NCBI RefSeq assembly: GCF_026684035.1
Contig: NZ_CP113361.1
Coordinates: forward strand, 682,001-746,000
Source of the DNA: Methanogenium organophilum
Lineage (GTDB): Archaea; Halobacteriota; Methanomicrobia; Methanomicrobiales; Methanomicrobiaceae
Reading direction: 5' to 3'
Length of the DNA: 64,000 nucleotides
Shown: in pieces, positions 1 through 64,000 of the stretch
How the letters are laid out: every line of letters starts with the position of its first letter
Numbering within the stretch: position 1 is the first letter of the stretch
The notes under the pieces: generated by a model
Databases searched by the model: none
The model's input: only the letters and a program-made list of their open reading frames with translations
What the model was told of the DNA's origin: nothing
Position numbers and translations under genes: made by a program

Positions 1-529
1 TAAAGAAACCACGGGGGAATATTGAGTACCGCGACATGTGACGCGGGTGTGCATGTGCCGGGTTGCATCCCCAGAAGACCACACGGTCTGCACGGTTCGC
101 AATCTCACCGAGAGTCGCTGAGGGTACACCTACATCCTGCACAGCAATCAGGGTTGAACCGTGACAGACAGTAGCGGTGTTGTCCATGCATGCGCCGACA
201 ATCTCACCGATCTCTGACCCGGTTCCCTGTGCAGTACAGCTTGTTGATGACCAGCCATACATCAGTGGCTTCTTGGCATCAACGAGCAGATTTGCGGTAT
301 ATTCAACTGCCTCATCATATGTTACTTCTTTCCAGGAGCCGTCTTCCTGCTTCATCTGTGGGCGGGTTACACGATCCTTTGCCTGGGAATGGAGAAACTT
401 TGTTGCTCCAATGGTGCAGGCATTGTACACCTCGAGGATCTCCTCTCCGTCATCGGAGAGGGCGACCTCAAGATCATCGCAGAGCGTCCCGCAGAACGGG
501 CAGACGACATCTGTTACTATTTTCGCCAT
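1..529 (-). CDS. fwdB: Formylmethanofuran dehydrogenase subunit B (partial, cut by window edge)
   Basis: The first 176 residues of the catalytic, molybdopterin-binding subunit that reduces CO2 on methanofuran. The N-terminal cluster motif is visible (Cys10, Cys13, Cys17 and Cys38; CPFCGTLCDD), ligating one [4Fe-4S]. A cysteine at about residue 98 in the stretch GWSSTSCT is the likely ligand of the tungsten or molybdenum; it is an ordinary Cys codon, not UGA selenocysteine. The ATG at 529 lies 11 bases after the stop of fwdD, so the two are cotranscribed. Whether this is the tungsten (fwd) or molybdenum (fmd) isoenzyme cannot be told from sequence. The remaining fwd genes (A, C) are presumably to the left of the window. 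Confidence 0.93.
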   Translation of the reverse strand, partial: MAKIVTDVVCPFCGTLCDDLEVALSDDGEEILEVYNACTIGATKFLHSQAKDRVTRPQMKQEDGSWKEVTYDEAVEYTANLLVDAKKPLMYGWSSTSCTAQGTGSEIGEIVGACMDNTATVCHGSTLIAVQDVGVPSATLGEIANRADRVVFWGCNPAHAHPRHMSRYSIFPRGFF

Positions 530-540
530 TTTTACACCGC

Positions 541-933
541 CTATAAGCACTCCTCTGTAATCAGAGCAATGGCATCAAGGACCACTTCATCCTCAGCGAC
601 GTCAACCGTCACTGGGGTGCCCTTAAATGTTGGCATCCCGGTAGAGTAGGTGTTGGGGTTAACAACTGCATTGGCCCACGGTCCCATAGGGATCCACCCG
701 AGCCCGGGGTGCGGGCCCTGGGTTGCGCCAATTGCCTTGACAACAACACTCCCAAATTCACTGGAAACACGAACATTCGTGTTCTTGAAGCACCCGAGAC
801 GCTTAAACTCAGCGTCATCGAGTTCGAGGATCCCGCAGGCATCCCGATAGGCAAGTTTCTCCTTGCCGTTTTCCATCGAGACGCCCTGCTGGATCGTCCT
901 ACCTGAAATCAGGTTTATCTGAATAGCTGCCAC
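541..933 (-). CDS. fwdD: Formylmethanofuran dehydrogenase subunit D
   Basis: A 130-residue molybdopterin-dinucleotide-binding subunit. In many enzymes of this superfamily this domain is fused to the catalytic chain; in Fwd it is the separate D subunit that completes the pterin site of FwdB. The segment GPHPGLGWIPMGPWANAVV at about residues 75-93 is typical of FwdD. The gene lies between mvhD and fwdB with short gaps (19 and 11 bases). The first Met is used as start; a later Met at residue 20 (MENGKEKL) is an alternative. Confidence 0.92.
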   Translation of the reverse strand: MAAIQINLISGRTIQQGVSMENGKEKLAYRDACGILELDDAEFKRLGCFKNTNVRVSSEFGSVVVKAIGATQGPHPGLGWIPMGPWANAVVNPNTYSTGMPTFKGTPVTVDVAEDEVVLDAIALITEECL

Positions 934-952
934 ACCTTCATCTCCGATTCAG

Positions 953-1378
953 TTATCTCTCGTACTTCTTAAGCGGACTTGGGCCAAGTTCTGTGACCGT
1001 TTTGACAACATCTTCCATGACCATTCCCCACTTTGCACCCTCGGATGCAGAGACGAAGGTCATTCTCAGACGGTTGTCATCAAGACCGATATTCTTCAGG
1101 AGGTTCTTTACGAGGAACATGCGCTTGGCACACTTGTAGTTGCCCTCAAGGTAGTGGCAGTCACCGAAGTGGCACCCTGAGATGAGCATTCCATCAGCAC
1201 CATCCTGGAACGCCTTCATAATGAAGAGCGGGTCGACACGACCGGTACACATCACACGGATTGCACGGACATCTGGCGGGTACTGAATACGGGCACCGCC
1301 GGCAAGGTCTGCACCTGCGTATGAACACCAGTTACAGATGATTGCGATAATCTTTGGCTTCCAGTTCTCATCTGTCAT
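953..1378 (-). CDS. mvhD: MvhD, iron-sulfur subunit linking hydrogenase or formate dehydrogenase to Hdr
   Basis: A 141-residue [2Fe-2S] protein of the MvhD/VhuD family that passes electrons from F420-non-reducing hydrogenase or formate dehydrogenase to the FAD of HdrA. Conserved cysteines sit in ICNWCSYAGADLAG near the N-terminus, in VMCTGRVDP and in GCHFGDCHY. Its ATG overlaps the hdrA stop codon (TAATG at 1378), so translation is coupled. mvhA and mvhG are not in the window, so the electron donor cannot be decided here. In Methanospirillum hungatei the equivalent complex can use formate dehydrogenase. Confidence 0.95.
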   Translation of the reverse strand: MTDENWKPKIIAIICNWCSYAGADLAGGARIQYPPDVRAIRVMCTGRVDPLFIMKAFQDGADGMLISGCHFGDCHYLEGNYKCAKRMFLVKNLLKNIGLDDNRLRMTFVSASEGAKWGMVMEDVVKTVTELGPSPLKKYER

Positions 1379-3402
1379 TACTGCTCCCCTCCCTCAAGAA
1401 GGAATGCGTCTATCTGAGCACAAATCTGTGGTGAAGTAAAGTGCTGCATTCTGATTGCACCGCCAGGACAGAATCCTCCGCAGGTACCACAGCCCTTACA
1501 CTTTGCTTCGGTAACTTCCATCACTGTACGACCATTCTTCTCAACAAGATCAAGTGCACCATACGGGCACTGATTCAGACACATACCACAACCTGCACAA
1601 AGGTCATCAACACACTGTGCGAAGTACGGTTCAAGCTGCACTTCTCCGGTGTGGATTGGAATCGATGCTGCGGATGCTGCACCCTCTGCCTGTGCGACGG
1701 TGTCAGGAATATCCTTTGGTGCCTGACAGACACCGGCGAGGTAAATACCTGCAGTGGTAGTGCCACACGGGTTGAGTTTCGGGTGAGCCTCAAGGAGCCA
1801 TCCGTCCTGTGACTTGGAGACACCGAACATCTGGCGGATCTTCTCTGCTTCAGGCTTTGGCTGAATAGCTGCGGCGAGGACAACCATGTCCATCTCCATC
1901 GAGACAGGTCTGCCGAGCAGTGTGTCTTCGGTATTTACGATGAGGTTCTTTGTGATCGGGTCTTCCAGAATGTTTGCCACACGACCGCGGATGAACTTTG
2001 CACCCTCGTTCTGGATACGGTAGTAGAACTCCTCGTACATCTTTCCGAATGAACGGATATCCATGTAGAAGATGTAAGGCACTGCACCGGGGATCTTTTC
2101 CATGATCTGATGAGCGTGCTTCAGGGAGTACATACAGCAGAAACGTGAACAGTACGGTTTGTTCACACCGCCGGTGTTGTCACGGGAACCTGCACAGAGC
2201 ACGAAACCGACCTTCATCGGGGTCTGCCCGTCAGATGGACGAATCAGGTGACCGCCGGTTGGACCGGATGCACAGATCAGGCGCTCGAACTCAAGACCGG
2301 TGATGACATTGTCATACTGCTTGTAGCCCCATTCTCTCTTCTCCTCGATTGGGATGTAGTCGTATCCGATTGCAATGATACAGGTACCGACTTTGATCTG
2401 CTCAAAGGTGTCGACACTTTCAAGGTCAATCGCACGCTTCTCAGGACCGCATGCATCAACACAGAGACCACACTTCACACAGGAGTCGAAGTCAATGGTG
2501 TACTGCAGAGGCATAACCTGCGGGTGGTAAATGTAAATTGCCTTCCTTGGTGCCATGCCAAACTCGAATGGGTTCGGTTTGATGACAGGACAGACTTCTG
2601 CACAGTCACCACAGCCGTTACAGCCGCCACCGACAATGCCGCGTGCTTCTGCTTCGGTTGGGTCAAGGACACCACGTGCCTTTTTCCGGAGGGTGATCGT
2701 GAAGTTTCCGATGTAACCCTCAACATTCTCAACTTCCGTATAGGTCCTGAGTTCAATGTTGGGGTGACGTCCGACATCCACCATCTTTGGGGTCAGGATA
2801 CACTGTGAACAGTCAAGTGTCGGGAAGGTCTTGTCGAGCTGGGACATACGTCCACCAACAGTCGGAGCCTTCTCAACGAGATATGTCTTGATACCTGCGC
2901 TTGCAAGGTCGAGTGCTGCCTGCATACCGCCGACACCGCCACCAAGGACAAGTGCGGAATGCTCCACTGGAACACTCTTCGGCTGGAGGTCTTCGAGCAT
3001 CCGGGCCTTTGCGACAGCAATAAGCACCTGGTCCTTTGCCTTGTCGGTTGCGCCCTTCCAGTCGTGCATGTGCACCCATGAATTCTGGTCACGGATATTT
3101 GCCATCTCAAACCGGAACTTGTTCAGTCCACCTTCTTCGGTTGCGGTACGGAAGGTTGGCTCGTGGAGACGCGGAGAACATGCTGCAACGACAACGCCGT
3201 TCAGGTTGTGTTCTGCTATTGCATCAATAATCTTTGATTGTCCGGGAGTTGAACACATATACTGGTATTCATCCGCGACAACAACACCATCGAGGCTTTC
3301 TGCGTACTCTTTGACCTCTTCGATTGAGAGGGAACCTGCGATGTTTGTACCGCAGTGACAGATAAATACGCCAATTCGTGGTTCTTCTTTAGTTTCAGCC
3401 AT
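1378..3402 (-). CDS. hdrA: CoB-CoM heterodisulfide reductase subunit A (flavin-bifurcating)
   Basis: A 674-residue soluble HdrA, the FAD subunit that bifurcates electrons between ferredoxin and the CoM-S-S-CoB heterodisulfide. An N-terminal cysteine domain (CHCGTNIAG, CSTPGQ, CSPRLHEPTF) is followed by a Rossmann dinucleotide motif (LGGGVGGMQAALDLA) near residue 153. Four ferredoxin-like motifs follow: CNGCGDCAEVCP, CVKCGLCVDACG (its fourth Cys is followed by Gly, not Pro), CAGCGMCLNQCP and CKGCGTCGGFCP. All positions that are selenocysteine in some methanogens are Cys here. Length is normal. The gene sits between hdrB and mvhD in the same transcription unit. Confidence 0.97.
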   Translation of the reverse strand: MAETKEEPRIGVFICHCGTNIAGSLSIEEVKEYAESLDGVVVADEYQYMCSTPGQSKIIDAIAEHNLNGVVVAACSPRLHEPTFRTATEEGGLNKFRFEMANIRDQNSWVHMHDWKGATDKAKDQVLIAVAKARMLEDLQPKSVPVEHSALVLGGGVGGMQAALDLASAGIKTYLVEKAPTVGGRMSQLDKTFPTLDCSQCILTPKMVDVGRHPNIELRTYTEVENVEGYIGNFTITLRKKARGVLDPTEAEARGIVGGGCNGCGDCAEVCPVIKPNPFEFGMAPRKAIYIYHPQVMPLQYTIDFDSCVKCGLCVDACGPEKRAIDLESVDTFEQIKVGTCIIAIGYDYIPIEEKREWGYKQYDNVITGLEFERLICASGPTGGHLIRPSDGQTPMKVGFVLCAGSRDNTGGVNKPYCSRFCCMYSLKHAHQIMEKIPGAVPYIFYMDIRSFGKMYEEFYYRIQNEGAKFIRGRVANILEDPITKNLIVNTEDTLLGRPVSMEMDMVVLAAAIQPKPEAEKIRQMFGVSKSQDGWLLEAHPKLNPCGTTTAGIYLAGVCQAPKDIPDTVAQAEGAASAASIPIHTGEVQLEPYFAQCVDDLCAGCGMCLNQCPYGALDLVEKNGRTVMEVTEAKCKGCGTCGGFCPGGAIRMQHFTSPQICAQIDAFLLEGGEQ

Positions 3403-3414
3403 TCATTTCACCTC

Positions 3415-4317
3415 TCAAAGGATTTTCTCCAGGAATGGTTTACAGTCGATAGCATGCAGATCAAGAGCAAGCTCCTGCGGAGTCATACCCTGTGCAAGAC
3501 CGAGGAGTTCATTGAAGTGAAGAACCGGAAGGTCGTATGTCTGACCAAACTTCTCCTGAATTTCAACCTGACCACGGTCATACTGAAGCTGACAGAACGG
3601 ACATACCTCAGTGAGTGCATCCGCACCTACTTCCTGCAGGTTAATGAGTTTCTCATTGGTAATATCCAGTGAGTGTGTCAGATCGTATCCACGGACACCG
3701 CCGCCGGCACCACAGCACTGCATCTTATTGCGGTACTGAACTGCCTCTGCACCAAGTGCCTCAACAAGCTCATCGATCCACATGGGGTTTTCGGTATCAC
3801 CGAAGTGGCGCTCTTTCTGGGGCTTCATCAGGTGGCATCCATAGTGAACTGCAATTTTGGTCCCGGTAAGGGGGCGTGTCACGGTTGATGCAAGCTTGTC
3901 AACACCACAGATCTTGTCGTCATAATAGAGTTCTGCAAGGTGCCAGACATCAATGGAACCCTTGAATTCCATGTCGGCTTCTGCAAGCACTTCGTTCACA
4001 CCGTCACGGAGTTCATCGTCGTGCTTAAGGATGTGGTTGACTTCCCAGATGGACTTGTAACATCCGTTACAGATGAGCGTGATGTCCATGTTCATCTGTT
4101 CTGCAAGCACGATGTTGCGTGCAGCGAGTGCGTACCAGACCTTCAGGTCAATGGCACCAAATGCACCAGGTGCAGGACAGCAGCCTGCACCGTTCAGCGG
4201 AAGAAGCTCGATACCGACCTTTGCACTGGTCTTGATAGCTGCGGCTTCACAGCCGGGGTACCGGTTGGGTGCGATGCAGCCGAGGAAGAACGCGTACTGA
4301 CGCATGTTTCCTGACAT
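3415..4317 (-). CDS. hdrB: CoB-CoM heterodisulfide reductase subunit B
   Basis: A 300-residue catalytic subunit that cleaves CoM-S-S-CoB at paired non-cubane [4Fe-4S] clusters. The first CCG-domain motif is Cys14, Cys46-Cys47, Cys83 and Cys86, which fits the family pattern CX31-39CCX35-36CXXC. The second is in the C-terminal half, with CCGAGGGVRG and CPFCQLQYDRG. The ATG follows directly on the hdrC stop (4318-4320). A second Met at residue 5 is an alternative start. Confidence 0.96.
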   Translation of the reverse strand: MSGNMRQYAFFLGCIAPNRYPGCEAAAIKTSAKVGIELLPLNGAGCCPAPGAFGAIDLKVWYALAARNIVLAEQMNMDITLICNGCYKSIWEVNHILKHDDELRDGVNEVLAEADMEFKGSIDVWHLAELYYDDKICGVDKLASTVTRPLTGTKIAVHYGCHLMKPQKERHFGDTENPMWIDELVEALGAEAVQYRNKMQCCGAGGGVRGYDLTHSLDITNEKLINLQEVGADALTEVCPFCQLQYDRGQVEIQEKFGQTYDLPVLHFNELLGLAQGMTPQELALDLHAIDCKPFLEKIL

Positions 4318-4902
4318 TTACTGACCCTCCTCTGCGAGAATCCGGTCTGCGTTCTCTTTCATCTTGTAGAAATCCATAATCTTCTGAATTCCAGGAATAT
4401 ACTCGGGGTAACTGTGTGTCGTTGCCGGGTCTCTCGTCAGCCCAAGTTTCTCGCGGGCTGCACGGTTGACGTCATTATTGGGCACACCGTGTCCGGTGTT
4501 GTAGATCAGCTGGACGGTTTTGAGGAAGTTGCGTGGCACAATATCATATTTGAACGCAAGGTTTCTCATTGCCATGATTACATCAGTCGGTGCAAGGTCA
4601 CGCGGACAGCGGTCTGTACAGGAATAACAGGTGGTACAGAGCCACAGGTCCGGGTCATTGAGTGCTTCCTGCTCGAGGCCCAGCACTCCTTTTCTCATAA
4701 AGAGACGAATCCGATATGAACTCCGGGGTGCAGACGGACATGAACCTGTGCATGTTCCACACTGGAAACACATATTGGCAGCCGTACGACTGATTTTCTT
4801 CACATCTTCGAGAAACTGAGGATTTGAATCATCAGTATAATAACTCGTATCTCTGAGTTTCTCTTCCAGTTCGGCATTGCCGTAATCTTTTACTCTTGCC
4901 AT
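4318..4902 (-). CDS. hdrC: CoB-CoM heterodisulfide reductase subunit C
   Basis: A 194-residue electron-transfer subunit with two [4Fe-4S] motifs, CFQCGTCTGSCPSAPRS and CTTCYSCTDRCPRDL, that relay electrons from HdrA to HdrB. Both motifs are complete and length is normal for the soluble, cytosolic HdrC; there is no membrane segment. The order fwdF-hdrC-hdrB-hdrA-mvhD shows it belongs to the bifurcating complex rather than the membrane HdrDE type. Confidence 0.96.
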   Translation of the reverse strand: MARVKDYGNAELEEKLRDTSYYTDDSNPQFLEDVKKISRTAANMCFQCGTCTGSCPSAPRSSYRIRLFMRKGVLGLEQEALNDPDLWLCTTCYSCTDRCPRDLAPTDVIMAMRNLAFKYDIVPRNFLKTVQLIYNTGHGVPNNDVNRAAREKLGLTRDPATTHSYPEYIPGIQKIMDFYKMKENADRILAEEGQ

Positions 4903-4912
4903 TTCCTTTTCC

Positions 4913-6076
4913 TCACGCGGTTTCCATCATCTTGAGTTCAACCTCGTCACGTGCATCCTCTTTTACTTTAGAGGTACGGGGAGTGCAGAGCTTGTCCTTG
5001 ATTTTAAGGAAGAGATCCGTCTCTTTGCCCTTCACACGGATGCCAGTACGCTTCAGAGTAATGATGTCCTCACCGGGGCATGCATTCACGCAGGCGCCAC
5101 AGAGAATACAGAGGTCCTTATTGACTGCAATCACAGGCTCGTTTTCGCCCTTCAGGTCCTTTGCTGCCTTCGGGGTCGGGAGATAGATTGCATTTGCGGG
5201 ACATACCTCAACACAGGTGGAACACCCGGCAGGGCACTTGTCTGCATTGAACTCGATGTCACCTTCAAAGATCTTCTCAACGGTGATTGCCTCGGCAGGA
5301 CAGTTGATGTCACACCAGCGGCAGGTACAGCAGTTCTCTTCGAGAATCTCGACCTTTCCACTGAGCTTGGCGGATTCTACCTCACGCTCAACTTTGATTG
5401 CATCTTCAGGGCATGCCTCGACACAGACCTGACAGGCGTCACAAAGCTTCTCGTCCCAGACAACATCGCCTACGACTGCGCCAGATTCTGCGGAGAAGGG
5501 TTTGCGCTTCACATCAATTGCAGGACAGAGTTCTGCACAGATGCCACAGCGGGTACACTTCTCATCGTCAACGGTGAAAGTGGTCTTTGCTGCGATTGCG
5601 GTCTGCTTTCCTGCTGCTCCCTCAACCGTTCCCTCAAACACAGGGACTTCACGGCTGATGGCATCGCGGGGACATACGTCCTCACAGATCGTACATTTAA
5701 CGCACTTGTCCTGGTCAATCTCTGTGACCATATCATATTCAGGGAACCCTTCGCGCTCAACAATCGGAAGGGCTTCCTCGCCGTCAATTTTGAGTGTCAG
5801 GGAATTGAACGGGCACATTACAACACAGACGCCACAGTATGAGCACTTTTTCTCATCAATGTTAATGGGCTCTGCGTAGTCAACTACACCACGACGAACA
5901 GCACCTACCAGTCCAAGACTGATTGCTTCCTCTGGGCAGGCTTCTGCACAGATTCCGCATCCGGTACACGTCTGTCCGTTTAGAATCAGGTTGTTAACGT
6001 TCTTGAGGAGCTTCTGCTCCATAATGACGTTAACGCCATCTCTCTTTTTGGAGAATTTCGGGAAGAATGTATCCAT
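4913..6076 (-). CDS. fwdF: Polyferredoxin of formylmethanofuran dehydrogenase (FwdF type), eight [4Fe-4S] motifs
   Basis: A 387-residue protein with eight four-cysteine cluster motifs in series: CTGCGICAEACP, CSYCGVCVVMCP, CVKCTICEDVCP, CTRCGICAELCP, CDACQVCVEACP, CCTCRWCDINCP, CPAGCSTCVEVCP and CILCGACVNACP. The seventh has an extra residue in its first spacer. Known FwdF forms the electron wire between Fwd units and, in M. hungatei, between Hdr and Fwd. The position directly upstream of hdrC supports the same role, feeding low-potential electrons from HdrA into CO2 reduction. An MvhB-type polyferredoxin is the alternative, but eight motifs in a fwd operon favours FwdF. Confidence 0.9.
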   Translation of the reverse strand: MDTFFPKFSKKRDGVNVIMEQKLLKNVNNLILNGQTCTGCGICAEACPEEAISLGLVGAVRRGVVDYAEPINIDEKKCSYCGVCVVMCPFNSLTLKIDGEEALPIVEREGFPEYDMVTEIDQDKCVKCTICEDVCPRDAISREVPVFEGTVEGAAGKQTAIAAKTTFTVDDEKCTRCGICAELCPAIDVKRKPFSAESGAVVGDVVWDEKLCDACQVCVEACPEDAIKVEREVESAKLSGKVEILEENCCTCRWCDINCPAEAITVEKIFEGDIEFNADKCPAGCSTCVEVCPANAIYLPTPKAAKDLKGENEPVIAVNKDLCILCGACVNACPGEDIITLKRTGIRVKGKETDLFLKIKDKLCTPRTSKVKEDARDEVELKMMETA

Positions 6077-6085
6077 GTTAAAACC

Positions 6086-6361
6086 TCACTCCATACCTTC
6101 TGCCAGGGATTTGGATTTCGAATCCCACGGTCCTGCCAGCCGTATCACATTAAATGGGCACGCCTCAACACATACGCCACACCCGGCGCAGAGTTCATGA
6201 TCTACATCGAGAACAATGGCTTTGCCATCCTTCACTTTGTAGATCTTATCATCGGTCACCGGATCAACTGTAAACAGCTCCAGCGCATCGACGGGACATG
6301 CCACAACACATGCGTTACAACCGGTACACCGCTCCATGTTAATATGCAATGCAAATGCCAT
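6086..6361 (-). CDS. fwdG: Two-cluster ferredoxin, FwdG-like, first gene of the fwd-hdr operon
   Basis: A 91-residue 2[4Fe-4S] ferredoxin with motifs CTGCNACVVACP and CAGCGVCVEACP separated by an insertion of about 30 residues, as in FwdG-type proteins. The ATG at 6361 was chosen because a GGTG ribosome binding site lies nine bases upstream; an in-frame GTG at 6373 is the alternative. It probably docks on FwdA-D and takes electrons from the polyferredoxin. The assignment to FwdG rests on context as well as motifs; a generic ferredoxin is possible. Confidence 0.8.
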   Translation of the reverse strand: MAFALHINMERCTGCNACVVACPVDALELFTVDPVTDDKIYKVKDGKAIVLDVDHELCAGCGVCVEACPFNVIRLAGPWDSKSKSLAEGME

Positions 6362-6772
6362 GGTTTCACGCACCAGTATCGATTAAATCGATTACAGGAA
6401 AAGTTGTTGAAAAGAATAGATAAAGGTATTGAAGTAGTGTCCATTGTGAAAAACGGCGTACCTCCCTTCTTTCTTGATAGTACTAATTTACAATGCCAAA
6501 ATATTAATTCTGTATGGTTAATTTCAACGAGCGCAATCCACCAATAATAATCAAAAATTGTCAAAAAAGAAATCCCCGAATTCATTAATTTATTTTCAAA
6601 TTTCTGTATTGCTAAACCAACAATAATTATGGAAAAACATGTGTTTTCTGACAATTAGTCACAGAAACCGGATTCATGGGGGAAAATCCCGATCTCAGCA
6701 ATTTCTAATATCCGCTCACTGACATCCCCGTACAGTAAACCTAATTTCAATCAAAAACCACCATAATTATAC
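6362..6772. promoter_or_regulatory. AT-rich divergent control region between the fwd-hdr operon and the HTH-moeA operon
   Basis: About 410 bases with no convincing gene, clearly richer in A+T than the flanks. It must hold the promoters of both divergent operons. On the minus strand a TATA-like CTTTATCTA lies near 6415-6424, which would start transcription around 6393. No clear ribosome binding site or TATA box could be fixed for the plus-strand gene; an ATAATTATAC lies directly before its ATG. The minus-strand reading frame at 6256-6654 overlaps the ferredoxin gene and is probably not a gene. Confidence 0.5.
6378..6392. promoter_or_regulatory. Paired ATCGAT inverted repeat, candidate operator
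   Basis: Two ATCGAT hexamers separated by TAA, 17 bases upstream of the ferredoxin ATG. They would lie at or just after the predicted transcription start of the fwd-hdr operon. The symmetry suits binding by a dimeric repressor, but no binding protein is known; function is inferred. Confidence 0.3.
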
Positions 6773-6955
6773 ATGACAGCAGACGACCTTGCAGAGATAT
6801 TCAAAGAATATGGAATCGAAAATGAGATCACCTGCCCACAGGCATTTGAAATATCAGAAAAATATGGTATCTCAAAGACGGCCATTGCACGCTACTGCAA
6901 CAGCCGGGACCCCCGCGTTAAGATCAGGGGATGCCAGCTGGGCTGTTTCAAATGA
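6773..6955 (+). CDS. Small HTH-like protein with C-terminal CX3C motif, coupled to moeA
   Basis: A 60-residue protein. Residues 21-45 look like a helix-turn-helix (CPQAFEISEKYGISKTAIA), and the end is RVKIRGCQLGCFK with two cysteines three residues apart. I do not recognise a named family, though the ending looks conserved among methanogens from memory. Its TGA overlaps the moeA ATG (ATGA), so it is cotranslated with a molybdopterin gene, and it is divergent from the tungsto/molybdo-enzyme operon. It could be a metal- or redox-sensing regulator of these two operons, or a small accessory factor. The sequence cannot decide. Confidence 0.75.
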   Translation: MTADDLAEIFKEYGIENEITCPQAFEISEKYGISKTAIARYCNSRDPRVKIRGCQLGCFK

Positions 6956-8154
6956 GCATATTTCTGGACCTGATTCCCGTCTCTCGCGCCGAAGAGATCC
7001 TGCAGGATATTGCACCACCCATGGAGGAGGAATGGGTCTCCCTGCTTGATGCATACAGGTGTGTCCTCTCCCAACCAATTACCGCACAGGAAGACATACC
7101 CGGGTTCACCCGTACGGTTGTGGACGGATACGCCGTTAGTGCGTCGGATACTATTGGTGCCGGAGAGGCATTACCTGCCATGCTCACCATTACCGGACGG
7201 GTAGGAATGGGAGATGGGGATGCCGGAATTGTCAGGCCAGGTGAATGCCGGTATGTCCCGACAGGCGCAGTCATTCCCGATGGTGCCAATGCCGTCGCCA
7301 TGATCGAATATGCAGAAGAGTCAGGCGATGAGGTCCTTGTCTATCGGGCAGTCGCAGAGGGAGAGAACCTCACTCTTCAGGGAGACGATTTCCGGAAAGG
7401 TGAAATGGTGTTTCCCGCAGGAAGACGCCTGTCATCACGCGATCTCGGTGTCCTGGGGGCACTTGGCGTAACCATGGTGCCTGTGCGCAGGAAACCTGTG
7501 CTCGGAATCATCAGCACAGGGAATGAACTCATCAGTCCGGATAAGACTCCCGGACCGGGTGAAATCAGAGACGTCAACACCTACCTCTGTCGCGGATATG
7601 CAGAAGAACGGGGCACTGTCCCACGCATGTATGGCATCGTTCCCGACGAACGGGGCCCTCTCGAGGAGGCCATCCGCCAGGCAGTAGCAGAGTGCGATCT
7701 GGTCTGTATCTCCGGCGGCAGCTCAAAAGGAGAACGGGATATGTGTGCCGCCATTCTTGCAGACCTCGGTACGGTTCATGCACATGGCATTGCGCTTGCA
7801 CCCGGCAAACCGACGATCATCGGCACGATCAGTGATGTACCCGTGCTGGGCCTTCCCGGCCACCCGGCATCTGCCTATGTAGTCCTTGTGGCACTGGGTG
7901 ATGTACTGATCGCCGCCATGACAGGAAGCGCGGCTGCACGGATAACCGTACCGGCCCGCTGCGCCGCACCGATCCCATCCGCACGTGGACGGGAGGACTA
8001 CATACGCGTTCGGCTTGAGGGACATGACGCATACCCGCTCTTTGGAAAATCCGGCCTTACAAATACCCTTATTGAAAGCCATGGACTGCTCCGCGTCCCT
8101 GATGGCAGGGAAGGGTATGAAAAGGGTGCAGAGGTCGAGGTGATCCTGTGGTAA
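6952..8154 (+). CDS. moeA: Molybdopterin molybdenumtransferase MoeA
   Basis: A 400-residue MoeA that inserts molybdate or tungstate into the adenylylated pterin. The N-terminal domain holds DIPGFTRTVVDGYAV and the central domain has the MPT-binding signature ISGGSSKGERDM near residue 260. The C-terminal beta-barrel (domain IV) is present. The ATG at 6952 overlaps the stop of the small HTH gene; an upstream Met at 6931 inside that gene is not used. A second MoeA-like gene follows directly, which is usual in methanogens needing Mo/W enzymes such as Fwd and formate dehydrogenase. Confidence 0.95.
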   Translation: MSIFLDLIPVSRAEEILQDIAPPMEEEWVSLLDAYRCVLSQPITAQEDIPGFTRTVVDGYAVSASDTIGAGEALPAMLTITGRVGMGDGDAGIVRPGECRYVPTGAVIPDGANAVAMIEYAEESGDEVLVYRAVAEGENLTLQGDDFRKGEMVFPAGRRLSSRDLGVLGALGVTMVPVRRKPVLGIISTGNELISPDKTPGPGEIRDVNTYLCRGYAEERGTVPRMYGIVPDERGPLEEAIRQAVAECDLVCISGGSSKGERDMCAAILADLGTVHAHGIALAPGKPTIIGTISDVPVLGLPGHPASAYVVLVALGDVLIAAMTGSAAARITVPARCAAPIPSARGREDYIRVRLEGHDAYPLFGKSGLTNTLIESHGLLRVPDGREGYEKGAEVEVILW

Positions 8155-10019
8155 CGAGAGTAAAACGATATCTCGAACTGGTCTCTCTGAATGAGGCCCT
8201 TGAAAAGACACTCACATCATTCCCGTACATCCCCGGAGTAGAGGATGTTCCCCTCTCCGCAGCTGCGGGCAGAGTAACCGCAACCCCGGTATTCACACGA
8301 CAGTCTGTCCCACCAGTGCATCTCTCGGCGATGGACGGGATAGCAGTGAAAAGCCGGGATACAACCGGGGCCAGTGAACAGCGCCCGGTGACCCTGCAGG
8401 ATTCCCTGCGAGTCAATACCGGCAATGTGGTCTCCTCAGAGTATGATGCAGTCATCATGATTGAGGATGTTGAGGAAACAGATAACGGCCACTACACTAT
8501 CCGCAAGGCCGCCGCTCCCTGGCAGCACATCCGGCCGGTGGGAGAAGACATCGGCGAATCCGAGATGATTGTCCCTTCATCCCACCGCATCCGTCCCCAC
8601 GAGATCGGTGCCCTCGCTGCCTACGGAGTGACGACTGTCCCTGTGCGGAGTGTGCGGGCAGGACTCATTGCAACCGGTAGTGAACTGGTACCCGTTGGTA
8701 CGAGACCCGAAGCAGGCCAGGTCATTGAGAGCAATATGCAGATGGCATCCGCATGTCTCCGGGATTTCGGGGCCACACCCACCTATTATGGCATTGTACC
8801 GGATGAACCGGACAAAATCCGTAAAGCCGTCATCCGGGCGACAGAGGAGAATGATATGGTCATCATCTCCGCAGGCTCCTCCAAGGGGACCCGTGATTTT
8901 ACGGCATCCATTATCGAAGAACTGGGAGAGGTGTTCATCCACGGGGTTGCCATCAAACCGGCACGTCCGGTAATAATCGGTACCATCGACGGCAAACCTG
9001 TCATCGGCACCCCCGGATACCCACTTGCCGCATATACCATCATCCGCGAAATCATCGGTCCGATGATGCACGCATACGGCCTGCAGCCGGCGGTGCCAGA
9101 GACCATTCCCGTCGTCCTCTCCACACGGCTGGACTCGGCAGGAGGCACGGACGAATTTGTTTTGCTCTCGGCAGGCAGGGTCAGCAACCGGTGGGTGGCT
9201 GTCCCCCAGTCCCGCGGTGCAGGCGTGCAGATGAGTGCGGTTCGTGCAAATGCCTATATGAAGATTCCCGCACGTAAAGAGGGTGTTATGGCGGGCGAGG
9301 AAGTGCAGGCGACCCTGATGGCCCCGCGGTCCGTTGTAGCGGAATCACTTCTCATCACCGGCAGCCATGACCCATGTATCGATTATCTCGGCGACATGCT
9401 CCGGAAACATGCAGTCACTATCCACCCCACCCACACCGGCAGCATGGGAGGCGTCCTCTCTCTGAAAAAGGACACCTGTCATGCAGCACCGATGCACCTT
9501 CTCGCTGAGGATGGCACCTACAATACTCACTACCTGGAGAAGTACCTGCCTGACATCCCACTCACCATCATCTGTGGGGCAGAACGCGAACAGGGCATCA
9601 TCGCACCCGAGCCGGTCACCTTTGACGACCTTCCCGATAAACGGATCATCAACCGACAGAAGGGCTCCGGGACACGAATCCTCTTTGACCATCTCCTGAA
9701 AGAGAAGGGCATAGACCCCGCGGGCATTACCGGATATGAGCGGGAAGCAACTACCCATCTTGCCGTAGCCCTTGCCGTCCGGTCCGGCGAGGTGGAAGCA
9801 GGCATCGGAGTTTACAGTGCGGCAAAGGCACTTGGTCTTTCATTCACCCCTATCGGAACAGAACGCTACGAACTGGTGACACGGACATCGACCTATGAAG
9901 ACATGCCGGAAGTCAGAAAACTCTTCGATACCGTAGCTTCAGATGCGTTCAAAGAGATACTCCACCGTCTTGGCGGATACCGTACAGAAGAAACAGGGAT
10001 AATCAGAAGAATACCCTGA
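8148..10019 (+). CDS. MoeA fused to a periplasmic-binding-protein-like (LysR substrate) domain
   Basis: A 623-residue two-part protein. Residues 1-400 are MoeA-like, with VHLSAMDGIAV near residue 53 and the pterin-site motif ISAGSSKGTRDF near residue 245. Residues 400-623 are a PBP-like domain of the type found in molybdate and LysR-type binding proteins (start LLITGSHDPCIDYLGDML, later KGSGTRILFDHLLKEKGI). The GTG start at 8148 overlaps the end of moeA and has a strong ribosome binding site (GAGGTGATC) just upstream. The fusion suggests sensing or delivering the oxyanion to the insertion enzyme. Which of the two MoeA proteins handles W and which Mo is unknown. Confidence 0.9.
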   Translation: MVTRVKRYLELVSLNEALEKTLTSFPYIPGVEDVPLSAAAGRVTATPVFTRQSVPPVHLSAMDGIAVKSRDTTGASEQRPVTLQDSLRVNTGNVVSSEYDAVIMIEDVEETDNGHYTIRKAAAPWQHIRPVGEDIGESEMIVPSSHRIRPHEIGALAAYGVTTVPVRSVRAGLIATGSELVPVGTRPEAGQVIESNMQMASACLRDFGATPTYYGIVPDEPDKIRKAVIRATEENDMVIISAGSSKGTRDFTASIIEELGEVFIHGVAIKPARPVIIGTIDGKPVIGTPGYPLAAYTIIREIIGPMMHAYGLQPAVPETIPVVLSTRLDSAGGTDEFVLLSAGRVSNRWVAVPQSRGAGVQMSAVRANAYMKIPARKEGVMAGEEVQATLMAPRSVVAESLLITGSHDPCIDYLGDMLRKHAVTIHPTHTGSMGGVLSLKKDTCHAAPMHLLAEDGTYNTHYLEKYLPDIPLTIICGAEREQGIIAPEPVTFDDLPDKRIINRQKGSGTRILFDHLLKEKGIDPAGITGYEREATTHLAVALAVRSGEVEAGIGVYSAAKALGLSFTPIGTERYELVTRTSTYEDMPEVRKLFDTVASDAFKEILHRLGGYRTEETGIIRRIP

Positions 10020-10023
10020 TACC

Positions 10024-10050
10024 AATTTTTTGAAATTCGGTAAAAAAATT
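10024..10050. terminator. Probable bidirectional terminator
   Basis: AATTTTTT at 10024-10031 is complementary to AAAAAATT at 10043-10050, giving an eight-pair A/T stem with a ten-base loop. It sits between two convergent genes, so each strand ends in a T-run. It would serve the moeA operon on one side and the 131-residue protein on the other. Confidence 0.5.
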
Positions 10051-10444
10051 ATTCTGCAGGAAGAACTTTCTTCCACCAGATAACCTGTCCGTCCTCAACT
10101 TTGAGCACTTTCAGGTAGTTGATCATGACATCAGCAGGCACATTGGAAACATCCGCACCGGTTGGCACAAAGAGTGTCAATGGTTCAAGTAACACTCCTG
10201 CGGCATTGGCTCCCTCGTACTGCTGCTGTAGCTGTTCTGCCTTCGCTGCTGAGACAGCAGCTTCCATGCTGACCTCCACAGGATAGCGTGCAGTCTTACC
10301 GAAACGCTTCCTCGAGACAACGTATGCAAAGGATGCACCGCCGCACTCTGGCTGCCTTTCAATATTCCATCCCTCACCCGGTGAGAACATCTTTCTCAGG
10401 TCACGGGTAACATATGAATTCATTACATCTTTGGAATCGCCCAT
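10049..10444 (-). CDS. Conserved hypothetical protein, 131 residues
   Basis: Not recognised. It is soluble, without signal peptide or membrane segments, and has one cysteine (in PECGGASFAYVV near residue 34). The middle (residues 55-80) is Ala/Gln/Glu-rich and probably helical; the end has VIWWKKVLPAE. It stands alone between the moeA operon and ftr. Codon usage looks like its neighbours, so it is probably a genuine gene; restriction to methanogens is my impression only. The start at 10444 (MGDSKDVM) is the first Met; a second at residue 8 is possible. Confidence 0.75.
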   Translation of the reverse strand: MGDSKDVMNSYVTRDLRKMFSPGEGWNIERQPECGGASFAYVVSRKRFGKTARYPVEVSMEAAVSAAKAEQLQQQYEGANAAGVLLEPLTLFVPTGADVSNVPADVMINYLKVLKVEDGQVIWWKKVLPAE

Positions 10445-10704
10445 GTTCCAATCTCCTCTATGCTATGAGATTTCATCTTACAAAATTTAAACTTATCTCA
10501 TTTGTTGGACAGCCAATTTTCCCAAATAAAGGACATAAACACCATTTTTTACATAATTATGAGATATTTCGTAAGATACATGCTCTCGGCCACACTCATG
10601 TCACCTACCCCACCTCCCTGCATTCTGTCACAGTGAACAGCGAAAAAGAAAGCTTATAGTAAGTAGATGCACCAAATATTGGATTAGTATCGAGAGGTTT
10701 AATA
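10445..10704. promoter_or_regulatory. Divergent promoter region; ftr TATA box and ribosome binding site
   Basis: A+T-rich spacer between two divergent genes. For ftr, a TATA-like GCTTATAG at about 10652-10659 predicts a start near 10683. A GAGAGGT at 10692-10698 lies six bases before the ATG and is the ribosome binding site. Nothing else recognisable. Confidence 0.5.
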
Positions 10705-11586
10705 ATGGAATTAAACGGCGTTTTTATCGAAGATGAGTATGCAGAGGCATTCCCCAACTGGGCATGCCGTGTCATTATCACCGCAATCAATGAGAAATGG
10801 GCAGTTAACGCAGCAACCGAGGCAACCGGCTTTGCCACATCAGCAATCGGATGCCCCTGTGAAGCAGGAATCGAGCGTATTCTCTCCCCTGAAGAAACCC
10901 CGGACGGACGCCCCGGCGTTGCCATCATGATCTTTGCCGGCGGCAAGAAGAAGGTAAAAGAGCAGGTCGTTGAGCGCCTTGCAGAGTGTGTTCTTACCTC
11001 ACCAACCGCAGCAGTCTTTGACGGCATGCCTGACGCAGAAGAGCGCATCGATGTCAAACTCCACTTCTTCGGTGACAAGTTCGAGCACAAGGTGGAAGTC
11101 GGCGGACGCCAGTGCTGGGCCATCCCCATCATGAACGGCGAATACATCGGTGAGGAAGAGTTCGGTATTGTGAAGGGTATCGCAGGCGGCAACTTCTTCA
11201 TCATGGGAGAGTCCGTCGAGGCAGCACTCGAGGCATCCGAAAAGGCAATTGAGGCAATCAAAACCGTGCCAGGTTCCATCACCTCTTTCCCTGTTGTCGC
11301 ATCCGGTTCAAAGGTCGGTTCAAACGCATACAAGTTCATGCCTGCAACCACCAACGAAAAGTACTGCCCAACCATCCGTGACCAGGTGGAAGACACCAAG
11401 GTTCCCGAGGGCGTTGCATGCATCTATGAAATTGTGATTGACGGCGTCGACGAAGAAGCCATCAAGGCAGCCACCAAGGCAGGCGTTGAGGCTGCTGTCA
11501 CCGTGCCCGGCATCAAACAGATCACATCCGGAAACTTTGGCGGCAACCTTGGCCCGTACAAGTTCCAGCTCTCAGAAATTCTTTAA
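10705..11586 (+). CDS. ftr: Formylmethanofuran:tetrahydromethanopterin formyltransferase
   Basis: A 293-residue Ftr that moves the formyl group from formylmethanofuran to tetrahydromethanopterin, the second step of CO2 reduction to methane. The sequence is full length and matches the family throughout: MELNGVFIEDEYAEAFPNWA at the start, ATSAIGCPCEAGIER near residue 48, and SGNFGGNLGPYKFQL at the end. The protein is acidic (many Glu/Asp), as is common for Ftr. It is monocistronic, with its own promoter and a T-rich stretch after the stop. Confidence 0.98.
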   Translation: MELNGVFIEDEYAEAFPNWACRVIITAINEKWAVNAATEATGFATSAIGCPCEAGIERILSPEETPDGRPGVAIMIFAGGKKKVKEQVVERLAECVLTSPTAAVFDGMPDAEERIDVKLHFFGDKFEHKVEVGGRQCWAIPIMNGEYIGEEEFGIVKGIAGGNFFIMGESVEAALEASEKAIEAIKTVPGSITSFPVVASGSKVGSNAYKFMPATTNEKYCPTIRDQVEDTKVPEGVACIYEIVIDGVDEEAIKAATKAGVEAAVTVPGIKQITSGNFGGNLGPYKFQLSEIL

Positions 11587-11587
11587 C

Positions 11588-11603
11588 CCCACTTTTTTCT
11601 CTG
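11588..11603 (+). terminator. T-rich terminator after ftr
   Basis: A run of pyrimidines with six consecutive T just after the ftr stop codon, as at many archaeal 3' ends. No strong stem-loop. Confidence 0.35.
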
Positions 11604-11618
11604 GTGCACTGCGCATTG

Positions 11619-11663
11619 CTTAAATACCTTTGTTGCCGATAATTCTGTTAACGAAAATTTCGG
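11619..11663 (+). promoter_or_regulatory. Promoter and ribosome binding site of the coenzyme B operon
   Basis: A TATA-like CTTAAATA at 11619-11626 predicts transcription from about 11650. A GGTG at 11660-11663 lies 12 bases before the ATG at 11676. This is the only clear promoter ahead of the nine overlapping genes ending with aksF. Confidence 0.5.
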
Positions 11664-11675
11664 TGACAAACACAT

Positions 11676-12632
11676 ATGATAGTATACACCCCTGACGAAA
11701 TACAGAAACGATTCGGGCGCCTCTTTTCCCAACGCCTGCTGGTAATGGTAGATGAAGATGCAGGACGGGCAGAGATTCTTGAAGAGTGCCGGTGCCGTGG
11801 GTCAATCGAATGGGACGTGATGAACCGGAAACGTGCCGGAGGGGCTGTCACCGGCATCACCGTCGAGGGTACATCGATGACCATGCAGGCAAAAATCGGA
11901 CACTATCCCGCCCGTTTTGGCCCGGCAGATCAGGAACTCGGCGGTCAGGCACTCGAAGGTGTAGAGATCCAGGGTGACGAGGTAATTACATCATGGGCGG
12001 GTATCGCCGGTGCCGGTGTGGGCGTTGCCGCATGCCTCCCGCAGGCGCCTGGTGTCATCCGGACAGAATACGAATCTGAAGATGACCTGAAGATCGGCGG
12101 GGCACGCCTCAGCAGGTCACGGATTGTCACCCCCCGCTATGAGAAGGTCACGATAGGCATCGACGACACCGATACCAAAGAAGAAGGGGCCACATGGGTG
12201 CTTGCCAGCCAGTGCGCCGAGGCATGCACAATTGAGGGAGCAGAATACCTGAATATGCGCCTCATCCAGCTGAACCCGAAGGTCCCGAACAAGACGACAA
12301 ACTGTGTGGGCTCTGCCCTGAATTTCGCCGTGCGGCCGGATAAAATTGATGAACTGCTGACGTACGTGCGTGACTTTATTCAGGAGAATGCCGTAAGCAC
12401 AGACACCGGCATCGCGGTATACCGTGGTATCGGCCTCCCGGAGGTATCACCCTATATGACAAAAGTGAAGACCGAGGTCTTAAACCAGCAGGAATGTGAG
12501 AACGAGGCGGCACGGCTTGGCATCACCTATATCGACACCTGTGCGGGCAAGGGCAGAATCGGGGCACTCGGCGCAGTGCTCTGGGCAAATGAAGGCATTG
12601 AAGCAGCCGGGTTATATGGCGAACATCTCTGA
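11676..12632 (+). CDS. Methanogenesis marker 11-like protein with TiaS-type DDTDT motif (copy 1)
   Basis: A 318-residue protein paralogous to the next gene. Both share a GAGVGVAAC...PGVIR block (here near residue 112) and then IGIDDTDTKEEGATW near residue 165. The latter resembles the ATP/kinase motif of TiaS, the tRNA(Ile2) agmatinylcytidine synthetase (IGIDDTDS..G.CTT), so nucleotide binding is likely. Further shared motifs are TNCVGSALNFA and TDTGIAVYRG. The C-terminal anticodon-binding parts of TiaS are absent, so a tRNA role is not implied. First gene of the operon. I believe the pair belongs to the methanogen-only marker 11 group; which copy is the orthologue is uncertain. Confidence 0.75.
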   Translation: MIVYTPDEIQKRFGRLFSQRLLVMVDEDAGRAEILEECRCRGSIEWDVMNRKRAGGAVTGITVEGTSMTMQAKIGHYPARFGPADQELGGQALEGVEIQGDEVITSWAGIAGAGVGVAACLPQAPGVIRTEYESEDDLKIGGARLSRSRIVTPRYEKVTIGIDDTDTKEEGATWVLASQCAEACTIEGAEYLNMRLIQLNPKVPNKTTNCVGSALNFAVRPDKIDELLTYVRDFIQENAVSTDTGIAVYRGIGLPEVSPYMTKVKTEVLNQQECENEAARLGITYIDTCAGKGRIGALGAVLWANEGIEAAGLYGEHL

Positions 12633-13506
12633 CCCCTACTCTATCCGGTATCCGGAGATCTGCGCAGTCGCAGATGAGAACGGTACTACAGTCGAACTCA
12701 TCGAAGAGTTTGCCTGCACCGGCGGGGCGATGTGGGCCGGGCACAATTACCAAAAAAGTCCTCTCGTGCAGTCCGTCCGGGTAGTCGGGAACACCCAGCG
12801 CTTCCTGCTCTCGGCAGGGGAGGAAGACCTTCCGCTGGAAGGATCCTATTTCCCGGCAGGGATTGCCGCAGTAGAAGTCACCGATAATGAGATAGGCATC
12901 ACCTACCGGGGTGTGGGCGGCGGGGGTGTAGGAGCCACTGTCTGTCGTGCCGAGGCGGCGGGGGTAATACGCTCAAAGAGCGACCCCTGCGGCGGCGGAC
13001 GCGAGGCAGGGGCCCAGATATGGCTTCCCCGGCGCGAACGGGTAATTATCGGTGTGGATGACACCGATACCCCCGAAGAAGGGGCTACCTGGACGCTCGC
13101 GCACAACATCGCAGAGGCGGTGGAAACCCCGGAAACACGCTACATCTCCCACACCATCGTGCAGCTCTTTCCAGTACCCTACCGGACAAAAAACTGTGTG
13201 GGCGTAGCATGTGAATTTGCAACCTCAGAACCCGAAATGCTGGTACATGCATATGAGGAACTGCTCCGGGAATACACCCTTTCGGATGAGACCGGCATGG
13301 CGGTCTTCCGCGGCTTTTCCCCGGCACCTCTCATGAACTATGGGTGGAAGGTAAAGCGCGGCGAGGTCACAAAGAGCGATCTCAACGAAATTCGTGAGCA
13401 CATTGAAATCCGCATGGAAGGGCGGGGGATCATCGGTGCTGCAGCGGCCATCCCGTTTGCAACCCGGTACAAAGAGGCGCTGTCCATATGCACTGGGGAG
13501 ACCTGA
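12616..13506 (+). CDS. Methanogenesis marker protein 11 family, TiaS-type DDTDT motif (copy 2)
   Basis: A 296-residue paralogue of the preceding protein. Corresponding blocks are GGGGVGATVCRAEAAGVIR near residue 102, IIGVDDTDTPEEGATW near residue 143, TKNCVGVACEFA and SDETGMAVFRG. A cysteine in EEFACTGGAMWAGHNY near residue 32 and a Gly-rich stretch (PCGGGREAGA) are specific to this copy. The ATG at 12616 overlaps the previous gene by 17 bases; an in-frame ATG at 12589 is possible. The shared motif suggests ATP use. The substrate is unknown; being in the aks operon suggests coenzyme B or a linked cofactor. Confidence 0.78.
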   Translation: MANISDPYSIRYPEICAVADENGTTVELIEEFACTGGAMWAGHNYQKSPLVQSVRVVGNTQRFLLSAGEEDLPLEGSYFPAGIAAVEVTDNEIGITYRGVGGGGVGATVCRAEAAGVIRSKSDPCGGGREAGAQIWLPRRERVIIGVDDTDTPEEGATWTLAHNIAEAVETPETRYISHTIVQLFPVPYRTKNCVGVACEFATSEPEMLVHAYEELLREYTLSDETGMAVFRGFSPAPLMNYGWKVKRGEVTKSDLNEIREHIEIRMEGRGIIGAAAAIPFATRYKEALSICTGET

Positions 13507-14453
13507 AAGCCCGGATTCTTGCGTACGGCACCGTGCGCCTCGCAGGTACCTATCGGTTCCATCCGGAACAATCGAGTGCCGGACCGGGAGCGGGGGGCGG
13601 TGGTTCAGTCTTTTTTGCCACCTCCCATGGCCGTATCCGCCTTCCCCTCGATGACCATTCTCTTCTCACACTGAACGCCGATGCAGACGGCAGTGCACAC
13701 CTTACCGGCCCTGATATCGATGTGTATGGTTGCATTGAAGAGGCCGTTTATCACTGCCCCCGGCAGGCATTCATCACCCTTTCCGAAGGGTGTATCTTCT
13801 CCTGCCGCTACTGTGCAGTCCCCACCATCGCGAAGCGCATCAAGAGTGTGGAGGAGGTCACCACCATGATTGAACGTGTGATAGGTGACATTGACGCGAT
13901 TTCACTTACCAGCGGGGTGCTGGATTCTGTTGAAGAAGACGAGGCACGGGCCGTTGCCATGGTGCGTGCAGTAGCACCCTTCGGCGTCCCGGTGGGTGTC
14001 TCCATCTATCCCCTGCCCGGCACCCCCCAACGGCTTAAAGATGCCGGCGCCTGTGAGGTGAAGTTCAATATCGAGGCGGCGACAGAGGACCTCTTCCGGG
14101 AAATGTGTCCTGACCTTGACTATGAGGATACCTGGACCATACTGGAAGAATCGGTCTCCGTGTTCGGGAGAAACCGGGTATTCTCCAATGTGATCCTTGG
14201 TCTGGGGGAGACGGACGCTGAGATGGAGGCATGTATCCACCGTCTGGTGGGCATCGGCGTGATTCCGGTGATCCGACCTCTCACACCCTCCCCCAATCTA
14301 CCGGGACTTCCCCGTCCGACGGCGGACCGCATCCTCCGGATGACCGTGTTTGCAGGAGAAGAACTGAGAAAAGCAGGCCTTAACCACACACAGGCTCAGA
14401 CGATGTGTACCCTATGTGGCGGATGTGACCTTGTGGCCGGGAGGGATGTATGA
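13488..14453 (+). CDS. Radical SAM protein of the coenzyme B operon
   Basis: A 321-residue radical SAM enzyme. The cluster motif is CIFSCRYC (CX3CX2C) near residues 101-108. The barrel continues with SLTSGVLDSVEEDEA, FNIEAATEDLFREMCPDLDY and SNVILGLGETDAEME, which recall the biotin-synthase/lipoate-synthase-like group. An N-terminal domain of about 90 residues precedes it, and the end carries CTLCGGCD, a possible second cluster or metal site. It overlaps both neighbours (19 bases and ATGA). The reaction is unknown. It is not the Mmp10 methyltransferase, which has a different architecture. Sulfur or carbon chemistry on a coenzyme B precursor is a guess from context. Confidence 0.85.
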   Translation: MHWGDLKARILAYGTVRLAGTYRFHPEQSSAGPGAGGGGSVFFATSHGRIRLPLDDHSLLTLNADADGSAHLTGPDIDVYGCIEEAVYHCPRQAFITLSEGCIFSCRYCAVPTIAKRIKSVEEVTTMIERVIGDIDAISLTSGVLDSVEEDEARAVAMVRAVAPFGVPVGVSIYPLPGTPQRLKDAGACEVKFNIEAATEDLFREMCPDLDYEDTWTILEESVSVFGRNRVFSNVILGLGETDAEMEACIHRLVGIGVIPVIRPLTPSPNLPGLPRPTADRILRMTVFAGEELRKAGLNHTQAQTMCTLCGGCDLVAGRDV

Positions 14454-15646
14454 CTGCTCCTGCGCCGCATGAGAACACCGGTGAAGGTTGTCTCGCTGCT
14501 GCACTCCGGACAGCAGCAGACTGCTTCTACACGGTGCCGGGATATCCCGTAACCACACTGGGAGAGGCATGTGGTGCGGTCAACACCATAAACGAAAAGG
14601 TGGCGCTCGAGTATGCACTCGGCGATGCCGTCTCCGGGCGGCGTGCCTGTGTCATCCTGAAAAATGTCGGCCTGAATGCCTGCATGGACCCCCTGATGAA
14701 TGTCGCCGTTCAGGGCCTCTCCGCAGGCGCGGTCATCGTTGTCGGGGATGACACCGAGGTGAAAGGTTCTCAGAATGCACAGGACTCCCGCTGTATCGGG
14801 AGATATGCAGAGGTGCCGCTATTCTCCCCGGAGGCAGATGACCTCACCACGGTGGCAGAGGCGGCATTCCAGGCATCAGAACACTTCTCCCGCATCGCAA
14901 TGGTGCGGGTGACACCGGCAGTCCTTGCAACAGCGGCGGAGGGGACGCCACCGGCACGGACGGACCATAAGGGAACCATCGCTGATTCATCACTGACCAT
15001 GCGGGGACGGGCTGAGGCAGCAGAGATGCGGCAGAGGGCAATGGTGCGATGGGCACAGGAGCAACCCGTCCCCGCCCTCGTATACCCGCCGCACCAGGGC
15101 CGGGTGCCGTCCTGTTCAACAGTCTCCCCGCCGGCAGGTGACCCGGAGACGATGCATTCACGCGGATTCGCCCGCACCTTCTGCAGGGAGTGTCCGTATA
15201 TTCCCCTTCTTGAGGTGATGCAGGAAAAGAACCTCCATCCCGTCCTCGATATCGGCTGCGGCCTCCTTGCCAAAAATCCCCCGTGGGAGGTCGGCATCAC
15301 GGGATACGGGCTGGGATCCTCTCCGGCGGTGGCAGCTACGAGCACCGGCGTGGCACTGATAGGCGACTATGCACTGATGCACTCGGGACTGAGTGCCCTT
15401 GCGGACATCCGGGAGAAGGGGCTCCCGGTTCTTGTTGTGATTGTAGAAAACGGCGTCCTGGGGATGACCGGAAAACAGGCGGCACCGGATATCCTGCCCT
15501 ATATAAATTGGGCATCGCCGGTCATTGTAACCGCCGTGGATACCGATGCCATCCGGGCCGCACTGGTGCCCGAAGACCGGCTGAAATGCGTAATTATCCG
15601 GGGCACCTGCCCTGATGGAGAAGACCATGAAACCGTGGAATGTTGA
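14450..15646 (+). CDS. TPP-dependent enzyme, IorA-like without ferredoxin domain; candidate 2-oxosuberate decarboxylase
   Basis: A 398-residue protein resembling indolepyruvate ferredoxin oxidoreductase alpha subunit but about 200 residues shorter. The pyrimidine-binding half has NEKVALEYALGDAVSGRRA, KNVGLNACMDPLMN and SSQN-like GSQNAQDSR (about residues 48-110). The TPP half has CRECPYIPLLEVM, GDYALMHSGLSALADI and ENGVLGMTGKQ (about residues 245-345), the GD...EN diphosphate motif. The C-terminal two-cluster domain that makes IorA a redox enzyme is missing, so non-oxidative decarboxylation is more likely. Directly upstream of aksA (20-base overlap), it is well placed to convert 2-oxosuberate to 7-oxoheptanoate for coenzyme B. 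That role is inference. Confidence 0.82.
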   Translation: MTAPAPHENTGEGCLAAALRTAADCFYTVPGYPVTTLGEACGAVNTINEKVALEYALGDAVSGRRACVILKNVGLNACMDPLMNVAVQGLSAGAVIVVGDDTEVKGSQNAQDSRCIGRYAEVPLFSPEADDLTTVAEAAFQASEHFSRIAMVRVTPAVLATAAEGTPPARTDHKGTIADSSLTMRGRAEAAEMRQRAMVRWAQEQPVPALVYPPHQGRVPSCSTVSPPAGDPETMHSRGFARTFCRECPYIPLLEVMQEKNLHPVLDIGCGLLAKNPPWEVGITGYGLGSSPAVAATSTGVALIGDYALMHSGLSALADIREKGLPVLVVIVENGVLGMTGKQAAPDILPYINWASPVIVTAVDTDAIRAALVPEDRLKCVIIRGTCPDGEDHETVEC

Positions 15647-16757
15647 AATCTGTGACGTGACACTTCGTGATGGAGAACAGACACCGGGTGTGTCATTTAC
15701 CTGTACAGAGAAGATGGAAATCGCCTCCCTCCTGGATGAAACGGGAGTGGAGGTCATTGAAGCCGGATTTCCGGTAGTATCGGACAATGAATTCCGGTGT
15801 GTGCAACAAATCTGCAGAATGGGGCTTGACTCCCGCATTTGCTGCCTTGCACGTGCCGTTCCCGGCGACATTGATGCGGCTATCGAATGCGAGGTAGATC
15901 TGGTGAGTATCTTCATTGCCACATCTGATCTGCATATGAGGATCAAATACCGGTGTTCCCCCGATGAGATGCTGGAGCGGGCCCTCGGTATGGTTGACTA
16001 TGCCCATGACCACGGCATCGCGGTCCGGTTCGCAGCAGAGGACGCGTCCCGCACTGACCACACCTTTCTGCAGCGGATGTATGCGGCAGGTGCAGAGCAT
16101 GGTGCTGAGTACTCGGGCTTCGCTGACACCCTCGGTTTTATGACACCCGTTGAGATGATACATTTCATGGAACACACCGGCAGCAGAATCCCGAACAAAC
16201 TTGCCGTCCACTGCCACAACGACCTCGGGTGTGCCACCGCAAATACCATCACCGCAGCAGAATACGGCGCATTCCAGTTGCACACCACAGTGAACGGCAT
16301 CGGTGAGCGGACCGGCAACGCCCGCCTGGAAGAGGTGCTCGCCCTCCTGCGGCTGAAAGGCGGGGTGGACCGGTATGACCTCACCCGTCTTCCCGCACTC
16401 TCCAAAAAGGTGGAGGAGTGCAGCGGCATTGTGATGATGGACACCAAACCCGTCGTCGGCAAAAACGCCTTCTCCCACGAAAGCGGCATTCACATCGCGG
16501 CGATGATCGAAGACCCGGAGGCCTATGAATATCTCCGCCCGGAGACGGTGGGAAGGGAGCGCCAGTATATTCTTGGCAAACATACCGGCAGGAAGGCAAT
16601 CGAACATGTCATCGCTTCGAAGGGGTGCTCCCTCACCCCTGGCCAGATGCACTGGCTTCTCTGCCAGGTAAAAAAGGTCTCAGAAGGGAAATGCAGGATC
16701 ACCGACGAGGTGCTCATGGACCTCCTGCGTGAAGCACATAAACAGGAGCAGGTATGA
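15627..16757 (+). CDS. aksA: Homocitrate synthase family enzyme AksA
   Basis: A 376-residue enzyme that condenses 2-oxoglutarate, and then its longer homologues, with acetyl-CoA in 2-oxosuberate synthesis for coenzyme B. It has TLRDGEQTPGVSF near residue 10, the metal HxH motif in VHCHNDLG near residue 193, GIGERTGNA and HESGIH. It lacks the C-terminal allosteric domain of LeuA and CimA, whose lengths are near 500, which together with the aksDEF neighbours supports AksA over isopropylmalate synthase. The ATG at 15627 was chosen for the GGAG six bases upstream; an ATG at 15615 is the alternative. Confidence 0.92.
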   Translation: MKPWNVEICDVTLRDGEQTPGVSFTCTEKMEIASLLDETGVEVIEAGFPVVSDNEFRCVQQICRMGLDSRICCLARAVPGDIDAAIECEVDLVSIFIATSDLHMRIKYRCSPDEMLERALGMVDYAHDHGIAVRFAAEDASRTDHTFLQRMYAAGAEHGAEYSGFADTLGFMTPVEMIHFMEHTGSRIPNKLAVHCHNDLGCATANTITAAEYGAFQLHTTVNGIGERTGNARLEEVLALLRLKGGVDRYDLTRLPALSKKVEECSGIVMMDTKPVVGKNAFSHESGIHIAAMIEDPEAYEYLRPETVGRERQYILGKHTGRKAIEHVIASKGCSLTPGQMHWLLCQVKKVSEGKCRITDEVLMDLLREAHKQEQV

Positions 16758-17968
16758 GTACACTTTCTGAACGGATCCTCGGCGGTCCTGCAGGCAGCTA
16801 TGTGGACCGTCGAATCGACCGGGCCTTTGCCCACGATGGCACCGGTGTGCTTGCGATGGAGGCCTACCGCCGGATGGGAACACCCGAACCGACACGCCCG
16901 GAGACAGTATCGATCATCTACGATCATCTGGCACCGGCAAACACCTCACAGACTGCCACCCTCCAGAAGGAGCTGCGTGAATTTGCCGCGGCAAAAGGGT
17001 TTTCCCTCACCGATGTCGGCGGTGGCATCTGCCACCAGCTGATGAGTGAAGGGCGGGTCCTGCCCGGGGAGGTGGTTGTCGGCGCAGACTCCCATTCCTG
17101 CACGACAGGGGCCTTTGGTGCCTTCTCCACCGGGGTGGGGGCAACCGACATGGCAGCGATCTGGGCGGAAGGCAGCACCTGGTTCCGCGTCCCGGAGACG
17201 ATCGGGATCGACCTGTCCGGCCGCCTGCCTGCATGGTGCGAGGCAAAGGACATCGTCCTCACCGTCACCGGTAAAATAGGCATGGACGGCGGCACCTACC
17301 GTGCATTGGAATACACCGGTGACGGCGCGGCAGCTCTTTCGATGGCAGGGCGCCTGACTCTCTGCAACATGGCAGTTGAGTGCGGTGCAAAAGCGGGCCT
17401 CTTCTACGCAGACAAAACGACACAGGAGTATCTCGCCCGCTATGGCCACGAGGTGGAGCAACAGAAACCGGAGGAGGGGCCCTACTGCCGGGAACTCCAT
17501 ATTGACCTCGCAGACACCGAACCTGTCCTCTCGGTTCCACACCGGGTGGATACTGTGGCACCAGTGACAGACTATGCAGGGACACCCCTGGATCAGGTCT
17601 TCGTCGGCACCTGTACCAACGGCCGCTATGAGGATTTGGAACGCTTTGCCCGCATCGTACGCGGCAAAGAGGTTGCGTGCCGCACCATCGTGGTACCGGC
17701 GTCGCGTGCCATCATGCAGCAGGCGGCAAAAACCGGTGTCCTCGCAGATATCATCGGTGCCGGGTGCATGGTCGGCCCGCCGGGATGCGGCCCCTGTCTC
17801 GGAATGCACATGGGTGTCTTAGGCGAAGGAGAAACAGCACTGTCAACCGCAAACCGCAACTTTAAAAACCGGATGGGTGTCGGAGCGGAGTATTATCTTG
17901 GATCGGTAGCAACCGCCGCCGTGAGTGCACTCGCAGGTGAGATCACCTCACCGGAGGGAATCCTATGA
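16754..17968 (+). CDS. aksD: Homoaconitase large subunit AksD
   Basis: A 404-residue aconitase-superfamily large subunit, which with AksE isomerises homocitrate-type acids of increasing chain length. The [4Fe-4S] cysteines are in VGTCTNGRYEDL and GPPGCGPCLGMHMG. Other family blocks are GGGICHQLM, GADSHSCTTGAFGAF and LSTANRNFKNRMG. The ATG overlaps the aksA stop (ATGA). Large subunits alone do not separate homoaconitase from isopropylmalate isomerase; the neighbouring small subunit does. Confidence 0.92.
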   Translation: MSTLSERILGGPAGSYVDRRIDRAFAHDGTGVLAMEAYRRMGTPEPTRPETVSIIYDHLAPANTSQTATLQKELREFAAAKGFSLTDVGGGICHQLMSEGRVLPGEVVVGADSHSCTTGAFGAFSTGVGATDMAAIWAEGSTWFRVPETIGIDLSGRLPAWCEAKDIVLTVTGKIGMDGGTYRALEYTGDGAAALSMAGRLTLCNMAVECGAKAGLFYADKTTQEYLARYGHEVEQQKPEEGPYCRELHIDLADTEPVLSVPHRVDTVAPVTDYAGTPLDQVFVGTCTNGRYEDLERFARIVRGKEVACRTIVVPASRAIMQQAAKTGVLADIIGAGCMVGPPGCGPCLGMHMGVLGEGETALSTANRNFKNRMGVGAEYYLGSVATAAVSALAGEITSPEGIL

Positions 17969-18435
17969 CGCTCTCCGGCCCTGCCGTCTGCATCGGGACT
18001 GATATTGACACAGACCTTGTCATCGCCGGCCGCTATCTCCGGACAAAAGACACCTCGGTCTGGGCCGAACATGTCTTCGAAGATCTCGACCCGTCCCTTG
18101 CTCACCGGCTAAGGGGGGCAGTCCTCGTTGCCGGCAGGAATATGGGATGCGGCTCGTCACGTGAACAGGCCCCGGTCGCAATACGCGAAGCGGGCGTAGT
18201 TGCAGTCGTTGCCCCATCTTTTGCCCGGATCTTCTTCCGCAATGCGATCAATGTCGGTCTGCCGGTCATCGAATGTGAGGGACTCACCTGCCATGAGGGC
18301 GCGGCAGTAACTATCTCGCTGGAGGAAGGCTGGGTGGAGGGAGACGGTGTGCGCCATCCGGTCCGCCCTCTCTCCGGACGAATGCAGGACATTCTCGCGG
18401 CGGGCGGGCTCGTTTCATACCGGAGAAACAAATGA
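17965..18435 (+). CDS. aksE: Homoaconitase small subunit AksE
   Basis: A 156-residue swivelling-domain subunit. The substrate-specificity loop reads GRYLRTKD, with Arg at position 26. In Methanocaldococcus jannaschii homoaconitase the loop YLRT with Arg26 recognises the distal carboxylate, while isopropylmalate isomerase has a hydrophobic loop. This fixes the whole cluster as coenzyme B rather than leucine biosynthesis. GRNMGCGSSREQAP is the conserved active-site block. ATGA overlap with aksD. Confidence 0.94.
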   Translation: MTLSGPAVCIGTDIDTDLVIAGRYLRTKDTSVWAEHVFEDLDPSLAHRLRGAVLVAGRNMGCGSSREQAPVAIREAGVVAVVAPSFARIFFRNAINVGLPVIECEGLTCHEGAAVTISLEEGWVEGDGVRHPVRPLSGRMQDILAAGGLVSYRRNK

Positions 18436-19262
18436 TCTTCCCGGACGAGTGCAAGACCGTCGGATCGGCAGATGAGAAACCCGCCGGGGAGAAGATATAC
18501 TTCCTCTCCCGCTACCTTGTCCGCCGCACGGATTCGGGCCATGAAGTCTGGGCGGTTGAACCGGAACAAGGCACGACAATGCTCCGGGAGATACAATCAT
18601 CCCACCTCATCGCGGGCGCCGCGGATCTCTGCATGTACCCCGAAAAGGTGAACCTCCACAACCGCACCGACCTCATCCGGCGGGCACTCGCGACCGGAAA
18701 ACGCTGTACGGTCTTCACGGGCTTCGATGAGCACCGGACCTTTGTCTGTGACCCGTCTGAGGAGGGGATCATCACCATCCACGTCTATGACGCAGAACCT
18801 CCCCGGCCGAATCTCGCCCATATCATCCGCAGTCTTGAAGAGACGGGTCTCTTCGGCGAGTGCAATGTGCGGTTCTGCTACCATATCACAGACATCCGCA
18901 AGACAGACGCGGAGGCTTATCCCTGCCGGGCGGCAGGGTTCTCCCGCACGATTGACAACGACCGTCTACGGGGCGATGAGACGGTCGCAGGCTGTCTGAC
19001 CGCACGCCAGGTGCTTGCTGAATGTTATGGTGAGGACACTGCGTTCTCGGTCATCGACATCTGCCCTGCAAACCAGGTGGCGCGAGAACCATTCATCGCC
19101 CGCTGCTGCCGCTCAGAACGGACCGGTACCGGTATCCATAACGGATATTTCGGGGCAGTCGTCCACTGGGGGGCCACGCCCCGGACTATTGCTGACGCTG
19201 TCTTTGCCGTCTGTGATGGATGGCAGGAACAAAAGACATGCCAGGAGAGTGAACAGAAATGA
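18432..19262 (+). CDS. Unknown protein encoded between aksE and aksF
   Basis: A 276-residue soluble protein that I do not recognise. It has ten or more cysteines, several in the second half: ECNVRFCYHITDI, YPCRAAGFSRTIDN, AECYGEDTAF, DICPANQ and RCCRSERTGTG. A His/Trp-rich block VVHWGATPRTIADAVFAVC lies near the end. The many Cys and His could bind a metal or cluster, though no classic motif is formed. It overlaps both neighbours by ATGA, so it is made together with AksE and AksF. A role in coenzyme B synthesis, perhaps thiol introduction, is inferred only from position. Confidence 0.8.
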   Translation: MIFPDECKTVGSADEKPAGEKIYFLSRYLVRRTDSGHEVWAVEPEQGTTMLREIQSSHLIAGAADLCMYPEKVNLHNRTDLIRRALATGKRCTVFTGFDEHRTFVCDPSEEGIITIHVYDAEPPRPNLAHIIRSLEETGLFGECNVRFCYHITDIRKTDAEAYPCRAAGFSRTIDNDRLRGDETVAGCLTARQVLAECYGEDTAFSVIDICPANQVAREPFIARCCRSERTGTGIHNGYFGAVVHWGATPRTIADAVFAVCDGWQEQKTCQESEQK

Positions 19263-20230
19263 CCGCGATTGCAGTTGTCGCCGGAGATGGCATCGGACAG
19301 GAAGTTGTACCTGTGGCACAGGAAGTCCTTGCACTCCTCCACCCGGAGTATGAATTTTATCCCGTGGAGATCGGCTACGGCAAATGGAAGAAGACTCGTA
19401 CCGCGTGCACCCCAGATGACATCACCCTCCTGCGTGGAGCAGACGCTATCCTCTTCGGTGCTGTCACCACCCCTCCTGCAGCCGATTACCGCAGTGTCGT
19501 CCTGCAGATCCGAAAGGAACTGGACCTCTACGCAAACCTCCGCCCCGTCCGGGGAGAGGGAGTGGACATCATGGTTGTCCGGGAGAACACCGAAGGACTC
19601 TATTCCGGGATTGAATGGCAGGAGGAAGATCGGGCCAGCACCCTGCGGGTCATCACCCGGAAGGGAAGCGAGCGGATTGCACGTACCGCGTGCCGGATTG
19701 CACGGGAACGAAGAAACCTCCTTACCATCGGGAACAAGGCCAATGTCATCAAATCAGACGCATTCTTCCGTGACATCTGCATCCGGACCGCTGAAGAGGA
19801 GGGGGTTCCCTACACCACCGCGTTCATTGATGCCCTGACACTGGACGTCCTGATGCACCCCGGGCGCTATGATGTGATCGTTACCACGAACATCTTCGGT
19901 GATATCCTCTCTGATGCGGCCGCCTATCTGGTGGGGGGCCTTGGGTTGCTTCCCAGCGCAAACATCGGCGATTCCCATGCACTCTTTGAACCGGTCCACG
20001 GGAGTGCACCGGATATCGCCGGGCAGGGCATTGCAAACCCGGTGGCGGCCATCCGCTCGGCGGCAATGCTCCTCGCACACCTCGGGGACACGCGGGGGGC
20101 AGCCCTCATTGACAACGCCCTCCGCCTGACCGCAGCAAAAGGCATCACAACACCGGACACCGGCGGGACGGCATCCACCAGAGAAGTGGGCGACGCGGTA
20201 TGTACCGCCATCCGCCGCCTGATGGAATAA
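19259..20230 (+). CDS. aksF: Homoisocitrate dehydrogenase AksF
   Basis: A 323-residue NAD-dependent beta-decarboxylating dehydrogenase of the isocitrate/isopropylmalate family that oxidises homoisocitrate-type acids to the elongated 2-oxoacid. Motifs include [62 protein letters not shown] and [18 protein letters not shown]. It is shorter than, and clearly different from, the leuB-type protein at 45253. Last gene of the aks operon; nfo follows after an 86-base gap. Confidence 0.93.
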
Positions 20231-20316
20231 CCAGGCCATACTGCTGCCGGAGACATTCCACCAGCCGGCATGTCATCCCTTTTTGCCCGCAAAATACCAA
20301 TGCATTTCAGACAGCC

Positions 20317-21162
20317 ATGATCAATATCGGATGCCACGTCTCCATCGCCGGATCTCTTGCACAGGCAATCACCCGTGCAGAGGAACGGACCTGCACTACC
20401 TGTCAGATATTCATCCGAAACCCCCGTGGATGGAAGGTGAAACCCCTGACGGAAGAGGACGCAGCAGCCTTCCGCGAGGCCGTCCAAAAAAGCGGCATTA
20501 CTCCTGTGGTGGCACACATGCCCTATCTCCCCAACCCTGCCTCACCCCGTGAGGAAGTCTGGGAAAAGTCAGTTGCGGCAATTGCCACAGAAGTGGAACG
20601 CTGCCGCATGCTGGGCATCCCCTATCTGGTTACCCACCTGGGCAGCAGTCTCGGGAGCCCCCTGGACGAGGCACGGGAACGGGCCATCACCGCCATCGGA
20701 AAGGGAGTGGACGCCTCAAACGGAGAGGTGATGATCCTCCTTGAAAATACGGCAGGGACAAAGAACAGCATCGGCACCACGTTTGAAGAGATTGCCATGA
20801 TCATGGAAGGGGTGGGACGACACGGACCCGTCGGCATCTGTTTTGACACCTGCCACGCATTTGCGGCAGGCTATGACCTCCGGACACCGGAAGCAACGGA
20901 CGCTGTCGTCCGAAATTTTGACACGGCGATTGGCCTCTCGCACCTGAAGGTCATCCACCTCAATGACACCATATCCGAACTAGGCGGGAGGCGTGACCGC
21001 CATGAACATATCGGCATCGGGAATATTGGCAGGGAAGGTATCCGCTCGGTGGTCAGCCACCCGGCGCTTCGTGACCTCCCCTTTATCTGTGAGACCCCCG
21101 TGGACGAGCGCCGGGATGACCGGGGGAATATTGCCTGCGTCCGGAAAATAGCAGGAGAATAG
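20317..21162 (+). CDS. nfo: Deoxyribonuclease IV (apurinic endonuclease, Nfo)
   Basis: A 281-residue TIM-barrel AP endonuclease that incises abasic sites. [18 protein letters not shown] at the start, [31 protein letters not shown] and [14 protein letters not shown] carry the zinc-binding His, Glu and Asp residues; the end has [15 protein letters not shown]. The start at 20317 matches the family N-terminus, and the upstream extension is not conserved. It may be read through from the aks operon. Confidence 0.96.
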
Positions 21163-21225
21163 GAACAGAAGGAGGACAGGCGGCGGCCAGAAGGGTAAGA
21201 TCACCAGGCATGTCCTCCTGCCCAG

Positions 21226-21234
21226 TTATTTAAG
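21226..21234 (+). promoter_or_regulatory. TATA box of endA, probable leaderless transcript
   Basis: TTATTTAAG centred about 28 bases before the GTG start at 21259, with no ribosome binding site between. This places the RNA start at or next to the initiation codon. Confidence 0.45.
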
Positions 21235-21258
21235 ATAGCATCCCCCATTTTATTACCA

Positions 21259-22254
21259 GTGAAGGCGAGACGGGACGGCACCACGGTGGTGCTCGGAAAG
21301 GACGGACATGCCCTGTATGACCAGAGCGGGTATGGCCGGAAGACGGAGGGCGGCCTCACCCTGTCACCGGAAGAGGCCCTGTATCTGGTCTTAAAAAAGA
21401 AGATCACGGTTATTGATGAGACATTTGAGTCACTCATTACAGAATTTTCATCCCGGTCCGGATTTATGCGGCGGTTTCTGGTGTACCGTGACATGCGGGA
21501 GCGGGGATATGTCATCCTGCCCGGCCCCCAGGACTTCCGGGTATTCCGGCGGGGTGAGAGGCCTGGCACCGGACGGACGAACTATCTCATCCGGGTCCTC
21601 TCGGAGCGGGACCTCATCACCTTCCGTGACCTCTCCGACGAGGTGGCGTCAGCGGTGCATATGCGCAAACAGTTTGTCCTCGCCGCTGTTGATGACGAAG
21701 GTGAACTCACCTACTACGATGTAAAGGCGGATGTCCTCAAAGAGTCAGGGGCTGCACCGGACATCCCGCCCGTCACCGCAATACGTGCCGGAAATTCCGT
21801 TATCACACAGGATGTCGCGGCATTCCCCGACCCCTTGTGGTTCGGGACAAAACTTGACAAAACACGCCTGATGCTATCTCCCATGGAGACACTCTATCTC
21901 CTTGAACGGGGTCTCCTTACCATTGACGGGGATGCAAACGGGGCAGCCATCCGCGAGGACATCCCAAAAGAGGATGCCGAATGGAAGGAGAAATATCAGG
22001 TATATGCATACCTGCGCAACCTCGGGCATGTCCCCCGAACTGCATATAAATTCGGCCATCACTTCCGGGTCTATTCAGGAGAGAAAAAACACTCAGAACT
22101 CCTGGCCCACGCCATCCCTGCTGACGCGTCCATGCCTATGAGTGTGATTTCACGTTCTGTCCGGCTGTCGCACAGTGTGCGCAAGAAGATGCTTTTTGCA
22201 TGTGCCGAACAAAATGGTATTGAATTCATTGAATTTGCACGAATCAAATTGTGA
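21259..22254 (+). CDS. endA: tRNA-splicing endonuclease EndA, alpha2 homodimer type
   Basis: A 331-residue tRNA intron endonuclease made of two tandem EndA repeats. The first half (residues 1-150) is a degenerate repeat, and the second half carries the catalytic triad: Tyr and His in YKFGHHFRVY near residue 272 and Lys in SHSVRKKMLFA near residue 308. The double length identifies the alpha2 type found in Euryarchaeota. The GTG start is preceded by a TATA box at leaderless spacing. trpS follows 13 bases later, so tRNA maturation and charging genes are clustered. Confidence 0.94.
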   Translation: MKARRDGTTVVLGKDGHALYDQSGYGRKTEGGLTLSPEEALYLVLKKKITVIDETFESLITEFSSRSGFMRRFLVYRDMRERGYVILPGPQDFRVFRRGERPGTGRTNYLIRVLSERDLITFRDLSDEVASAVHMRKQFVLAAVDDEGELTYYDVKADVLKESGAAPDIPPVTAIRAGNSVITQDVAAFPDPLWFGTKLDKTRLMLSPMETLYLLERGLLTIDGDANGAAIREDIPKEDAEWKEKYQVYAYLRNLGHVPRTAYKFGHHFRVYSGEKKHSELLAHAIPADASMPMSVISRSVRLSHSVRKKMLFACAEQNGIEFIEFARIKL

Positions 22255-22267
22255 GTGATCTGTTTCT

Positions 22268-23524
22268 ATGCAGTCGGAGATTAACCCATGGTCTGCAAAC
22301 CAGTCCATCGACACGGATAAACTCTTTACTGAGTTTGGTATCGAACCGATTGAGCCCCTGCTCCCGGAAATCAGGAACGCCCCTGCATTTATGCGGCGTG
22401 GCATTGTGATTGGGCATCGGGACTACCGCCCCATCGTTGATGCGATGACGGGTGGCACACCCTTCCATGTCCTGACCGGATTTATGCCGTCCGGGCACCC
22501 CCACCTTGGCCACCTGATGGTGATGAAGGAGGTTGCCTGGCACGTACAGCAGGGTGGAAACGGATATGTAGCAGTTGCGGACCGTGAGGCACATGCCGTT
22601 CGAAATATCTCATGGGACAAATGCAGTGAATATGGCAGGGAGTATCTCACCTGCCTCTACGCACTGGGGTATGAGGGAGAAACCTACTACCAGAGCACCA
22701 ATAACCGCCTAAAGGATCTCGCCTTTGAAGCGGCAATAAAAATGAACTTCTCGGACCTGCAGGCAATCTACGGGTTTGGTCAGGAGACCGCCCTCGCTCA
22801 TGCGATGAGTGTCGCAACACAGGTCGCAGATATCCTCTTCCCACAGGAAGATGCAGGCCCGGCACCCACCATTGTCCCGGTGGGTATCGACCAGGACCCG
22901 CATATCCGCCTCACCCGTGACGTCGCACACAAACTCCGCTTCTTCACGGTTGAGATGCGGGACGGATACGTTAGTGTGCGCTCCAAAAACGCACCTGAGG
23001 AGGCACTCGCCGCGGTGCACAAGGCATTCCCGAAGTCAAAGAAATACGAAGGGCATGTGGATATCAAAGGTGTGGACCTGAGTGATGTAAAAACAAAAGT
23101 CCGGGCGATTGAGATTGAACACGGTGGATACGGATTTTATTCCCCCTCTGCAACATACCACTACTTTATGCAGGGGCTGCAGGGCGGAAAGATGTCGTCG
23201 AGTGTCCCGGAGAGCTTTATCGGGTTCTGTGACACAGAAAAAGCGGTTAAAAAGAAGATCATGGGTGCCCTCACCGGCGGCAGGATGACCCTCGAGGAAC
23301 AGAAACGGCTCGGCGGAGAACCGGATAAGTGCTCGGTCTATCTCCTCAACCTCTTCCATATGGTGGAGGACGACAACGAACTCACCGAGATCTGCCGTGC
23401 CTGTAAGGCGGGTGAACTGATGTGCGGCACCTGCAAGAAGGCGACCTACGAACGGGTCAAAGAATTCCTTGCAGACTTTAAAGAGCGGATGGATGAAGCG
23501 GAACACAAGGTGGATGAGAGATAA
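22268..23524 (+). CDS. trpS: Tryptophanyl-tRNA synthetase
   Basis: A 418-residue class I synthetase that charges tRNA-Trp. The HIGH-type motif is PSGHPHLGHLM near residue 77 and the KMSKS-type motif is GGKMSSSVPES near residue 314. GVDLSDVKTKVRAIE and the C-terminal HMVEDDNELTEICR fit archaeal TrpRS. A GTGATC ribosome binding site lies seven bases before the ATG. The stop overlaps the pheS start (TAATG). Confidence 0.96.
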   Translation: MQSEINPWSANQSIDTDKLFTEFGIEPIEPLLPEIRNAPAFMRRGIVIGHRDYRPIVDAMTGGTPFHVLTGFMPSGHPHLGHLMVMKEVAWHVQQGGNGYVAVADREAHAVRNISWDKCSEYGREYLTCLYALGYEGETYYQSTNNRLKDLAFEAAIKMNFSDLQAIYGFGQETALAHAMSVATQVADILFPQEDAGPAPTIVPVGIDQDPHIRLTRDVAHKLRFFTVEMRDGYVSVRSKNAPEEALAAVHKAFPKSKKYEGHVDIKGVDLSDVKTKVRAIEIEHGGYGFYSPSATYHYFMQGLQGGKMSSSVPESFIGFCDTEKAVKKKIMGALTGGRMTLEEQKRLGGEPDKCSVYLLNLFHMVEDDNELTEICRACKAGELMCGTCKKATYERVKEFLADFKERMDEAEHKVDER

Positions 23525-24960
23525 TGGCTGAACTTACCTATAACGAAAAACGCCTGATGGTGGTCTTAAACACAATAAAGGAGGCCACCCCGGACGTCAT
23601 AGCTGGCGAACTGAACACAACTGCAGAAGCCGTGGTACAGTTTGCCCATCTCTGCGCAGAAAAAGGCATTGCCACCCTTGAACGAGACATCACGGTCAGT
23701 TACGCACTCACAACAGAGGGACAGCAATATGTCACCTTCGGCCTGCCCGAACGGCAGGTCTACGCCTCATTCCAGGACGAAATCAGCATGAAGGACATGC
23801 AGGCGCACCCCCTTGCCCGGATCGCCATCGGCTGGATGAAGAAGAAGGGCTGGGTTACCATCGAAAAGGGTATCGTTAAAAAGACCGGAGAGGCACCGGA
23901 AGGTGCTGATGAAGTGGCACTCCGCGAGCCTGATGCAAGCAGGGAAGGTATCCTTGAACTCGTCAAACGCGGTCTTGCAGAAGAGACTGAGACAATCACC
24001 TACCGGATTGCAATCACGGAAAACGGGAAGGCGCTTGTCGAAGAGGGCCTTGATCTGAGAGAAGAGATTGGTACCCTCACCCGTGAACAGATCCTCTCCG
24101 GGGACTGGAAGGAACAAAACCTCCGGCGCTACAGCGTGGACAAACTGCCCAAACGCATCATCCCCGGCAAAATACACCCCTACCAGCGGCTCATAAACGA
24201 GATGCGCAATGTGCTTCTTGAGATGGGATTTGTTGAAATATACGGTGAAGTGGTGCAGAGTTCATTCTGGAACTTTGACGCGCTCTTCCAGCCGCAGGAC
24301 CATCCGGCGCGGGAGATGCAGGACACCTTCTTTTTGGATGGCTCCTCTCCCCTGCCGGAGAACTGGGAGCGGGTCCGCGACATCCACGAACACGGCGGCA
24401 CCACCTCGTCTGCCGGATGGGGGGGCACATGGAATCCTGCGAAGGCACAGACCAATGTGCTGCGGACGCATACGACCGGACTCTCCATCCAGTATCTGAA
24501 GGACCATCCCGACGAACCGGTGAAGGCCTTCTGCATCGGCAGGGTCTACCGGCGTGAAGCAATCGACCCCACCCATACCCCGGAGTTCGAACAGCTCGAA
24601 GGGATTGTAATGGACAAAGATGTCTCATTCCGCCACCTCATGGGATTTTTAAAGGAGTTCTACGGGAGAATGGGATTCGAGAACGTGCGGTTCCGCCCGG
24701 CCTACTTCCCCTATACCGAACCCTCGGTCGAACCGGAAGTCTACGTGGACGGTCTCGGCTGGGTTGAACTCGGCGGGGCAGGCATCTTCCGCGAGGAGGT
24801 TACCGACCCGTGGGGTGTCACCTACCCGGTGCTTGCCTGGGGACTCGGCGTATCCCGTGTTGCGATGCTGAAGATGGGGCTGCGTGACCTGCGTCAGCTC
24901 TACCGCAGTGACGTGGACTGGATTCGTGATACGCCCATGATGCAGGGAGGGAGAGACTAA
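23524..24960 (+). CDS. pheS: Phenylalanyl-tRNA synthetase alpha subunit
   Basis: A 478-residue class II catalytic subunit. About 170 N-terminal residues form winged-helix tRNA-binding domains. The catalytic core has motif 1 around [29 protein letters not shown], motif 2 around [20 protein letters not shown] and motif 3 in [20 protein letters not shown] nine bases before the ATG. Its last base is shared with the pheT start (TAATG), which couples the two subunits. Confidence 0.97.
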
Positions 24961-26588
24961 TGCCAATCATCAGACTGCCGTATGAGTACCTGGAAACACT
25001 GACCGGCACCGACCGCGAGACCATCATCGACCGCCTGCCGATGATCGGTGCGGATATCGAACGTATCGAAGAGGACCATATCGATGTTGAGTTCTTCCCG
25101 GACAGGCCGGACCTCTTCTCCACCGAAGGGGTCGCACGGGCGATGCAGGGATTCCTGGAGCTCAAAGAAGGCATCAATGAATACCCGGTCACCCCCTCCG
25201 GCATAACGTTCCGGGTCGACCCCGGCCTCGCAGATATTCGCCCGTACCTCGGGTCGGCCGTTATCCGCAATGTCTCCCTGACTGAAGAGGCCATCGAGAG
25301 CCTCATGGGCCTGCAGGAAGCGCTGCACTGGGCAGTAGGACGAGGACGCGCCAAGGTGGCCATCGGCGTGCATGACATGGATACCGTCACACCGCCGTTT
25401 TACTATCAGGCAGCACCCCGTGACCGTGCCTTTGTGCCTCTCGATTTTGATGAAGAGATGACAATGGAGGAGATCCTTGAGCGTCACCCGAAAGGTGTGG
25501 ACTATGCCCATCTTGTACGCGACTTCGATCGTTTCCCGCTCATTACCGATGCTGAGGATAACGTCCTCTCCTTCCCGCCGATCATCAACGGGGAACTGAC
25601 AAAGGTGACGACAGCCACAAAGAACATCCTGCTGGACTGCACAGGAACAGACGAAAAGGCCGTGATGACCGCGGTCAACAATATCTGCACCGCACTCGCG
25701 GATGCCGGCGCTACCATCGAGAGTGTTGAAGTGGACGGTACATCGATGCCCTCCCTCTCACCGTCTGTTCGGACGGTAAGTGTGAACGAGTGCTGCGAAC
25801 TCCTGGGTATCTCCCTCACCGCAGATGAGATGGCCGCACATCTCCGGACCATGCGGTTCGGGGCAGAGGCGGAAAGTGAGGATGAGGTGAAGGTCACCGT
25901 GCCCTGCTACCGCTCTGACATCATGCACGACTGGGACACCTTCGAGGATGTGGCAATATCATACGGCTTCGAGAACTTCGATGCCGCCCTCCCGGAGTCG
26001 TTCACCACCGGAAAACCACATCCGGTGATGATATTGCAGGACGGTGTGCGTGAGATCATGGCGGGCCTTGGATTCCTCGAGATGATGCCCTTCACCCTCA
26101 CAAATGAACGGGTGCTCTACACTGCGATGCAGCGCGAACCCAATGCACAGGTGCTCCGCCTGCGACACCCGATCTCAGAGGAGCAGACCGTCGTGCGCAC
26201 CGACATTCTTCCGATGCTCGTAGAGACACTCCAGATCAACCACCACCGCGAACTGCCGCAGCGCCTCTTCGCCATCGGTGACTGTGTGGAGGGTGAAGCA
26301 ACCTTCCAGAAGGTGGCTGCGGTAAGTATCCACACAGAAGCGGATTTCTCAGAAATATACGCCTGTGCAGACGCCCTGATGCGTGAGATGGATATCCCGT
26401 ATGAAATCGAGGAATCAGACGACCCGGCGTTCATTCCGGGACGGCGGGCCAATATTTTCGTGGACGGAAAAAAAGCAGGAGTGTTTGGGGAAATCAACCC
26501 GGATGTCATCCGGGCCTTTGAACTGGACGCACCAATATGTGCAATGGAATTTGATCTCAGATGCGTACCGCAACACCGCGGTCTCTGA
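24960..26588 (+). CDS. pheT: Phenylalanyl-tRNA synthetase beta subunit
   Basis: A 542-residue archaeal-type beta subunit with B1, B3/B4 editing and B5 domains and a catalytically inactive class II-like core. The start [16 protein letters not shown] and [17 protein letters not shown] are typical; later [18 protein letters not shown] and FGEINPDVI belong to the core. The 3' end overlaps the convergent hisF gene by 32 bases. The last ten residues are not obviously conserved, so an extended C-terminus is possible. Confidence 0.96.
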
Positions 26589-27363
26589 GATACTCTTTTA
26601 CCTCTTTTACGGTCATCTCACCGAAGTGAAAGACGCTTGCGGCAAGGCAGGCATCGGCATGGCCTGTCAAAAAGCCGTCATAGAAGTGTTCAAGCGTACC
26701 AACACCGCCGCTTGCAATCACCGGGATACCGACGGCATCAGATATGGCTGCAGTCACCGCCACATCAAAGCCCTGTTTTACGCCGTCAGTCTCCATGGAC
26801 GTCAATAGAATCTCACCGGCACCCCGCCGTTCGGCCTCTTTGGCCCATTCCACCGCGTCAATACCTGTCGGGTGACTGCCGCCGTAGATGACCACTTCAT
26901 ACCATACCACCGCACCGTCCGGCATGGTGATGGGAGTCGCACCGTCACGCATCTCAGGATTCTTGCGCACATCCATTGCGACAACGATGCACTGCGACCC
27001 GAACATCACAGCCCCCTCAGAGATCAGTTCCGGGTTCTGCACGGCACTGGTATTGATACTGACCTTGTCCGCACCGGCCCGGAGAATCTCCCGGATGTCC
27101 GCAATGGAGCGGATGCCGCCGCCGACGGTGAGCGGCAAAAAGAGCTGGTCTGCTGCACGCTCGATCACATCGATGATAATGCCACGTGCTTCCTTTGATG
27201 CGGTGATATCTAAAAAGACCACTTCATCAGCACCCTGTTCATTATACCGTGCGGCGAGTTCAACCGGGTCGCCCGCATCACGCAGGCCAAGAAAATTTAC
27301 CCCTTTCACAACCCTGCCGTCCTTCAAATCCAGACAGGGAATGATCCGTTTGGTGAGTGCCAT
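26557..27363 (-). CDS. hisF: Imidazole glycerol phosphate synthase cyclase subunit HisF
   Basis: A 268-residue TIM-barrel cyclase that, with HisH, forms imidazole glycerol phosphate and AICAR in histidine synthesis. The catalytic Asp residues are in [14 protein letters not shown] near residue 8 and [30 protein letters not shown] and [15 protein letters not shown] are the phosphate-binding blocks. The ATG at 27363 gives the family N-terminus [12 protein letters not shown]; the upstream extension is discarded. No other his gene is in the window. Confidence 0.97.
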
Positions 27364-27463
27364 CGTATTACAAGGTGTGTCCGGCGGGTATAATGAAAAT
27401 TGTGTATCAGGCGGTTCCCCCACAAACAGGATATCAGTAGAATAAAAAGTCCCTTAAACCGCC

Positions 27464-27472
27464 ATAACATAC
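27464..27472 (+). promoter_or_regulatory. TATA-like box of ahcY, probable leaderless transcript
   Basis: CATAACATA centred about 27 bases before the ATG at 27495, with no ribosome binding site between. Confidence 0.35.
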
Positions 27473-27494
27473 GGTATTGACAGGACGTATACAT

Positions 27495-28727
27495 ATGACC
27501 ATGGACTCAGGAGAACTGAAGATGGGATGGGCCAGGCAGTATATGCCGGTCCTCGCGGAGATCCGCAAACGGTTTGAAGCAGAAAAGCCGCTTGCCGGCG
27601 CCACCGTCGGCATGGCCCTCCATGTAGAGGCAAAGACCGCGGTACTTGTCGAGACGATGGCAGCAGGCGGGGCAGAGGTCCATATCACCGGGTGCAACCC
27701 CCTCTCCACCCAGGACGATGTGGCTCGTGCTCTGGGACGGGTGCCCGGTGTGCACTGCTACGCCACCCGCGCCTGCAGTGTGGACGAGTACTATGACGCA
27801 ATGGACAAAGTCCTCGATGCGTCCCCGAATATCACGATTGATGACGGCATGGACCTCATCCACCGCATTCACACACTTCGCCGCGACCTCCTCGACACGA
27901 TCATCGGCGGATGCGAGGAGACCACTACCGGTATCCAGCGCCTGCGGGCAATGGCAGAAGAAGGTGCCCTTGAGTTTCCGGTCATCGCGGTGAACGACAC
28001 CCCGATGAAACGCTCCTTTGACAATATCCACGGCACCGGGGAGAGTGCCCTCTCCTCCATTATGATCACGACGAACACCATCATCGGCGGCAAGTGGTTT
28101 GTGGTGGCAGGATACGGCTACTGCGGACGGGGACTCGCACGGATGGCGCACGGTCTCGGCGCGAAAGTAATTGTCACCGAAGTTGATCCCCGCCGTGCCC
28201 TTGAGGCACACATGGACGGCTACCACGTGATGACCATGAAAGACGCGGCAGCCATCGGTGAGATCTTTGTGACGACAACCGGCAACACCTCCATCATCAC
28301 GGGAGAGCACTTCCCGCTGATGCGCGACGGTGCGATTCTCGCAAACGCAGGCCACTTCAACGTGGAGATTGACATCCCATGGCTGGAGGAGCATGCAGAG
28401 GAGAAGGAGACACGGGACAGCATTGACACCTATCTTGTCAATGGCAACCGCATCAGTGTGCTTGCAGAAGGACGGCTCGTCAACCTCGCAACCACAAAAG
28501 GCATGGGGCATCCCGTAGAAGTAATGGACCTCTCCTTTGCCCTGCAGGCACTCTGCACGGAGTATATGTATAAGAACGGCGGAGACCTCACCGGCGGTGT
28601 CTATGAAGTGCCCTATGAAATTGATGCGACAGTCGCACACCTCAAACTGGCATCCCTGGGTGTCACCATTGACGAACTCTCAGAAGAACAGAAGACCTAC
28701 CTGCAGTCATGGACAGCAGGCACATAA
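27495..28727 (+). CDS. ahcY: Adenosylhomocysteinase family enzyme (possibly S-inosylhomocysteine hydrolase)
   Basis: A 410-residue NAD-dependent hydrolase that removes the product inhibitor of SAM-dependent methylation. The NAD-binding block is VVAGYGYCGRGLARMAHG near residue 205; NDTPMKRSFDNIHGTGES and LANAGHFNVEID are active-site regions. It is shorter than bacterial SahH, as in other archaea. In M. jannaschii the homologue acts on S-inosylhomocysteine after a separate deaminase, so the substrate here is open. The ATG at 27495 fits a leaderless start; an in-frame TTG at 27477 and ATG at 27501 are alternatives. Confidence 0.94.
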   Translation: MTMDSGELKMGWARQYMPVLAEIRKRFEAEKPLAGATVGMALHVEAKTAVLVETMAAGGAEVHITGCNPLSTQDDVARALGRVPGVHCYATRACSVDEYYDAMDKVLDASPNITIDDGMDLIHRIHTLRRDLLDTIIGGCEETTTGIQRLRAMAEEGALEFPVIAVNDTPMKRSFDNIHGTGESALSSIMITTNTIIGGKWFVVAGYGYCGRGLARMAHGLGAKVIVTEVDPRRALEAHMDGYHVMTMKDAAAIGEIFVTTTGNTSIITGEHFPLMRDGAILANAGHFNVEIDIPWLEEHAEEKETRDSIDTYLVNGNRISVLAEGRLVNLATTKGMGHPVEVMDLSFALQALCTEYMYKNGGDLTGGVYEVPYEIDATVAHLKLASLGVTIDELSEEQKTYLQSWTAGT

Positions 28728-28753
28728 ATACACATTTTTTAGAGGGACACGCC

Positions 28754-29644
28754 TCAGAATTTACCATCTGCATAGGACGTGCGGATCGCAAAAAGATACT
28801 CCTGCGCATACCCGGCATATGGGCCAAAATGCTCTTGGGCAAACCGGCGGATACGCTCGTATTCCGCAGGCGTAAAGGATTTTTCAGGGTCCCCGATACC
28901 ATAGAGGCGATGCATGATCATCCGCATCCAGGTATCAACCGGAAATGATTCGTACTTCTGGAAGCCGAAAAGGAGCACACAGTCCGCCACTTTCGGGCCA
29001 ATGCCGGGATAGACCATCAGTGCACGCCGTGCCTCTTCAAATGGCATCTCCCGGATACGGTCTGCCCACGCGGGGTCAGCGGCAATGGCCGCAGCGGTCT
29101 TATAGACATATGGCGCCCGGTACCCAAGCGTGCACCCGCGTATTTCTTCGAGGGTAAGGGTCGAGAGGGCTTCCGGTGTAGGAAAGGCATATCGAACAAC
29201 CCCGTCCGGTGCCGTGATCGGTTTCCCTGCGGCCCGGCACAGATTTTCTATCATCCGGGTTATAAACGGAATATTCGCATTCTGGGCACAGATATATGAG
29301 ATGAGGCATTCCCACGGATTCTGGCGGACGATCCGGAGTCCGCCCGTGCACCGGACTGCATCCATGATATGGGCGTCACAAGAGAAACCGGATACAATGG
29401 CGTCATGGGGGCAGTCAAGGTGAAGATATGAAATAAGAAATGCTTCAGAACAGCCGGTATAGTATAGTGATCCACAATCCTGGCGAATCGTGATGAAACG
29501 GCTGTCCGCCACCCCCTCCCAGGTATCCTCCCGCTTCTTCCACCGGAAAAGCTGGCCACAGGAGAGCGTCGCATCGAGATTCAGCGGACATACCGGTTCA
29601 TACACCATAACCTCAGGTACTGCTGCAGATGGTCCGTCTTTCAT
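28754..29644 (-). CDS. ogg: 8-oxoguanine DNA glycosylase/AP lyase (Ogg1 type)
   Basis: A 296-residue HhH-GPD glycosylase that removes 8-oxoguanine. The helix-hairpin-helix and catalytic Lys are in YPGIGPKVADCVLL near residue 224, and the catalytic Asp is in SFPVDTWMRMIMHRLYG near residue 246. The N-terminal DATLSCGQLFRWKK and NPWECLISYICAQNANI blocks are those of the Ogg1 family. It is convergent with ahcY. The first Met is used; a Met at residue 13 is possible. Confidence 0.93.
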   Translation of the reverse strand: MKDGPSAAVPEVMVYEPVCPLNLDATLSCGQLFRWKKREDTWEGVADSRFITIRQDCGSLYYTGCSEAFLISYLHLDCPHDAIVSGFSCDAHIMDAVRCTGGLRIVRQNPWECLISYICAQNANIPFITRMIENLCRAAGKPITAPDGVVRYAFPTPEALSTLTLEEIRGCTLGYRAPYVYKTAAAIAADPAWADRIREMPFEEARRALMVYPGIGPKVADCVLLFGFQKYESFPVDTWMRMIMHRLYGIGDPEKSFTPAEYERIRRFAQEHFGPYAGYAQEYLFAIRTSYADGKF

Positions 29645-29712
29645 AGTACGTGATGTACCATTCCCTGCGGTTCATCAAAAAAAGCGCGGTACCGGCAGCT
29701 ACACAGGATATG

Positions 29713-30339
29713 TCAGACTCGGAATATGGTATCATTGAGTTCACGAAGATCCTTACTGACCTGCCCCAGATCATCCGCCTGTGCCTGCAGGATGATCTCC
29801 ACATCGTCCAGATCCATCTTTCCCTTTTGGATGCTTGAAACGAGGCCTTCCAGACTGGCCTTGACCTGTTCCACAGGGTTTTCCAGTTTGGTGGTTACAG
29901 CAGAGAGGCAGGCAACACGGGCCTCCTCTGCCACGAAGGCCCGGTGTTTGTAAATGGATGTCTCGATTGTGGTGTAGAGTTCCCGCGGCCGGATGGGTTT
30001 GATCAGGTAACCATACGGATTCGTCCGTATCGCCCGTGAGAGCGTCTCCTCATCCGAATAGGCGGTGAGAAATATCACCGGGATCTTCAGGCGTCCGGAT
30101 ATTTTCTCTGCCGCTTCGATGCCATCCATCTCACCATCCAGCCGGATATCAATGAGTGCCAGATCCGGCAGGGTTTCCATCGCGAGATCAATTGCCCGCT
30201 GCCCTGTCGTCGCCTTCCCTGCCACCAGGTATCCAAAGTCATGGATTGAATCTTCAAGAGCCATTGCGATGATCACTTCATCCTCCACGATGAGGATCTT
30301 CGCATCAGTCAGAGAACTCTGGTAGCTCTCATATTTCAT
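29713..30339 (-). CDS. Response regulator with receiver domain and helical output segment
   Basis: A 208-residue protein. Residues 13-130 are a CheY-like receiver: acidic pair in ILIVEDE, phosphoacceptor Asp in LALIDIRLDG, Thr in IFLTAYSDEE and Lys in GYLIKPIRP. The remaining 75 residues are helical with no DNA-binding motif, as in many methanogen regulators. No kinase is adjacent on this strand, so it probably serves an orphan kinase such as the one at 32256. The ATG at 30339 directly follows GGTG; a TTG six bases upstream is the alternative. Confidence 0.9.
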   Translation of the reverse strand: MKYESYQSSLTDAKILIVEDEVIIAMALEDSIHDFGYLVAGKATTGQRAIDLAMETLPDLALIDIRLDGEMDGIEAAEKISGRLKIPVIFLTAYSDEETLSRAIRTNPYGYLIKPIRPRELYTTIETSIYKHRAFVAEEARVACLSAVTTKLENPVEQVKASLEGLVSSIQKGKMDLDDVEIILQAQADDLGQVSKDLRELNDTIFRV

Positions 30340-30916
30340 CACCAATCCTAGGGAAGGGATAGTATTAATACTTTAATCTCCCTGAGCCCGGATGCCGGCA
30401 GATTGTGTAGAGAGAGAATCAAAATGCTGTAGAGCTATAAACCGACATTTCCCCGTCATAAATCGTGATATTACGGTTCAAAATATCGTCACCTCTGACC
30501 CGTATCCGGATACGGGCAGAATGCAGTGCGAAAAAATACCAGCAAAAGTCATCTCGGCAAATGTGTACAAAATAACGGCTGAAGGACATGTTGACCTCCC
30601 TACCACCCCCCCGGCAGGCAGAGAAGTCGACACACCATAGTCACCCACATGTATATTAAAGCTATGCCATGCAAACCACAAAAATGCAGAAAAACTATTT
30701 ATAGTAAAAATAATTTTTAATATATAATTGCCGAATGAGCTCGATAAAACCATCCCGCCCAACCCCCATAACAGCCTCTCCGGCACAACCGTCGCCCCCT
30801 CCTGATACGACAATGTCTCCCTCCACCTGCCTGTGCCCTCACCCTTTTCCCCTGATACTGCCAAAAAATAGAGCAGGATCAGTATATAGCCAGCAGCACC
30901 AGAGAGAGGAAGAAAT
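30340..30916. other. Gene-free AT-rich stretch ahead of ywbE
   Basis: About 575 bases. 30640-30735 is very A+T-rich with several TATA-like strings (for example TTTAATATATAAT at 30716-30728), but the reading frame that follows is Pro/Ser-rich and unlike any protein. A TATATA at 30884-30888 lies about 30 bases before the ywbE ATG and is its likely promoter. The minus-strand frame at 30478-30987 overlaps ywbE and was rejected. Confidence 0.5.
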
Positions 30917-31129
30917 ATGGATACAAAGCGAGACGGCAGACAAAGACGGAATATTACCACGGGAGACAGTGTCAGGATTGTCCTCAAAAAAGATCAGAGA
31001 ACCGGAAAACTAACAGACGGAACCGTAAAAGATATCCTTACTAACTCTTCATACCATCCGCACGGCATTAAGGTGCGCCTTGCTGACGGGCAGGTCGGCC
31101 GGGTTCAGGAATGTTTGGGGGACGCGTAA
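30917..31129 (+). CDS. ywbE: YwbE family protein
   Basis: A 70-residue protein of the YwbE (DUF2196) family: GDSVRIVLKKDQRTGKLTDG, VKDILTNSSYHPHGIKVRL and DGQVGRVQE are nearly identical to the bacterial proteins. The fold is a small beta-barrel; the function is unknown, and nucleic-acid binding is an inference. A GGAAG lies just before the ATG. The family is widespread in Firmicutes and methanogens, so transfer between them is likely at some time. Confidence 0.93.
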   Translation: MDTKRDGRQRRNITTGDSVRIVLKKDQRTGKLTDGTVKDILTNSSYHPHGIKVRLADGQVGRVQECLGDA

Positions 31130-31447
31130 ATATACTTCTGATTACCCGGCAGAACATGCACAATGAATATATGACACTTTTGCGGCCACATTTTGAAAAC
31201 AGGGACATCGTCTCATTTGAGGGGTTTATCCACATGGATAACCGGGATAAAGTCCCGAACCAGTCCCATGAATACCACCGGCCACAGGATGCCGCCGATA
31301 TACCCTGATGTAACACCGTACAGAAGAAGACCTCAGCGAGGTCTCATATTTGAGGGGGATGAAATGATATTTCACCCACATTTTTCTAATATGATTATAA
31401 TATGACAGACGGTTTCAGGAACACAGCCTCATCTCCAAAATGTCCGT
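31130..31447. other. Intergenic stretch with a perfect hairpin
   Basis: No supported gene. A hairpin with seven-base arms (AGACCTC at 31328-31334, GAGGTCT at 31338-31344) and a three-base loop is visible, without a T-run. On the minus strand an open stretch reads like a membrane segment (TSGYIGGILWPVVFMGLVRD) but has stops either side; it may be a gene remnant. Confidence 0.35.
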
Positions 31448-32164
31448 TCAGGAAAACCCTCCCGGACTGACAGCAGTGGAGATTATCTCGTCATATTCAT
31501 TCTGCGTCAGAACAGCCGGTGAATATGATGCGCCCAGCTGTTCGAGGTTTTTCACAAAGGCACGCAGGTGATTTTCAGACCCACGCATCAGATTTTCATA
31601 AACATACCGGATATCTGCATTTTCAGTCCGGCTCATGGCATCCTGCAGATCGACAATGTCTGTCTCTTCAACAAGGGCTGCCGCACGCAGGGCATCTTCG
31701 GGAGACTGCAGACCGGCAGAGACCAGATCATCATAGAGTATCTGTAATTCCGGATGGCCAAATACCCCCGGAACAATAATCTCAGACGGTTCATCGTCCA
31801 GACCATATCGTTCAATAAGAACTGTCACACTGTCCATATGTGTCTGCTCCGCACCCCCGATGTTTTTGAACACCTGCATGCCCCATTCCTCATAAAAAAC
31901 TCCATACACATCACGGGCAAGCCGTTCCTCTTCCTCCAGGAAACGAAGATCCGAGATCTCCGCTGTTGAAAGCGTATCGTCGGGGGAAGAGGTCAGTTTC
32001 GTCTCAAGGACTCCGGGGTCCAGAACCGTAACATAGGAATCCTCCACAGAAGAGAGAGTAGGCTGAGGAGTTCCCTGCTGCTGTTCAGTGGTACAGCCGA
32101 CACTGATCACCAGTATGATGACACAGATTCCAGCCACAACGCCCCATATTTTTGGTCTTTCCAT
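31448..32164 (-). CDS. DUF2202 ferritin-like lipoprotein
   Basis: A 238-residue exported protein. After MERPK a hydrophobic segment ends in the lipobox-like VISVGC near residue 24, then a low-complexity linker of Gln/Thr/Pro. Residues 70-230 form a helical ferritin-like (DUF2202) domain: LRFLEEEERLARDVYGVFYE and EQTHMDSVTVLIERYGL carry Glu and His residues placed like di-iron ligands. Function is unknown; metal binding or oxidative-stress defence is inferred. The ATG at 32164 gives a proper signal sequence; the longer frame upstream does not. Confidence 0.85.
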   Translation of the reverse strand: MERPKIWGVVAGICVIILVISVGCTTEQQQGTPQPTLSSVEDSYVTVLDPGVLETKLTSSPDDTLSTAEISDLRFLEEEERLARDVYGVFYEEWGMQVFKNIGGAEQTHMDSVTVLIERYGLDDEPSEIIVPGVFGHPELQILYDDLVSAGLQSPEDALRAAALVEETDIVDLQDAMSRTENADIRYVYENLMRGSENHLRAFVKNLEQLGASYSPAVLTQNEYDEIISTAVSPGGFS

Positions 32165-32227
32165 AATCGTTCGTTCTTCATGGGAAGAGCAATAACCCTT
32201 TTGGAAAGAACAGAAAAGCGGCAATCA

Positions 32228-32233
32228 TATATT
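32228..32233 (+). promoter_or_regulatory. TATA box of the receiver-PAS-kinase gene, probable leaderless transcript
   Basis: TATATT centred about 26 bases before the ATG at 32256; no ribosome binding site between. Confidence 0.4.
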
Positions 32234-32255
32234 CTCCATTTACCAAACGTCACAT

Positions 32256-34481
32256 ATGCCCATTCGGGTCCTCCTTGTTGATGACGAACCGGCCCTCCTT
32301 GACATAACAAAAATATTCCTGCAGCGTGAATCAGAGTTTTCTGTTGTTACCGCACACTCCGGTAAGAAAGCTCTGGAATTCCTTGATACCGAACCTTTTG
32401 ACGTTATCATTTCCGATTATGAGATGCCGTGGATGGACGGCCTTACCCTGCTCTCTACGATCCGGGAACGGGGGATGTCACTCCCATTTATTATCTTTAC
32501 CGGCAAAGGACGCGAGGAAGTCGTCATTGAAGCGCTCAACCGTGGAGCCGATTTTTATCTCCAGAAGGGAGGGGATCCGAAGTCCCAGTTTGCCGAACTG
32601 AAATCAAAGATCATCCATGCGGTGGAGAAGAAACGGGCAGAAGAAATAGCCCGTACTGCTTATGCAAAGATAGAAAAATCCAATGCAATCCTCGAAGAAC
32701 AGAACCAACGTCTTGAAGAGAGTGAGGCAAAGTTCAGAAATCTGGCAGATTCCACCTCAGTAGCCATCCTGATACACCAGGACAACCGATGGATTTACGC
32801 AAATCCGGCAGCTGAAAGGATGTGCGGTTTTTCAGCAGAAGAGATCTGCACAATGGAATTTTGGGAAAGAGTTGCCCCTGAATTCCAGGAAATCGTTAAG
32901 GAACGGGGACAGTTCAGAGAACTGGGAAGGAATACTCCAAACACCTATGAATTAAAAATCCTCACAAAAACAGGAGAAGAAGCCTGGGCCTACCTAAGAG
33001 GAAGCACAACCGAGTATCAGGGCCGGCCAGCAGGGCTGATTTCGGTCATCGACATCACCGAACGAAAAAAGATGGAGACGGCACTCAGAGAACAGGAGGA
33101 TAACTACCGTACCCTCCTGAATTCAATGAGCGACACCATCTTTATCCTCGACGAGCGGGACAGGTTCACCGGCATACACCACAATAAAGGATTACTTTAC
33201 GCCCCACCAGAGGATTTTCTGGGCAAACACTTCAGGGATGTGATGCCAGGGAAAATATATGGGCAGTACAGCATTGCGGCAGATATCCTGAGAGAGACAA
33301 AAAAAACCCAATACTACGAATATCAGCTTGAGATAGGAAATGAACAAAACTGGTTTGAAGCAACACTGAATCTCCAGGAGGACGGGCCAGGTATCGTCGC
33401 CGTTATCAGGGATATTACCGACCGAAAGCAGATGGAAGAAGCACTGCGGGAGAATGAGGCACGTTACCGGACTCTGGTCGAAAATATCCCTATCGGCCTC
33501 ATCCAGGCGAATACCACAGGGGAGATCATCTATGTCAACCCACAGATTTATGAGATATTTGGAACATCTCCAATAAAATCCACAGAAGAGCTCAATCAGT
33601 TATTATATCCACATATTCAGGATTCCGGGATTAGAACCGATATCCAGACAGCGATGGTTGAGAAGCGGGCGGTCGAGGGTGAATATAAGTATCTTAGCAA
33701 AGGGGGAGCTGATTGCTACGTCCGATACCGGATGGCACCGCTTGACACAAACGGTGAAATGACCGAGATGCTGACCATTGTCGAGGACATCACGGTACGC
33801 CGACAGGCAGAGGATGCGCTCAGGCTTGCCAACCACAAACTCGGCCTCCTCTCACGGGTTACCCGACATGACATCCTGAATGACATTATGGATGCAAAAG
33901 GGCATCTTGAACTCAATGAAGCTGAGTACCCTGCAAGCGGGACACCATACCTCACGGCCGTGGAAAAGGCAATCACACGCATTGAACGGGAGATTGAATT
34001 CACTGCGGAATATCAGGCACTCGGCACCTCGCCCCCAAAATGGCAAAAGGTCAGGCAGGTCACAGAGGACAGTCTCAACCAGATGGATGTGCCGGATGTG
34101 ATCCAGACGGAAATGGACATCTCCCCTGTAGAAGTCTATGCCGACCAGTTGCTGACACTGGCATTTTCCAATATCATCAGAAATGCCCTCGTCCATGCCA
34201 AAGGGATCGCGAAGATCACCGTCATCACCCGGGAGGTACCAGGGGGTGAACTCTGCATAGCAATTGAGGATGACGGAACAGGGATACCCCTGGAGAAGAA
34301 AGAGGCAATACTCCAGCCCACCTACAACCGACGTTCCGGCCACGGTCTGTATCTCGTCCGGGATATCCTCGACCTGACAGGAATATCGATCAGGGAGACA
34401 GGGAAGCCGGGAGAAGGGGCCCGATTTGAGTTGATCGTTCCTGCCGGGCGCTGGCGGCATTTCATGGAAGATGCCGCCTGA
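32256..34481 (+). CDS. Receiver-PAS-PAS-PAS histidine kinase
   Basis: A 741-residue cytosolic signalling protein. Residues 1-120 are a receiver (VLLVDDEPALLD, IISDYEMPWMDG). A coiled coil follows (about 125-155), then three PAS domains near 155-270, 285-395 and 400-525, the ends of which read ITERKKMETALRE, ITDRKQMEEALRE and ITVRRQAEDALR. The dimerisation helix has RVTRHDILNDIMDAKGHLE with the probable phospho-His. The ATPase domain has FSNIIRNALVHA (N box), EDDGTGIPLEKKEAI (G1) and GHGLYLVRDIL (G2). There is no membrane segment, so it senses an internal signal, perhaps redox or a flavin/heme ligand. Confidence 0.93.
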   Translation: MPIRVLLVDDEPALLDITKIFLQRESEFSVVTAHSGKKALEFLDTEPFDVIISDYEMPWMDGLTLLSTIRERGMSLPFIIFTGKGREEVVIEALNRGADFYLQKGGDPKSQFAELKSKIIHAVEKKRAEEIARTAYAKIEKSNAILEEQNQRLEESEAKFRNLADSTSVAILIHQDNRWIYANPAAERMCGFSAEEICTMEFWERVAPEFQEIVKERGQFRELGRNTPNTYELKILTKTGEEAWAYLRGSTTEYQGRPAGLISVIDITERKKMETALREQEDNYRTLLNSMSDTIFILDERDRFTGIHHNKGLLYAPPEDFLGKHFRDVMPGKIYGQYSIAADILRETKKTQYYEYQLEIGNEQNWFEATLNLQEDGPGIVAVIRDITDRKQMEEALRENEARYRTLVENIPIGLIQANTTGEIIYVNPQIYEIFGTSPIKSTEELNQLLYPHIQDSGIRTDIQTAMVEKRAVEGEYKYLSKGGADCYVRYRMAPLDTNGEMTEMLTIVEDITVRRQAEDALRLANHKLGLLSRVTRHDILNDIMDAKGHLELNEAEYPASGTPYLTAVEKAITRIEREIEFTAEYQALGTSPPKWQKVRQVTEDSLNQMDVPDVIQTEMDISPVEVYADQLLTLAFSNIIRNALVHAKGIAKITVITREVPGGELCIAIEDDGTGIPLEKKEAILQPTYNRRSGHGLYLVRDILDLTGISIRETGKPGEGARFELIVPAGRWRHFMEDAA

Positions 34482-34728
34482 GATATTTACTCAGGCCAAA
34501 ATAGCATGAAAAATCCCGAAACACCAGTTTCATACACATTTCATGATGCATCAACAGAACATTTCCCAATCGCTATTGTTACGTCACGGTTTACAAAAAC
34601 CCATATTTTTCAGAACATCACCGCCGGAGAAATATCCTCCTCTTTCCGGAGACGACATTCGCGAAATACCATACCTTTTTCATCCCTGAGAGATACCATC
34701 CACCGTTTCATGGGGGTGAAACAGAAAA

Positions 34729-35280
34729 ATGGCAACAGTAACACGAAAAATGGTGGAAGACGCCGGTGTCGATGTCGATCACCTGGTCGATTTGCTGGTG
34801 AAGAATGCAGCAGCTGAACTGACGACCTTTTATTACTATACGATTCTCCGGGTTAATCTGGTTGGTCTTGACGGGGAGAACCTAAAAGAAATCGCTGAAA
34901 CTGCACGAATCGAGGACAGGAATCATTTCGAGGCACTGGTGCCCCGGATTTATGAACTGGGAGGAAAACTTCCGGCAGACATGGTGGCGTTTCACAACAT
35001 CTCCGGATGTCCGCCGGCACCCCTTCCCGATGATCCGACCGATACGATGGCAATTTTGAAAGTGCTCCTCCAGGCGGAGCAGTGTGCAGTGCGGCAGTAT
35101 ACCCATATCTGCAACCTGACAGCGGGAAAGGATCACCGGACCTATGATCTTGCACTCTCGATTCTCCATGAAGAGATCGAGCACGAATCATGGTTCTCAG
35201 AGTTCCTCGGCGAAGGGCCGTCCGGTCATTTCCTCAGGCGGGGAGAGACATCACCGTTTGTATCAAAGTTCCTTCGATAG
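34729..35280 (+). CDS. Dps-like ferritin family protein (DPSL type)
   Basis: A 183-residue ferritin-like protein. The four-helix bundle carries NAAAELTTFYYYTI, ARIEDRNHFEALVPRIYELGG and LHEEIEHESWFSEFLG, with Glu and His residues of a di-iron site. The inserted HNISGCPPAPLPDDPTD and QAEQCAVRQYTHIC have paired cysteines, the hallmark of DPSL (thioferritin) proteins, which detoxify peroxide and store iron. The 247 bases upstream hold no gene and no clear promoter. It fits an anaerobe's oxygen defence. Confidence 0.9.
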   Translation: MATVTRKMVEDAGVDVDHLVDLLVKNAAAELTTFYYYTILRVNLVGLDGENLKEIAETARIEDRNHFEALVPRIYELGGKLPADMVAFHNISGCPPAPLPDDPTDTMAILKVLLQAEQCAVRQYTHICNLTAGKDHRTYDLALSILHEEIEHESWFSEFLGEGPSGHFLRRGETSPFVSKFLR

Positions 35281-35424
35281 AGAGCACTGGACAAATTATC
35301 CCTTTTTCCAACGAGGTTCGGATCCCTTTCCAATCCGGATTCATGTAATCTCACCGGTGGAAGAGTATATCATCTGCAGGCGGAATTAGTCTCAAAACAG
35401 TCAACCGACTGAACGGGGAGTGTC

Positions 35425-36237
35425 ATGATGTGGAATTATTTTCTGGAGCAGCCACCGGTGATACAGGCACTCATCGCGGGGATCTTTACCTGGGGCATGA
35501 CAGCTCTCGGGGCTGCGACGGTATTTCTCAGCCGGGAGGTAAACCAGAAATTTCTCGATGTGATGCTGGGATTTGCGGGCGGGGTGATGATCGCCGCCAG
35601 TTTCTGGTCACTCCTTCTGCCGGCAATAGATATGTCAGTGGGACAGGGCCTCCCGGAATGGCTTCCCGCCGGAATCGGGTTCATTCTCGGAGGGGTGGCC
35701 CTCAGTTCCATTGATAAAATTCTCCCCCACCTTCATATCGGATTCCCCTCAGAAAAGGCGGAGGGCATTCCGACATCATGGCACCGGAGCACACTCCTTG
35801 TGCTTGCGATAACAATGCACAACATCCCCGAGGGGCTTGCGGTGGGTGTGGCATTCGGTGCTCTTGCGGCGGGTTCAACAGAGACCCTGGCAGCAGCCGT
35901 CGCCCTCGCGGTTGGTATCGGCATCCAGAACTTTCCGGAAGGAATGGCCATCTCAATGCCGCTCAGGAGGGAGGGATTCTCTGCCCGGCGCAGTTTCTGG
36001 TACGGGCAGCTCTCCGGCCTTGTCGAACCGGTTGCAGCCGTCATCGGAGCGGCGGCGGTCATAATCGCCCGTCCCGTCCTTCCCTATGCCCTTGCCTTTG
36101 CTGCCGGAGCGATGATCTTTGTCGTCATCGAGGAAGTTATCCCTGAGTCGCAGATTAATGGGAATGCTGACGCGGCAACCTTCGGGGCGATGCTCGGATT
36201 TGTGGTGATGATGATTTTGGATGTGGGATTGGGATGA
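35425..36237 (+). CDS. ZIP family metal transporter
   Basis: A 270-residue membrane protein with about eight hydrophobic segments. The metal path is marked by [16 protein letters not shown] near residue 131 and [17 protein letters not shown] near residue 170, both in the usual ZIP helices IV and V. A short cytosolic loop ([19 protein letters not shown]) with two His precedes them. Likely substrates are Zn2+ or other divalent cations. The ATG at 35425 has GGAG upstream; a second ATG follows directly. Confidence 0.92.
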
Positions 36238-36422
36238 GGGAGGATTAGACAGAACAAGCATGGCCCACCCGTCCGATTCCATACGTCATCCATAACTGAA
36301 AAGCGAAGATTCATACGATTCCTGTGAGAGGTGAAAATACCCAGAACACAAAATTGACACCATAGTATTTCGCTGCACCCCTCCCAAGCACTTTTTATCC
36401 CATAGAACGGATAGTTCATTGA

Positions 36423-37586
36423 ATGGACGTCATCCTGCAGATTCTCTTCCTGCTCATCTCTGCAAAGCTCTTCGGCGAACTGGTAGAGCGGGCAGGCTAC
36501 CCGGCGCTCATCGGGGAGATTGCTGCAGGAATTCTTCTTGGCCCTTCACTCCTTGGCCTCGTTACACCAAATGAGACGCTCGAAGTCTTCGCTGATATCG
36601 GCATCATTGCACTGCTCTTTGTTAGCGGTGCGGAGATGAATCTGAAGTCATTTCTGGAGAGACGGAATGTCGCGGTCACCACCGCCGTTGCAGGCGTCCT
36701 CGTCCCCTTCGGGGGCGGAATACTGCTGGGACACCTGCTGAACCTCACCCAGACGGAGACACTCTTCCTTGCAATCGCCCTCTCCATCACCTCCATCGGT
36801 GTATCTGTACGGATACTTGTTGATTACAAGCAGTTGAACACGGTCCTCGGGACTGCTATCGTGAGTGCCGCCGTCCTTGACGACATCATCGGAATATTTC
36901 TGTTAGGCATCCTCTCCGCAGTTGCGATGCAGGGTACCACCCTCGCCGTGGATTTCCTCCCTGCGGGACTGCTTGTGGCCATCATCTTTCTCGTCCTCTT
37001 TGTCATCTTTGCACCCCGGTTGCTGCGTTGGCTCTTTGACCTGGCCCGAAAGACCGAAACGCACGAGATGGTCTATTCGGTTGCGATCATCCTCGCAATT
37101 GGGAGCGCCTGGCTCTCCCACGCGGCAGGACTGCACTATTCCATCGGTGCGTTCATCGCGGGCCTCATTCTCGGGGACCAGATCCGGAGTGACCGCCTGC
37201 TCTTTGACAGCCTGATGGACTTTGGATTCGGGTTCTTTGTAACCCTCTTCTTTGCTTCCGTCGGTCTTCTCTTCAGTTTCACACGGGAAACCTTCCTCTC
37301 CCCCTACATCATTCCCATCATCGTGGTCGCCATCGCGGGCAAAATCATCGGCGGCTATATCGGCTCCTTCCATTTTCTCCCCCGGGCGGAGGCTTTCCTC
37401 GTGGGTCTCGGAATGACACCGCGGGGGGAAATCGCCCTTGTCGTCGCCAAGGTAGCCCTCGTGGGAGGAATCATCGGGAGTGCCCTCTTCTCTGCCGTGA
37501 CCGTCATGGTGATTGTAACGATCATTGTCACCCCGCTTCTGATGAAACACGGATTTGTATGGGCAGGGATTCGCGAAAAGGAATGA
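36423..37586 (+). CDS. CPA2 family cation:proton antiporter
   Basis: A 387-residue membrane protein of about 12 segments, of the NapA/KefB type without the C-terminal TrkA-N domain. GEIAAGILLGPSLLGLV near residue 33 and the helix containing SAAVLDDIIGIFLLG, with the paired Asp residues (near 152) of the ion-binding site, are diagnostic. GLGMTPRGEIALVVAKVAL in the C-terminal half is also conserved. It probably exchanges Na+ for H+. It has no operon partner; the spacer after it is empty. Confidence 0.92.
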   Translation: MDVILQILFLLISAKLFGELVERAGYPALIGEIAAGILLGPSLLGLVTPNETLEVFADIGIIALLFVSGAEMNLKSFLERRNVAVTTAVAGVLVPFGGGILLGHLLNLTQTETLFLAIALSITSIGVSVRILVDYKQLNTVLGTAIVSAAVLDDIIGIFLLGILSAVAMQGTTLAVDFLPAGLLVAIIFLVLFVIFAPRLLRWLFDLARKTETHEMVYSVAIILAIGSAWLSHAAGLHYSIGAFIAGLILGDQIRSDRLLFDSLMDFGFGFFVTLFFASVGLLFSFTRETFLSPYIIPIIVVAIAGKIIGGYIGSFHFLPRAEAFLVGLGMTPRGEIALVVAKVALVGGIIGSALFSAVTVMVIVTIIVTPLLMKHGFVWAGIREKE

Positions 37587-38107
37587 TCCTGAAGGAAGCC
37601 TAATGAGAACCATATTCAGTTCGTTCTAATGCCGAATTGATCTCAGGAATGCCACATACCGCGACAAAACGTGAATAAAGCCACAAATAATCTCCAAAAA
37701 CGCAATTAGACCCGCTGACATCCTGCGAAATACATCCATACAGAGGGGCAGAGAGAGGTATAATCACCCGGAGAGATACTATCCATCCTCTCACATATTT
37801 TAGAGAATAACGGCCCCATATTTCTCTCAAATCTTCCGTATTTTGGCGAATACCAGTCATTATAGGTGTTTATTCAACGGGAAAATACACAGAGAGAAAT
37901 ACGTCAGGTTTAGCCTCTGATCATCCAATTCAGGAAGGCACAGAGGGCGGGAAAGAGAGAGAAAAGATAGGGGGACATTCGGGAAGGTGGAGGTCAGAAA
38001 AACTGCTCTTGTTTCCCGTTTTTCTAACCAGACAGATTGGTAGTCATGCACGATTTTACCCAACATTCCGGGCGTATTGGGGAGATTACACCATTCAAAC
38101 GTCCCGA
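37587..38107. other. Gene-free stretch between the antiporter and the CBS protein genes
   Basis: About 520 bases. The open frames here have no family resemblance and biased composition. I see no repeat, RNA gene or clear promoter. Confidence 0.5.
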
Positions 38108-38590
38108 TCAGATCTCCCCTTCTCTGACAAGAAACGCAATGATATCACACATCTCCACCAGACCGATGGAAATGCCATCGTCATCCACCACAATAACATC
38201 CGGGTGCCGGTTCTTCTCCATCGCCAGCAGCGTCTCTGCAACGGTGGCGGATCTGGGCACCGTTACATGGCTGCGGGTCATCAGATCTCCTGCATGGAGG
38301 GCTGCACTCTTGTGAAGACACTCAAGGCACCCGAGTTTCCGCCGGCTGCGAATACCCATCCCCGGCGTGATGGCAGCAAGCAGGTCCATCCTCGTGATGA
38401 TTCCAAGGAACCGCCAGTCGTCATCACAGACGATGATGTCAACACACCCTCTCCCCGTAAAAGAACGATAGATATCCGCCACCGGAGTCTCCGGGTGCAC
38501 CCGGGCAAAGTCCGTCTGCATAATTGCGGTGATCGGCGTAGTCTCGGGGTTTGATTTTCCCGCCGGTGCTCGTGTGCCATCATCTGTCAT
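38108..38590 (-). CDS. Two-CBS-domain protein
   Basis: A 160-residue stand-alone CBS pair. The first domain reads ITAIMQTDFARVHPETPVAD and ends FLGIITRMDLLAAI; the second begins HAGDLMTRSHVTVPRSAT and ends SIGLVEMCDIIAFL. Such pairs bind adenosyl ligands and act as energy sensors. No fused output domain and no obvious partner next door. The ATG at 38590 is chosen from the family-like start; an upstream Met at 38671 would add 27 unconvincing residues. Confidence 0.85.
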   Translation of the reverse strand: MTDDGTRAPAGKSNPETTPITAIMQTDFARVHPETPVADIYRSFTGRGCVDIIVCDDDWRFLGIITRMDLLAAITPGMGIRSRRKLGCLECLHKSAALHAGDLMTRSHVTVPRSATVAETLLAMEKNRHPDVIVVDDDGISIGLVEMCDIIAFLVREGEI

Positions 38591-38756
38591 GTGGATAAAG
38601 GGGGATCGGCATGGCAGAAGATATAGGTAGCGGTACTGGCGGGACGGATCCTCTGCAAAACTATGTGGCAAGTCATATCAGAATTCCAACCCGGTAATCA
38701 CCAGTATCGGGTGCTCAGCGATTGATCTTCACCTCTTTCATTCCCATATTAGGAAA

Positions 38757-39414
38757 TTACCAACGACCGCCGTCGTATGCCTGCCCGCACCGTCTGCACG
38801 GATGACCCTTCGTGGGTAGAGAATGGGGGGCGCAATCCAGTACTACGAGGAGATGGCAGAATTCTCGTGACATCGCATCCCAGGATGGCTCTCCTGCAAA
38901 CCAGTAGAGATACATGTAACAGGAGGATGCCTCCTCGAGTTTCCTGATGGCATCCCTGATTTCGTGGACGTTAAGAGAGTACGATGCAAAGACGATGTCA
39001 TATGGCGGACTGAGATCCTCATCCATGATGACGTCCTCCCACCGTTTCCATACAAGATCGATGTTGCCGATGCCTTCTTCTTAGAGATTCTCATTGAGTA
39101 CCGACCAGATTACTGTCGATGGCTCCACGGCCGTAACTTTGCGGACCTGTCGTGCAAAGGGAATAGGGAAGATGTAGGGAGGATGGCCGGCCCCCCGCCC
39201 CTCCATCGAGCACACGTGATTTGGGTGTCAGGGGAAGCCCACGGATGGTCATTTCTTTTCGCTCTCCGTTGTTCTCCTGTACCATTCTGTAAAACCTGCG
39301 TGCAGCGCCCATTTCGTCCCAGAAACTCGCATCCGTGGAATTTCGGTTCGTCTTGTGGTGCTATATCCGCGGTTCATTCCATCCCTCGCCCCAGCCAGTC
39401 GTATATACTTCCAT
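38757..39414 (-). pseudogene. Broken class I SAM-dependent methyltransferase gene
   Basis: Reading down the minus strand from an ATG at 39414, recognisable protein runs through several disruptions. The frame begins with MEVYTTGWGEGWNEPRI and meets a TAG at 39361-39363. It resumes with SFWDEMGAARRFY and the SAM motif region SRVLDGGAG (normally VLDVGAG). A frameshift near 39175-39195 shifts to PIPFARQVRKVTAVEPS. A TAA lies at 39081-39083. The frame then continues with IDLVWKRWEDVIMDEDLSPP, DIVFASYSLNVHEIRDA and YLYWFAGEPSWDAM. The end is unclear. The pieces match the order of a methyltransferase of about 220 residues, so this is a decayed gene. Confidence 0.8.
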
Positions 39415-39476
39415 ACCTGTCTTTCCTTTAAGGTGAACCTGGTTTTCTCAAATATTTGAACCGGCCGCGGATGCGG

Positions 39477-40058
39477 TCAGGATTGTTTGATGAACATCTC
39501 GGAGTAGGGTGCGAACCGCCCTGCATCGACGGGATAGGTGTACCGAATCCCGTCATTGCCGCAGACCATGGAGAGGGGGCGGGCAGATTCGATGTCAATG
39601 TCGCCATCGCTGGAAGCATACTGATCGTTCACCTCGAGGCGCTCGACTTTGCCGATTACCAGCGCATATTTTTCCCTGAGGATCTCTTCAACAAGCCTGC
39701 ATTCCATCCACGCTATTGATCCTTCAATGCCCGGCGGAGTGATAACAGATGACGGGCGGGGCACAAGACCTGCCTCCTCGAACTCGTCGACCTCAGGCGG
39801 GTAGTTTCGGGAACAGATCATCACCTCCTCCAGCATCCCCACCGGCGGAACGTTGACGACGAATTCGCCGGTTTCCCTGATGTTGTCGAGCGTATCACGA
39901 CGGATCCAGGAGGCAAGAATGATCTGGTCGAGAGGCCGGAGGATTGGGGTGATATTACCCCACGGTGCGGCGTTGCGGATCCCGGTCGTCGAGAGAGTGG
40001 AGATGAGCACCACCGGGAGGGGCAGGACGTTTTCTCTTTTATACGGCGTTAGTTGCAT
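39477..40058 (-). CDS. Flavin reductase-like FMN-binding protein
   Basis: A 193-residue protein of the flavin reductase/DIM6-NTAB family. PLPVVLISTLSTTGIRNAAP and ASWIRRDTLDNIRETGEFVV, then NVPPVGMLEEVM, follow the split-barrel FMN-binding fold. Substrate unknown; related methanogen proteins act as flavoredoxins or F420-linked reductases. It lies 51 bases after the CooC-like gene and 62 bases before the broken methyltransferase, on one strand, so the three may once have formed an operon. Confidence 0.88.
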   Translation of the reverse strand: MQLTPYKRENVLPLPVVLISTLSTTGIRNAAPWGNITPILRPLDQIILASWIRRDTLDNIRETGEFVVNVPPVGMLEEVMICSRNYPPEVDEFEEAGLVPRPSSVITPPGIEGSIAWMECRLVEEILREKYALVIGKVERLEVNDQYASSDGDIDIESARPLSMVCGNDGIRYTYPVDAGRFAPYSEMFIKQS

Positions 40059-40109
40059 GTTCTCACATCCGTTGAATGTAAATGTCGGCTAAATTCTGCA
40101 TAGTCATCA

Positions 40110-40865
40110 TCACCCTTCCAGCACCGTGACCAGTTGGTCGATTACCGGGTGTCCGTTTGTCAAAGCCTCTCCGCTGAGGCCTGCTTCCAGGATGCCGGGT
40201 TCTTGTTGGATTTCACAGATGATCCGAGAAGAATCCGTAACTTCTTCGCGCATCCGGGCCGCCATGCCCGGATCTACCTTGTTCAGCACATAATAGAGCG
40301 GGATGCCGATACCCCCTGCGATCTCTCGAATCTTCTCCGCGAGTCGCAGCGATTCAAACGATGGGTCAAGAACCATGAGGATCACATCGGCCTCCTGATC
40401 GATGCCACGTCCGAAATGCTCGATTCCCGCTTCAGTGTCTACGATAGCAATATCGTTGTCATCGAGGCGAACTCTTTGAATAATCTGCCTTGCGAGTATC
40501 CCCATCGGGCATGCACACCCCTCTCCCGCATCGTGGATCTTGCCGATGGCGACGAGCCGAATGCCATGATCTTCGGCAACGTAGTCCTTCGGAAGGCTGT
40601 CGACTTTCCATGAATCCTCTATTAGATTAACGGAAGCAATATCGGGCATCGCTGCCATTATCTTCGCCCCCACGGTTTTCTTTCCCCCGAAGTAGTCAAT
40701 CAGGTCGGCCGGTGCATCTGTACCGAGCAGGCGGTTCAGCCCGAGGTTTGATTCGTCGGTGTCGAAGACCAGCACAGAGCGGTTTCTCCGTGCATACTCG
40801 CGCGCGAGCAGGGCAACGAGCGTGCTCTTTCCACTGCCTCCTTTTCCACAAATAGCAATCTTCAT
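40110..40865 (-). CDS. cooC: CooC-like nickel-insertion ATPase
   Basis: A 251-residue MinD/Mrp-type ATPase. The deviant Walker A is ICGKGGSGKSTLVALL near residue 4, the Walker B region is IAIVDTEAGIEHFGRG and the base-recognition motif is YVLNKVD. A CXC pair in GEGCACPMG near residue 117 matches the metal-binding dimer site of CooC, which matures the nickel cluster of CO dehydrogenase. No CODH gene is in the window, so it may serve a distant enzyme or have another client. Confidence 0.88.
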   Translation of the reverse strand: MKIAICGKGGSGKSTLVALLAREYARRNRSVLVFDTDESNLGLNRLLGTDAPADLIDYFGGKKTVGAKIMAAMPDIASVNLIEDSWKVDSLPKDYVAEDHGIRLVAIGKIHDAGEGCACPMGILARQIIQRVRLDDNDIAIVDTEAGIEHFGRGIDQEADVILMVLDPSFESLRLAEKIREIAGGIGIPLYYVLNKVDPGMAARMREEVTDSSRIICEIQQEPGILEAGLSGEALTNGHPVIDQLVTVLEG

Positions 40866-41586
40866 CTTTTTTTCTTCCTTCGTTCGTTAGTTTCGGTGTA
40901 CCTGCGTAACATCGTCAACTTAGTAGTGATAATACATTAATTAGTAACACTTGGTATGAATATTTACACTGCTCACCGGGGAGATGTTTTTGCTCGTCAT
41001 CGACCGGACATGGAGAGTGGTGATCTGTTGTTGAACATCGATTTCCTCAAGCGGGCGGGAATGGACACAAAGTGCAACGCGCGGCCGGACATCGAGCGAC
41101 ATGACATCAGGGCTCCTACCCTGTGGCCCAGTACGCCCACCTGGACAAACCTTACGCACCCTCAAAAAGAAGGAGCTACGGCTGCTCTGGCAGAACACCT
41201 GGATGGAGCATGACGCTACCGGGGACCCATGTCCGGTGCTCAGGCTGCCGTTAAGGGCTCGTACAGGAACGGCTGCTCTCCTTCTACAACAGCTTGAAGA
41301 AGTCCGATGAGACACGAACGGTTGATGTCAACATTCTCCATGACCGGGAGATGACGTGGATGATTACGTTGCATATTAGGCAGAAATGGTGAGGCCAGTG
41401 TGGGTGGGGAGACTAATTGATTTTGAAAAGGGTTGCATCATTGACCAAACGGTATATTGATTGAAAAGCGACCGTAAATGGTGGGAGAGATTTTCGGCAA
41501 TCAATAATCCCATTTGAAGTACATTATCTGTTTATCGAGTGTAACCTGTTTTTCAGGAAAAACACTGTTTGATTTCTAAAGGCTGG
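40866..41586. other. Gene-poor stretch ahead of cooC holding a gene remnant
   Basis: About 720 bases without an intact gene. The part next to cooC should hold its promoter (AT-rich, 40866-40960), but no single TATA box stands out. The centre holds the broken frame described separately at 41090-41392. Confidence 0.4.
41090..41392 (+). pseudogene. Broken gene of unknown family
   Basis: Protein-like sequence can be followed only by changing frame. It reads GSYPVAQYAHLDKPYAPSK, then after a shift KKKELRLLWQNTWMEHD, then after another shift LPGTHVRCSGCR and an in-frame TAA. After that come GLVQERLLSFYNSLKKSDET, RTVDVNILHDREMTWM and ITLHIRQKW, ending at TGA 41390-41392. The CSGC pair suggests a metal site. 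I do not recognise the family. The frames and the upstream limit are estimates. Confidence 0.4.
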
Positions 41587-42420
41587 TTATTTCTTTTCAT
41601 CCGCCGGACAATTATCCTTTTCCAGGAGCTGTTCCAGCTCTTCGATGCGGCTCATAATCTCTGTTTCTATCTTCTCCCGATCCCGTATCAGCTGCCTTAG
41701 TTCCGCAATATTCCGGGCAACCTGATCGTCTCCCCCCAACGGCTGTTCCGGAGAACTCTCCTCGATCTCCGGGGGGGTTAGCAGTTTGCTTGATATCAGA
41801 CCGGCAAACGTCGCAAAGACGGCTACCCCTGTTGTCAGCACCAGAATTCCCACCAACCGGCCGACGGGCGTCACCGGATACCGATCCCCGTAACCTACCG
41901 TGGTAATAGAGACATACGCCCACCATATCGCATCGCTGGCGGTGATGATATTTGCAGATGGTGACCCTTGTTCTGCCTGCAGGACCAAAAACGCTCCGGA
42001 TTCGATGATCAGGAGAACCATTAATACCACGATGTATACTGCTGATTCGGCCCGGTTCCGGGAAAGGTACATTCTGATATACCCGGACCCGTACTTGTGC
42101 ACAATCCGGTATGCCTTGTATATCCGGAACAGCCGGAAGATTCGGAACATCGGTATGACGGCCAGTAGGTCAGCCCAGCCATAATCACGCAAAAAGTAAT
42201 AGGAGCGGGACGGAGCTGTACCTAATCTGATGCCGAAGTCAGAGATAAAAAGCAGGGTAAGAACAGCGTTGATAATGAAGACCACGTTGACTGCATCCTG
42301 GTCGACTCCCGGAATATTGGAGAGAACCATATTGAAAACGGAAAGTATCGAAACGGCGGCGATGAATATTTCATATCCCAGGTCCAGTTGCTCTCTGCGC
42401 TTAATATGTATCATCAACAC
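41587..42420 (-). CDS. Voltage-gated-type potassium channel
   Basis: A 277-residue six-segment channel. S1-S3 occupy residues 15-105. S4 is an arginine-spaced helix (MFRIFRLFRIYKAYRIVHK near 90-108). The selectivity filter TTVGYGD near residue 176 sits between S5 and S6. The last 55 residues are charged and helical (coiled coil likely: RQLIRDREKIETEIMSRIEE). The start is GTG at 42420 or ATG at 42414. A TATA-like CTTAATAT centred near 42450 would give a leaderless or nearly leaderless RNA. Confidence 0.92.
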   Translation of the reverse strand: MLMIHIKRREQLDLGYEIFIAAVSILSVFNMVLSNIPGVDQDAVNVVFIINAVLTLLFISDFGIRLGTAPSRSYYFLRDYGWADLLAVIPMFRIFRLFRIYKAYRIVHKYGSGYIRMYLSRNRAESAVYIVVLMVLLIIESGAFLVLQAEQGSPSANIITASDAIWWAYVSITTVGYGDRYPVTPVGRLVGILVLTTGVAVFATFAGLISSKLLTPPEIEESSPEQPLGGDDQVARNIAELRQLIRDREKIETEIMSRIEELEQLLEKDNCPADEKK

Positions 42421-42616
42421 TCACAACAAAAAAACCGGCTCATTGCATATTAAGGCTCTTATTTTAATGAAGGAATCTCTCCCCCGAACGGGTGCCTACT
42501 GAAAGAAGCGCCCATATGCATATCTCAATGACCAAAAGAACGAATCATATACGGCAGAGAATTGTTGCAGTATCCTGAATATTCCCGGACGAGTGATAAA
42601 ACAGACATAATGATGA

Positions 42617-42689
42617 ATACCCCCGGGCGGATTCGAACCGCCGTAACCAGCTCCAAAGGCTGGTATGATTGACCACTACACCACGGGGG
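42617..42689 (-). tRNA. tRNA-Gln (anticodon TTG)
   Basis: A complete 73-base cloverleaf on the minus strand. Acceptor arms ACCCCCG and CGGGGGT pair fully, with discriminator A. The anticodon stem CCAGC/GCTGG encloses loop CTTTGGA, with TTG at positions 34-36. The T arm is GGCGG-TTCGAAT-CCGCC. No encoded CCA and no intron. Confidence 0.96.
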
Positions 42690-42841
42690 TATGTTGGCAC
42701 TACAGCGTGCCTTTCTGCCACGCTTTCTGTGCCTGAATCTATTTCTTCTGCAACAATTTTAGTGTTTCCCGAAAATGGACGGGATCGAGGAGGAGTCCCA
42801 CAGGCAGAGAAGCCACACGGGACTGTCTTTTCCGTTGCCGG

Positions 42842-43258
42842 TCACCCCACCCGCGTCACCCTGAGCTCTACATCCTTCCCAATAAGCCTGATGAGTCGGA
42901 ACTCCACATCCACCGTCCGCGACTCCCCCGGAGCAAACGAACCAGCATCAATCTCCTGTGAGGAAAGAACCGTCTCGCCGCCGCCGGTTATATCCAGGAG
43001 ATCTGCCTGCAGGCGGACATCCTTCACGGAAAAAATCGCGGTGTTTTTTATTGTTACCGGATAGGACGCAAAATTTGGCCCGATGTTTCCGTCACCGGTC
43101 GTGATCACAATACCCTCTTCCAACGATGATATGTTTCCTTTGGTGGAAAATGAGGAACAACCCGCAGCCATTACACCACAGATCACCACACATACCAGTA
43201 TACCTATAAAGGCGGCATTTCCCCCCGCCGCCTTCGGATGCGTTTCCCTGTCTTTCAT
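42842..43258 (-). CDS. Small exported lipoprotein with immunoglobulin-like domain
   Basis: A 138-residue protein. A charged start is followed by a hydrophobic segment (FIGILVCVVICGVMAAGC) ending in a lipobox cysteine near residue 34. The rest is beta-rich (ITTGDGNIGPNFASYPVTIK, SFAPGESRTVDVEFRLI), resembling small archaeal surface domains such as FxLYD or CARDB types. Anchored outside the cell membrane. Function unknown. A 150-base gap separates it from tRNA-Gln. Confidence 0.8.
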   Translation of the reverse strand: MKDRETHPKAAGGNAAFIGILVCVVICGVMAAGCSSFSTKGNISSLEEGIVITTGDGNIGPNFASYPVTIKNTAIFSVKDVRLQADLLDITGGGETVLSSQEIDAGSFAPGESRTVDVEFRLIRLIGKDVELRVTRVG

Positions 43259-43490
43259 ATTCAGGACCCCCGGTCATGAACAGTTCTGTTGTATCTGTCA
43301 CCAGCACTGCTGTACCATATCAGCATAGCTATGCATCATCTGGTTACATGCAGGTATTTGAATTAGCTTTACATCAAACATACGATTATCTCCGGATACT
43401 GCGTCAGGATGGGGATCACGGCACCAAACCAACCCCCCACCATGCACCAAATATTTAAATTGACCTGATCCGGCACAGATGGTTGATTAC

Positions 43491-43498
43491 TATAAATA
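43491..43498 (+). promoter_or_regulatory. TATA box of the leuCDB operon, probable leaderless transcript
   Basis: TATAAATA centred about 27 bases before the leuC ATG at 43522. No ribosome binding site lies between. A second AT-rich string at 43449-43459 could be an alternative promoter. Confidence 0.45.
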
Positions 43499-43521
43499 CC
43501 ATATACTGTAATGAATAGCCA

Positions 43522-44775
43522 ATGGCAGCAACAATCACAGAGAAGATCTTCTCCCGCAGATGCGCGAAAGAGATCTCAGCAGGTGACGTCATGATGGCCC
43601 CTATAGATGCGGCAATGATCCATGACATCACGGGCCCGCTTGCAATCAACAAGTTCCGTGAGATGAACGGAACAGCGGTCTTCGACCCGGCAAAGATAAT
43701 TATGCTTTTTGACCACCAGGTCCCGGCCGACTCTATTCCTGCAGCAGAAAACCAAAAGTTCATGCGGGATTTTGCTGCCGAGCAGGGTATTCTTAACTAC
43801 GACATCCACGAGGGCGTCTGCCACCAGGTGGCAGTTGAGAAAGGGCGGGTCAGGCCGGGCGACATCGTTGTCGGCTGCGACTCCCACACCTGCACCTACG
43901 GGGCAATCGGAGCATTTGCAACCGGTATCGGATCGACCGACATGGGCTTTGCACTGAAGTATGGCGCCCTCCATTTCCGGGTTCCCGAAAGCCTGAAACT
44001 CACCACAACCGGTACCTTCCAGAACCGCGTTGGAGCAAAAGACCTTATCCTCCGGATGATCGGCGACCTCTCCGTGGACGGCGCCACCTACCGGGCTGTG
44101 GAATTCACCGGTGACACCATCAGTGAAATGTCCATCCCCGCCCGAATGACCTGTTGCAATATGGCCATCGAGATGGGTGGCAAAGCGGGCATCGTCGCAC
44201 CAGACGAGATAACCCGCACTTACTGCGACGGCCGCATGGACGATGGCTGGCTCGACCTTGCCCCCGATGAAGATGCCACATATGTGCTCGAACGCGAGTA
44301 TGATGCAGCAGACCTCGTCCCCCAGATCGCAGCCCCCCACAATGTGGATAATGTCGGAGATGTGACACAGTTTGAGGGCACACCCGTCAACCAGGTTTTC
44401 ATTGGCTCCTGCACCAACGGCCGATATGAAGACCTTAAAGAGGCAGCAGAGGTACTGAACGGCCGGAAATTCGCTCCCGACATCCGGGTCATTATCGTTC
44501 CCGCCTCCAGAACAGAGTATCTCAAGGCACTCCGGGCAGGTCTCATCGAGACTTTTGTTGAGGCAGGGGGTATCGTCGAGGCGCCCTGCTGCGGTCCGTG
44601 CATGGGCGGGGCATTCGGCCTGCTCGCACCCGGAGAGGTTTCACTCTCTACCTCCAACCGCAACTTCCGCGGCAGACAGGGAAGTACCGAGGCAGAAGTC
44701 TACCTCTGCTCACCAGCTACCGCCGCTGCAAGTGCGGTCACTGGTGAGATAACCGACCCACGGGAGGTGGCCTGA
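43522..44775 (+). CDS. leuC: 3-isopropylmalate dehydratase large subunit
   Basis: A 417-residue aconitase-family large subunit for leucine synthesis. [4Fe-4S] cysteines are in IGSCTNGRYEDL and APCCGPCMGGAFG; other blocks are HEGVCHQVAVEKG, GCDSHTCTYGAIGAF and LSTSNRNFRGRQG. It is a clear paralogue of aksD at 16754. Assigned to leucine because its small subunit has a non-Arg specificity loop and the operon ends with a leuB-type dehydrogenase. No leuA is in the window. Confidence 0.92.
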   Translation: MAATITEKIFSRRCAKEISAGDVMMAPIDAAMIHDITGPLAINKFREMNGTAVFDPAKIIMLFDHQVPADSIPAAENQKFMRDFAAEQGILNYDIHEGVCHQVAVEKGRVRPGDIVVGCDSHTCTYGAIGAFATGIGSTDMGFALKYGALHFRVPESLKLTTTGTFQNRVGAKDLILRMIGDLSVDGATYRAVEFTGDTISEMSIPARMTCCNMAIEMGGKAGIVAPDEITRTYCDGRMDDGWLDLAPDEDATYVLEREYDAADLVPQIAAPHNVDNVGDVTQFEGTPVNQVFIGSCTNGRYEDLKEAAEVLNGRKFAPDIRVIIVPASRTEYLKALRAGLIETFVEAGGIVEAPCCGPCMGGAFGLLAPGEVSLSTSNRNFRGRQGSTEAEVYLCSPATAAASAVTGEITDPREVA

Positions 44776-44776
44776 T

Positions 44777-45265
44777 ATGCGTACCTGGAAATTCGGTGAC
44801 GACATCGACACCGACGCTATCATACCGGGCCGGTATCTTACCCTTTATGACCCGAACGAACTCGCGGCCCATGCCTTCGAGGGCACGCGGGACGAATTTT
44901 CACAGGAAGCGGCAGAGGGAGACATCATTGTTGCAGGCAGAAACTTCGGGTGCGGGTCATCGCGTGAACACGCCCCTATCGCTATCCGGGGTGCAGGCGT
45001 ACAGACGGTTATCGCCGTCTCCTTCGCACGTATCTTCTACCGCAACTGCATTGCGACCGGTGTCTTGCCGGTGATCTGTCCTGAGGCGGACACTATCACA
45101 GAAGACGAACCAATCGCGCTTCACTTTGATGAGGGATACCTGACTGCAGGGGAGAGAATCCTCACAGTTGAACCCGTGCCTGCGTTTATGCGAAAAATAA
45201 TCGATGCAGGCGGGCTTGTTGAATATGCAAAAAATATTACGGAGATAGAATTATGTACAAAGTAG
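44777..45265 (+). CDS. leuD: 3-isopropylmalate dehydratase small subunit
   Basis: A 162-residue swivelling subunit. The specificity loop reads GRYLTLYD where AksE has YLRT; a hydrophobic loop without the Arg favours isopropylmalate. [19 protein letters not shown] is the active-site block. It starts one base after the leuC stop and overlaps leuB by 13 bases. Confidence 0.93.
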
Positions 45266-46368
45266 CCGCCATCGGCGGAGATGGAATCGGTCCTGAGATC
45301 GTGGACGCCGGACGTGTAGTCCTCGATGCTGCAGGAGAACGCTATGGATTTGACATTGACTGGACGGACTTTGACATCGGAGCAGACCGGTATCTTGCGA
45401 CAGGCGAACTTCTGACAGAAGACGACCTCAAAGAACTCAGCGCATTCAAATCCATCTACTTCGGGTCTATCGGCGATGACCGCGTTAAACCCGGCATCCT
45501 GGAAAAAGGGATTCTCCTCGGCCTCAGGTTCCATTTCGACCAGTACATCAACCTCAGGCCGGTGCGAATGCTCGCAGGGACACAAACACCCCTTGCCGGG
45601 AAAGGCCCCGAGGACATCGACTTCCTCGTCGTCCGTGAGAATACTGAAGACTTCTACGTCGGTATCGGATCACGGTTCTCCGGAAAAGAACACCGGGACC
45701 TTGAGGTCGTTCGTGACATCTATTCCATAAAATTCGGGTTGGATGTAGAGTCGGACAGCGAGGAGATTGCCTACCAGATTGGTATCATCTCCCGTGAAGG
45801 ATCGTCACGGGTTATGGAGTACGCCTTTGACGCGGCGATGAAGCGGGAGAAAAAAGTCACAAGTGTTGACAAGGCGAATGTGCTTTCAGATGTATACGGC
45901 CTCTGGCGGGATGTCTTCACCGAGACTGCCGCCCGCTATCCGGATGTTACTACTGAGTTCAACTTTGTTGACGCCGTCACCATGTGGTTTGTGAAAAACC
46001 CGGAGTGGTTTGATGTGGTCGTTGCCCCCAACATGTTCGGCGACATTATCACCGACCTTGGCGCGATGATACAGGGAGGCCTTGGTCTTGCACCGGGCGG
46101 AAACATCAACCCACAGGGCACCTCGCTCTTTGAACCGATCCACGGCTCGGCACCCAAATACAAAGGCATGAACCGGGCAAACCCCATTGCGACTATCTGG
46201 GCAGGGTCGCTCCTCCTTGAAAATCTCGGCGAACCGGAGGCGGCCGCAGCTGTCGTTGACGCAATTGTTCAGAGTATTGCTGCAAAACAGACCACTGTAG
46301 ACCTCGGCGGCACACTCGGTACCCGCGAAGCTGGCGCCTGGATTGCAGACGCCATCCGGAATAAATAA
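45253..46368 (+). CDS. leuB: 3-isopropylmalate dehydrogenase
   Basis: A 371-residue NAD-dependent beta-decarboxylating dehydrogenase. [73 protein letters not shown] and [13 protein letters not shown] are family motifs. It is longer than AksF at 19259 and of the tartrate/isopropylmalate subgroup. GGAG lies eight bases before the ATG. The context (leuCD) makes the leucine role likely. Confidence 0.92.
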
Positions 46369-46543
46369 ACAAAAAACACAGGGGATGAACAGACATACCC
46401 CCTCAAAACGATCTCACCCACTTTTTTCCGGCATCAGGTATGTTCCCGATTCCCGCTGTCATACCGCGTTATCATACCAACCAGACCCAGTCGGATGACG
46501 AACCGAAAACATACTGTTCAGGTCGTCGGCAAACAACGTCTTG

Positions 46544-47584
46544 TTACCGGGCAAGATATTTCCGAAACTCTTCGGGTATTGACTCAATACCATCAATTGC
46601 AACATTGTTCATCTCTCTGAGACCCTCCTCAATATGCCCGACCGACTTCATCAGAAGTGTCAAAAATATCACCAGTTCCTCTGTTGTAAGAAGACCGTCC
46701 TGCAGGGCAGCCACTGTCTCTTCCAAATTTGTGCGCATATGAGAAAGCGGGCCGTTTATCCTCACAGACGTGTCTGACAGGTGTTGAACCAGCCGCATAT
46801 CGACAGCACGCTCACCACTGACATCACGGGAGAGGAGTATCATTCCGGATACAGTGCCGGCAGGGTCATGCAGGGGCGCCATTGAGACAGACACGTCAAT
46901 CACATCCCCGCTCTTTGCAATGGCAGGTATGGAGAACTCCGATATGGTCTCGCCCTTCATCACACGATCCGCAAACGCCGCGAAGGTCTTTCGAAATGCG
47001 ATGGGAACAAGATCATAAATCAACCTTCCTTTCAAATAATTCACATCATGTCCAAAGATACGTCCAACGGCGTGATTCCATCGGACAATTCTCTGGTCCA
47101 CACCCACTATCAGAACAGAATTATCCGTTGCAGCCAACAGACAATTCAGTTGTTCTGACACGGCATGGAGGCGAAAACGTTCATCACCGTCCTGAATTGT
47201 GGAAATCATACCATGAATCTCACCATTATCCCCCAGTACCGGCTCTGCCCGGTGGGCGTACCACACACCGTCATACTCAACCATCCCTGATTCCGGCTCT
47301 CCACCATTGAGCATCTTCTCGTACGGACATTCTGAAAACCGAAGCCCAAACCTGCGGACCATCTCGTAACAATGCATTCCCAGCAGATCAGCCTCTTCAA
47401 CACCATAAAAAGATAGAGCTGCCGGATTTGTATGAAATACGGTGCCATCCGACTGGAAAAACACGGCAGGTTCTTCGATCACATCCAGTTTGTCTGTCCA
47501 CAGATTTTTTCCGATCTTATCCGTCGGAATCCAGCCAGCCAGTATATCAGGCTCCCCCTGCATCTTTAATTTATGAATCAACAT
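46544..47584 (-). CDS. Two-PAS-domain protein without recognised output domain
   Basis: A 346-residue cytosolic protein. The first PAS (about residues 33-125) contains HTNPAALSFYGVEEADLLG and a CYEMVRRFG...ECPYEKML pair of cysteines. The second (about 145-260) contains VDQRIVRWNHAVGRIFGHD and ends MILLSRDVSGERAVD. The last 90 residues are helical and resemble a kinase dimerisation region but lack a phospho-His motif, and no ATPase domain follows. It may be a degenerate kinase or an adaptor that pairs with another kinase. Confidence 0.85.
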   Translation of the reverse strand: MLIHKLKMQGEPDILAGWIPTDKIGKNLWTDKLDVIEEPAVFFQSDGTVFHTNPAALSFYGVEEADLLGMHCYEMVRRFGLRFSECPYEKMLNGGEPESGMVEYDGVWYAHRAEPVLGDNGEIHGMISTIQDGDERFRLHAVSEQLNCLLAATDNSVLIVGVDQRIVRWNHAVGRIFGHDVNYLKGRLIYDLVPIAFRKTFAAFADRVMKGETISEFSIPAIAKSGDVIDVSVSMAPLHDPAGTVSGMILLSRDVSGERAVDMRLVQHLSDTSVRINGPLSHMRTNLEETVAALQDGLLTTEELVIFLTLLMKSVGHIEEGLREMNNVAIDGIESIPEEFRKYLAR

Positions 47585-47671
47585 TATCCCCCCCGGGATT
47601 CACCTGCATTCCCCACCCCTATAATTAGGAAATGCCAATGACTCCCCATTTGACCTGATATATCTTAAGAT

Positions 47672-49315
47672 TCACTCATACCCAGGAATCTTCCAGACAC
47701 GGTAGACTGAATACACTCCAATGACAAATGCGGAGAGATATCCGAAGAGAGCGAGATTATATGGCACTGATGTCTCTTCCGGAGAAAGAAAGAGCATCAT
47801 TGATGACCCGATGACAATTGCCCCGACAACAAATCCCACCAGCATCTTGTTGGAGGCGCGGTCAATGGAGCGGGAGAGATGCAGGATGTCTGTCGCCGCG
47901 ACATCAATATTGATACTGCCATCTGTCGCCTTGGTAAGTGCCCGGTTGAGTGATTTCGGTACCGACAGCACATCATCCACGATGTTCATCGTCTCCTTTG
48001 CCATATACCGGATAGTATCACGGGAGAGTATGCGTTCAATCTCCATTTCTTTGATATACGGGCCCACTTCCGTTGAGAAATGAAAATTCGGGTCCAGATG
48101 TTTACCCGTATCCAGCACCATCGCGATCACTTTGATCACCTGCATCAGGTTCATCGGCACCTGCAGGTGGTAGCGGTTCAGGAGCCCGGGAATCTGATTC
48201 ATCAGACCTGAGAGATCAAATTCTTCAATGCTCTGTCCGGAGTATTCAGAAAGGATGGTGTAGAGATCATCCTTAAAAGATTCCATGAATTTATCTTCGA
48301 TGTTTACTCCCAGATCAACAAACGAGTCCACAATCTCATCGACATCATCCTCAATGATGCCAAGAAGAAGGGTGATGATGGCGTCTTTTCGCTCCGACCG
48401 GATTATTGCAATCGATCCAAAATCAAGAAACACCAGGTCACCGGACATATCAACGAGCAGGTTCCCCCCATGCGGATCGGCGTGGAAAAAGCCGTACTTG
48501 AGGATCTGTTTGATGTAGCACTTCGTGCCCCTGTTTGCTACATCATGAGGATTGGCACCGATGAGACGAATGGATGCAACATCATCAACCCGCACACCGG
48601 TGATGTACTCCATCACAAGCACCCGTTTTCCGGAATAGTGCCAGTGTATGTCCGGGACACGCACATGAGGCACCTCTGAGACAATGGGCCGGAGGCGATC
48701 CGCATTCCTGCCATCATTGGCAAAATCAAGTTCACGGCGGATCTGTATGGCAAACTCCCGCACCATGCCGGTGGGATTATAAATCTTCATCTCCGGATAC
48801 CGGGATTCAATACGTTCTGCAAACGACTGCAGGATGGCCAGGTCCACTTCAATTAGTCCTTCAATACCCGGACGCTGGACCTTGACCGCCACAAGGGTGC
48901 CATCCCTGAGCATACCGCGGTGTACCTGTGAGAGTGAGGCTGCCGCAATGGGTGTTTCTTCCAGATACTCAAACACCTCGTTGATAGGGCCACAGTACTT
49001 TTCAATAGTGGGTTGCACCTCTCCAAAAGACAGAGAAGGAACCTTATCAGTCAGTTTCTGGAGCTCTGCAATCAGTTCCGGCGGAAGCATTTCGCGACGG
49101 GTACTGACAATCTGGCCAAATTTTATAAAGGTCGGTCCAAGCTCTTCAAGTGCAAGACGGATACGCTCGTAATCTGAAAGGTCGCTTACCGGGGCCTTCC
49201 TTCGGAACAACCGACGGGAAGTAGTTCCCGGATGCAGCTGCTCAAGAGCAATGCCAAAACCGTATTTGATGAGTACGTCAGCGATCTGGCTGTACCGTCG
49301 CAACCTGGTGACCAT
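47672..49315 (-). CDS. ubiB: UbiB/ABC1 (AarF) family atypical kinase
   Basis: A 547-residue member of the ABC1/ADCK family. The KxGQ motif is in TFIKFGQIVSTRREML, the Ala-rich loop in IAAASLSQVHRGM, the catalytic lysine in VAVKVQRPG, the catalytic loop in HADPHGGNLL and the metal-binding motif in LVFLDFGSIA. Two membrane segments lie near the C-terminus (about 495-540). In bacteria the family supports quinone synthesis; in methanogens, which lack ubiquinone, isoprenoid-lipid or other membrane roles are guesses. It is the last gene of a long minus-strand string. Confidence 0.94.
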   Translation of the reverse strand: MVTRLRRYSQIADVLIKYGFGIALEQLHPGTTSRRLFRRKAPVSDLSDYERIRLALEELGPTFIKFGQIVSTRREMLPPELIAELQKLTDKVPSLSFGEVQPTIEKYCGPINEVFEYLEETPIAAASLSQVHRGMLRDGTLVAVKVQRPGIEGLIEVDLAILQSFAERIESRYPEMKIYNPTGMVREFAIQIRRELDFANDGRNADRLRPIVSEVPHVRVPDIHWHYSGKRVLVMEYITGVRVDDVASIRLIGANPHDVANRGTKCYIKQILKYGFFHADPHGGNLLVDMSGDLVFLDFGSIAIIRSERKDAIITLLLGIIEDDVDEIVDSFVDLGVNIEDKFMESFKDDLYTILSEYSGQSIEEFDLSGLMNQIPGLLNRYHLQVPMNLMQVIKVIAMVLDTGKHLDPNFHFSTEVGPYIKEMEIERILSRDTIRYMAKETMNIVDDVLSVPKSLNRALTKATDGSINIDVAATDILHLSRSIDRASNKMLVGFVVGAIVIGSSMMLFLSPEETSVPYNLALFGYLSAFVIGVYSVYRVWKIPGYE

Positions 49316-49343
49316 CTAACGGAGGTTTAGTGGTTATATACCA

Positions 49344-50537
49344 TTAAACAATTTGCCCGTTTCGCCGTGCATTCTTCCATGGGTAGGGCACAAGTGCGAA
49401 AAAGACAAGTGATACTGCGACAGGGACTGAGATCAGGAGCATTGCGAGGGGAAGACCCGCCATATCGGCAATGTATCCGCTCACGGCCACACCCAAACCG
49501 CCCGCTCCCACTGCCAGACCCAGCATCAGCCCGGAGATAAAACCGGGACTGCCCGGCATCATTTCATGCGACATGGCAACCGTGGTGGAGAAGGTGGACC
49601 AGAGGCAGAATCCAAAGAGAATCAGGCAGACAAGAGAGAGCGTACCGGATAACATGAGCGCTGCGATGAAAAACGGTATCGCAAGCAGGGTGAAGAGCAA
49701 AACCAGCTCTTTTCTCCCGTGGGTATCGGAGAGGGTGCCGATGACTACCTGTCCGATCACACCTGCCATGAGCACACCCGATACGATGATGTTTGCCAGC
49801 GCCAGATCAAAACCCCGCACCATGCTGAGATATGCGGGCAGGAAAGCAACCGACCCGAATATTCCCCATGCACGGAAGGCGGAGCCGGTGATTAGAAGAG
49901 TGATCCCACGGTATTGCCGAAATCCGCTCCGCACCGGTGCGCCGGAGGAAGGAGAAGAGGCAGGGGCAGGGACCGCTTCTGTTTTGTAACTATCCCGCGG
50001 GATGATCACATGCAGGATTAATGCCATGCAGACACCAGGGATGATCATTGCGACAAGGCCGGGCAGTCCCCACAGGGTAACAAGGACACCCGCAATCAGG
50101 GGGCCGATGGCAAACCCGATGTTGCCTCCGACAACGAAAAATGAGGTCAGTCGACCCCGTTTGGGCCCGGAAGCGAGACGTGACACAAGGGACAGGGCAC
50201 TTGGATGGAAGAGGGCATGCCCGAGTGCCGCACAGACGGCAAAAAGAAGCGTCAGCCAATAATTCGTAATGAGCCCGATACAGGAGATGAAGAACGCACA
50301 GACGACGAGGGTATACTTCACCGGCACCCCAAAGCCCCGCCGATCACTCAGCCAGCCAAAGAGCGGCTGGGTAAAGGAAGAAGTAAGATTCCATACGGTG
50401 ACGATGAGCCCTGCGAGAAAGTAGGAGTATCCATATTGAAGGATTAACAGCGGCAGAATGGCAGAGAGTACGGGAGAATAGATATCTGTCACCACATGTG
50501 CCGCTGAAAGTCCCAGAATGGGCCGGAGATTCGTCAT
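49344..50537 (-). CDS. MFS transporter
   Basis: A 397-residue, 12-segment major facilitator. PLFGWLSDRRGFGVPVKYT in loop 2-3 and VIGTLSDTHGRKELVL in loop 8-9 are the two signature motifs. The start (LGLSAAHVVTDIYSPVLSAI) resembles the fosmidomycin-resistance-like group. Substrate unknown. Its ATG overlaps the stop of the methyltransferase gene upstream (ATGA). Confidence 0.92.
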   Translation of the reverse strand: MTNLRPILGLSAAHVVTDIYSPVLSAILPLLILQYGYSYFLAGLIVTVWNLTSSFTQPLFGWLSDRRGFGVPVKYTLVVCAFFISCIGLITNYWLTLLFAVCAALGHALFHPSALSLVSRLASGPKRGRLTSFFVVGGNIGFAIGPLIAGVLVTLWGLPGLVAMIIPGVCMALILHVIIPRDSYKTEAVPAPASSPSSGAPVRSGFRQYRGITLLITGSAFRAWGIFGSVAFLPAYLSMVRGFDLALANIIVSGVLMAGVIGQVVIGTLSDTHGRKELVLLFTLLAIPFFIAALMLSGTLSLVCLILFGFCLWSTFSTTVAMSHEMMPGSPGFISGLMLGLAVGAGGLGVAVSGYIADMAGLPLAMLLISVPVAVSLVFFALVPYPWKNARRNGQIV

Positions 50538-51154
50538 TGTTCTCCCTCTTCAGTACGCACCAATCGTATAAAATCAACCGGAATTGGCATAACGTCCCGT
50601 GTATGATGGGCAAATGTCCGGCGGATCGGAAATGTGGCGGAGATCACGGTGTCAATGGTTGCCCGCCGCCGGACGTAGGACTCCAGAAACGAATGGGACC
50701 CGCTGTTGAAGATGCCCCATACCACCTCTGCAGAAGCAAGCCCGGCATCGATGAACGGTCGGTCCGCATGGGCCCGCTGGGCACCAAAAGGCGGGTTCAT
50801 GATGACGGTATCAGCCGGCGGAATCTCCGCACCAGAGCGGGATATGTCTGCTTCAAGAAAGGTAACTTCAGCTCCAAGTTTTTCCGCATTCTTCCGGGCC
50901 ACCGCAAGGGCGTCTTTGTCCCGGTCAATGCCAATAACCTCTCCTGCGCCGAGCAGGGCCGCACCACAGGCAAGGATTCCGGTTCCACAGCCAAGATCGA
51001 CCACCCGCATACCCCGGATATCGCCCCGGCGGTCTGCCTCATGGAGAAAGCGGGCGGCCACCACCGCAGGGGTGGCATATTGTTCGCTTCTCGCGTCCGG
51101 GTCGGGAAATCCGGCGCAGTCCTCCAGCATGATCTCAAGTTGCCGAATACGCAT
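50534..51154 (-). CDS. METTL5-like N6-adenine RNA methyltransferase
   Basis: A 206-residue class I methyltransferase. The SAM motif is VVDLGCGTGILACGAALLGA near residue 50; the catalytic NPPF motif is in TVIMNPPFGAQRAHAD near residue 115. The start LEIMLEDCAGFPDPDARSEQ matches the METTL5 group, whose eukaryotic member makes one m6A in the decoding region of 18S rRNA. An rRNA target in this archaeon is inferred. It sits two bases after dph2, another translation gene. Confidence 0.88.
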   Translation of the reverse strand: MRIRQLEIMLEDCAGFPDPDARSEQYATPAVVAARFLHEADRRGDIRGMRVVDLGCGTGILACGAALLGAGEVIGIDRDKDALAVARKNAEKLGAEVTFLEADISRSGAEIPPADTVIMNPPFGAQRAHADRPFIDAGLASAEVVWGIFNSGSHSFLESYVRRRATIDTVISATFPIRRTFAHHTRDVMPIPVDFIRLVRTEEGEQ

Positions 51155-51156
51155 GA

Positions 51157-52104
51157 TTATATCTCATCAATGATGTAGTCGTCCCAGTCACGGACGCCCT
51201 GCACAATCTCATACTCCGGCGGTGAAAGAACCGGCACCGGAAACCGCACCTGATCGTCATAGGCGAGACGCGGGCAGGCGGTATTGACGTAGCATTCATA
51301 CCCGAGGTTGAGGAGCGAGTCAGGTGAGACTTCCTGCATGCAGATGATGTCTGCGACAGGCGAGAGGGACGCGAGGTGCCGGGCCAGATCCTCCCGTCGC
51401 TGACCGGTCTTGGTGCTGAGAAGAATACCCACCGTTTTCGCCTGCCGTGCTTTTTCTATCTGGGCAAACCGGCGGCGGAGGAGACGCGATGAATCAGCCT
51501 CTTCGGCTGTACCGGTATAGGGGTCAAGCGCCACTACCCGGGCACCGGTGGCAAGCCCGACACCGATTGCATGGAAGACCCCGGTGCCGACATACAGAAA
51601 CTGGTCGGTGCCTGCCGCGCGGGCAGAGGCATAGGAGCATCCAAGCACCTGGCCGCGGCATGGCGTGCGTGCATTACCTTCTCCCACCACTACCTGAAAT
51701 CCGCTGGCCTCAAGGACGGCGACAACTGCATCTGTCAGGTGAGCGTGCTGGACCGTGGTCACAAGCCCGACCGGGCGCTTTATATCCAGAAGGGCAATGG
51801 CTTTTGTTGCCATCTCCGGGTCAAAGTCAAACTGTACATATTCATAGATAACACCGGGATGGTCATCCACCGGTGCATGCCCGAAATGAATGAGCACATC
51901 GGCGAGGGCCAGCGCATCGGTTGCGAGATCACAGGCCCCATAGCACGGGTCTCCACTGATCACAACCGCATACCCTGCCTCTTTCAGAACAGCGGCCGTC
52001 TCCGGCGCCCGCCGTTTGAGCCCCTCAGGAAACTGGAGGGCTACCGTACGGGCACCGGATGCACGGAGCCTGTCCCATGTTTCAGAAGAAAGTATCTTTG
52101 ACAT
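51157..52104 (-). CDS. dph2: Diphthamide synthase Dph2
   Basis: A 315-residue archaeal Dph2, which uses a non-canonical radical SAM cluster to transfer the aminocarboxypropyl group to a histidine of elongation factor 2. The three cluster cysteines come from the three domains: GDPCYGACDLA near residue 55, GQVLGCSYASA near 160 and YVNTACPRLAYDD near 280. The ATG at 52104 was chosen for the family start (MSKILSSETWDRL); the upstream 37 residues overlap hpt out of frame. Confidence 0.95.
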   Translation of the reverse strand: MSKILSSETWDRLRASGARTVALQFPEGLKRRAPETAAVLKEAGYAVVISGDPCYGACDLATDALALADVLIHFGHAPVDDHPGVIYEYVQFDFDPEMATKAIALLDIKRPVGLVTTVQHAHLTDAVVAVLEASGFQVVVGEGNARTPCRGQVLGCSYASARAAGTDQFLYVGTGVFHAIGVGLATGARVVALDPYTGTAEEADSSRLLRRRFAQIEKARQAKTVGILLSTKTGQRREDLARHLASLSPVADIICMQEVSPDSLLNLGYECYVNTACPRLAYDDQVRFPVPVLSPPEYEIVQGVRDWDDYIIDEI

Positions 52105-52633
52105 GCACGCCTGACTCATCGACCTCGATTTCCACGAGTGCCTTATAGTCCCGTCCGATATCGCACTCACCACGTTTGATAACAACAAGGACATCCCGCA
52201 CTTCGGCTCCCGCAACTGCGAGGCCCTCGAGGAGTGCCTTCATTGTCCCACCTGTAGAGAGCACATCATCAACAATGACAACACGGTCGCCCTCCTCAAT
52301 CCCATTGAGGTAGAGTTCACCTTTGGAATAGCCGGTGGACTGGTGAAGTGCCACCTCACCCGGCAGGTCATAATGCCGTTTCCGGACGATACAGAGCGGA
52401 ATATCGGTGATAAGCGAAAGGGCCACTCCGATGTGGATGCCCATCGCCTCTGCCACCACAATCTTGTTCACCCGGGTGAGGTCTAAGACCCGCACCATCT
52501 CGATTGCAACTTCCCGCAGAAGAGCGGGTTCTACAAGGGGCACTCCATCGCTCACCGGATGGATAAAGTAATGATATTCACCACGCTGTACCATCGGACA
52601 CGATTCAAGGGAAGTAACCAATTTATTAAACAT
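52082..52633 (-). CDS. hpt: Hypoxanthine phosphoribosyltransferase (archaeal type)
   Basis: A 183-residue type I PRTase for purine salvage. The PRPP loop is VVIVDDVLSTGGTMKALLEG near residue 115, and IVRKRHYDLPGEVALHQSTG is the flexible-loop region. Archaeal members of this group prefer hypoxanthine and guanine, but adenine use cannot be excluded. It overlaps mfnA by eight bases and dph2 by 23. Confidence 0.93.
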   Translation of the reverse strand: MFNKLVTSLESCPMVQRGEYHYFIHPVSDGVPLVEPALLREVAIEMVRVLDLTRVNKIVVAEAMGIHIGVALSLITDIPLCIVRKRHYDLPGEVALHQSTGYSKGELYLNGIEEGDRVVIVDDVLSTGGTMKALLEGLAVAGAEVRDVLVVIKRGECDIGRDYKALVEIEVDESGVHVKDTFF

Positions 52634-53723
52634 GCATATCGCCCATATCCTTTAGAAATTCTTCAATTATTGTGGTGGTGATGTGCGGCATACAGACAAT
52701 TCTCATATGCCCATGACGCGTGCGGGAAACCTGCCACCCTTCCGGAGTATCCGGACAGTCAAATGACGCAACATTCACTTCCGGGTCTCCGATAACGGGA
52801 TATCCCAGCGCTGCCATCCCATCCGTGAGGCGGTGATGATTCGCCATACACTCCGCTACAACAGCAGTAAAGCCATCCCTGCCCAGGTGTTCGATGACAG
52901 CAAGAGCACCCACAACAGCCCCACCTGAGCGTGTACCTGCCAGCGTAAACTCCTGTTTCACCGTCAGATACGGTGTATCCACACTCAGGGAACAGAGCAT
53001 GGAAGGATCACGGGTTAAGAGGCAGCCAACAGGGATCGTGGACATTCCCATCTTGTGGGGGTCAACCGAGATGCTTGTGACACCCTCCAGCTGAAAGTCA
53101 AAGACGGGTGCATCCGGCAGAAACGGCAGAACAAGCCCGCCAAATGCGGCATCAACATGAAACGCCGTCTCACGGTCAAGAGCGATATCAGCGAGGGCTG
53201 CAATCGGGTCAAGCGCCCCGTACTCGGTGGTTCCGGCAACTCCTACCACAGCAACCGTGTTTTTATCCATGAGGTCTGCGGTCGCATCCGCGTCCATCCG
53301 GTAGCCATCTGATGACGGGGCGACACGCATCTCAAGGGAGAGGATTTCACATGCCTTCTCAAACGAGAAGTGGGCGGACTCCGGCACAATGACATTCGGG
53401 GAGCGCACCCCTGCGTTTCTGCGTGCCATCCTGAGGGCCTGAAGATTTGATTCTGTGCCGCCCGATGTCGCATATCCGCACGCTCCGGGAAGGTGCATCA
53501 GGGACCCCAGCCGTTCGACAAGAAGTGCCTCAAGAGAAGCAGTCCCTTCAAAGAGACCCGGATCTCCAAGGTTTGACTCAATAAAAAGGTTCATGGCCCG
53601 CACTGCCACCGGATGAGGCAGCGTGCACATGGAACTGAGTACTTTCCGATATACCCGGTCACGCTCTTTAACGGATGTTAGAAAAGAGAAGAGTTCCTCT
53701 TCTGCTATACCGTGGCTGCGCAT
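52626..53723 (-). CDS. mfnA: L-tyrosine/L-aspartate decarboxylase MfnA
   Basis: A 365-residue PLP enzyme. It makes tyramine for methanofuran and may also make beta-alanine from aspartate for coenzyme A. The PLP lysine is in SISVDPHKMGMSTIP near residue 228; ATSGGTESNLQALRMAR near 85 and FHVDAAFGGLVLPFLP near 190 are the other cofactor contacts. The ATG directly follows the ppsA stop. The methanofuran product is the substrate carrier of the Fwd and Ftr enzymes encoded at the left of the window. Confidence 0.95.
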   Translation of the reverse strand: MRSHGIAEEELFSFLTSVKERDRVYRKVLSSMCTLPHPVAVRAMNLFIESNLGDPGLFEGTASLEALLVERLGSLMHLPGACGYATSGGTESNLQALRMARRNAGVRSPNVIVPESAHFSFEKACEILSLEMRVAPSSDGYRMDADATADLMDKNTVAVVGVAGTTEYGALDPIAALADIALDRETAFHVDAAFGGLVLPFLPDAPVFDFQLEGVTSISVDPHKMGMSTIPVGCLLTRDPSMLCSLSVDTPYLTVKQEFTLAGTRSGGAVVGALAVIEHLGRDGFTAVVAECMANHHRLTDGMAALGYPVIGDPEVNVASFDCPDTPEGWQVSRTRHGHMRIVCMPHITTTIIEEFLKDMGDMHV

Positions 53724-55982
53724 TTATCGTCTCGCCATATCAAGGAGCATCCGCTGCTCGGTCCGGGCAGCAGTCTCACGGATCTTCTGAACCGCGTCGA
53801 TATTTGAAGATACACTGGTGATACCGGTTCTGATGAGCCACTCAACCATTTCAGGGTCAGATCCTGCCTGTCCGCAGATGGAGCATTCGACCCCGCCTTC
53901 ACGGCATCTGCCGATGGCATACTCAATAAGTTTGAGAACAGCCGGGTGCTTCGGGAAGTACATATCCGCCACGTTCTGGTTGTTGCGGTCGATTGCAAGG
54001 GTATACTGAATCAGGTCATTGGTGCCGAAGGATGCAAAGTTGATCCCTGCTGCAATGAACTCATCAATCATCAGGGCACTGGACGGAATCTCAACCATGA
54101 TTCCAAGGGTGGTGTTCTCTACATCCACACCCCACCCCGCAAGCATCTGCTTTGCCTGGATGAACTCTTTCGGGTGGCCTACAAGCGGGAACATCAGACC
54201 CATATTGCTGTATCCCTCACTCCAGAGTCTCTTGAAGACCTCAACCTGCAGACGGAACTGCTCAGTCTGCTGAAGGTCACGGCGGATGCCGCGCCATCCG
54301 AGCATCGGGTTGTGCTCCTCAGGCTCATCCTCTCCACCTTCCATATTCCGGAACTCATCTGTGGGAGCGTCAAGCGTTCTGACCCATACCGGTTTACCGG
54401 GGAATGCGTCCAGAACCACTTTAATGCCGTCATAGAGCTCTTTGACAAATTCCTCTTCGCGGTTATTTCGGATATACCATCCGGGGGTCTTGTTGAGGCC
54501 GAGGATCATATGCTCAATTCTCAGGAGGCCTACACCATCTGCACCGGTGGCAGCCGCCCGTGCCGCAGCCTCGGGAAGGGAGACATTCACCTTGACAGAG
54601 GTTGCGGTGATGATCGGTGCTGCGGCAGCCACCACAACGGCGGGGGCTTCATCCTGAACCGGGGCAATCGCGCCGTCAAAGACAATGCCTTTCTCACCGT
54701 CGACGGTCACAATGTCCCCTTCTTTCAGCACATGAGTAGCATCCCTTGTTCCGACAACAGCAGGAGTACCCAATTCACGGGAGACGATTGCCGCATGACA
54801 GGTCATACCACCTTCATCAGTGATGATCGCACTCACCTTGCGCATACCCGGCACCATATCAGGATTGGTCATCTTTGCGACCATGATATCGCCGTCATTG
54901 ATACGCCCGAGGTCTTTTACCGTGTTCACCAGGACAACCCGACCGGTAGCTATACCTGGTGATGCACCCTGTCCCTCGAGGATGATTTCCCCGCTGCTCT
55001 CCGTTTCCTGCGTCACACCAGCGTTTCCGGCAATGGTAGTAATAGGCCGTGACTGGAGGATATAGATGGTGTTACCGACGATGCTCCACTCCACATCCTG
55101 TGGAACACCATAGTGTGTTTCAGACACCTTCCCGAACTTTGCAAGGGCTGCGATCTCGTCATCAGAGAGCACCGGTATGTCCTGACGCTCCGGGGGTACT
55201 GGCACTTCCTTCGTCCCATGTTCTCCGTCCGGCAGAATCTCCACTTTCTTGGTCGCAATATAACGGTCGATAACCCGTCCCGCCCGTGCGTCAAAGATAT
55301 AATTGTCAGGTGAGACCGTACCGGAGACAACCGCCTCTCCCAGCCCCCACGAACCTTCAATAATTGAGGTCGGTTCACCCGTCACCGGATGGGAAGAGAA
55401 GAGCACACCAGCCTTCTCGGAACGAACAAGCTGCTGCACAACGACGGCAATATCAACGATGGAGTCATCGAATCCCTGTTTTGCACGGTAGTAGATTGCC
55501 CGTGCACCGTAGAGTGAGGCCCAACACATCTGAACCGCCTCAACAAGGGCGTCCACGCCCTTAATGTTCAGATAGGTATCCTGCTGACCGGCAAAACTGG
55601 CGTCAGGAAGGTCTTCTGCCGTTGCACTGGAACGGACAGCAACCACGACATCATCTCCCATCTTTGCATAGGAACGAATGATTTCCTCACGGATTTCGTC
55701 CGGCACCGGCGCTTTCATGACGATGCCTTTTACATCGGCGGCTGTCTTCTCAAGAAGATCCGCGTTCTCAACGTCAAGGCCCGCAAGGCGGGAGAATATC
55801 TCTTTGTCAATCTTTGCACCCTCGATATACCGGCGAAATGCCTGTGCTGTTACCACAAATGCATTAGGAACCGGCAAACCAACGGAGGTCATTTCTCCAA
55901 GAGATGCGCCCTTCCCACCGACGGAAGGGACATCCTCTTTCTGAATCTCGGCAAGCCACAGAATATTGGGGACTTTTGTCAT
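53724..55982 (-). CDS. ppsA: Phosphoenolpyruvate synthase
   Basis: A 752-residue PpsA that makes PEP from pyruvate and ATP at the start of gluconeogenesis. It shows the ATP-grasp start VGGKGASLGEMTSVG, the phospho-His swivel motif GGMTCHAAIVSRELGTP near residue 385 and the PEP-binding C-terminal barrel with FGTNDLIQYTLAIDR and ECSICGQAGSD. A GGTG ribosome binding site lies about nine bases before the ATG. First gene of the minus-strand string ending with ubiB. Confidence 0.97.
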   Translation of the reverse strand: MTKVPNILWLAEIQKEDVPSVGGKGASLGEMTSVGLPVPNAFVVTAQAFRRYIEGAKIDKEIFSRLAGLDVENADLLEKTAADVKGIVMKAPVPDEIREEIIRSYAKMGDDVVVAVRSSATAEDLPDASFAGQQDTYLNIKGVDALVEAVQMCWASLYGARAIYYRAKQGFDDSIVDIAVVVQQLVRSEKAGVLFSSHPVTGEPTSIIEGSWGLGEAVVSGTVSPDNYIFDARAGRVIDRYIATKKVEILPDGEHGTKEVPVPPERQDIPVLSDDEIAALAKFGKVSETHYGVPQDVEWSIVGNTIYILQSRPITTIAGNAGVTQETESSGEIILEGQGASPGIATGRVVLVNTVKDLGRINDGDIMVAKMTNPDMVPGMRKVSAIITDEGGMTCHAAIVSRELGTPAVVGTRDATHVLKEGDIVTVDGEKGIVFDGAIAPVQDEAPAVVVAAAAPIITATSVKVNVSLPEAAARAAATGADGVGLLRIEHMILGLNKTPGWYIRNNREEEFVKELYDGIKVVLDAFPGKPVWVRTLDAPTDEFRNMEGGEDEPEEHNPMLGWRGIRRDLQQTEQFRLQVEVFKRLWSEGYSNMGLMFPLVGHPKEFIQAKQMLAGWGVDVENTTLGIMVEIPSSALMIDEFIAAGINFASFGTNDLIQYTLAIDRNNQNVADMYFPKHPAVLKLIEYAIGRCREGGVECSICGQAGSDPEMVEWLIRTGITSVSSNIDAVQKIRETAARTEQRMLLDMARR

Positions 55983-56228
55983 GCTTTTAGGTCACCTGAA
56001 TCTTTTTGATACCACCGTGGAGGAGCACCACTATGATTGAATATGTGTCCCCCGGAAAGATATTCAAGTTAACGACTAGTGCCCGGATAAACCTCACCCA
56101 TAGGCGGTCATGTTACCGCGTGGTATCCCCCACAAACGCATATACCATGTCCCTCTTCGGTCAATCACCAGATACTTCCGGGCAAACCATGAATATCAGC
56201 AGAATCCAACTAGTAACGGGGAACAATA

Positions 56229-57818
56229 GTGACGGATTTTACAGTACTGGTCAGTGACCCACTGGCAGACGAAGGTGTCGACATCCTTCGTGAATACTGC
56301 AATGTCGATGTGAAGACCGGTCTCAGTGAAGAAGAACTGATTGAGATCATCGGAAAATATGACGGACTGCTCGTACGTAGCGGGACACAGGTCACCGCAA
56401 CCGTGATTGCAGCAGCAGAAAAGCTGAAATTCATTGGACGTGCCGGTGCAGGAGTCGACAATATTGACCTTGATGCCGCAACCGGCAAGGGCATCATCGT
56501 CGCAAACGCGCCCTCCGGCAACACCCTCGCCGCCTGTGAGCACACACTTGCCATGATGATGTCACTCTCGCGCAATATTCCGCAGGCGACAGCGTCTGTG
56601 AAGGCAGGTGAGTGGAAACGCTCACAGTTTATGGGCGTTGAGCTCAACAGCAAGGTGCTGGGCATTGTCGGATTTGGAAGAATCGGGCAGGAACTTGCCA
56701 AGCGGGCAAACGCTCTTGAGATGCGTTGTATCGCTTACGACCCGTACATCAATGTAGAACGGGCCAAAGAACTCGGTGTCGAGGTCTGCACACTGGACGA
56801 ACTCTTCCCCCAGGCAGACTTCATCACGGTTCACACTCCGCTTGTGAAAGAGACAAAGCATCTCATCAACAAAGACACGATCGCGCAGATGAAGACGGGT
56901 GTACGCATCGTCAACTGTGCCCGCGGCGGCATCATTGACGAAGAGGCACTCGCAGATGCCATTGAGGCAGGTAAGATAGCAGGGGCAGCACTCGATGTTT
57001 ATGAGAATGAACCGCCGGAAGGCCAGCGCATTGTCGCACTCCCGCAGGTCATCACCACTCCGCACCTTGGCGCATCAACCGTTGAAGCGCAACAAAATGT
57101 TGCAGTCTCGGTTGCAAAACAGTGCATCGAGGTCCTTGAGGGCGGTTCAGCACGCTTTGTGGTGAACGCACCGATGGTCCCTCTTGACCTGCAGGAAAGA
57201 ATCGAGCCGTATGCACAGCTGGCACAGAAGATGGGGAAACTCTTAATCCAGCTTATCGACGGCAGAATCGAGTCCATTGAGATCGAGTACGGCGGCAAGG
57301 CGGCAGATTTCGGTCGAAATACCAAATACATCACCCGCCTCGCACTCAAGGGCATGCTTGACCCGATTCTGCAGGAACCGGTCAATATTGTGAACGCAGA
57401 ACTTGCGGCAACAGAACGCGGCATCCGTGTGAGCGAAAGCATCACGACAGAATCAAAGGGATTCACCAACATCATGACATTCACCATAAAGACCGACACG
57501 ATGGAAGAGTCCGTCTCCGGCAATGTCTCTTCCGCGGATAAGATTCGCATCGTTGCCATTGGCGAGTACATGACCGACATGACACCGGGCGGCGATGTGG
57601 TCATCTCACGTCACCGTGACGTGCCGGGTGTCATCGGACAGTTCGCAACCATCATCGGCAAGTATAATGTCAATATCGCAGGCATGCAGGTCGGCCGCAA
57701 CGAACCCGGACAGGAAGCCATCATGGTCCTGAACGTGGATGCGGAAGTCCCGGCTGAAGCAATGGAGCAGATCGTCAAGATCGACGGCGTATCCACTGCA
57801 CGCTTCGCGCATATCTGA
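56229..57818 (+). CDS. serA: D-3-phosphoglycerate dehydrogenase
   Basis: A 529-residue SerA, first enzyme of serine synthesis. The NAD motif is VGFGRIGQELAKRA near residue 145; catalytic Arg, Glu and His lie in NCARGGIIDEEAL and TPHLGASTVEAQ. An intervening domain (about 310-450) is followed by a C-terminal ACT domain (VIGQFATIIGKYNVNIAGMQ), so feedback by serine is likely. The GTG start at 56229 has a GGGGA upstream. Confidence 0.96.
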   Translation: MTDFTVLVSDPLADEGVDILREYCNVDVKTGLSEEELIEIIGKYDGLLVRSGTQVTATVIAAAEKLKFIGRAGAGVDNIDLDAATGKGIIVANAPSGNTLAACEHTLAMMMSLSRNIPQATASVKAGEWKRSQFMGVELNSKVLGIVGFGRIGQELAKRANALEMRCIAYDPYINVERAKELGVEVCTLDELFPQADFITVHTPLVKETKHLINKDTIAQMKTGVRIVNCARGGIIDEEALADAIEAGKIAGAALDVYENEPPEGQRIVALPQVITTPHLGASTVEAQQNVAVSVAKQCIEVLEGGSARFVVNAPMVPLDLQERIEPYAQLAQKMGKLLIQLIDGRIESIEIEYGGKAADFGRNTKYITRLALKGMLDPILQEPVNIVNAELAATERGIRVSESITTESKGFTNIMTFTIKTDTMEESVSGNVSSADKIRIVAIGEYMTDMTPGGDVVISRHRDVPGVIGQFATIIGKYNVNIAGMQVGRNEPGQEAIMVLNVDAEVPAEAMEQIVKIDGVSTARFAHI

Positions 57819-57882
57819 AAAGAAGAACACAGAACCGGTTCTATGCCCCGAAAACGGGCGGATGGCGGAAACAAAACCAATA

Positions 57883-57893
57883 TTTTTTATAAT
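57883..57893 (+). promoter_or_regulatory. TATA box of tRNA-Val
   Basis: TTTTTTATAAT about 30 bases before the mature tRNA 5' end, in a locally A/T-rich stretch after serA. Confidence 0.5.
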
Positions 57894-57919
57894 CCTGCGA
57901 CCAAGGTATGTAGGCACAA

Positions 57920-57993
57920 GGGCTCGTGGTCTAGCTGGTTATGACGTCGCCTTGACATGGCGGAGGTCCTGAGTTCGAATCTCAGCGGGCCCA
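57920..57993 (+). tRNA. tRNA-Val (anticodon GAC)
   Basis: A complete 74-base cloverleaf. GGGCTCG pairs with CGGGCCC (one G-T pair), with discriminator A. The anticodon loop TTGACAT has GAC at positions 34-36. The T arm is CTGAG-TTCGAAT-CTCAG. No intron and no encoded CCA. Confidence 0.96.
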
Positions 57994-58177
57994 TACATTC
58001 TTCTTTTGTTTCGTGTGTTGTGTGAATTTTGTAGAATGTTTTAAGAGAGAATTCTATAACCCATCATTTCTCAATCAAGACACAGTGTCCAAAAAATATA
58101 TCCCTGAAAACCGAGCATTAAGCCAGAACGAGTCTTGCATAACCAGGGGGCAGTTCATTTTGGAGTCCGGAAAACCG

Positions 58178-58666
58178 ATGGAGATACAGGAATTCATCCT
58201 GAAACCAATTGGTGCGGTGCATACCGATGGCAATACATTCTCAATTGAAGTGGCAGAACCATTCCGCCCGGCCCTTCAGGGGCTGGAGGCATTCAGTCAC
58301 ATCCTGGTAGTGTGGTGGGGCACCAATGCAGATACCAGGGAGAACCGACATGAGACCATCTGCACAAAGCCCTACACACACGGCCCGGAGACCATCGGCA
58401 TCTTCGCCACCCGCTCCCCGGTGCGGCCCAACCCCATCGCAGTGACTGTTGTGCCGGTTCTGGATATCGATCACGAGACGGGCATCATCACGGTGGCCTT
58501 CATCGATGCCGATGACAATACACCGGTGCTCGATATCAAACCGTATCTCCCGTGCACCGAACGGGTCAGGGATGTCCGTGTGCCCGAGTGGTCGGCGCAC
58601 TGGCCTGCATGGTACGAGGAGAACGCATCATTTGACTGGGCAGCGGAGTTCACGTTCAGACCGTGA
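58178..58666 (+). CDS. trmO: TrmO (TsaA-like) tRNA N6-methyltransferase
   Basis: A 162-residue beta-barrel methyltransferase. In bacteria TrmO methylates N6-threonylcarbamoyladenosine at position 37 of some tRNAs, using SAM. FILKPIGAVHTDGN at the start, and FATRSPVRPNPIAVTVV near residue 75 as SAM and active-site block, are conserved. LDIKPYLPCTERVRDVRVPE follows. The ATG at 58178 has GGAG 11 bases upstream and the family N-terminus; the longer frame is discarded. Confidence 0.92.
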   Translation: MEIQEFILKPIGAVHTDGNTFSIEVAEPFRPALQGLEAFSHILVVWWGTNADTRENRHETICTKPYTHGPETIGIFATRSPVRPNPIAVTVVPVLDIDHETGIITVAFIDADDNTPVLDIKPYLPCTERVRDVRVPEWSAHWPAWYEENASFDWAAEFTFRP

Positions 58667-58753
58667 CAGTAGTCACCGTACCCCGACCGTGCTTCTTTTC
58701 TGATGGTATTCCCTACGGATATACAGGAAAAATACCGGAGCGAAGTATTGCGT

Positions 58754-59911
58754 ATGGCAGAGACACACCACCACCGGCAGCCCCACCCACCGGCTGGAGA
58801 GCCCGGTTACCCGGTTATCCTCTTCTTTGTCTGTGGAGAGGGACTTGGCCACACCTCCCGCTGCCTGAAGGCAGCACAGTACTGTGAGGCACAGGGTGCC
58901 CTCTGCCATCTTGCCGCATACGGACAGTCCCATGCCTTCCTCACCAAATCAGGATGGCCGCGTCTGTGCACGATTCCCCGGGAAGTGACTCTTGCAGGGA
59001 ATATGGGACTGTTCTGTATCAGAAAGACTCTCTGGAATTCAAAGGCCGTTCCCCGCGACCTTGCACGGTCATACCGGCAGGCACAGGCCCTGATTGCAGA
59101 AATACAACCCGACATTGTCATCGCAGACACGATGTATGCCCCGGTAGAAGCCGCCCGGCGCGATGGTCTGCCGGTGCTCTTTATTACCAACCAGAACCGC
59201 TTCTCCACGCTTGCCGGCGGCGGGGAGAATGGATGGGCAGCCCTGGGCCGGCTGGTTTCGTGGTACCTCACCCTCCCGGACAAAGTTATCATTCCCGACT
59301 TTGCCCCGCCTGTGACGGTAAGCCGGTACAATATCGATATCCCCTCCGGACGGGAGGACCAGTACCGGTTCACCGGCCCACTCATCGATATCTCCCGTGC
59401 CGAGTATCCATGCACAGAAAAGACCATCTTTGCATCATTTGGCGGGGAACCGTTCAAGATTCCCCTGTATCGTCACCTGGCAGAGATAGCCGGAAGAAGG
59501 AGCGACCTTGCATTCGAGGTCTTTGCCCAGGTGCCGGGATTGCCGGATACAACAGATAACTTCCGCACCCACGGGTACGTGCCGGACCTGCTCTCCCACC
59601 TCTGCTGTGCAGAGGTTGCCATCCTCCACGGTGGTCTCACCACCCTGCACGAAGCGCTCTTCTTTGGGAAACCGGTGGTGATGATCATCGACCCGCACCA
59701 CCCCGAACAGGGGAATAACGCCCGCGCCATTATCGAGATGGGGGCAGGTGTGATTATCCGGGGGGATGAGGCAGATGCTGACCGTCTGGAGGCGGCCATT
59801 GAGGAGGCACGGCGTCTCACAGTGCCCGACTTCTCAGCAAATTATGCCGCAGAGAACGGAAGAATGAATCTCTGGAAAGAAATTCAGGAAACCTTACGTC
59901 ATCCACGGTGA
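58754..59911 (+). CDS. GT-B glycosyltransferase (MurG-like)
   Basis: A 385-residue GT-B fold enzyme. The N-terminal half starts with ILFFVCGEGLGHTSRCLKAA and has IVIADTMYAPVEAARRDGLP. The C-terminal nucleotide-sugar site has IFASFGGEP and AILHGGLTTLHEALFFGKPV, followed by DPHHPEQGNNARAIIEMGAG, as in GT28-type enzymes. The sugar and acceptor are unknown; archaeal lipids or glycoproteins are possible. The start is uncertain: ATG at 58754 has a distant GGAG, and ATG at 58703 would add 17 residues. Confidence 0.85.
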   Translation: MAETHHHRQPHPPAGEPGYPVILFFVCGEGLGHTSRCLKAAQYCEAQGALCHLAAYGQSHAFLTKSGWPRLCTIPREVTLAGNMGLFCIRKTLWNSKAVPRDLARSYRQAQALIAEIQPDIVIADTMYAPVEAARRDGLPVLFITNQNRFSTLAGGGENGWAALGRLVSWYLTLPDKVIIPDFAPPVTVSRYNIDIPSGREDQYRFTGPLIDISRAEYPCTEKTIFASFGGEPFKIPLYRHLAEIAGRRSDLAFEVFAQVPGLPDTTDNFRTHGYVPDLLSHLCCAEVAILHGGLTTLHEALFFGKPVVMIIDPHHPEQGNNARAIIEMGAGVIIRGDEADADRLEAAIEEARRLTVPDFSANYAAENGRMNLWKEIQETLRHPR

Positions 59912-60615
59912 AACTCTCAGACAGAATCACCATGGATGACGGTTGGAAAATACTCATTGGAATCACTCTCATATTCTGTATCGGAATTAATGCCCTGATC
60001 ATCATTGCCGGAATGGACTACCCGGACGGGTTTCGGGCGGCAGGCATTCAGATCACGAGTAGTTACCAATATAACGTGACCCTTACCGGAACAGGGACTG
60101 CAGAAAATGTGACTCTCATGATCCCCCTGCCCTCAGCAGGTGGAGACTCCCCTGTGGGAGATGCGATTCTCTGTGGTGAAGGAGAAGGTATCCTGGCTGA
60201 CTGGACAACAGAAGAGGTGGGCACGGGAGATGCGGTATTCCTGAAGGTCACCGCACCGTCCCTCTCCTTTGCGGACGGGCCGGTCATCTTCGGAGCTACA
60301 GTCTTCACCTCCTCCCTTATCGATACGGCAAACCCGGCAGAAAAAACCCTGCTGCTTCGCCCAAAGGAGGATATGACACGGGAATCTGGCGTAATGCAGT
60401 ACACCTCATCACTATACACCACCTATGAAATGCCCGGAACAGAAGGAATGGGCATCACTGTCCGTCTGGATGGTACCAATACATGGAGATATCCGGTAGA
60501 CTCCGGAAATTCATTCACCGACTCGCTTACCCTGACAGAAGAACCACATGGAGATGGATGGCAGACGGCAGACGGGACACTCACCCCTGCTATCGGAAAA
60601 TATTCGGTTATCTGA
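59908..60615 (+). CDS. Membrane-anchored beta-rich surface protein, unknown function
   Basis: A 235-residue protein. One hydrophobic segment (ILIGITLIFCIGINALIII, residues 15-33) near the start anchors it. The rest is Thr/Ser/Gly-rich and beta-type, and probably outside the cell (QYNVTLTGTGTAENVTLMIP; several N-X-T/S sites). No family recognised. Its GTG overlaps the glycosyltransferase stop (GTGA), so the glycosyltransferase might modify it; that is speculation. Confidence 0.75.
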   Translation: MKLSDRITMDDGWKILIGITLIFCIGINALIIIAGMDYPDGFRAAGIQITSSYQYNVTLTGTGTAENVTLMIPLPSAGGDSPVGDAILCGEGEGILADWTTEEVGTGDAVFLKVTAPSLSFADGPVIFGATVFTSSLIDTANPAEKTLLLRPKEDMTRESGVMQYTSSLYTTYEMPGTEGMGITVRLDGTNTWRYPVDSGNSFTDSLTLTEEPHGDGWQTADGTLTPAIGKYSVI

Positions 60616-60670
60616 GTACCTGCCGGACAGCACCATAACCATTTTTTCCTGCGTCAACCAACGCTGGTGT

Positions 60671-60865
60671 ATGGACCGCGAGAATATTCACAGGGTCGAG
60701 GTCGGGGACGAATTCCGCATCTGCCCTGTCTGCGGCTATACCGATGCCTTCCATACCGCGCTTCTGCGTTCCGTTGACGGCATCGGCTATGATATCATAT
60801 ACATCTGTCCAAACTGCCATTCCCGCTTTGATATCGGGATGAAGACTCGCGAACCATTCTTCTAA
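60671..60865 (+). CDS. Small zinc-ribbon protein
   Basis: A 64-residue protein with CPVCGYTDAFH and CPNCHSRFDIG, two CXXC knuckles 30 residues apart, so one bound zinc is likely. The start at 60671 follows GGTG after one base, closer than usual. Upstream in-frame starts would lie inside the preceding gene. Function unknown; RNA or protein binding is typical of such ribbons. Confidence 0.7.
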   Translation: MDRENIHRVEVGDEFRICPVCGYTDAFHTALLRSVDGIGYDIIYICPNCHSRFDIGMKTREPFF

Positions 60866-60918
60866 ACCCTATGACCAAAATACCGAACCACACAAACCGT
60901 ACTGCAGGAGAGAGCACA

Positions 60919-61947
60919 ATGCCTGACGGGTGTACCATCATCGCCCACGGACCGGAGGTCTTTGATACAGGCGAAATCGTCACAGTTAGCGAAGCACTTC
61001 TCCCAAAGGAAGTTATCGTTGCCGGCGTGATGGCACGGACGGCAGCAGAGGAGTCGGGATTCCCATGCCGATTCAATGCACGGCCGCCATCTTTGGTTGT
61101 CCGGCACCTGCCTCCGGGGGCAGACGCATGGTTGCTCAACCGGGGCAAAACACCCGCATCAGGTGAGGAATTCGGACGGATTGTCGCATCCCGCTCTGAC
61201 CGGCCGCTCTGCCATATCGAATGCAGCAGCAGGACAGTCTACGGATGGAATGGTGCAGATCCCTGCCGTACGAGGGAGGCAGCGCGGCGCCTGGGGTTTG
61301 AAGCGGTGTTCATGACCGCAGACAGACGTGCAGGGCACGGGAACACACGGGAAATCCGCGGGTGCAGACCGGGCGAACCAGTCTTTACCAATGGTATCGT
61401 TATCGGCCATGCAACTGCTGATACTGCTGTTCTTGCACCGGAAAACGGAGGGATTCTGGCCGTATCCGGCATCATCCTCAAGGACCACGGGATCGAAAAG
61501 CTCCTCAGGAAAGGGCCGGTGGATCTGTCACGTGCATGGTGTAAGTCAGGTCCGGTACGATCACAGGCGGCTCATGTGGCAGAGCGGCGCAGTCCCGTGG
61601 GCCACATTGCGGTGATCGACCATGCCGCCTGTGACATCTACGCGCAGGTGAATCCGGGAACCTGTGGTGTCATCTCAATTGGAGATGATACCACCGCTGT
61701 CTGCGGTCATATCTGTGCCCACCTTGGCATCCCGGTCTTCGGGGTGACTGATGGCGACGCTGACACGGTTGTCGACCACTCCTGCTGTGAAGGTTCCGTG
61801 ATTGTAGAGGTTACAGAGGGACGGGATGATGAAAAGGGCCTCGAAATTGCAGGGACAATCCCCCCGGCACCCTGCCACTGGGACTGCTGGGTGTCGTCCA
61901 CCCTCCGCTCCCGCCCCGACATCCGTATCGTGAGGGATGCCCGGTGA
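60919..61947 (+). CDS. Conserved methanogen protein (DUF2117-like), coupled to nreA
   Basis: A 342-residue soluble protein. The start TIIAHGPEVFDTGEI recalls the DUF2117 family, from memory and unverified. A Cys/His-rich second half has VIDHAACDIYAQVNPGTCG, AVCGHICAHLGIPVFG and DHSCCEGSVIVEV, around a Toprim-like acidic GVTDGDAD. It ends with APCHWDCWVSS. The ATG at 60919 has GGAG eight bases upstream, so the earlier Met at 60871 is not used. The stop overlaps the nreA GTG, and co-translation with a repair protein hints at a nucleic-acid role. Function unknown. Confidence 0.8.
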   Translation: MPDGCTIIAHGPEVFDTGEIVTVSEALLPKEVIVAGVMARTAAEESGFPCRFNARPPSLVVRHLPPGADAWLLNRGKTPASGEEFGRIVASRSDRPLCHIECSSRTVYGWNGADPCRTREAARRLGFEAVFMTADRRAGHGNTREIRGCRPGEPVFTNGIVIGHATADTAVLAPENGGILAVSGIILKDHGIEKLLRKGPVDLSRAWCKSGPVRSQAAHVAERRSPVGHIAVIDHAACDIYAQVNPGTCGVISIGDDTTAVCGHICAHLGIPVFGVTDGDADTVVDHSCCEGSVIVEVTEGRDDEKGLEIAGTIPPAPCHWDCWVSSTLRSRPDIRIVRDAR

Positions 61948-63110
61948 AGCCCGGCCAGCTGTGTTCACAGTGCAAGGGCAAAGGGATGTGCGGCCTGCCC
62001 CGCTGTCCGGTGATGGAGCGGTTTCATTCCTCCGTCCGGGTAAAACCATCCGACTCCTATATGGGCGGTGCACCATCGGTATTTGTCGGGGCACATGGCT
62101 ATCCAAAAGTGACAGGCGGTCCGCTCCTGATCGGTGAGAGCGACAACCCGGAGATCTGGGTAGAGAAGGCATACACCATCGATGATATCGTCGGTGTCCG
62201 GTCCCGGACCATCCGGGGGAACACCGCAGGCGCCTCCCGCGGTGCGGATGCCATGCAGGAGATTGCCCTCTCTGCCACCCCCCTTGATGTGGAGGTCGCC
62301 TTCACCAGGCCGGTCGCATTTGACCTCCGGTTTGACGGTACCATTGCCCCGGTCGGCCTCACGGGAGATATGAGAAAAATCGATGTTCTGGATAACGCCA
62401 AAACCCCCCGCCCGGTTGACAGGGCAGTGAGTGACACGGATCTGTTAGCCGCCGACGCGGTATGGGACCTCTACCGGGACGGGGTGGGCGTGCACCAGGT
62501 CTCCCAGCTCCTCAGTGCCGGTCTTCTGGGCAAACAGCGCAAGGTGGTCCCCACCCGCTGGAGCATCACTGCAACGGACGACATGTTGGGAAAGGCCTGC
62601 AAGACGGTTGTTTCCCGCAACAGTGCACTGGACGAGTATCTCGTCTTCGCCGCTACTCTGCACGGGAACACCATCGTCTGCATCCTTACTCCCGGTGATT
62701 TCCGCTATGAGATGATCGAGCACTGGCAGGCAGGCAGTATGTGGGGAGGGCATGCGGGCGCCATCATGACCGATGGAGAGAGCAGAAAGGGAAAAAAAGG
62801 GTATTCTCCCATCGCAGGCGCCTACTACTCCGCCCGCCTTGCCGTCCTCGACTATCTCCGCACTGCAGGCAGGTCGGCGCGGGCCATTGTCATCCGGAGT
62901 GTTGCCGGGTCATACTGGGCCCCTCTCGGCACATGGGTCATCCGGGAAGCCGCACGCCAGGCAATGGCACAGCCGCCCACTACCTTCGAAGACCTTTCCG
63001 GTGCAAAGGCATTTGCGACAGCAATCCTCGGCAATAGTACCTGGGAACACCACAGCACCCTTCTCACAGAAATTAAAACTCAAAAAACCCTTTTTGATTA
63101 TTTTTCATAA
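61944..63110 (+). CDS. nreA: Archaeal DNA-repair protein NreA
   Basis: A 388-residue Nre family protein. An N-terminal cysteine cluster (CSQCKGKGMCGLPRCP) suggests a zinc finger. SMWGGHAGAIMTDGESRKGK and GYSPIAGAYYSARLAVLDYL are core family blocks. The last residues QKTLFDYFS match the PCNA-interacting (PIP) motif QxxLxxFF. In haloarchaea Nre proteins act in repair of mitomycin C damage together with PCNA. The start is GTG at 61944. Confidence 0.93.
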   Translation: MKPGQLCSQCKGKGMCGLPRCPVMERFHSSVRVKPSDSYMGGAPSVFVGAHGYPKVTGGPLLIGESDNPEIWVEKAYTIDDIVGVRSRTIRGNTAGASRGADAMQEIALSATPLDVEVAFTRPVAFDLRFDGTIAPVGLTGDMRKIDVLDNAKTPRPVDRAVSDTDLLAADAVWDLYRDGVGVHQVSQLLSAGLLGKQRKVVPTRWSITATDDMLGKACKTVVSRNSALDEYLVFAATLHGNTIVCILTPGDFRYEMIEHWQAGSMWGGHAGAIMTDGESRKGKKGYSPIAGAYYSARLAVLDYLRTAGRSARAIVIRSVAGSYWAPLGTWVIREAARQAMAQPPTTFEDLSGAKAFATAILGNSTWEHHSTLLTEIKTQKTLFDYFS

Positions 63111-63120
63111 ATCACGAGAA

Positions 63121-63127
63121 TTATATA
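63121..63127 (+). promoter_or_regulatory. TATA box of the 253-residue membrane protein, probable leaderless transcript
   Basis: TTATATA centred about 28 bases before the ATG at 63152, with no ribosome binding site in between. Confidence 0.5.
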
Positions 63128-63151
63128 CCTCAAACCAGAAGCATTATTTCT

Positions 63152-63913
63152 ATGAATATGTGTTTGGGTGCATTGCTTGGAACGGGGGTTTTCACAGCAC
63201 TCGCTGCGCCTGTCCAGGCATCGAATATGGACTATGTCTCGAGCGGGCTGAGTGCGAACCAGTATCTGCAGATTATGATTGCGTCACTCATTCTGGTAGC
63301 GGTATTCATCGTGATCGCCTACTTCATTGGTAAGCGAAATGCACGGCGAACCAAAGTGAATCAGGTCACCAAATCCCTGGGATTTATTCTTGCCATTCTC
63401 TACCTGATTGTCGGGACGTTTCTTCTGATAATTGATTTTATTGTACTCATTGAGCCATATGTCCAGATAGATGCGTTCATCTATACGGTCCAGACATTCC
63501 GGTATTACTTCCCGGAAATGGTTTTTGGCATCATTATCGTCGGTGCGGCGGGACTTCTGCTCTATCTGGTCGGATTATACATCCTGGTCTTTGTGCGTGA
63601 CACTGAACTGGTGGAAAAAGAGAAAGGGGCATATCACATTCAGGCATCACCGGAGCTGGACAGCGAAGTGAGTAAAGGACAGGTGGAATACTCCAGACTT
63701 AAATTCCGTGTCACATTCTGGGACACCAAAGAGCCACTCTCAGACGGAAAAATCCATCTGGAGACAAAAGAAGGCACCCTGATGATGATCAAATACACGG
63801 ATATTATGGGAGAGGTGGATTTCGGCAAACTCCGCGGCACAGAGGACGACTACTATGCCTATGTCGAGGGTGACCGGGAGCGGCAGGAATACCGCATCGT
63901 CTCTCTCACCTAG
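63152..63913 (+). CDS. Membrane protein, unknown function
   Basis: A 253-residue protein. A signal-like start (ALLGTGVFTALAAPVQAS) is followed by three membrane segments near residues 38-60, 75-100 and 128-150. The last 90 residues are polar and beta-rich (VEYSRLKFRVTFWDTKEPLS), like a small carboxypeptidase-regulatory or Ig-like domain. No family recognised. It overlaps the convergent partial gene by a few bases. Confidence 0.8.
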   Translation: MNMCLGALLGTGVFTALAAPVQASNMDYVSSGLSANQYLQIMIASLILVAVFIVIAYFIGKRNARRTKVNQVTKSLGFILAILYLIVGTFLLIIDFIVLIEPYVQIDAFIYTVQTFRYYFPEMVFGIIIVGAAGLLLYLVGLYILVFVRDTELVEKEKGAYHIQASPELDSEVSKGQVEYSRLKFRVTFWDTKEPLSDGKIHLETKEGTLMMIKYTDIMGEVDFGKLRGTEDDYYAYVEGDRERQEYRIVSLT

Positions 63914-64000
63914 CGGACTGGGCCGCAAACCGTTCTTCAATCATCCGGAGGGACTCTATCTCCTCCGGGCTTTTATCATCCCGCATCCGGATAAACCGGG
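63906..64000 (-). CDS. C-terminus of a gene entering from the right edge
   Basis: The minus strand is open from the window edge to a TGA at 63906-63908. It reads RFIRMRDDKSPEEIESLRMI then EERFAAQSAR, a charged helical tail with normal composition. Too short to identify. Confidence 0.5.
   Translation of the reverse strand, partial: RFIRMRDDKSPEEIESLRMIEERFAAQSAR

Follow-up and report, generated by a model that had tools for sequence, protein, structure and literature searches.

Accounts of molybdenum and tungsten (Mo/W) cofactor assembly usually treat its set of enzymes as complete. The genes involved are controlled by ModE and other helix-turn-helix (HTH) regulators or, in the Moco/Tuco riboswitch regulon (RF01055), by an RNA; the parts of PMC2408646 that deal with this RNA report that retention of its P3 stem correlates with Moco and its absence with Tuco. 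In Desulfovibrio, the tungsten cofactor needs both moeA genes, and moeA and moeA-2 are cofit at r = 0.85, as given in excerpts of PMC10102598. An archaeal-type MoeA pair that includes a PBP fusion is described in PMC11733289 (Commun Biol 2025), where the sections on the pair describe a kinship of Methanomicrobiales and small bacterial clades, propose transfer from archaea to bacteria and make no mention of a small gene upstream. The same moeA-moeA(PBP) pair, with the same cross-domain kinship, follows a small gene in Methanogenium organophilum. The window analyzed here is a stretch of 64,000 nucleotides of this genome (contig NZ_CP113361.1, positions 682,001 to 746,000, forward strand), and all coordinates below are positions in the window unless a locus is named.

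The small gene (6773..6955, plus strand) encodes a protein of 60 amino acids that begins with MTADDL and ends with IRGCQLGCFK, which we call SM; the genome (2.65 Mb, one contig) holds one copy. Its TGA (6953-6955) overlaps the ATG (6952-6954) of a short-form moeA (6952..8154, plus strand; Pfam domains MoeA_N, MoCF_biosynth and MoeA_C) as ATGA, and a second moeA with a C-terminal PBP_like domain (PF12727) follows at 8148..10019 on the plus strand. On the other side, a gap of 399 bp (6374..6772) separates SM from a divergent minus-strand operon for which Pfam identified ferredoxins, HdrC/B/A-like proteins, FlpD and a molybdopterin-dinucleotide-binding protein, the Hdr names being our interpretation of the Pfam domains. 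The gap is 67.2% A+T, compared with 45.9% for the whole window. An earlier note on this DNA had described the 60-residue frame with its GCQLGCFK end, the start-stop overlap and an AT-rich region of about 400 bases common to both operons, and these descriptions held. The frame is not a chance one, since a single-sequence search matched it in 56 of 60 relatives (E ≤ 1; weakest best match 1.8e-8).

SM represents a large, previously unnamed family without a Pfam or NCBIfam model. Scans against both collections returned no model covering SM, a profile search against solved structures gave a best E of 0.46 (a chain named CAP REPEAT) and no known family, and searches for the GCQLGCF string and for the gene context found no description of SM in the searchable portions of openly licensed PMC papers. 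Profile A1 detected SM in 43 of the 246 Halobacteriota genomes searched, every one a member of the Methanomicrobiales (two more Methanomicrobiales genomes in the same listing were without it), and in 94 of 249 genomes of the Bacillota phylum, the phylum of a Dethiobacter locus. Profile A2 detected it in 93 of 198 genomes of the Desulfofervidaceae phylum, and many of the matches listed there were tandem SM-SM proteins. Named carriers include Methanogenium, Methanoculleus, Methanospirillum, Methanocalculus and Acetobacterium bakii, and MAGs labelled Spirochaetes, Planctomycetota and Lentisphaerae also carry SM.

In the Methanomicrobiales, moeA lies downstream of SM in 53 of 59 loci and the ATGA overlap is present in 51 of them. 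Of the six loci without moeA, three (L048, L079, L080) end within about 900 bases and three of Methanoregula type (L075, L077, L081) keep SM with moeA absent from the available sequence nearby; the latter are one place to look for what SM needs. Among the best 27 Bacillota loci, the next gene is moeA (23) or moaA (2) in 25 and another gene in two. For at least 70 of the 97 Bacillota SM places, a MoeA_N match follows on the same strand at no more than 1500 bp, most often at a distance of 15-135 bp; this lower bound covers the matches listed, with the second tandem place in G430 excluded from the 97. MoeA is encoded in 93 of 94 SM-bearing Bacillota genomes versus 81 of 155 without SM, and in 18 of 20 further SM-bearing genomes, most of other phyla (absent from G286 and G514). 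Linkage to Moco genes therefore spans distant taxa in the Methanomicrobiales and Bacillota; it was not seen at most of the Desulfofervidaceae-phylum loci looked at. Because SM heads Mo/W-cofactor operons in methanogens and in many bacteria, it is probably an overlooked part of Mo/W-cofactor making and not a switch for a neighboring cluster. More specifically, we put at roughly 45% the probability that SM is a small thiol/metal-binding accessory protein of Mo/W-cofactor assembly, a role suggested in part by the moeA linkage and the co-occurrence with MoeA.

The earlier note had instead proposed a mini-regulator that adjusts both moeA and the divergent Fwd-Hdr operon. The 399-bp gap is common to both operons and the same divergent cluster is found in the Methanogenium loci L031-L034. 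However, Fwd/Hdr clusters lie near SM in only five of 78 loci, these four and L083, where a cluster match was counted regardless of divergent orientation. Of the neighbors that the note had proposed to look for, moeA adjoins SM at most Methanomicrobiales loci and Fwd/Hdr clusters at few. In other Methanomicrobiales, a tRNA deacylase and FtsZ are common minus-strand neighbors, present at 39 and 44 of the 59 loci, respectively. Because the Fwd-Hdr neighbor is confined to Methanogenium, apart from the one match at L083, we rejected control of both operons as a family property, and for the window protein itself we consider it very improbable.

Some bacterial SM genes stand behind a known regulatory RNA. 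In 17 of 40 bacterial loci, SM is the first ORF after a Moco/Tuco riboswitch that immediately precedes it on the same strand. This set of 40 was assembled without L149, L152, L175-L180, L183, L189, L193, L194 and most Desulfofervidaceae-phylum loci, and its first 20 members included ones already seen to have riboswitch-like sequence. In 20 further loci (14 with SM, six SM-negative), the sole RF01055 match was at an SM-negative moeA locus (L240). By our reading of 12 alignments, the P3 stem is kept in eight (L168, L185, L151, L155, L156, L165, L184, L172) and missing from four (L157, L188, L166, L161). Unlike members of this regulon, the window gap has no riboswitch; an Rfam scan of 6300-7000 found no riboswitch or other RNA near the gathering score. 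Together with the moeA and moaA neighbors, the riboswitch bears out the link to Mo/W metabolism that the earlier note had drawn.

Methanomicrobiales SM genes are preceded by a different feature, an element (consensus RGTAAAYNCTAT) that lies roughly 40 bp ahead of the SM ATG. Scores of at least 9 of 11 were obtained in 44 of 56 Methanomicrobiales loci versus 1 of 650 control ORF upstream regions, and scores of at least 10 in 37 of 56 versus 0 of 650, with a consensus derived from the scored loci themselves, many of which are close relatives. The window copy, CAGTAAACCTAATTTCAATC (6733..6752, plus strand), is the sole site in the genome at up to three mismatches, and AGTAAATCCTATCT (up to one mismatch) occurs exactly once in each of nine Methanoculleus genomes, always before SM. 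With one site per genome, placed before SM, the element appears to serve the SM operon alone, which also speaks against control of the divergent operon. The element could act as an operator or represent a core promoter of an unusual kind.

These observations raise the possibility that SM is a local autoregulator whose helical part binds this element before its own ATG and whose thiols would respond to a metal, the cofactor, the redox state or an Fe-S cluster. The single-copy element suits such a regulator no less than it suits an accessory protein, and to that extent it counts against the accessory reading; the position of SM as the first gene of several different operons would also suit a regulator. 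However, the riboswitch already controls the operon in those 17 bacterial loci, and the archaeal element was not found before bacterial SM genes (observed mean 7.9 versus 7.8 for shuffled sequence). The element lies at core-promoter distance, its consensus came from the same sequences in which it was scored, and dyad symmetry was not found in 67 SM upstream regions (mean z 0.13 versus 0.20 in 150 controls). We consider autoregulation possible but on the doubtful side. An operator-like inverted repeat had been seen by eye at some Methanoregula-type loci, best at L056; this candidate failed over 67 upstream regions.

The autoregulator reading also draws on the predicted fold and on weak HTH and homeodomain matches. 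AlphaFold models of an archaeal and a bacterial query agree (pLDDT 83.1 and 83.7) on the order helix, short strand, helix, helix, short strand and loose tail. For window SM, the helices span residues 3-13, 21-31 and 35-44, the strands 18-20 and 50-52 and the cysteine tail 53-60. The earlier note had called the protein HTH-like, and the three-helix order is HTH-like in both models, but window SM falls below every Pfam HTH cut-off (HTH_3 15.3 bits versus 23; HTH_11 13.0 versus 25). When 87 members were scanned singly against Pfam, HTH matches were few and weak, the best HTH type being GntR (E 5.6e-4, six members). Foldseek returned no match at E ≤ 0.001 for either model, and VIA-align gave best Z scores of 4.6 for the first model and 5.9 for the second, below the level that the tool calls meaningful, with NuoE-type, AlaRS, ribosomal-protein and homeodomain rows tied. 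Homeodomains (Z about 5) are among these weak matches. The putative recognition helix is poorly conserved (2.02 bits per column versus 3.97 for the tail in alignment A2, the tail value being inflated by a motif filter), and it carries a net charge that averages -0.61 in 54 bacterial members and +1.06 in 33 archaeal ones; the poor conservation and the negative charge in bacteria argue against DNA binding.

Like ModE and the other HTH regulators named above, SM stands in a Mo/W gene context and is predicted to have HTH-like helices. Unlike ModE, it is only 60 amino acids long, ends in a cysteine tail and has no HTH_1 match; neither the ModE-type HTH (HTH_1) nor a molybdate-binding domain was among the Pfam matches of window SM up to E 10, and a protein of this size would be too small for both ModE domains. 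ModE-type genes, a label that is our interpretation of HTH_1 matches and sequence, adjoin SM in L092, L096 and L097. L092 also encodes a MobA-FdhD fusion (3458-4819) and a protein that joins a P-loop domain to a ModE-type HTH (5120-5917), both next to SM, and L100 carries selB and fdhA-like genes.

Another tie to cofactor enzymes comes from three loci (L176-L178) where SM follows a MobB-like P-loop domain in one fused protein (PF03205 E 6e-6, 1e-4 and 0.012, all just under or under the cut-off); window SM is without a P-loop. We had also considered an arrest or leader peptide, since the C-terminus is conserved and its coding sequence is coupled to the gene that follows. This candidate was set aside because SM has the look of a folded domain in its tandem and MobB-fused forms.

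Conservation in the family centers on the cysteines. The Cys21 codon (6833..6835, plus strand) encodes the first residue of helix 2, directly after strand 1, and codons 54-58 (6932..6946, plus strand) encode CQLGC, which begins after strand 2. Early estimates of C54-C58 conservation were biased, with GCQLGCFK among the search patterns and alignment A2 motif-filtered; the counts that follow come from HMM searches without a motif filter. In four rank-chosen sets, C21 was present in 30/30, 27/27, 28/28 and 28/28 domains, C54 in 29/30, 27/27, 28/28 and 28/28, and C58 in 29/30, 27/27, 27/28 and 28/28. The first-set exception for C54 and C58 is L007, whose frame runs off after residue 53, and the third-set exception for C58 is the inner copy of one tandem protein. 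C21 and C54 were likewise always present at 40 loci picked as odd or for context (20 with 21 domains and 20 with 33), where C58 was retained in 16/21 and 9/33 domains, two rows ending before it. Proteins with tandem domains or a MobB fusion have L, I, A, S or T in place of C58, so that C21 and C54 form the core and C58 is a mark of stand-alone forms. The earlier note was right about the importance of the cysteines and about the C54/C58 tail, but it counted two conserved cysteines and overlooked the third, C21. With C21 and C54 conserved at about 100% and C58 in stand-alone forms, metal or Fe-S binding by SM is plausible.

The thiols might also serve a more general function. SM could be a thiol/Fe-S module of anaerobes, acting as a cluster donor, redox switch or docking domain and recruited to several Fe-S-dependent systems, Mo/W-cofactor operons among them. 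Its contexts fit this reading: at many Desulfofervidaceae-phylum loci SM immediately precedes a radical-SAM gene and a BcrAD activase gene, or else a NUBPL gene (an iron-transfer NTPase), AhpC/TSA also occurs in SM context, and moaA is itself a radical-SAM gene. Tandem forms carry 2+2 cysteines, and no Moco neighbor was recognized next to those of the Desulfofervidaceae phylum. The top structural match, a weak one, was to NuoE-type N-terminal helical domains (Z 5.9, rmsd 2.7, 53 residues aligned; Z 4.5 for 7p5h_C with the first model), which are found also in formate dehydrogenase and tungsten oxidoreductase complexes. However, this score is below the level called meaningful, SM has no counterpart of the thioredoxin-like cluster domain that NuoE carries, and the association is almost purely with Moco genes in the Bacillota and Methanomicrobiales. 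We regard a general module as unlikely, although these contexts, together with a peptidase as the next gene at Spirochaetes loci, show that the family extends beyond Moco loci and to that extent count against an accessory role in Mo/W-cofactor assembly.

A radical-SAM gene lies directly downstream of SM at L090, L102, L246, L250-L259, L261, L289 and L290, often with a BcrAD/BadFG activase with DUF2229 next in the operon. At L266 and L270, the gene directly downstream encodes a P-loop protein with a cysteine-rich N-terminus, identified by Pfam at L266 as the NUBPL NTPase, and a gene that by eye is metallo-beta-lactamase-like lies upstream.

The history of the downstream genes returns the argument to Mo/W-cofactor assembly. 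In both Methanomicrobiales and Bacillota, SM heads a moeA-moeA(PBP) cassette common to two domains of life. In a MoeA tree of 116 rows made with a quick method, the short MoeA of Methanomicrobiales clusters with Bacillota short MoeA (47-row clade, SH-aLRT 100), and the PBP-fused MoeA likewise clusters with bacteria (35-row clade, SH-aLRT 100). Other Halobacteriota fall outside both clades, and SM-negative Bacillota are intermixed with SM-positive ones. The direction of transfer of both moeA genes is left undecided by this tree; transfer from bacteria to Methanomicrobiales is worth testing, since SM is frequent in two bacterial phyla and restricted to one order in Halobacteriota.

An accessory role thus draws on riboswitch control, the MobB-like fusion, a cross-domain history shared with both moeA genes and conservation centered on the tail, in addition to the linkage already described, and we suggest how it might work. 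SM would be made as the first member of the SM-moeA-moeA(PBP) cassette. If the two short strands pair, as the predicted secondary structure would allow, C21 and C54 should be neighbors, and C58 on the C-terminal tail could close a three-thiolate site. A metal, an Fe-S cluster or a thio-oxyanion might occupy such a site, which might serve MoeA/MobB in metal insertion or cofactor hand-over while the helical part docks on the partner. SM is not essential for metal insertion as such, because many genomes run MoeA without it: many Bacillota and nearly all other Halobacteriota do so, and MoeA was present in 58 of 60 Halobacteriota genomes searched for it. The loci L075, L077 and L081, with SM and no moeA nearby, also weigh against an accessory role. 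In a bolder form, which we offer tentatively, SM would be a missing, horizontally mobile carrier with three thiolates, acting alongside the MoeA pair (and alongside MobB where fused) in metal insertion or hand-over and co-transferred with these partners between bacteria and Methanomicrobiales, the two-cysteine tandem forms serving other metallo-cofactor systems.

A protein that heads these operons, stands behind the Moco riboswitch, is fused to MobB-like domains, has a moeA-like history and matches no model suggests an extra component of cofactor assembly in anaerobes. Such a component would be relevant to the retention of two moeA genes in so many genomes and to the delivery of tungsten or molybdenum in a sulfide-rich cell.

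Some family members depart from the window form. Tandem SM-SM proteins of the Desulfofervidaceae phylum (L272-L284) have open frames of about 145-190 amino acids in which copy 1 mostly ends in CQLGLF and copy 2 in CQLG(A/S/T)F, each copy keeping two of the three cysteines; L274 keeps all. In Methanogenium cariaci (L007 and L034), the SM frame shifts after residue 53 and the GCQLGCF tail is lost, and at L034 moeA is likewise in pieces, which reflects either an assembly error or a decaying operon.
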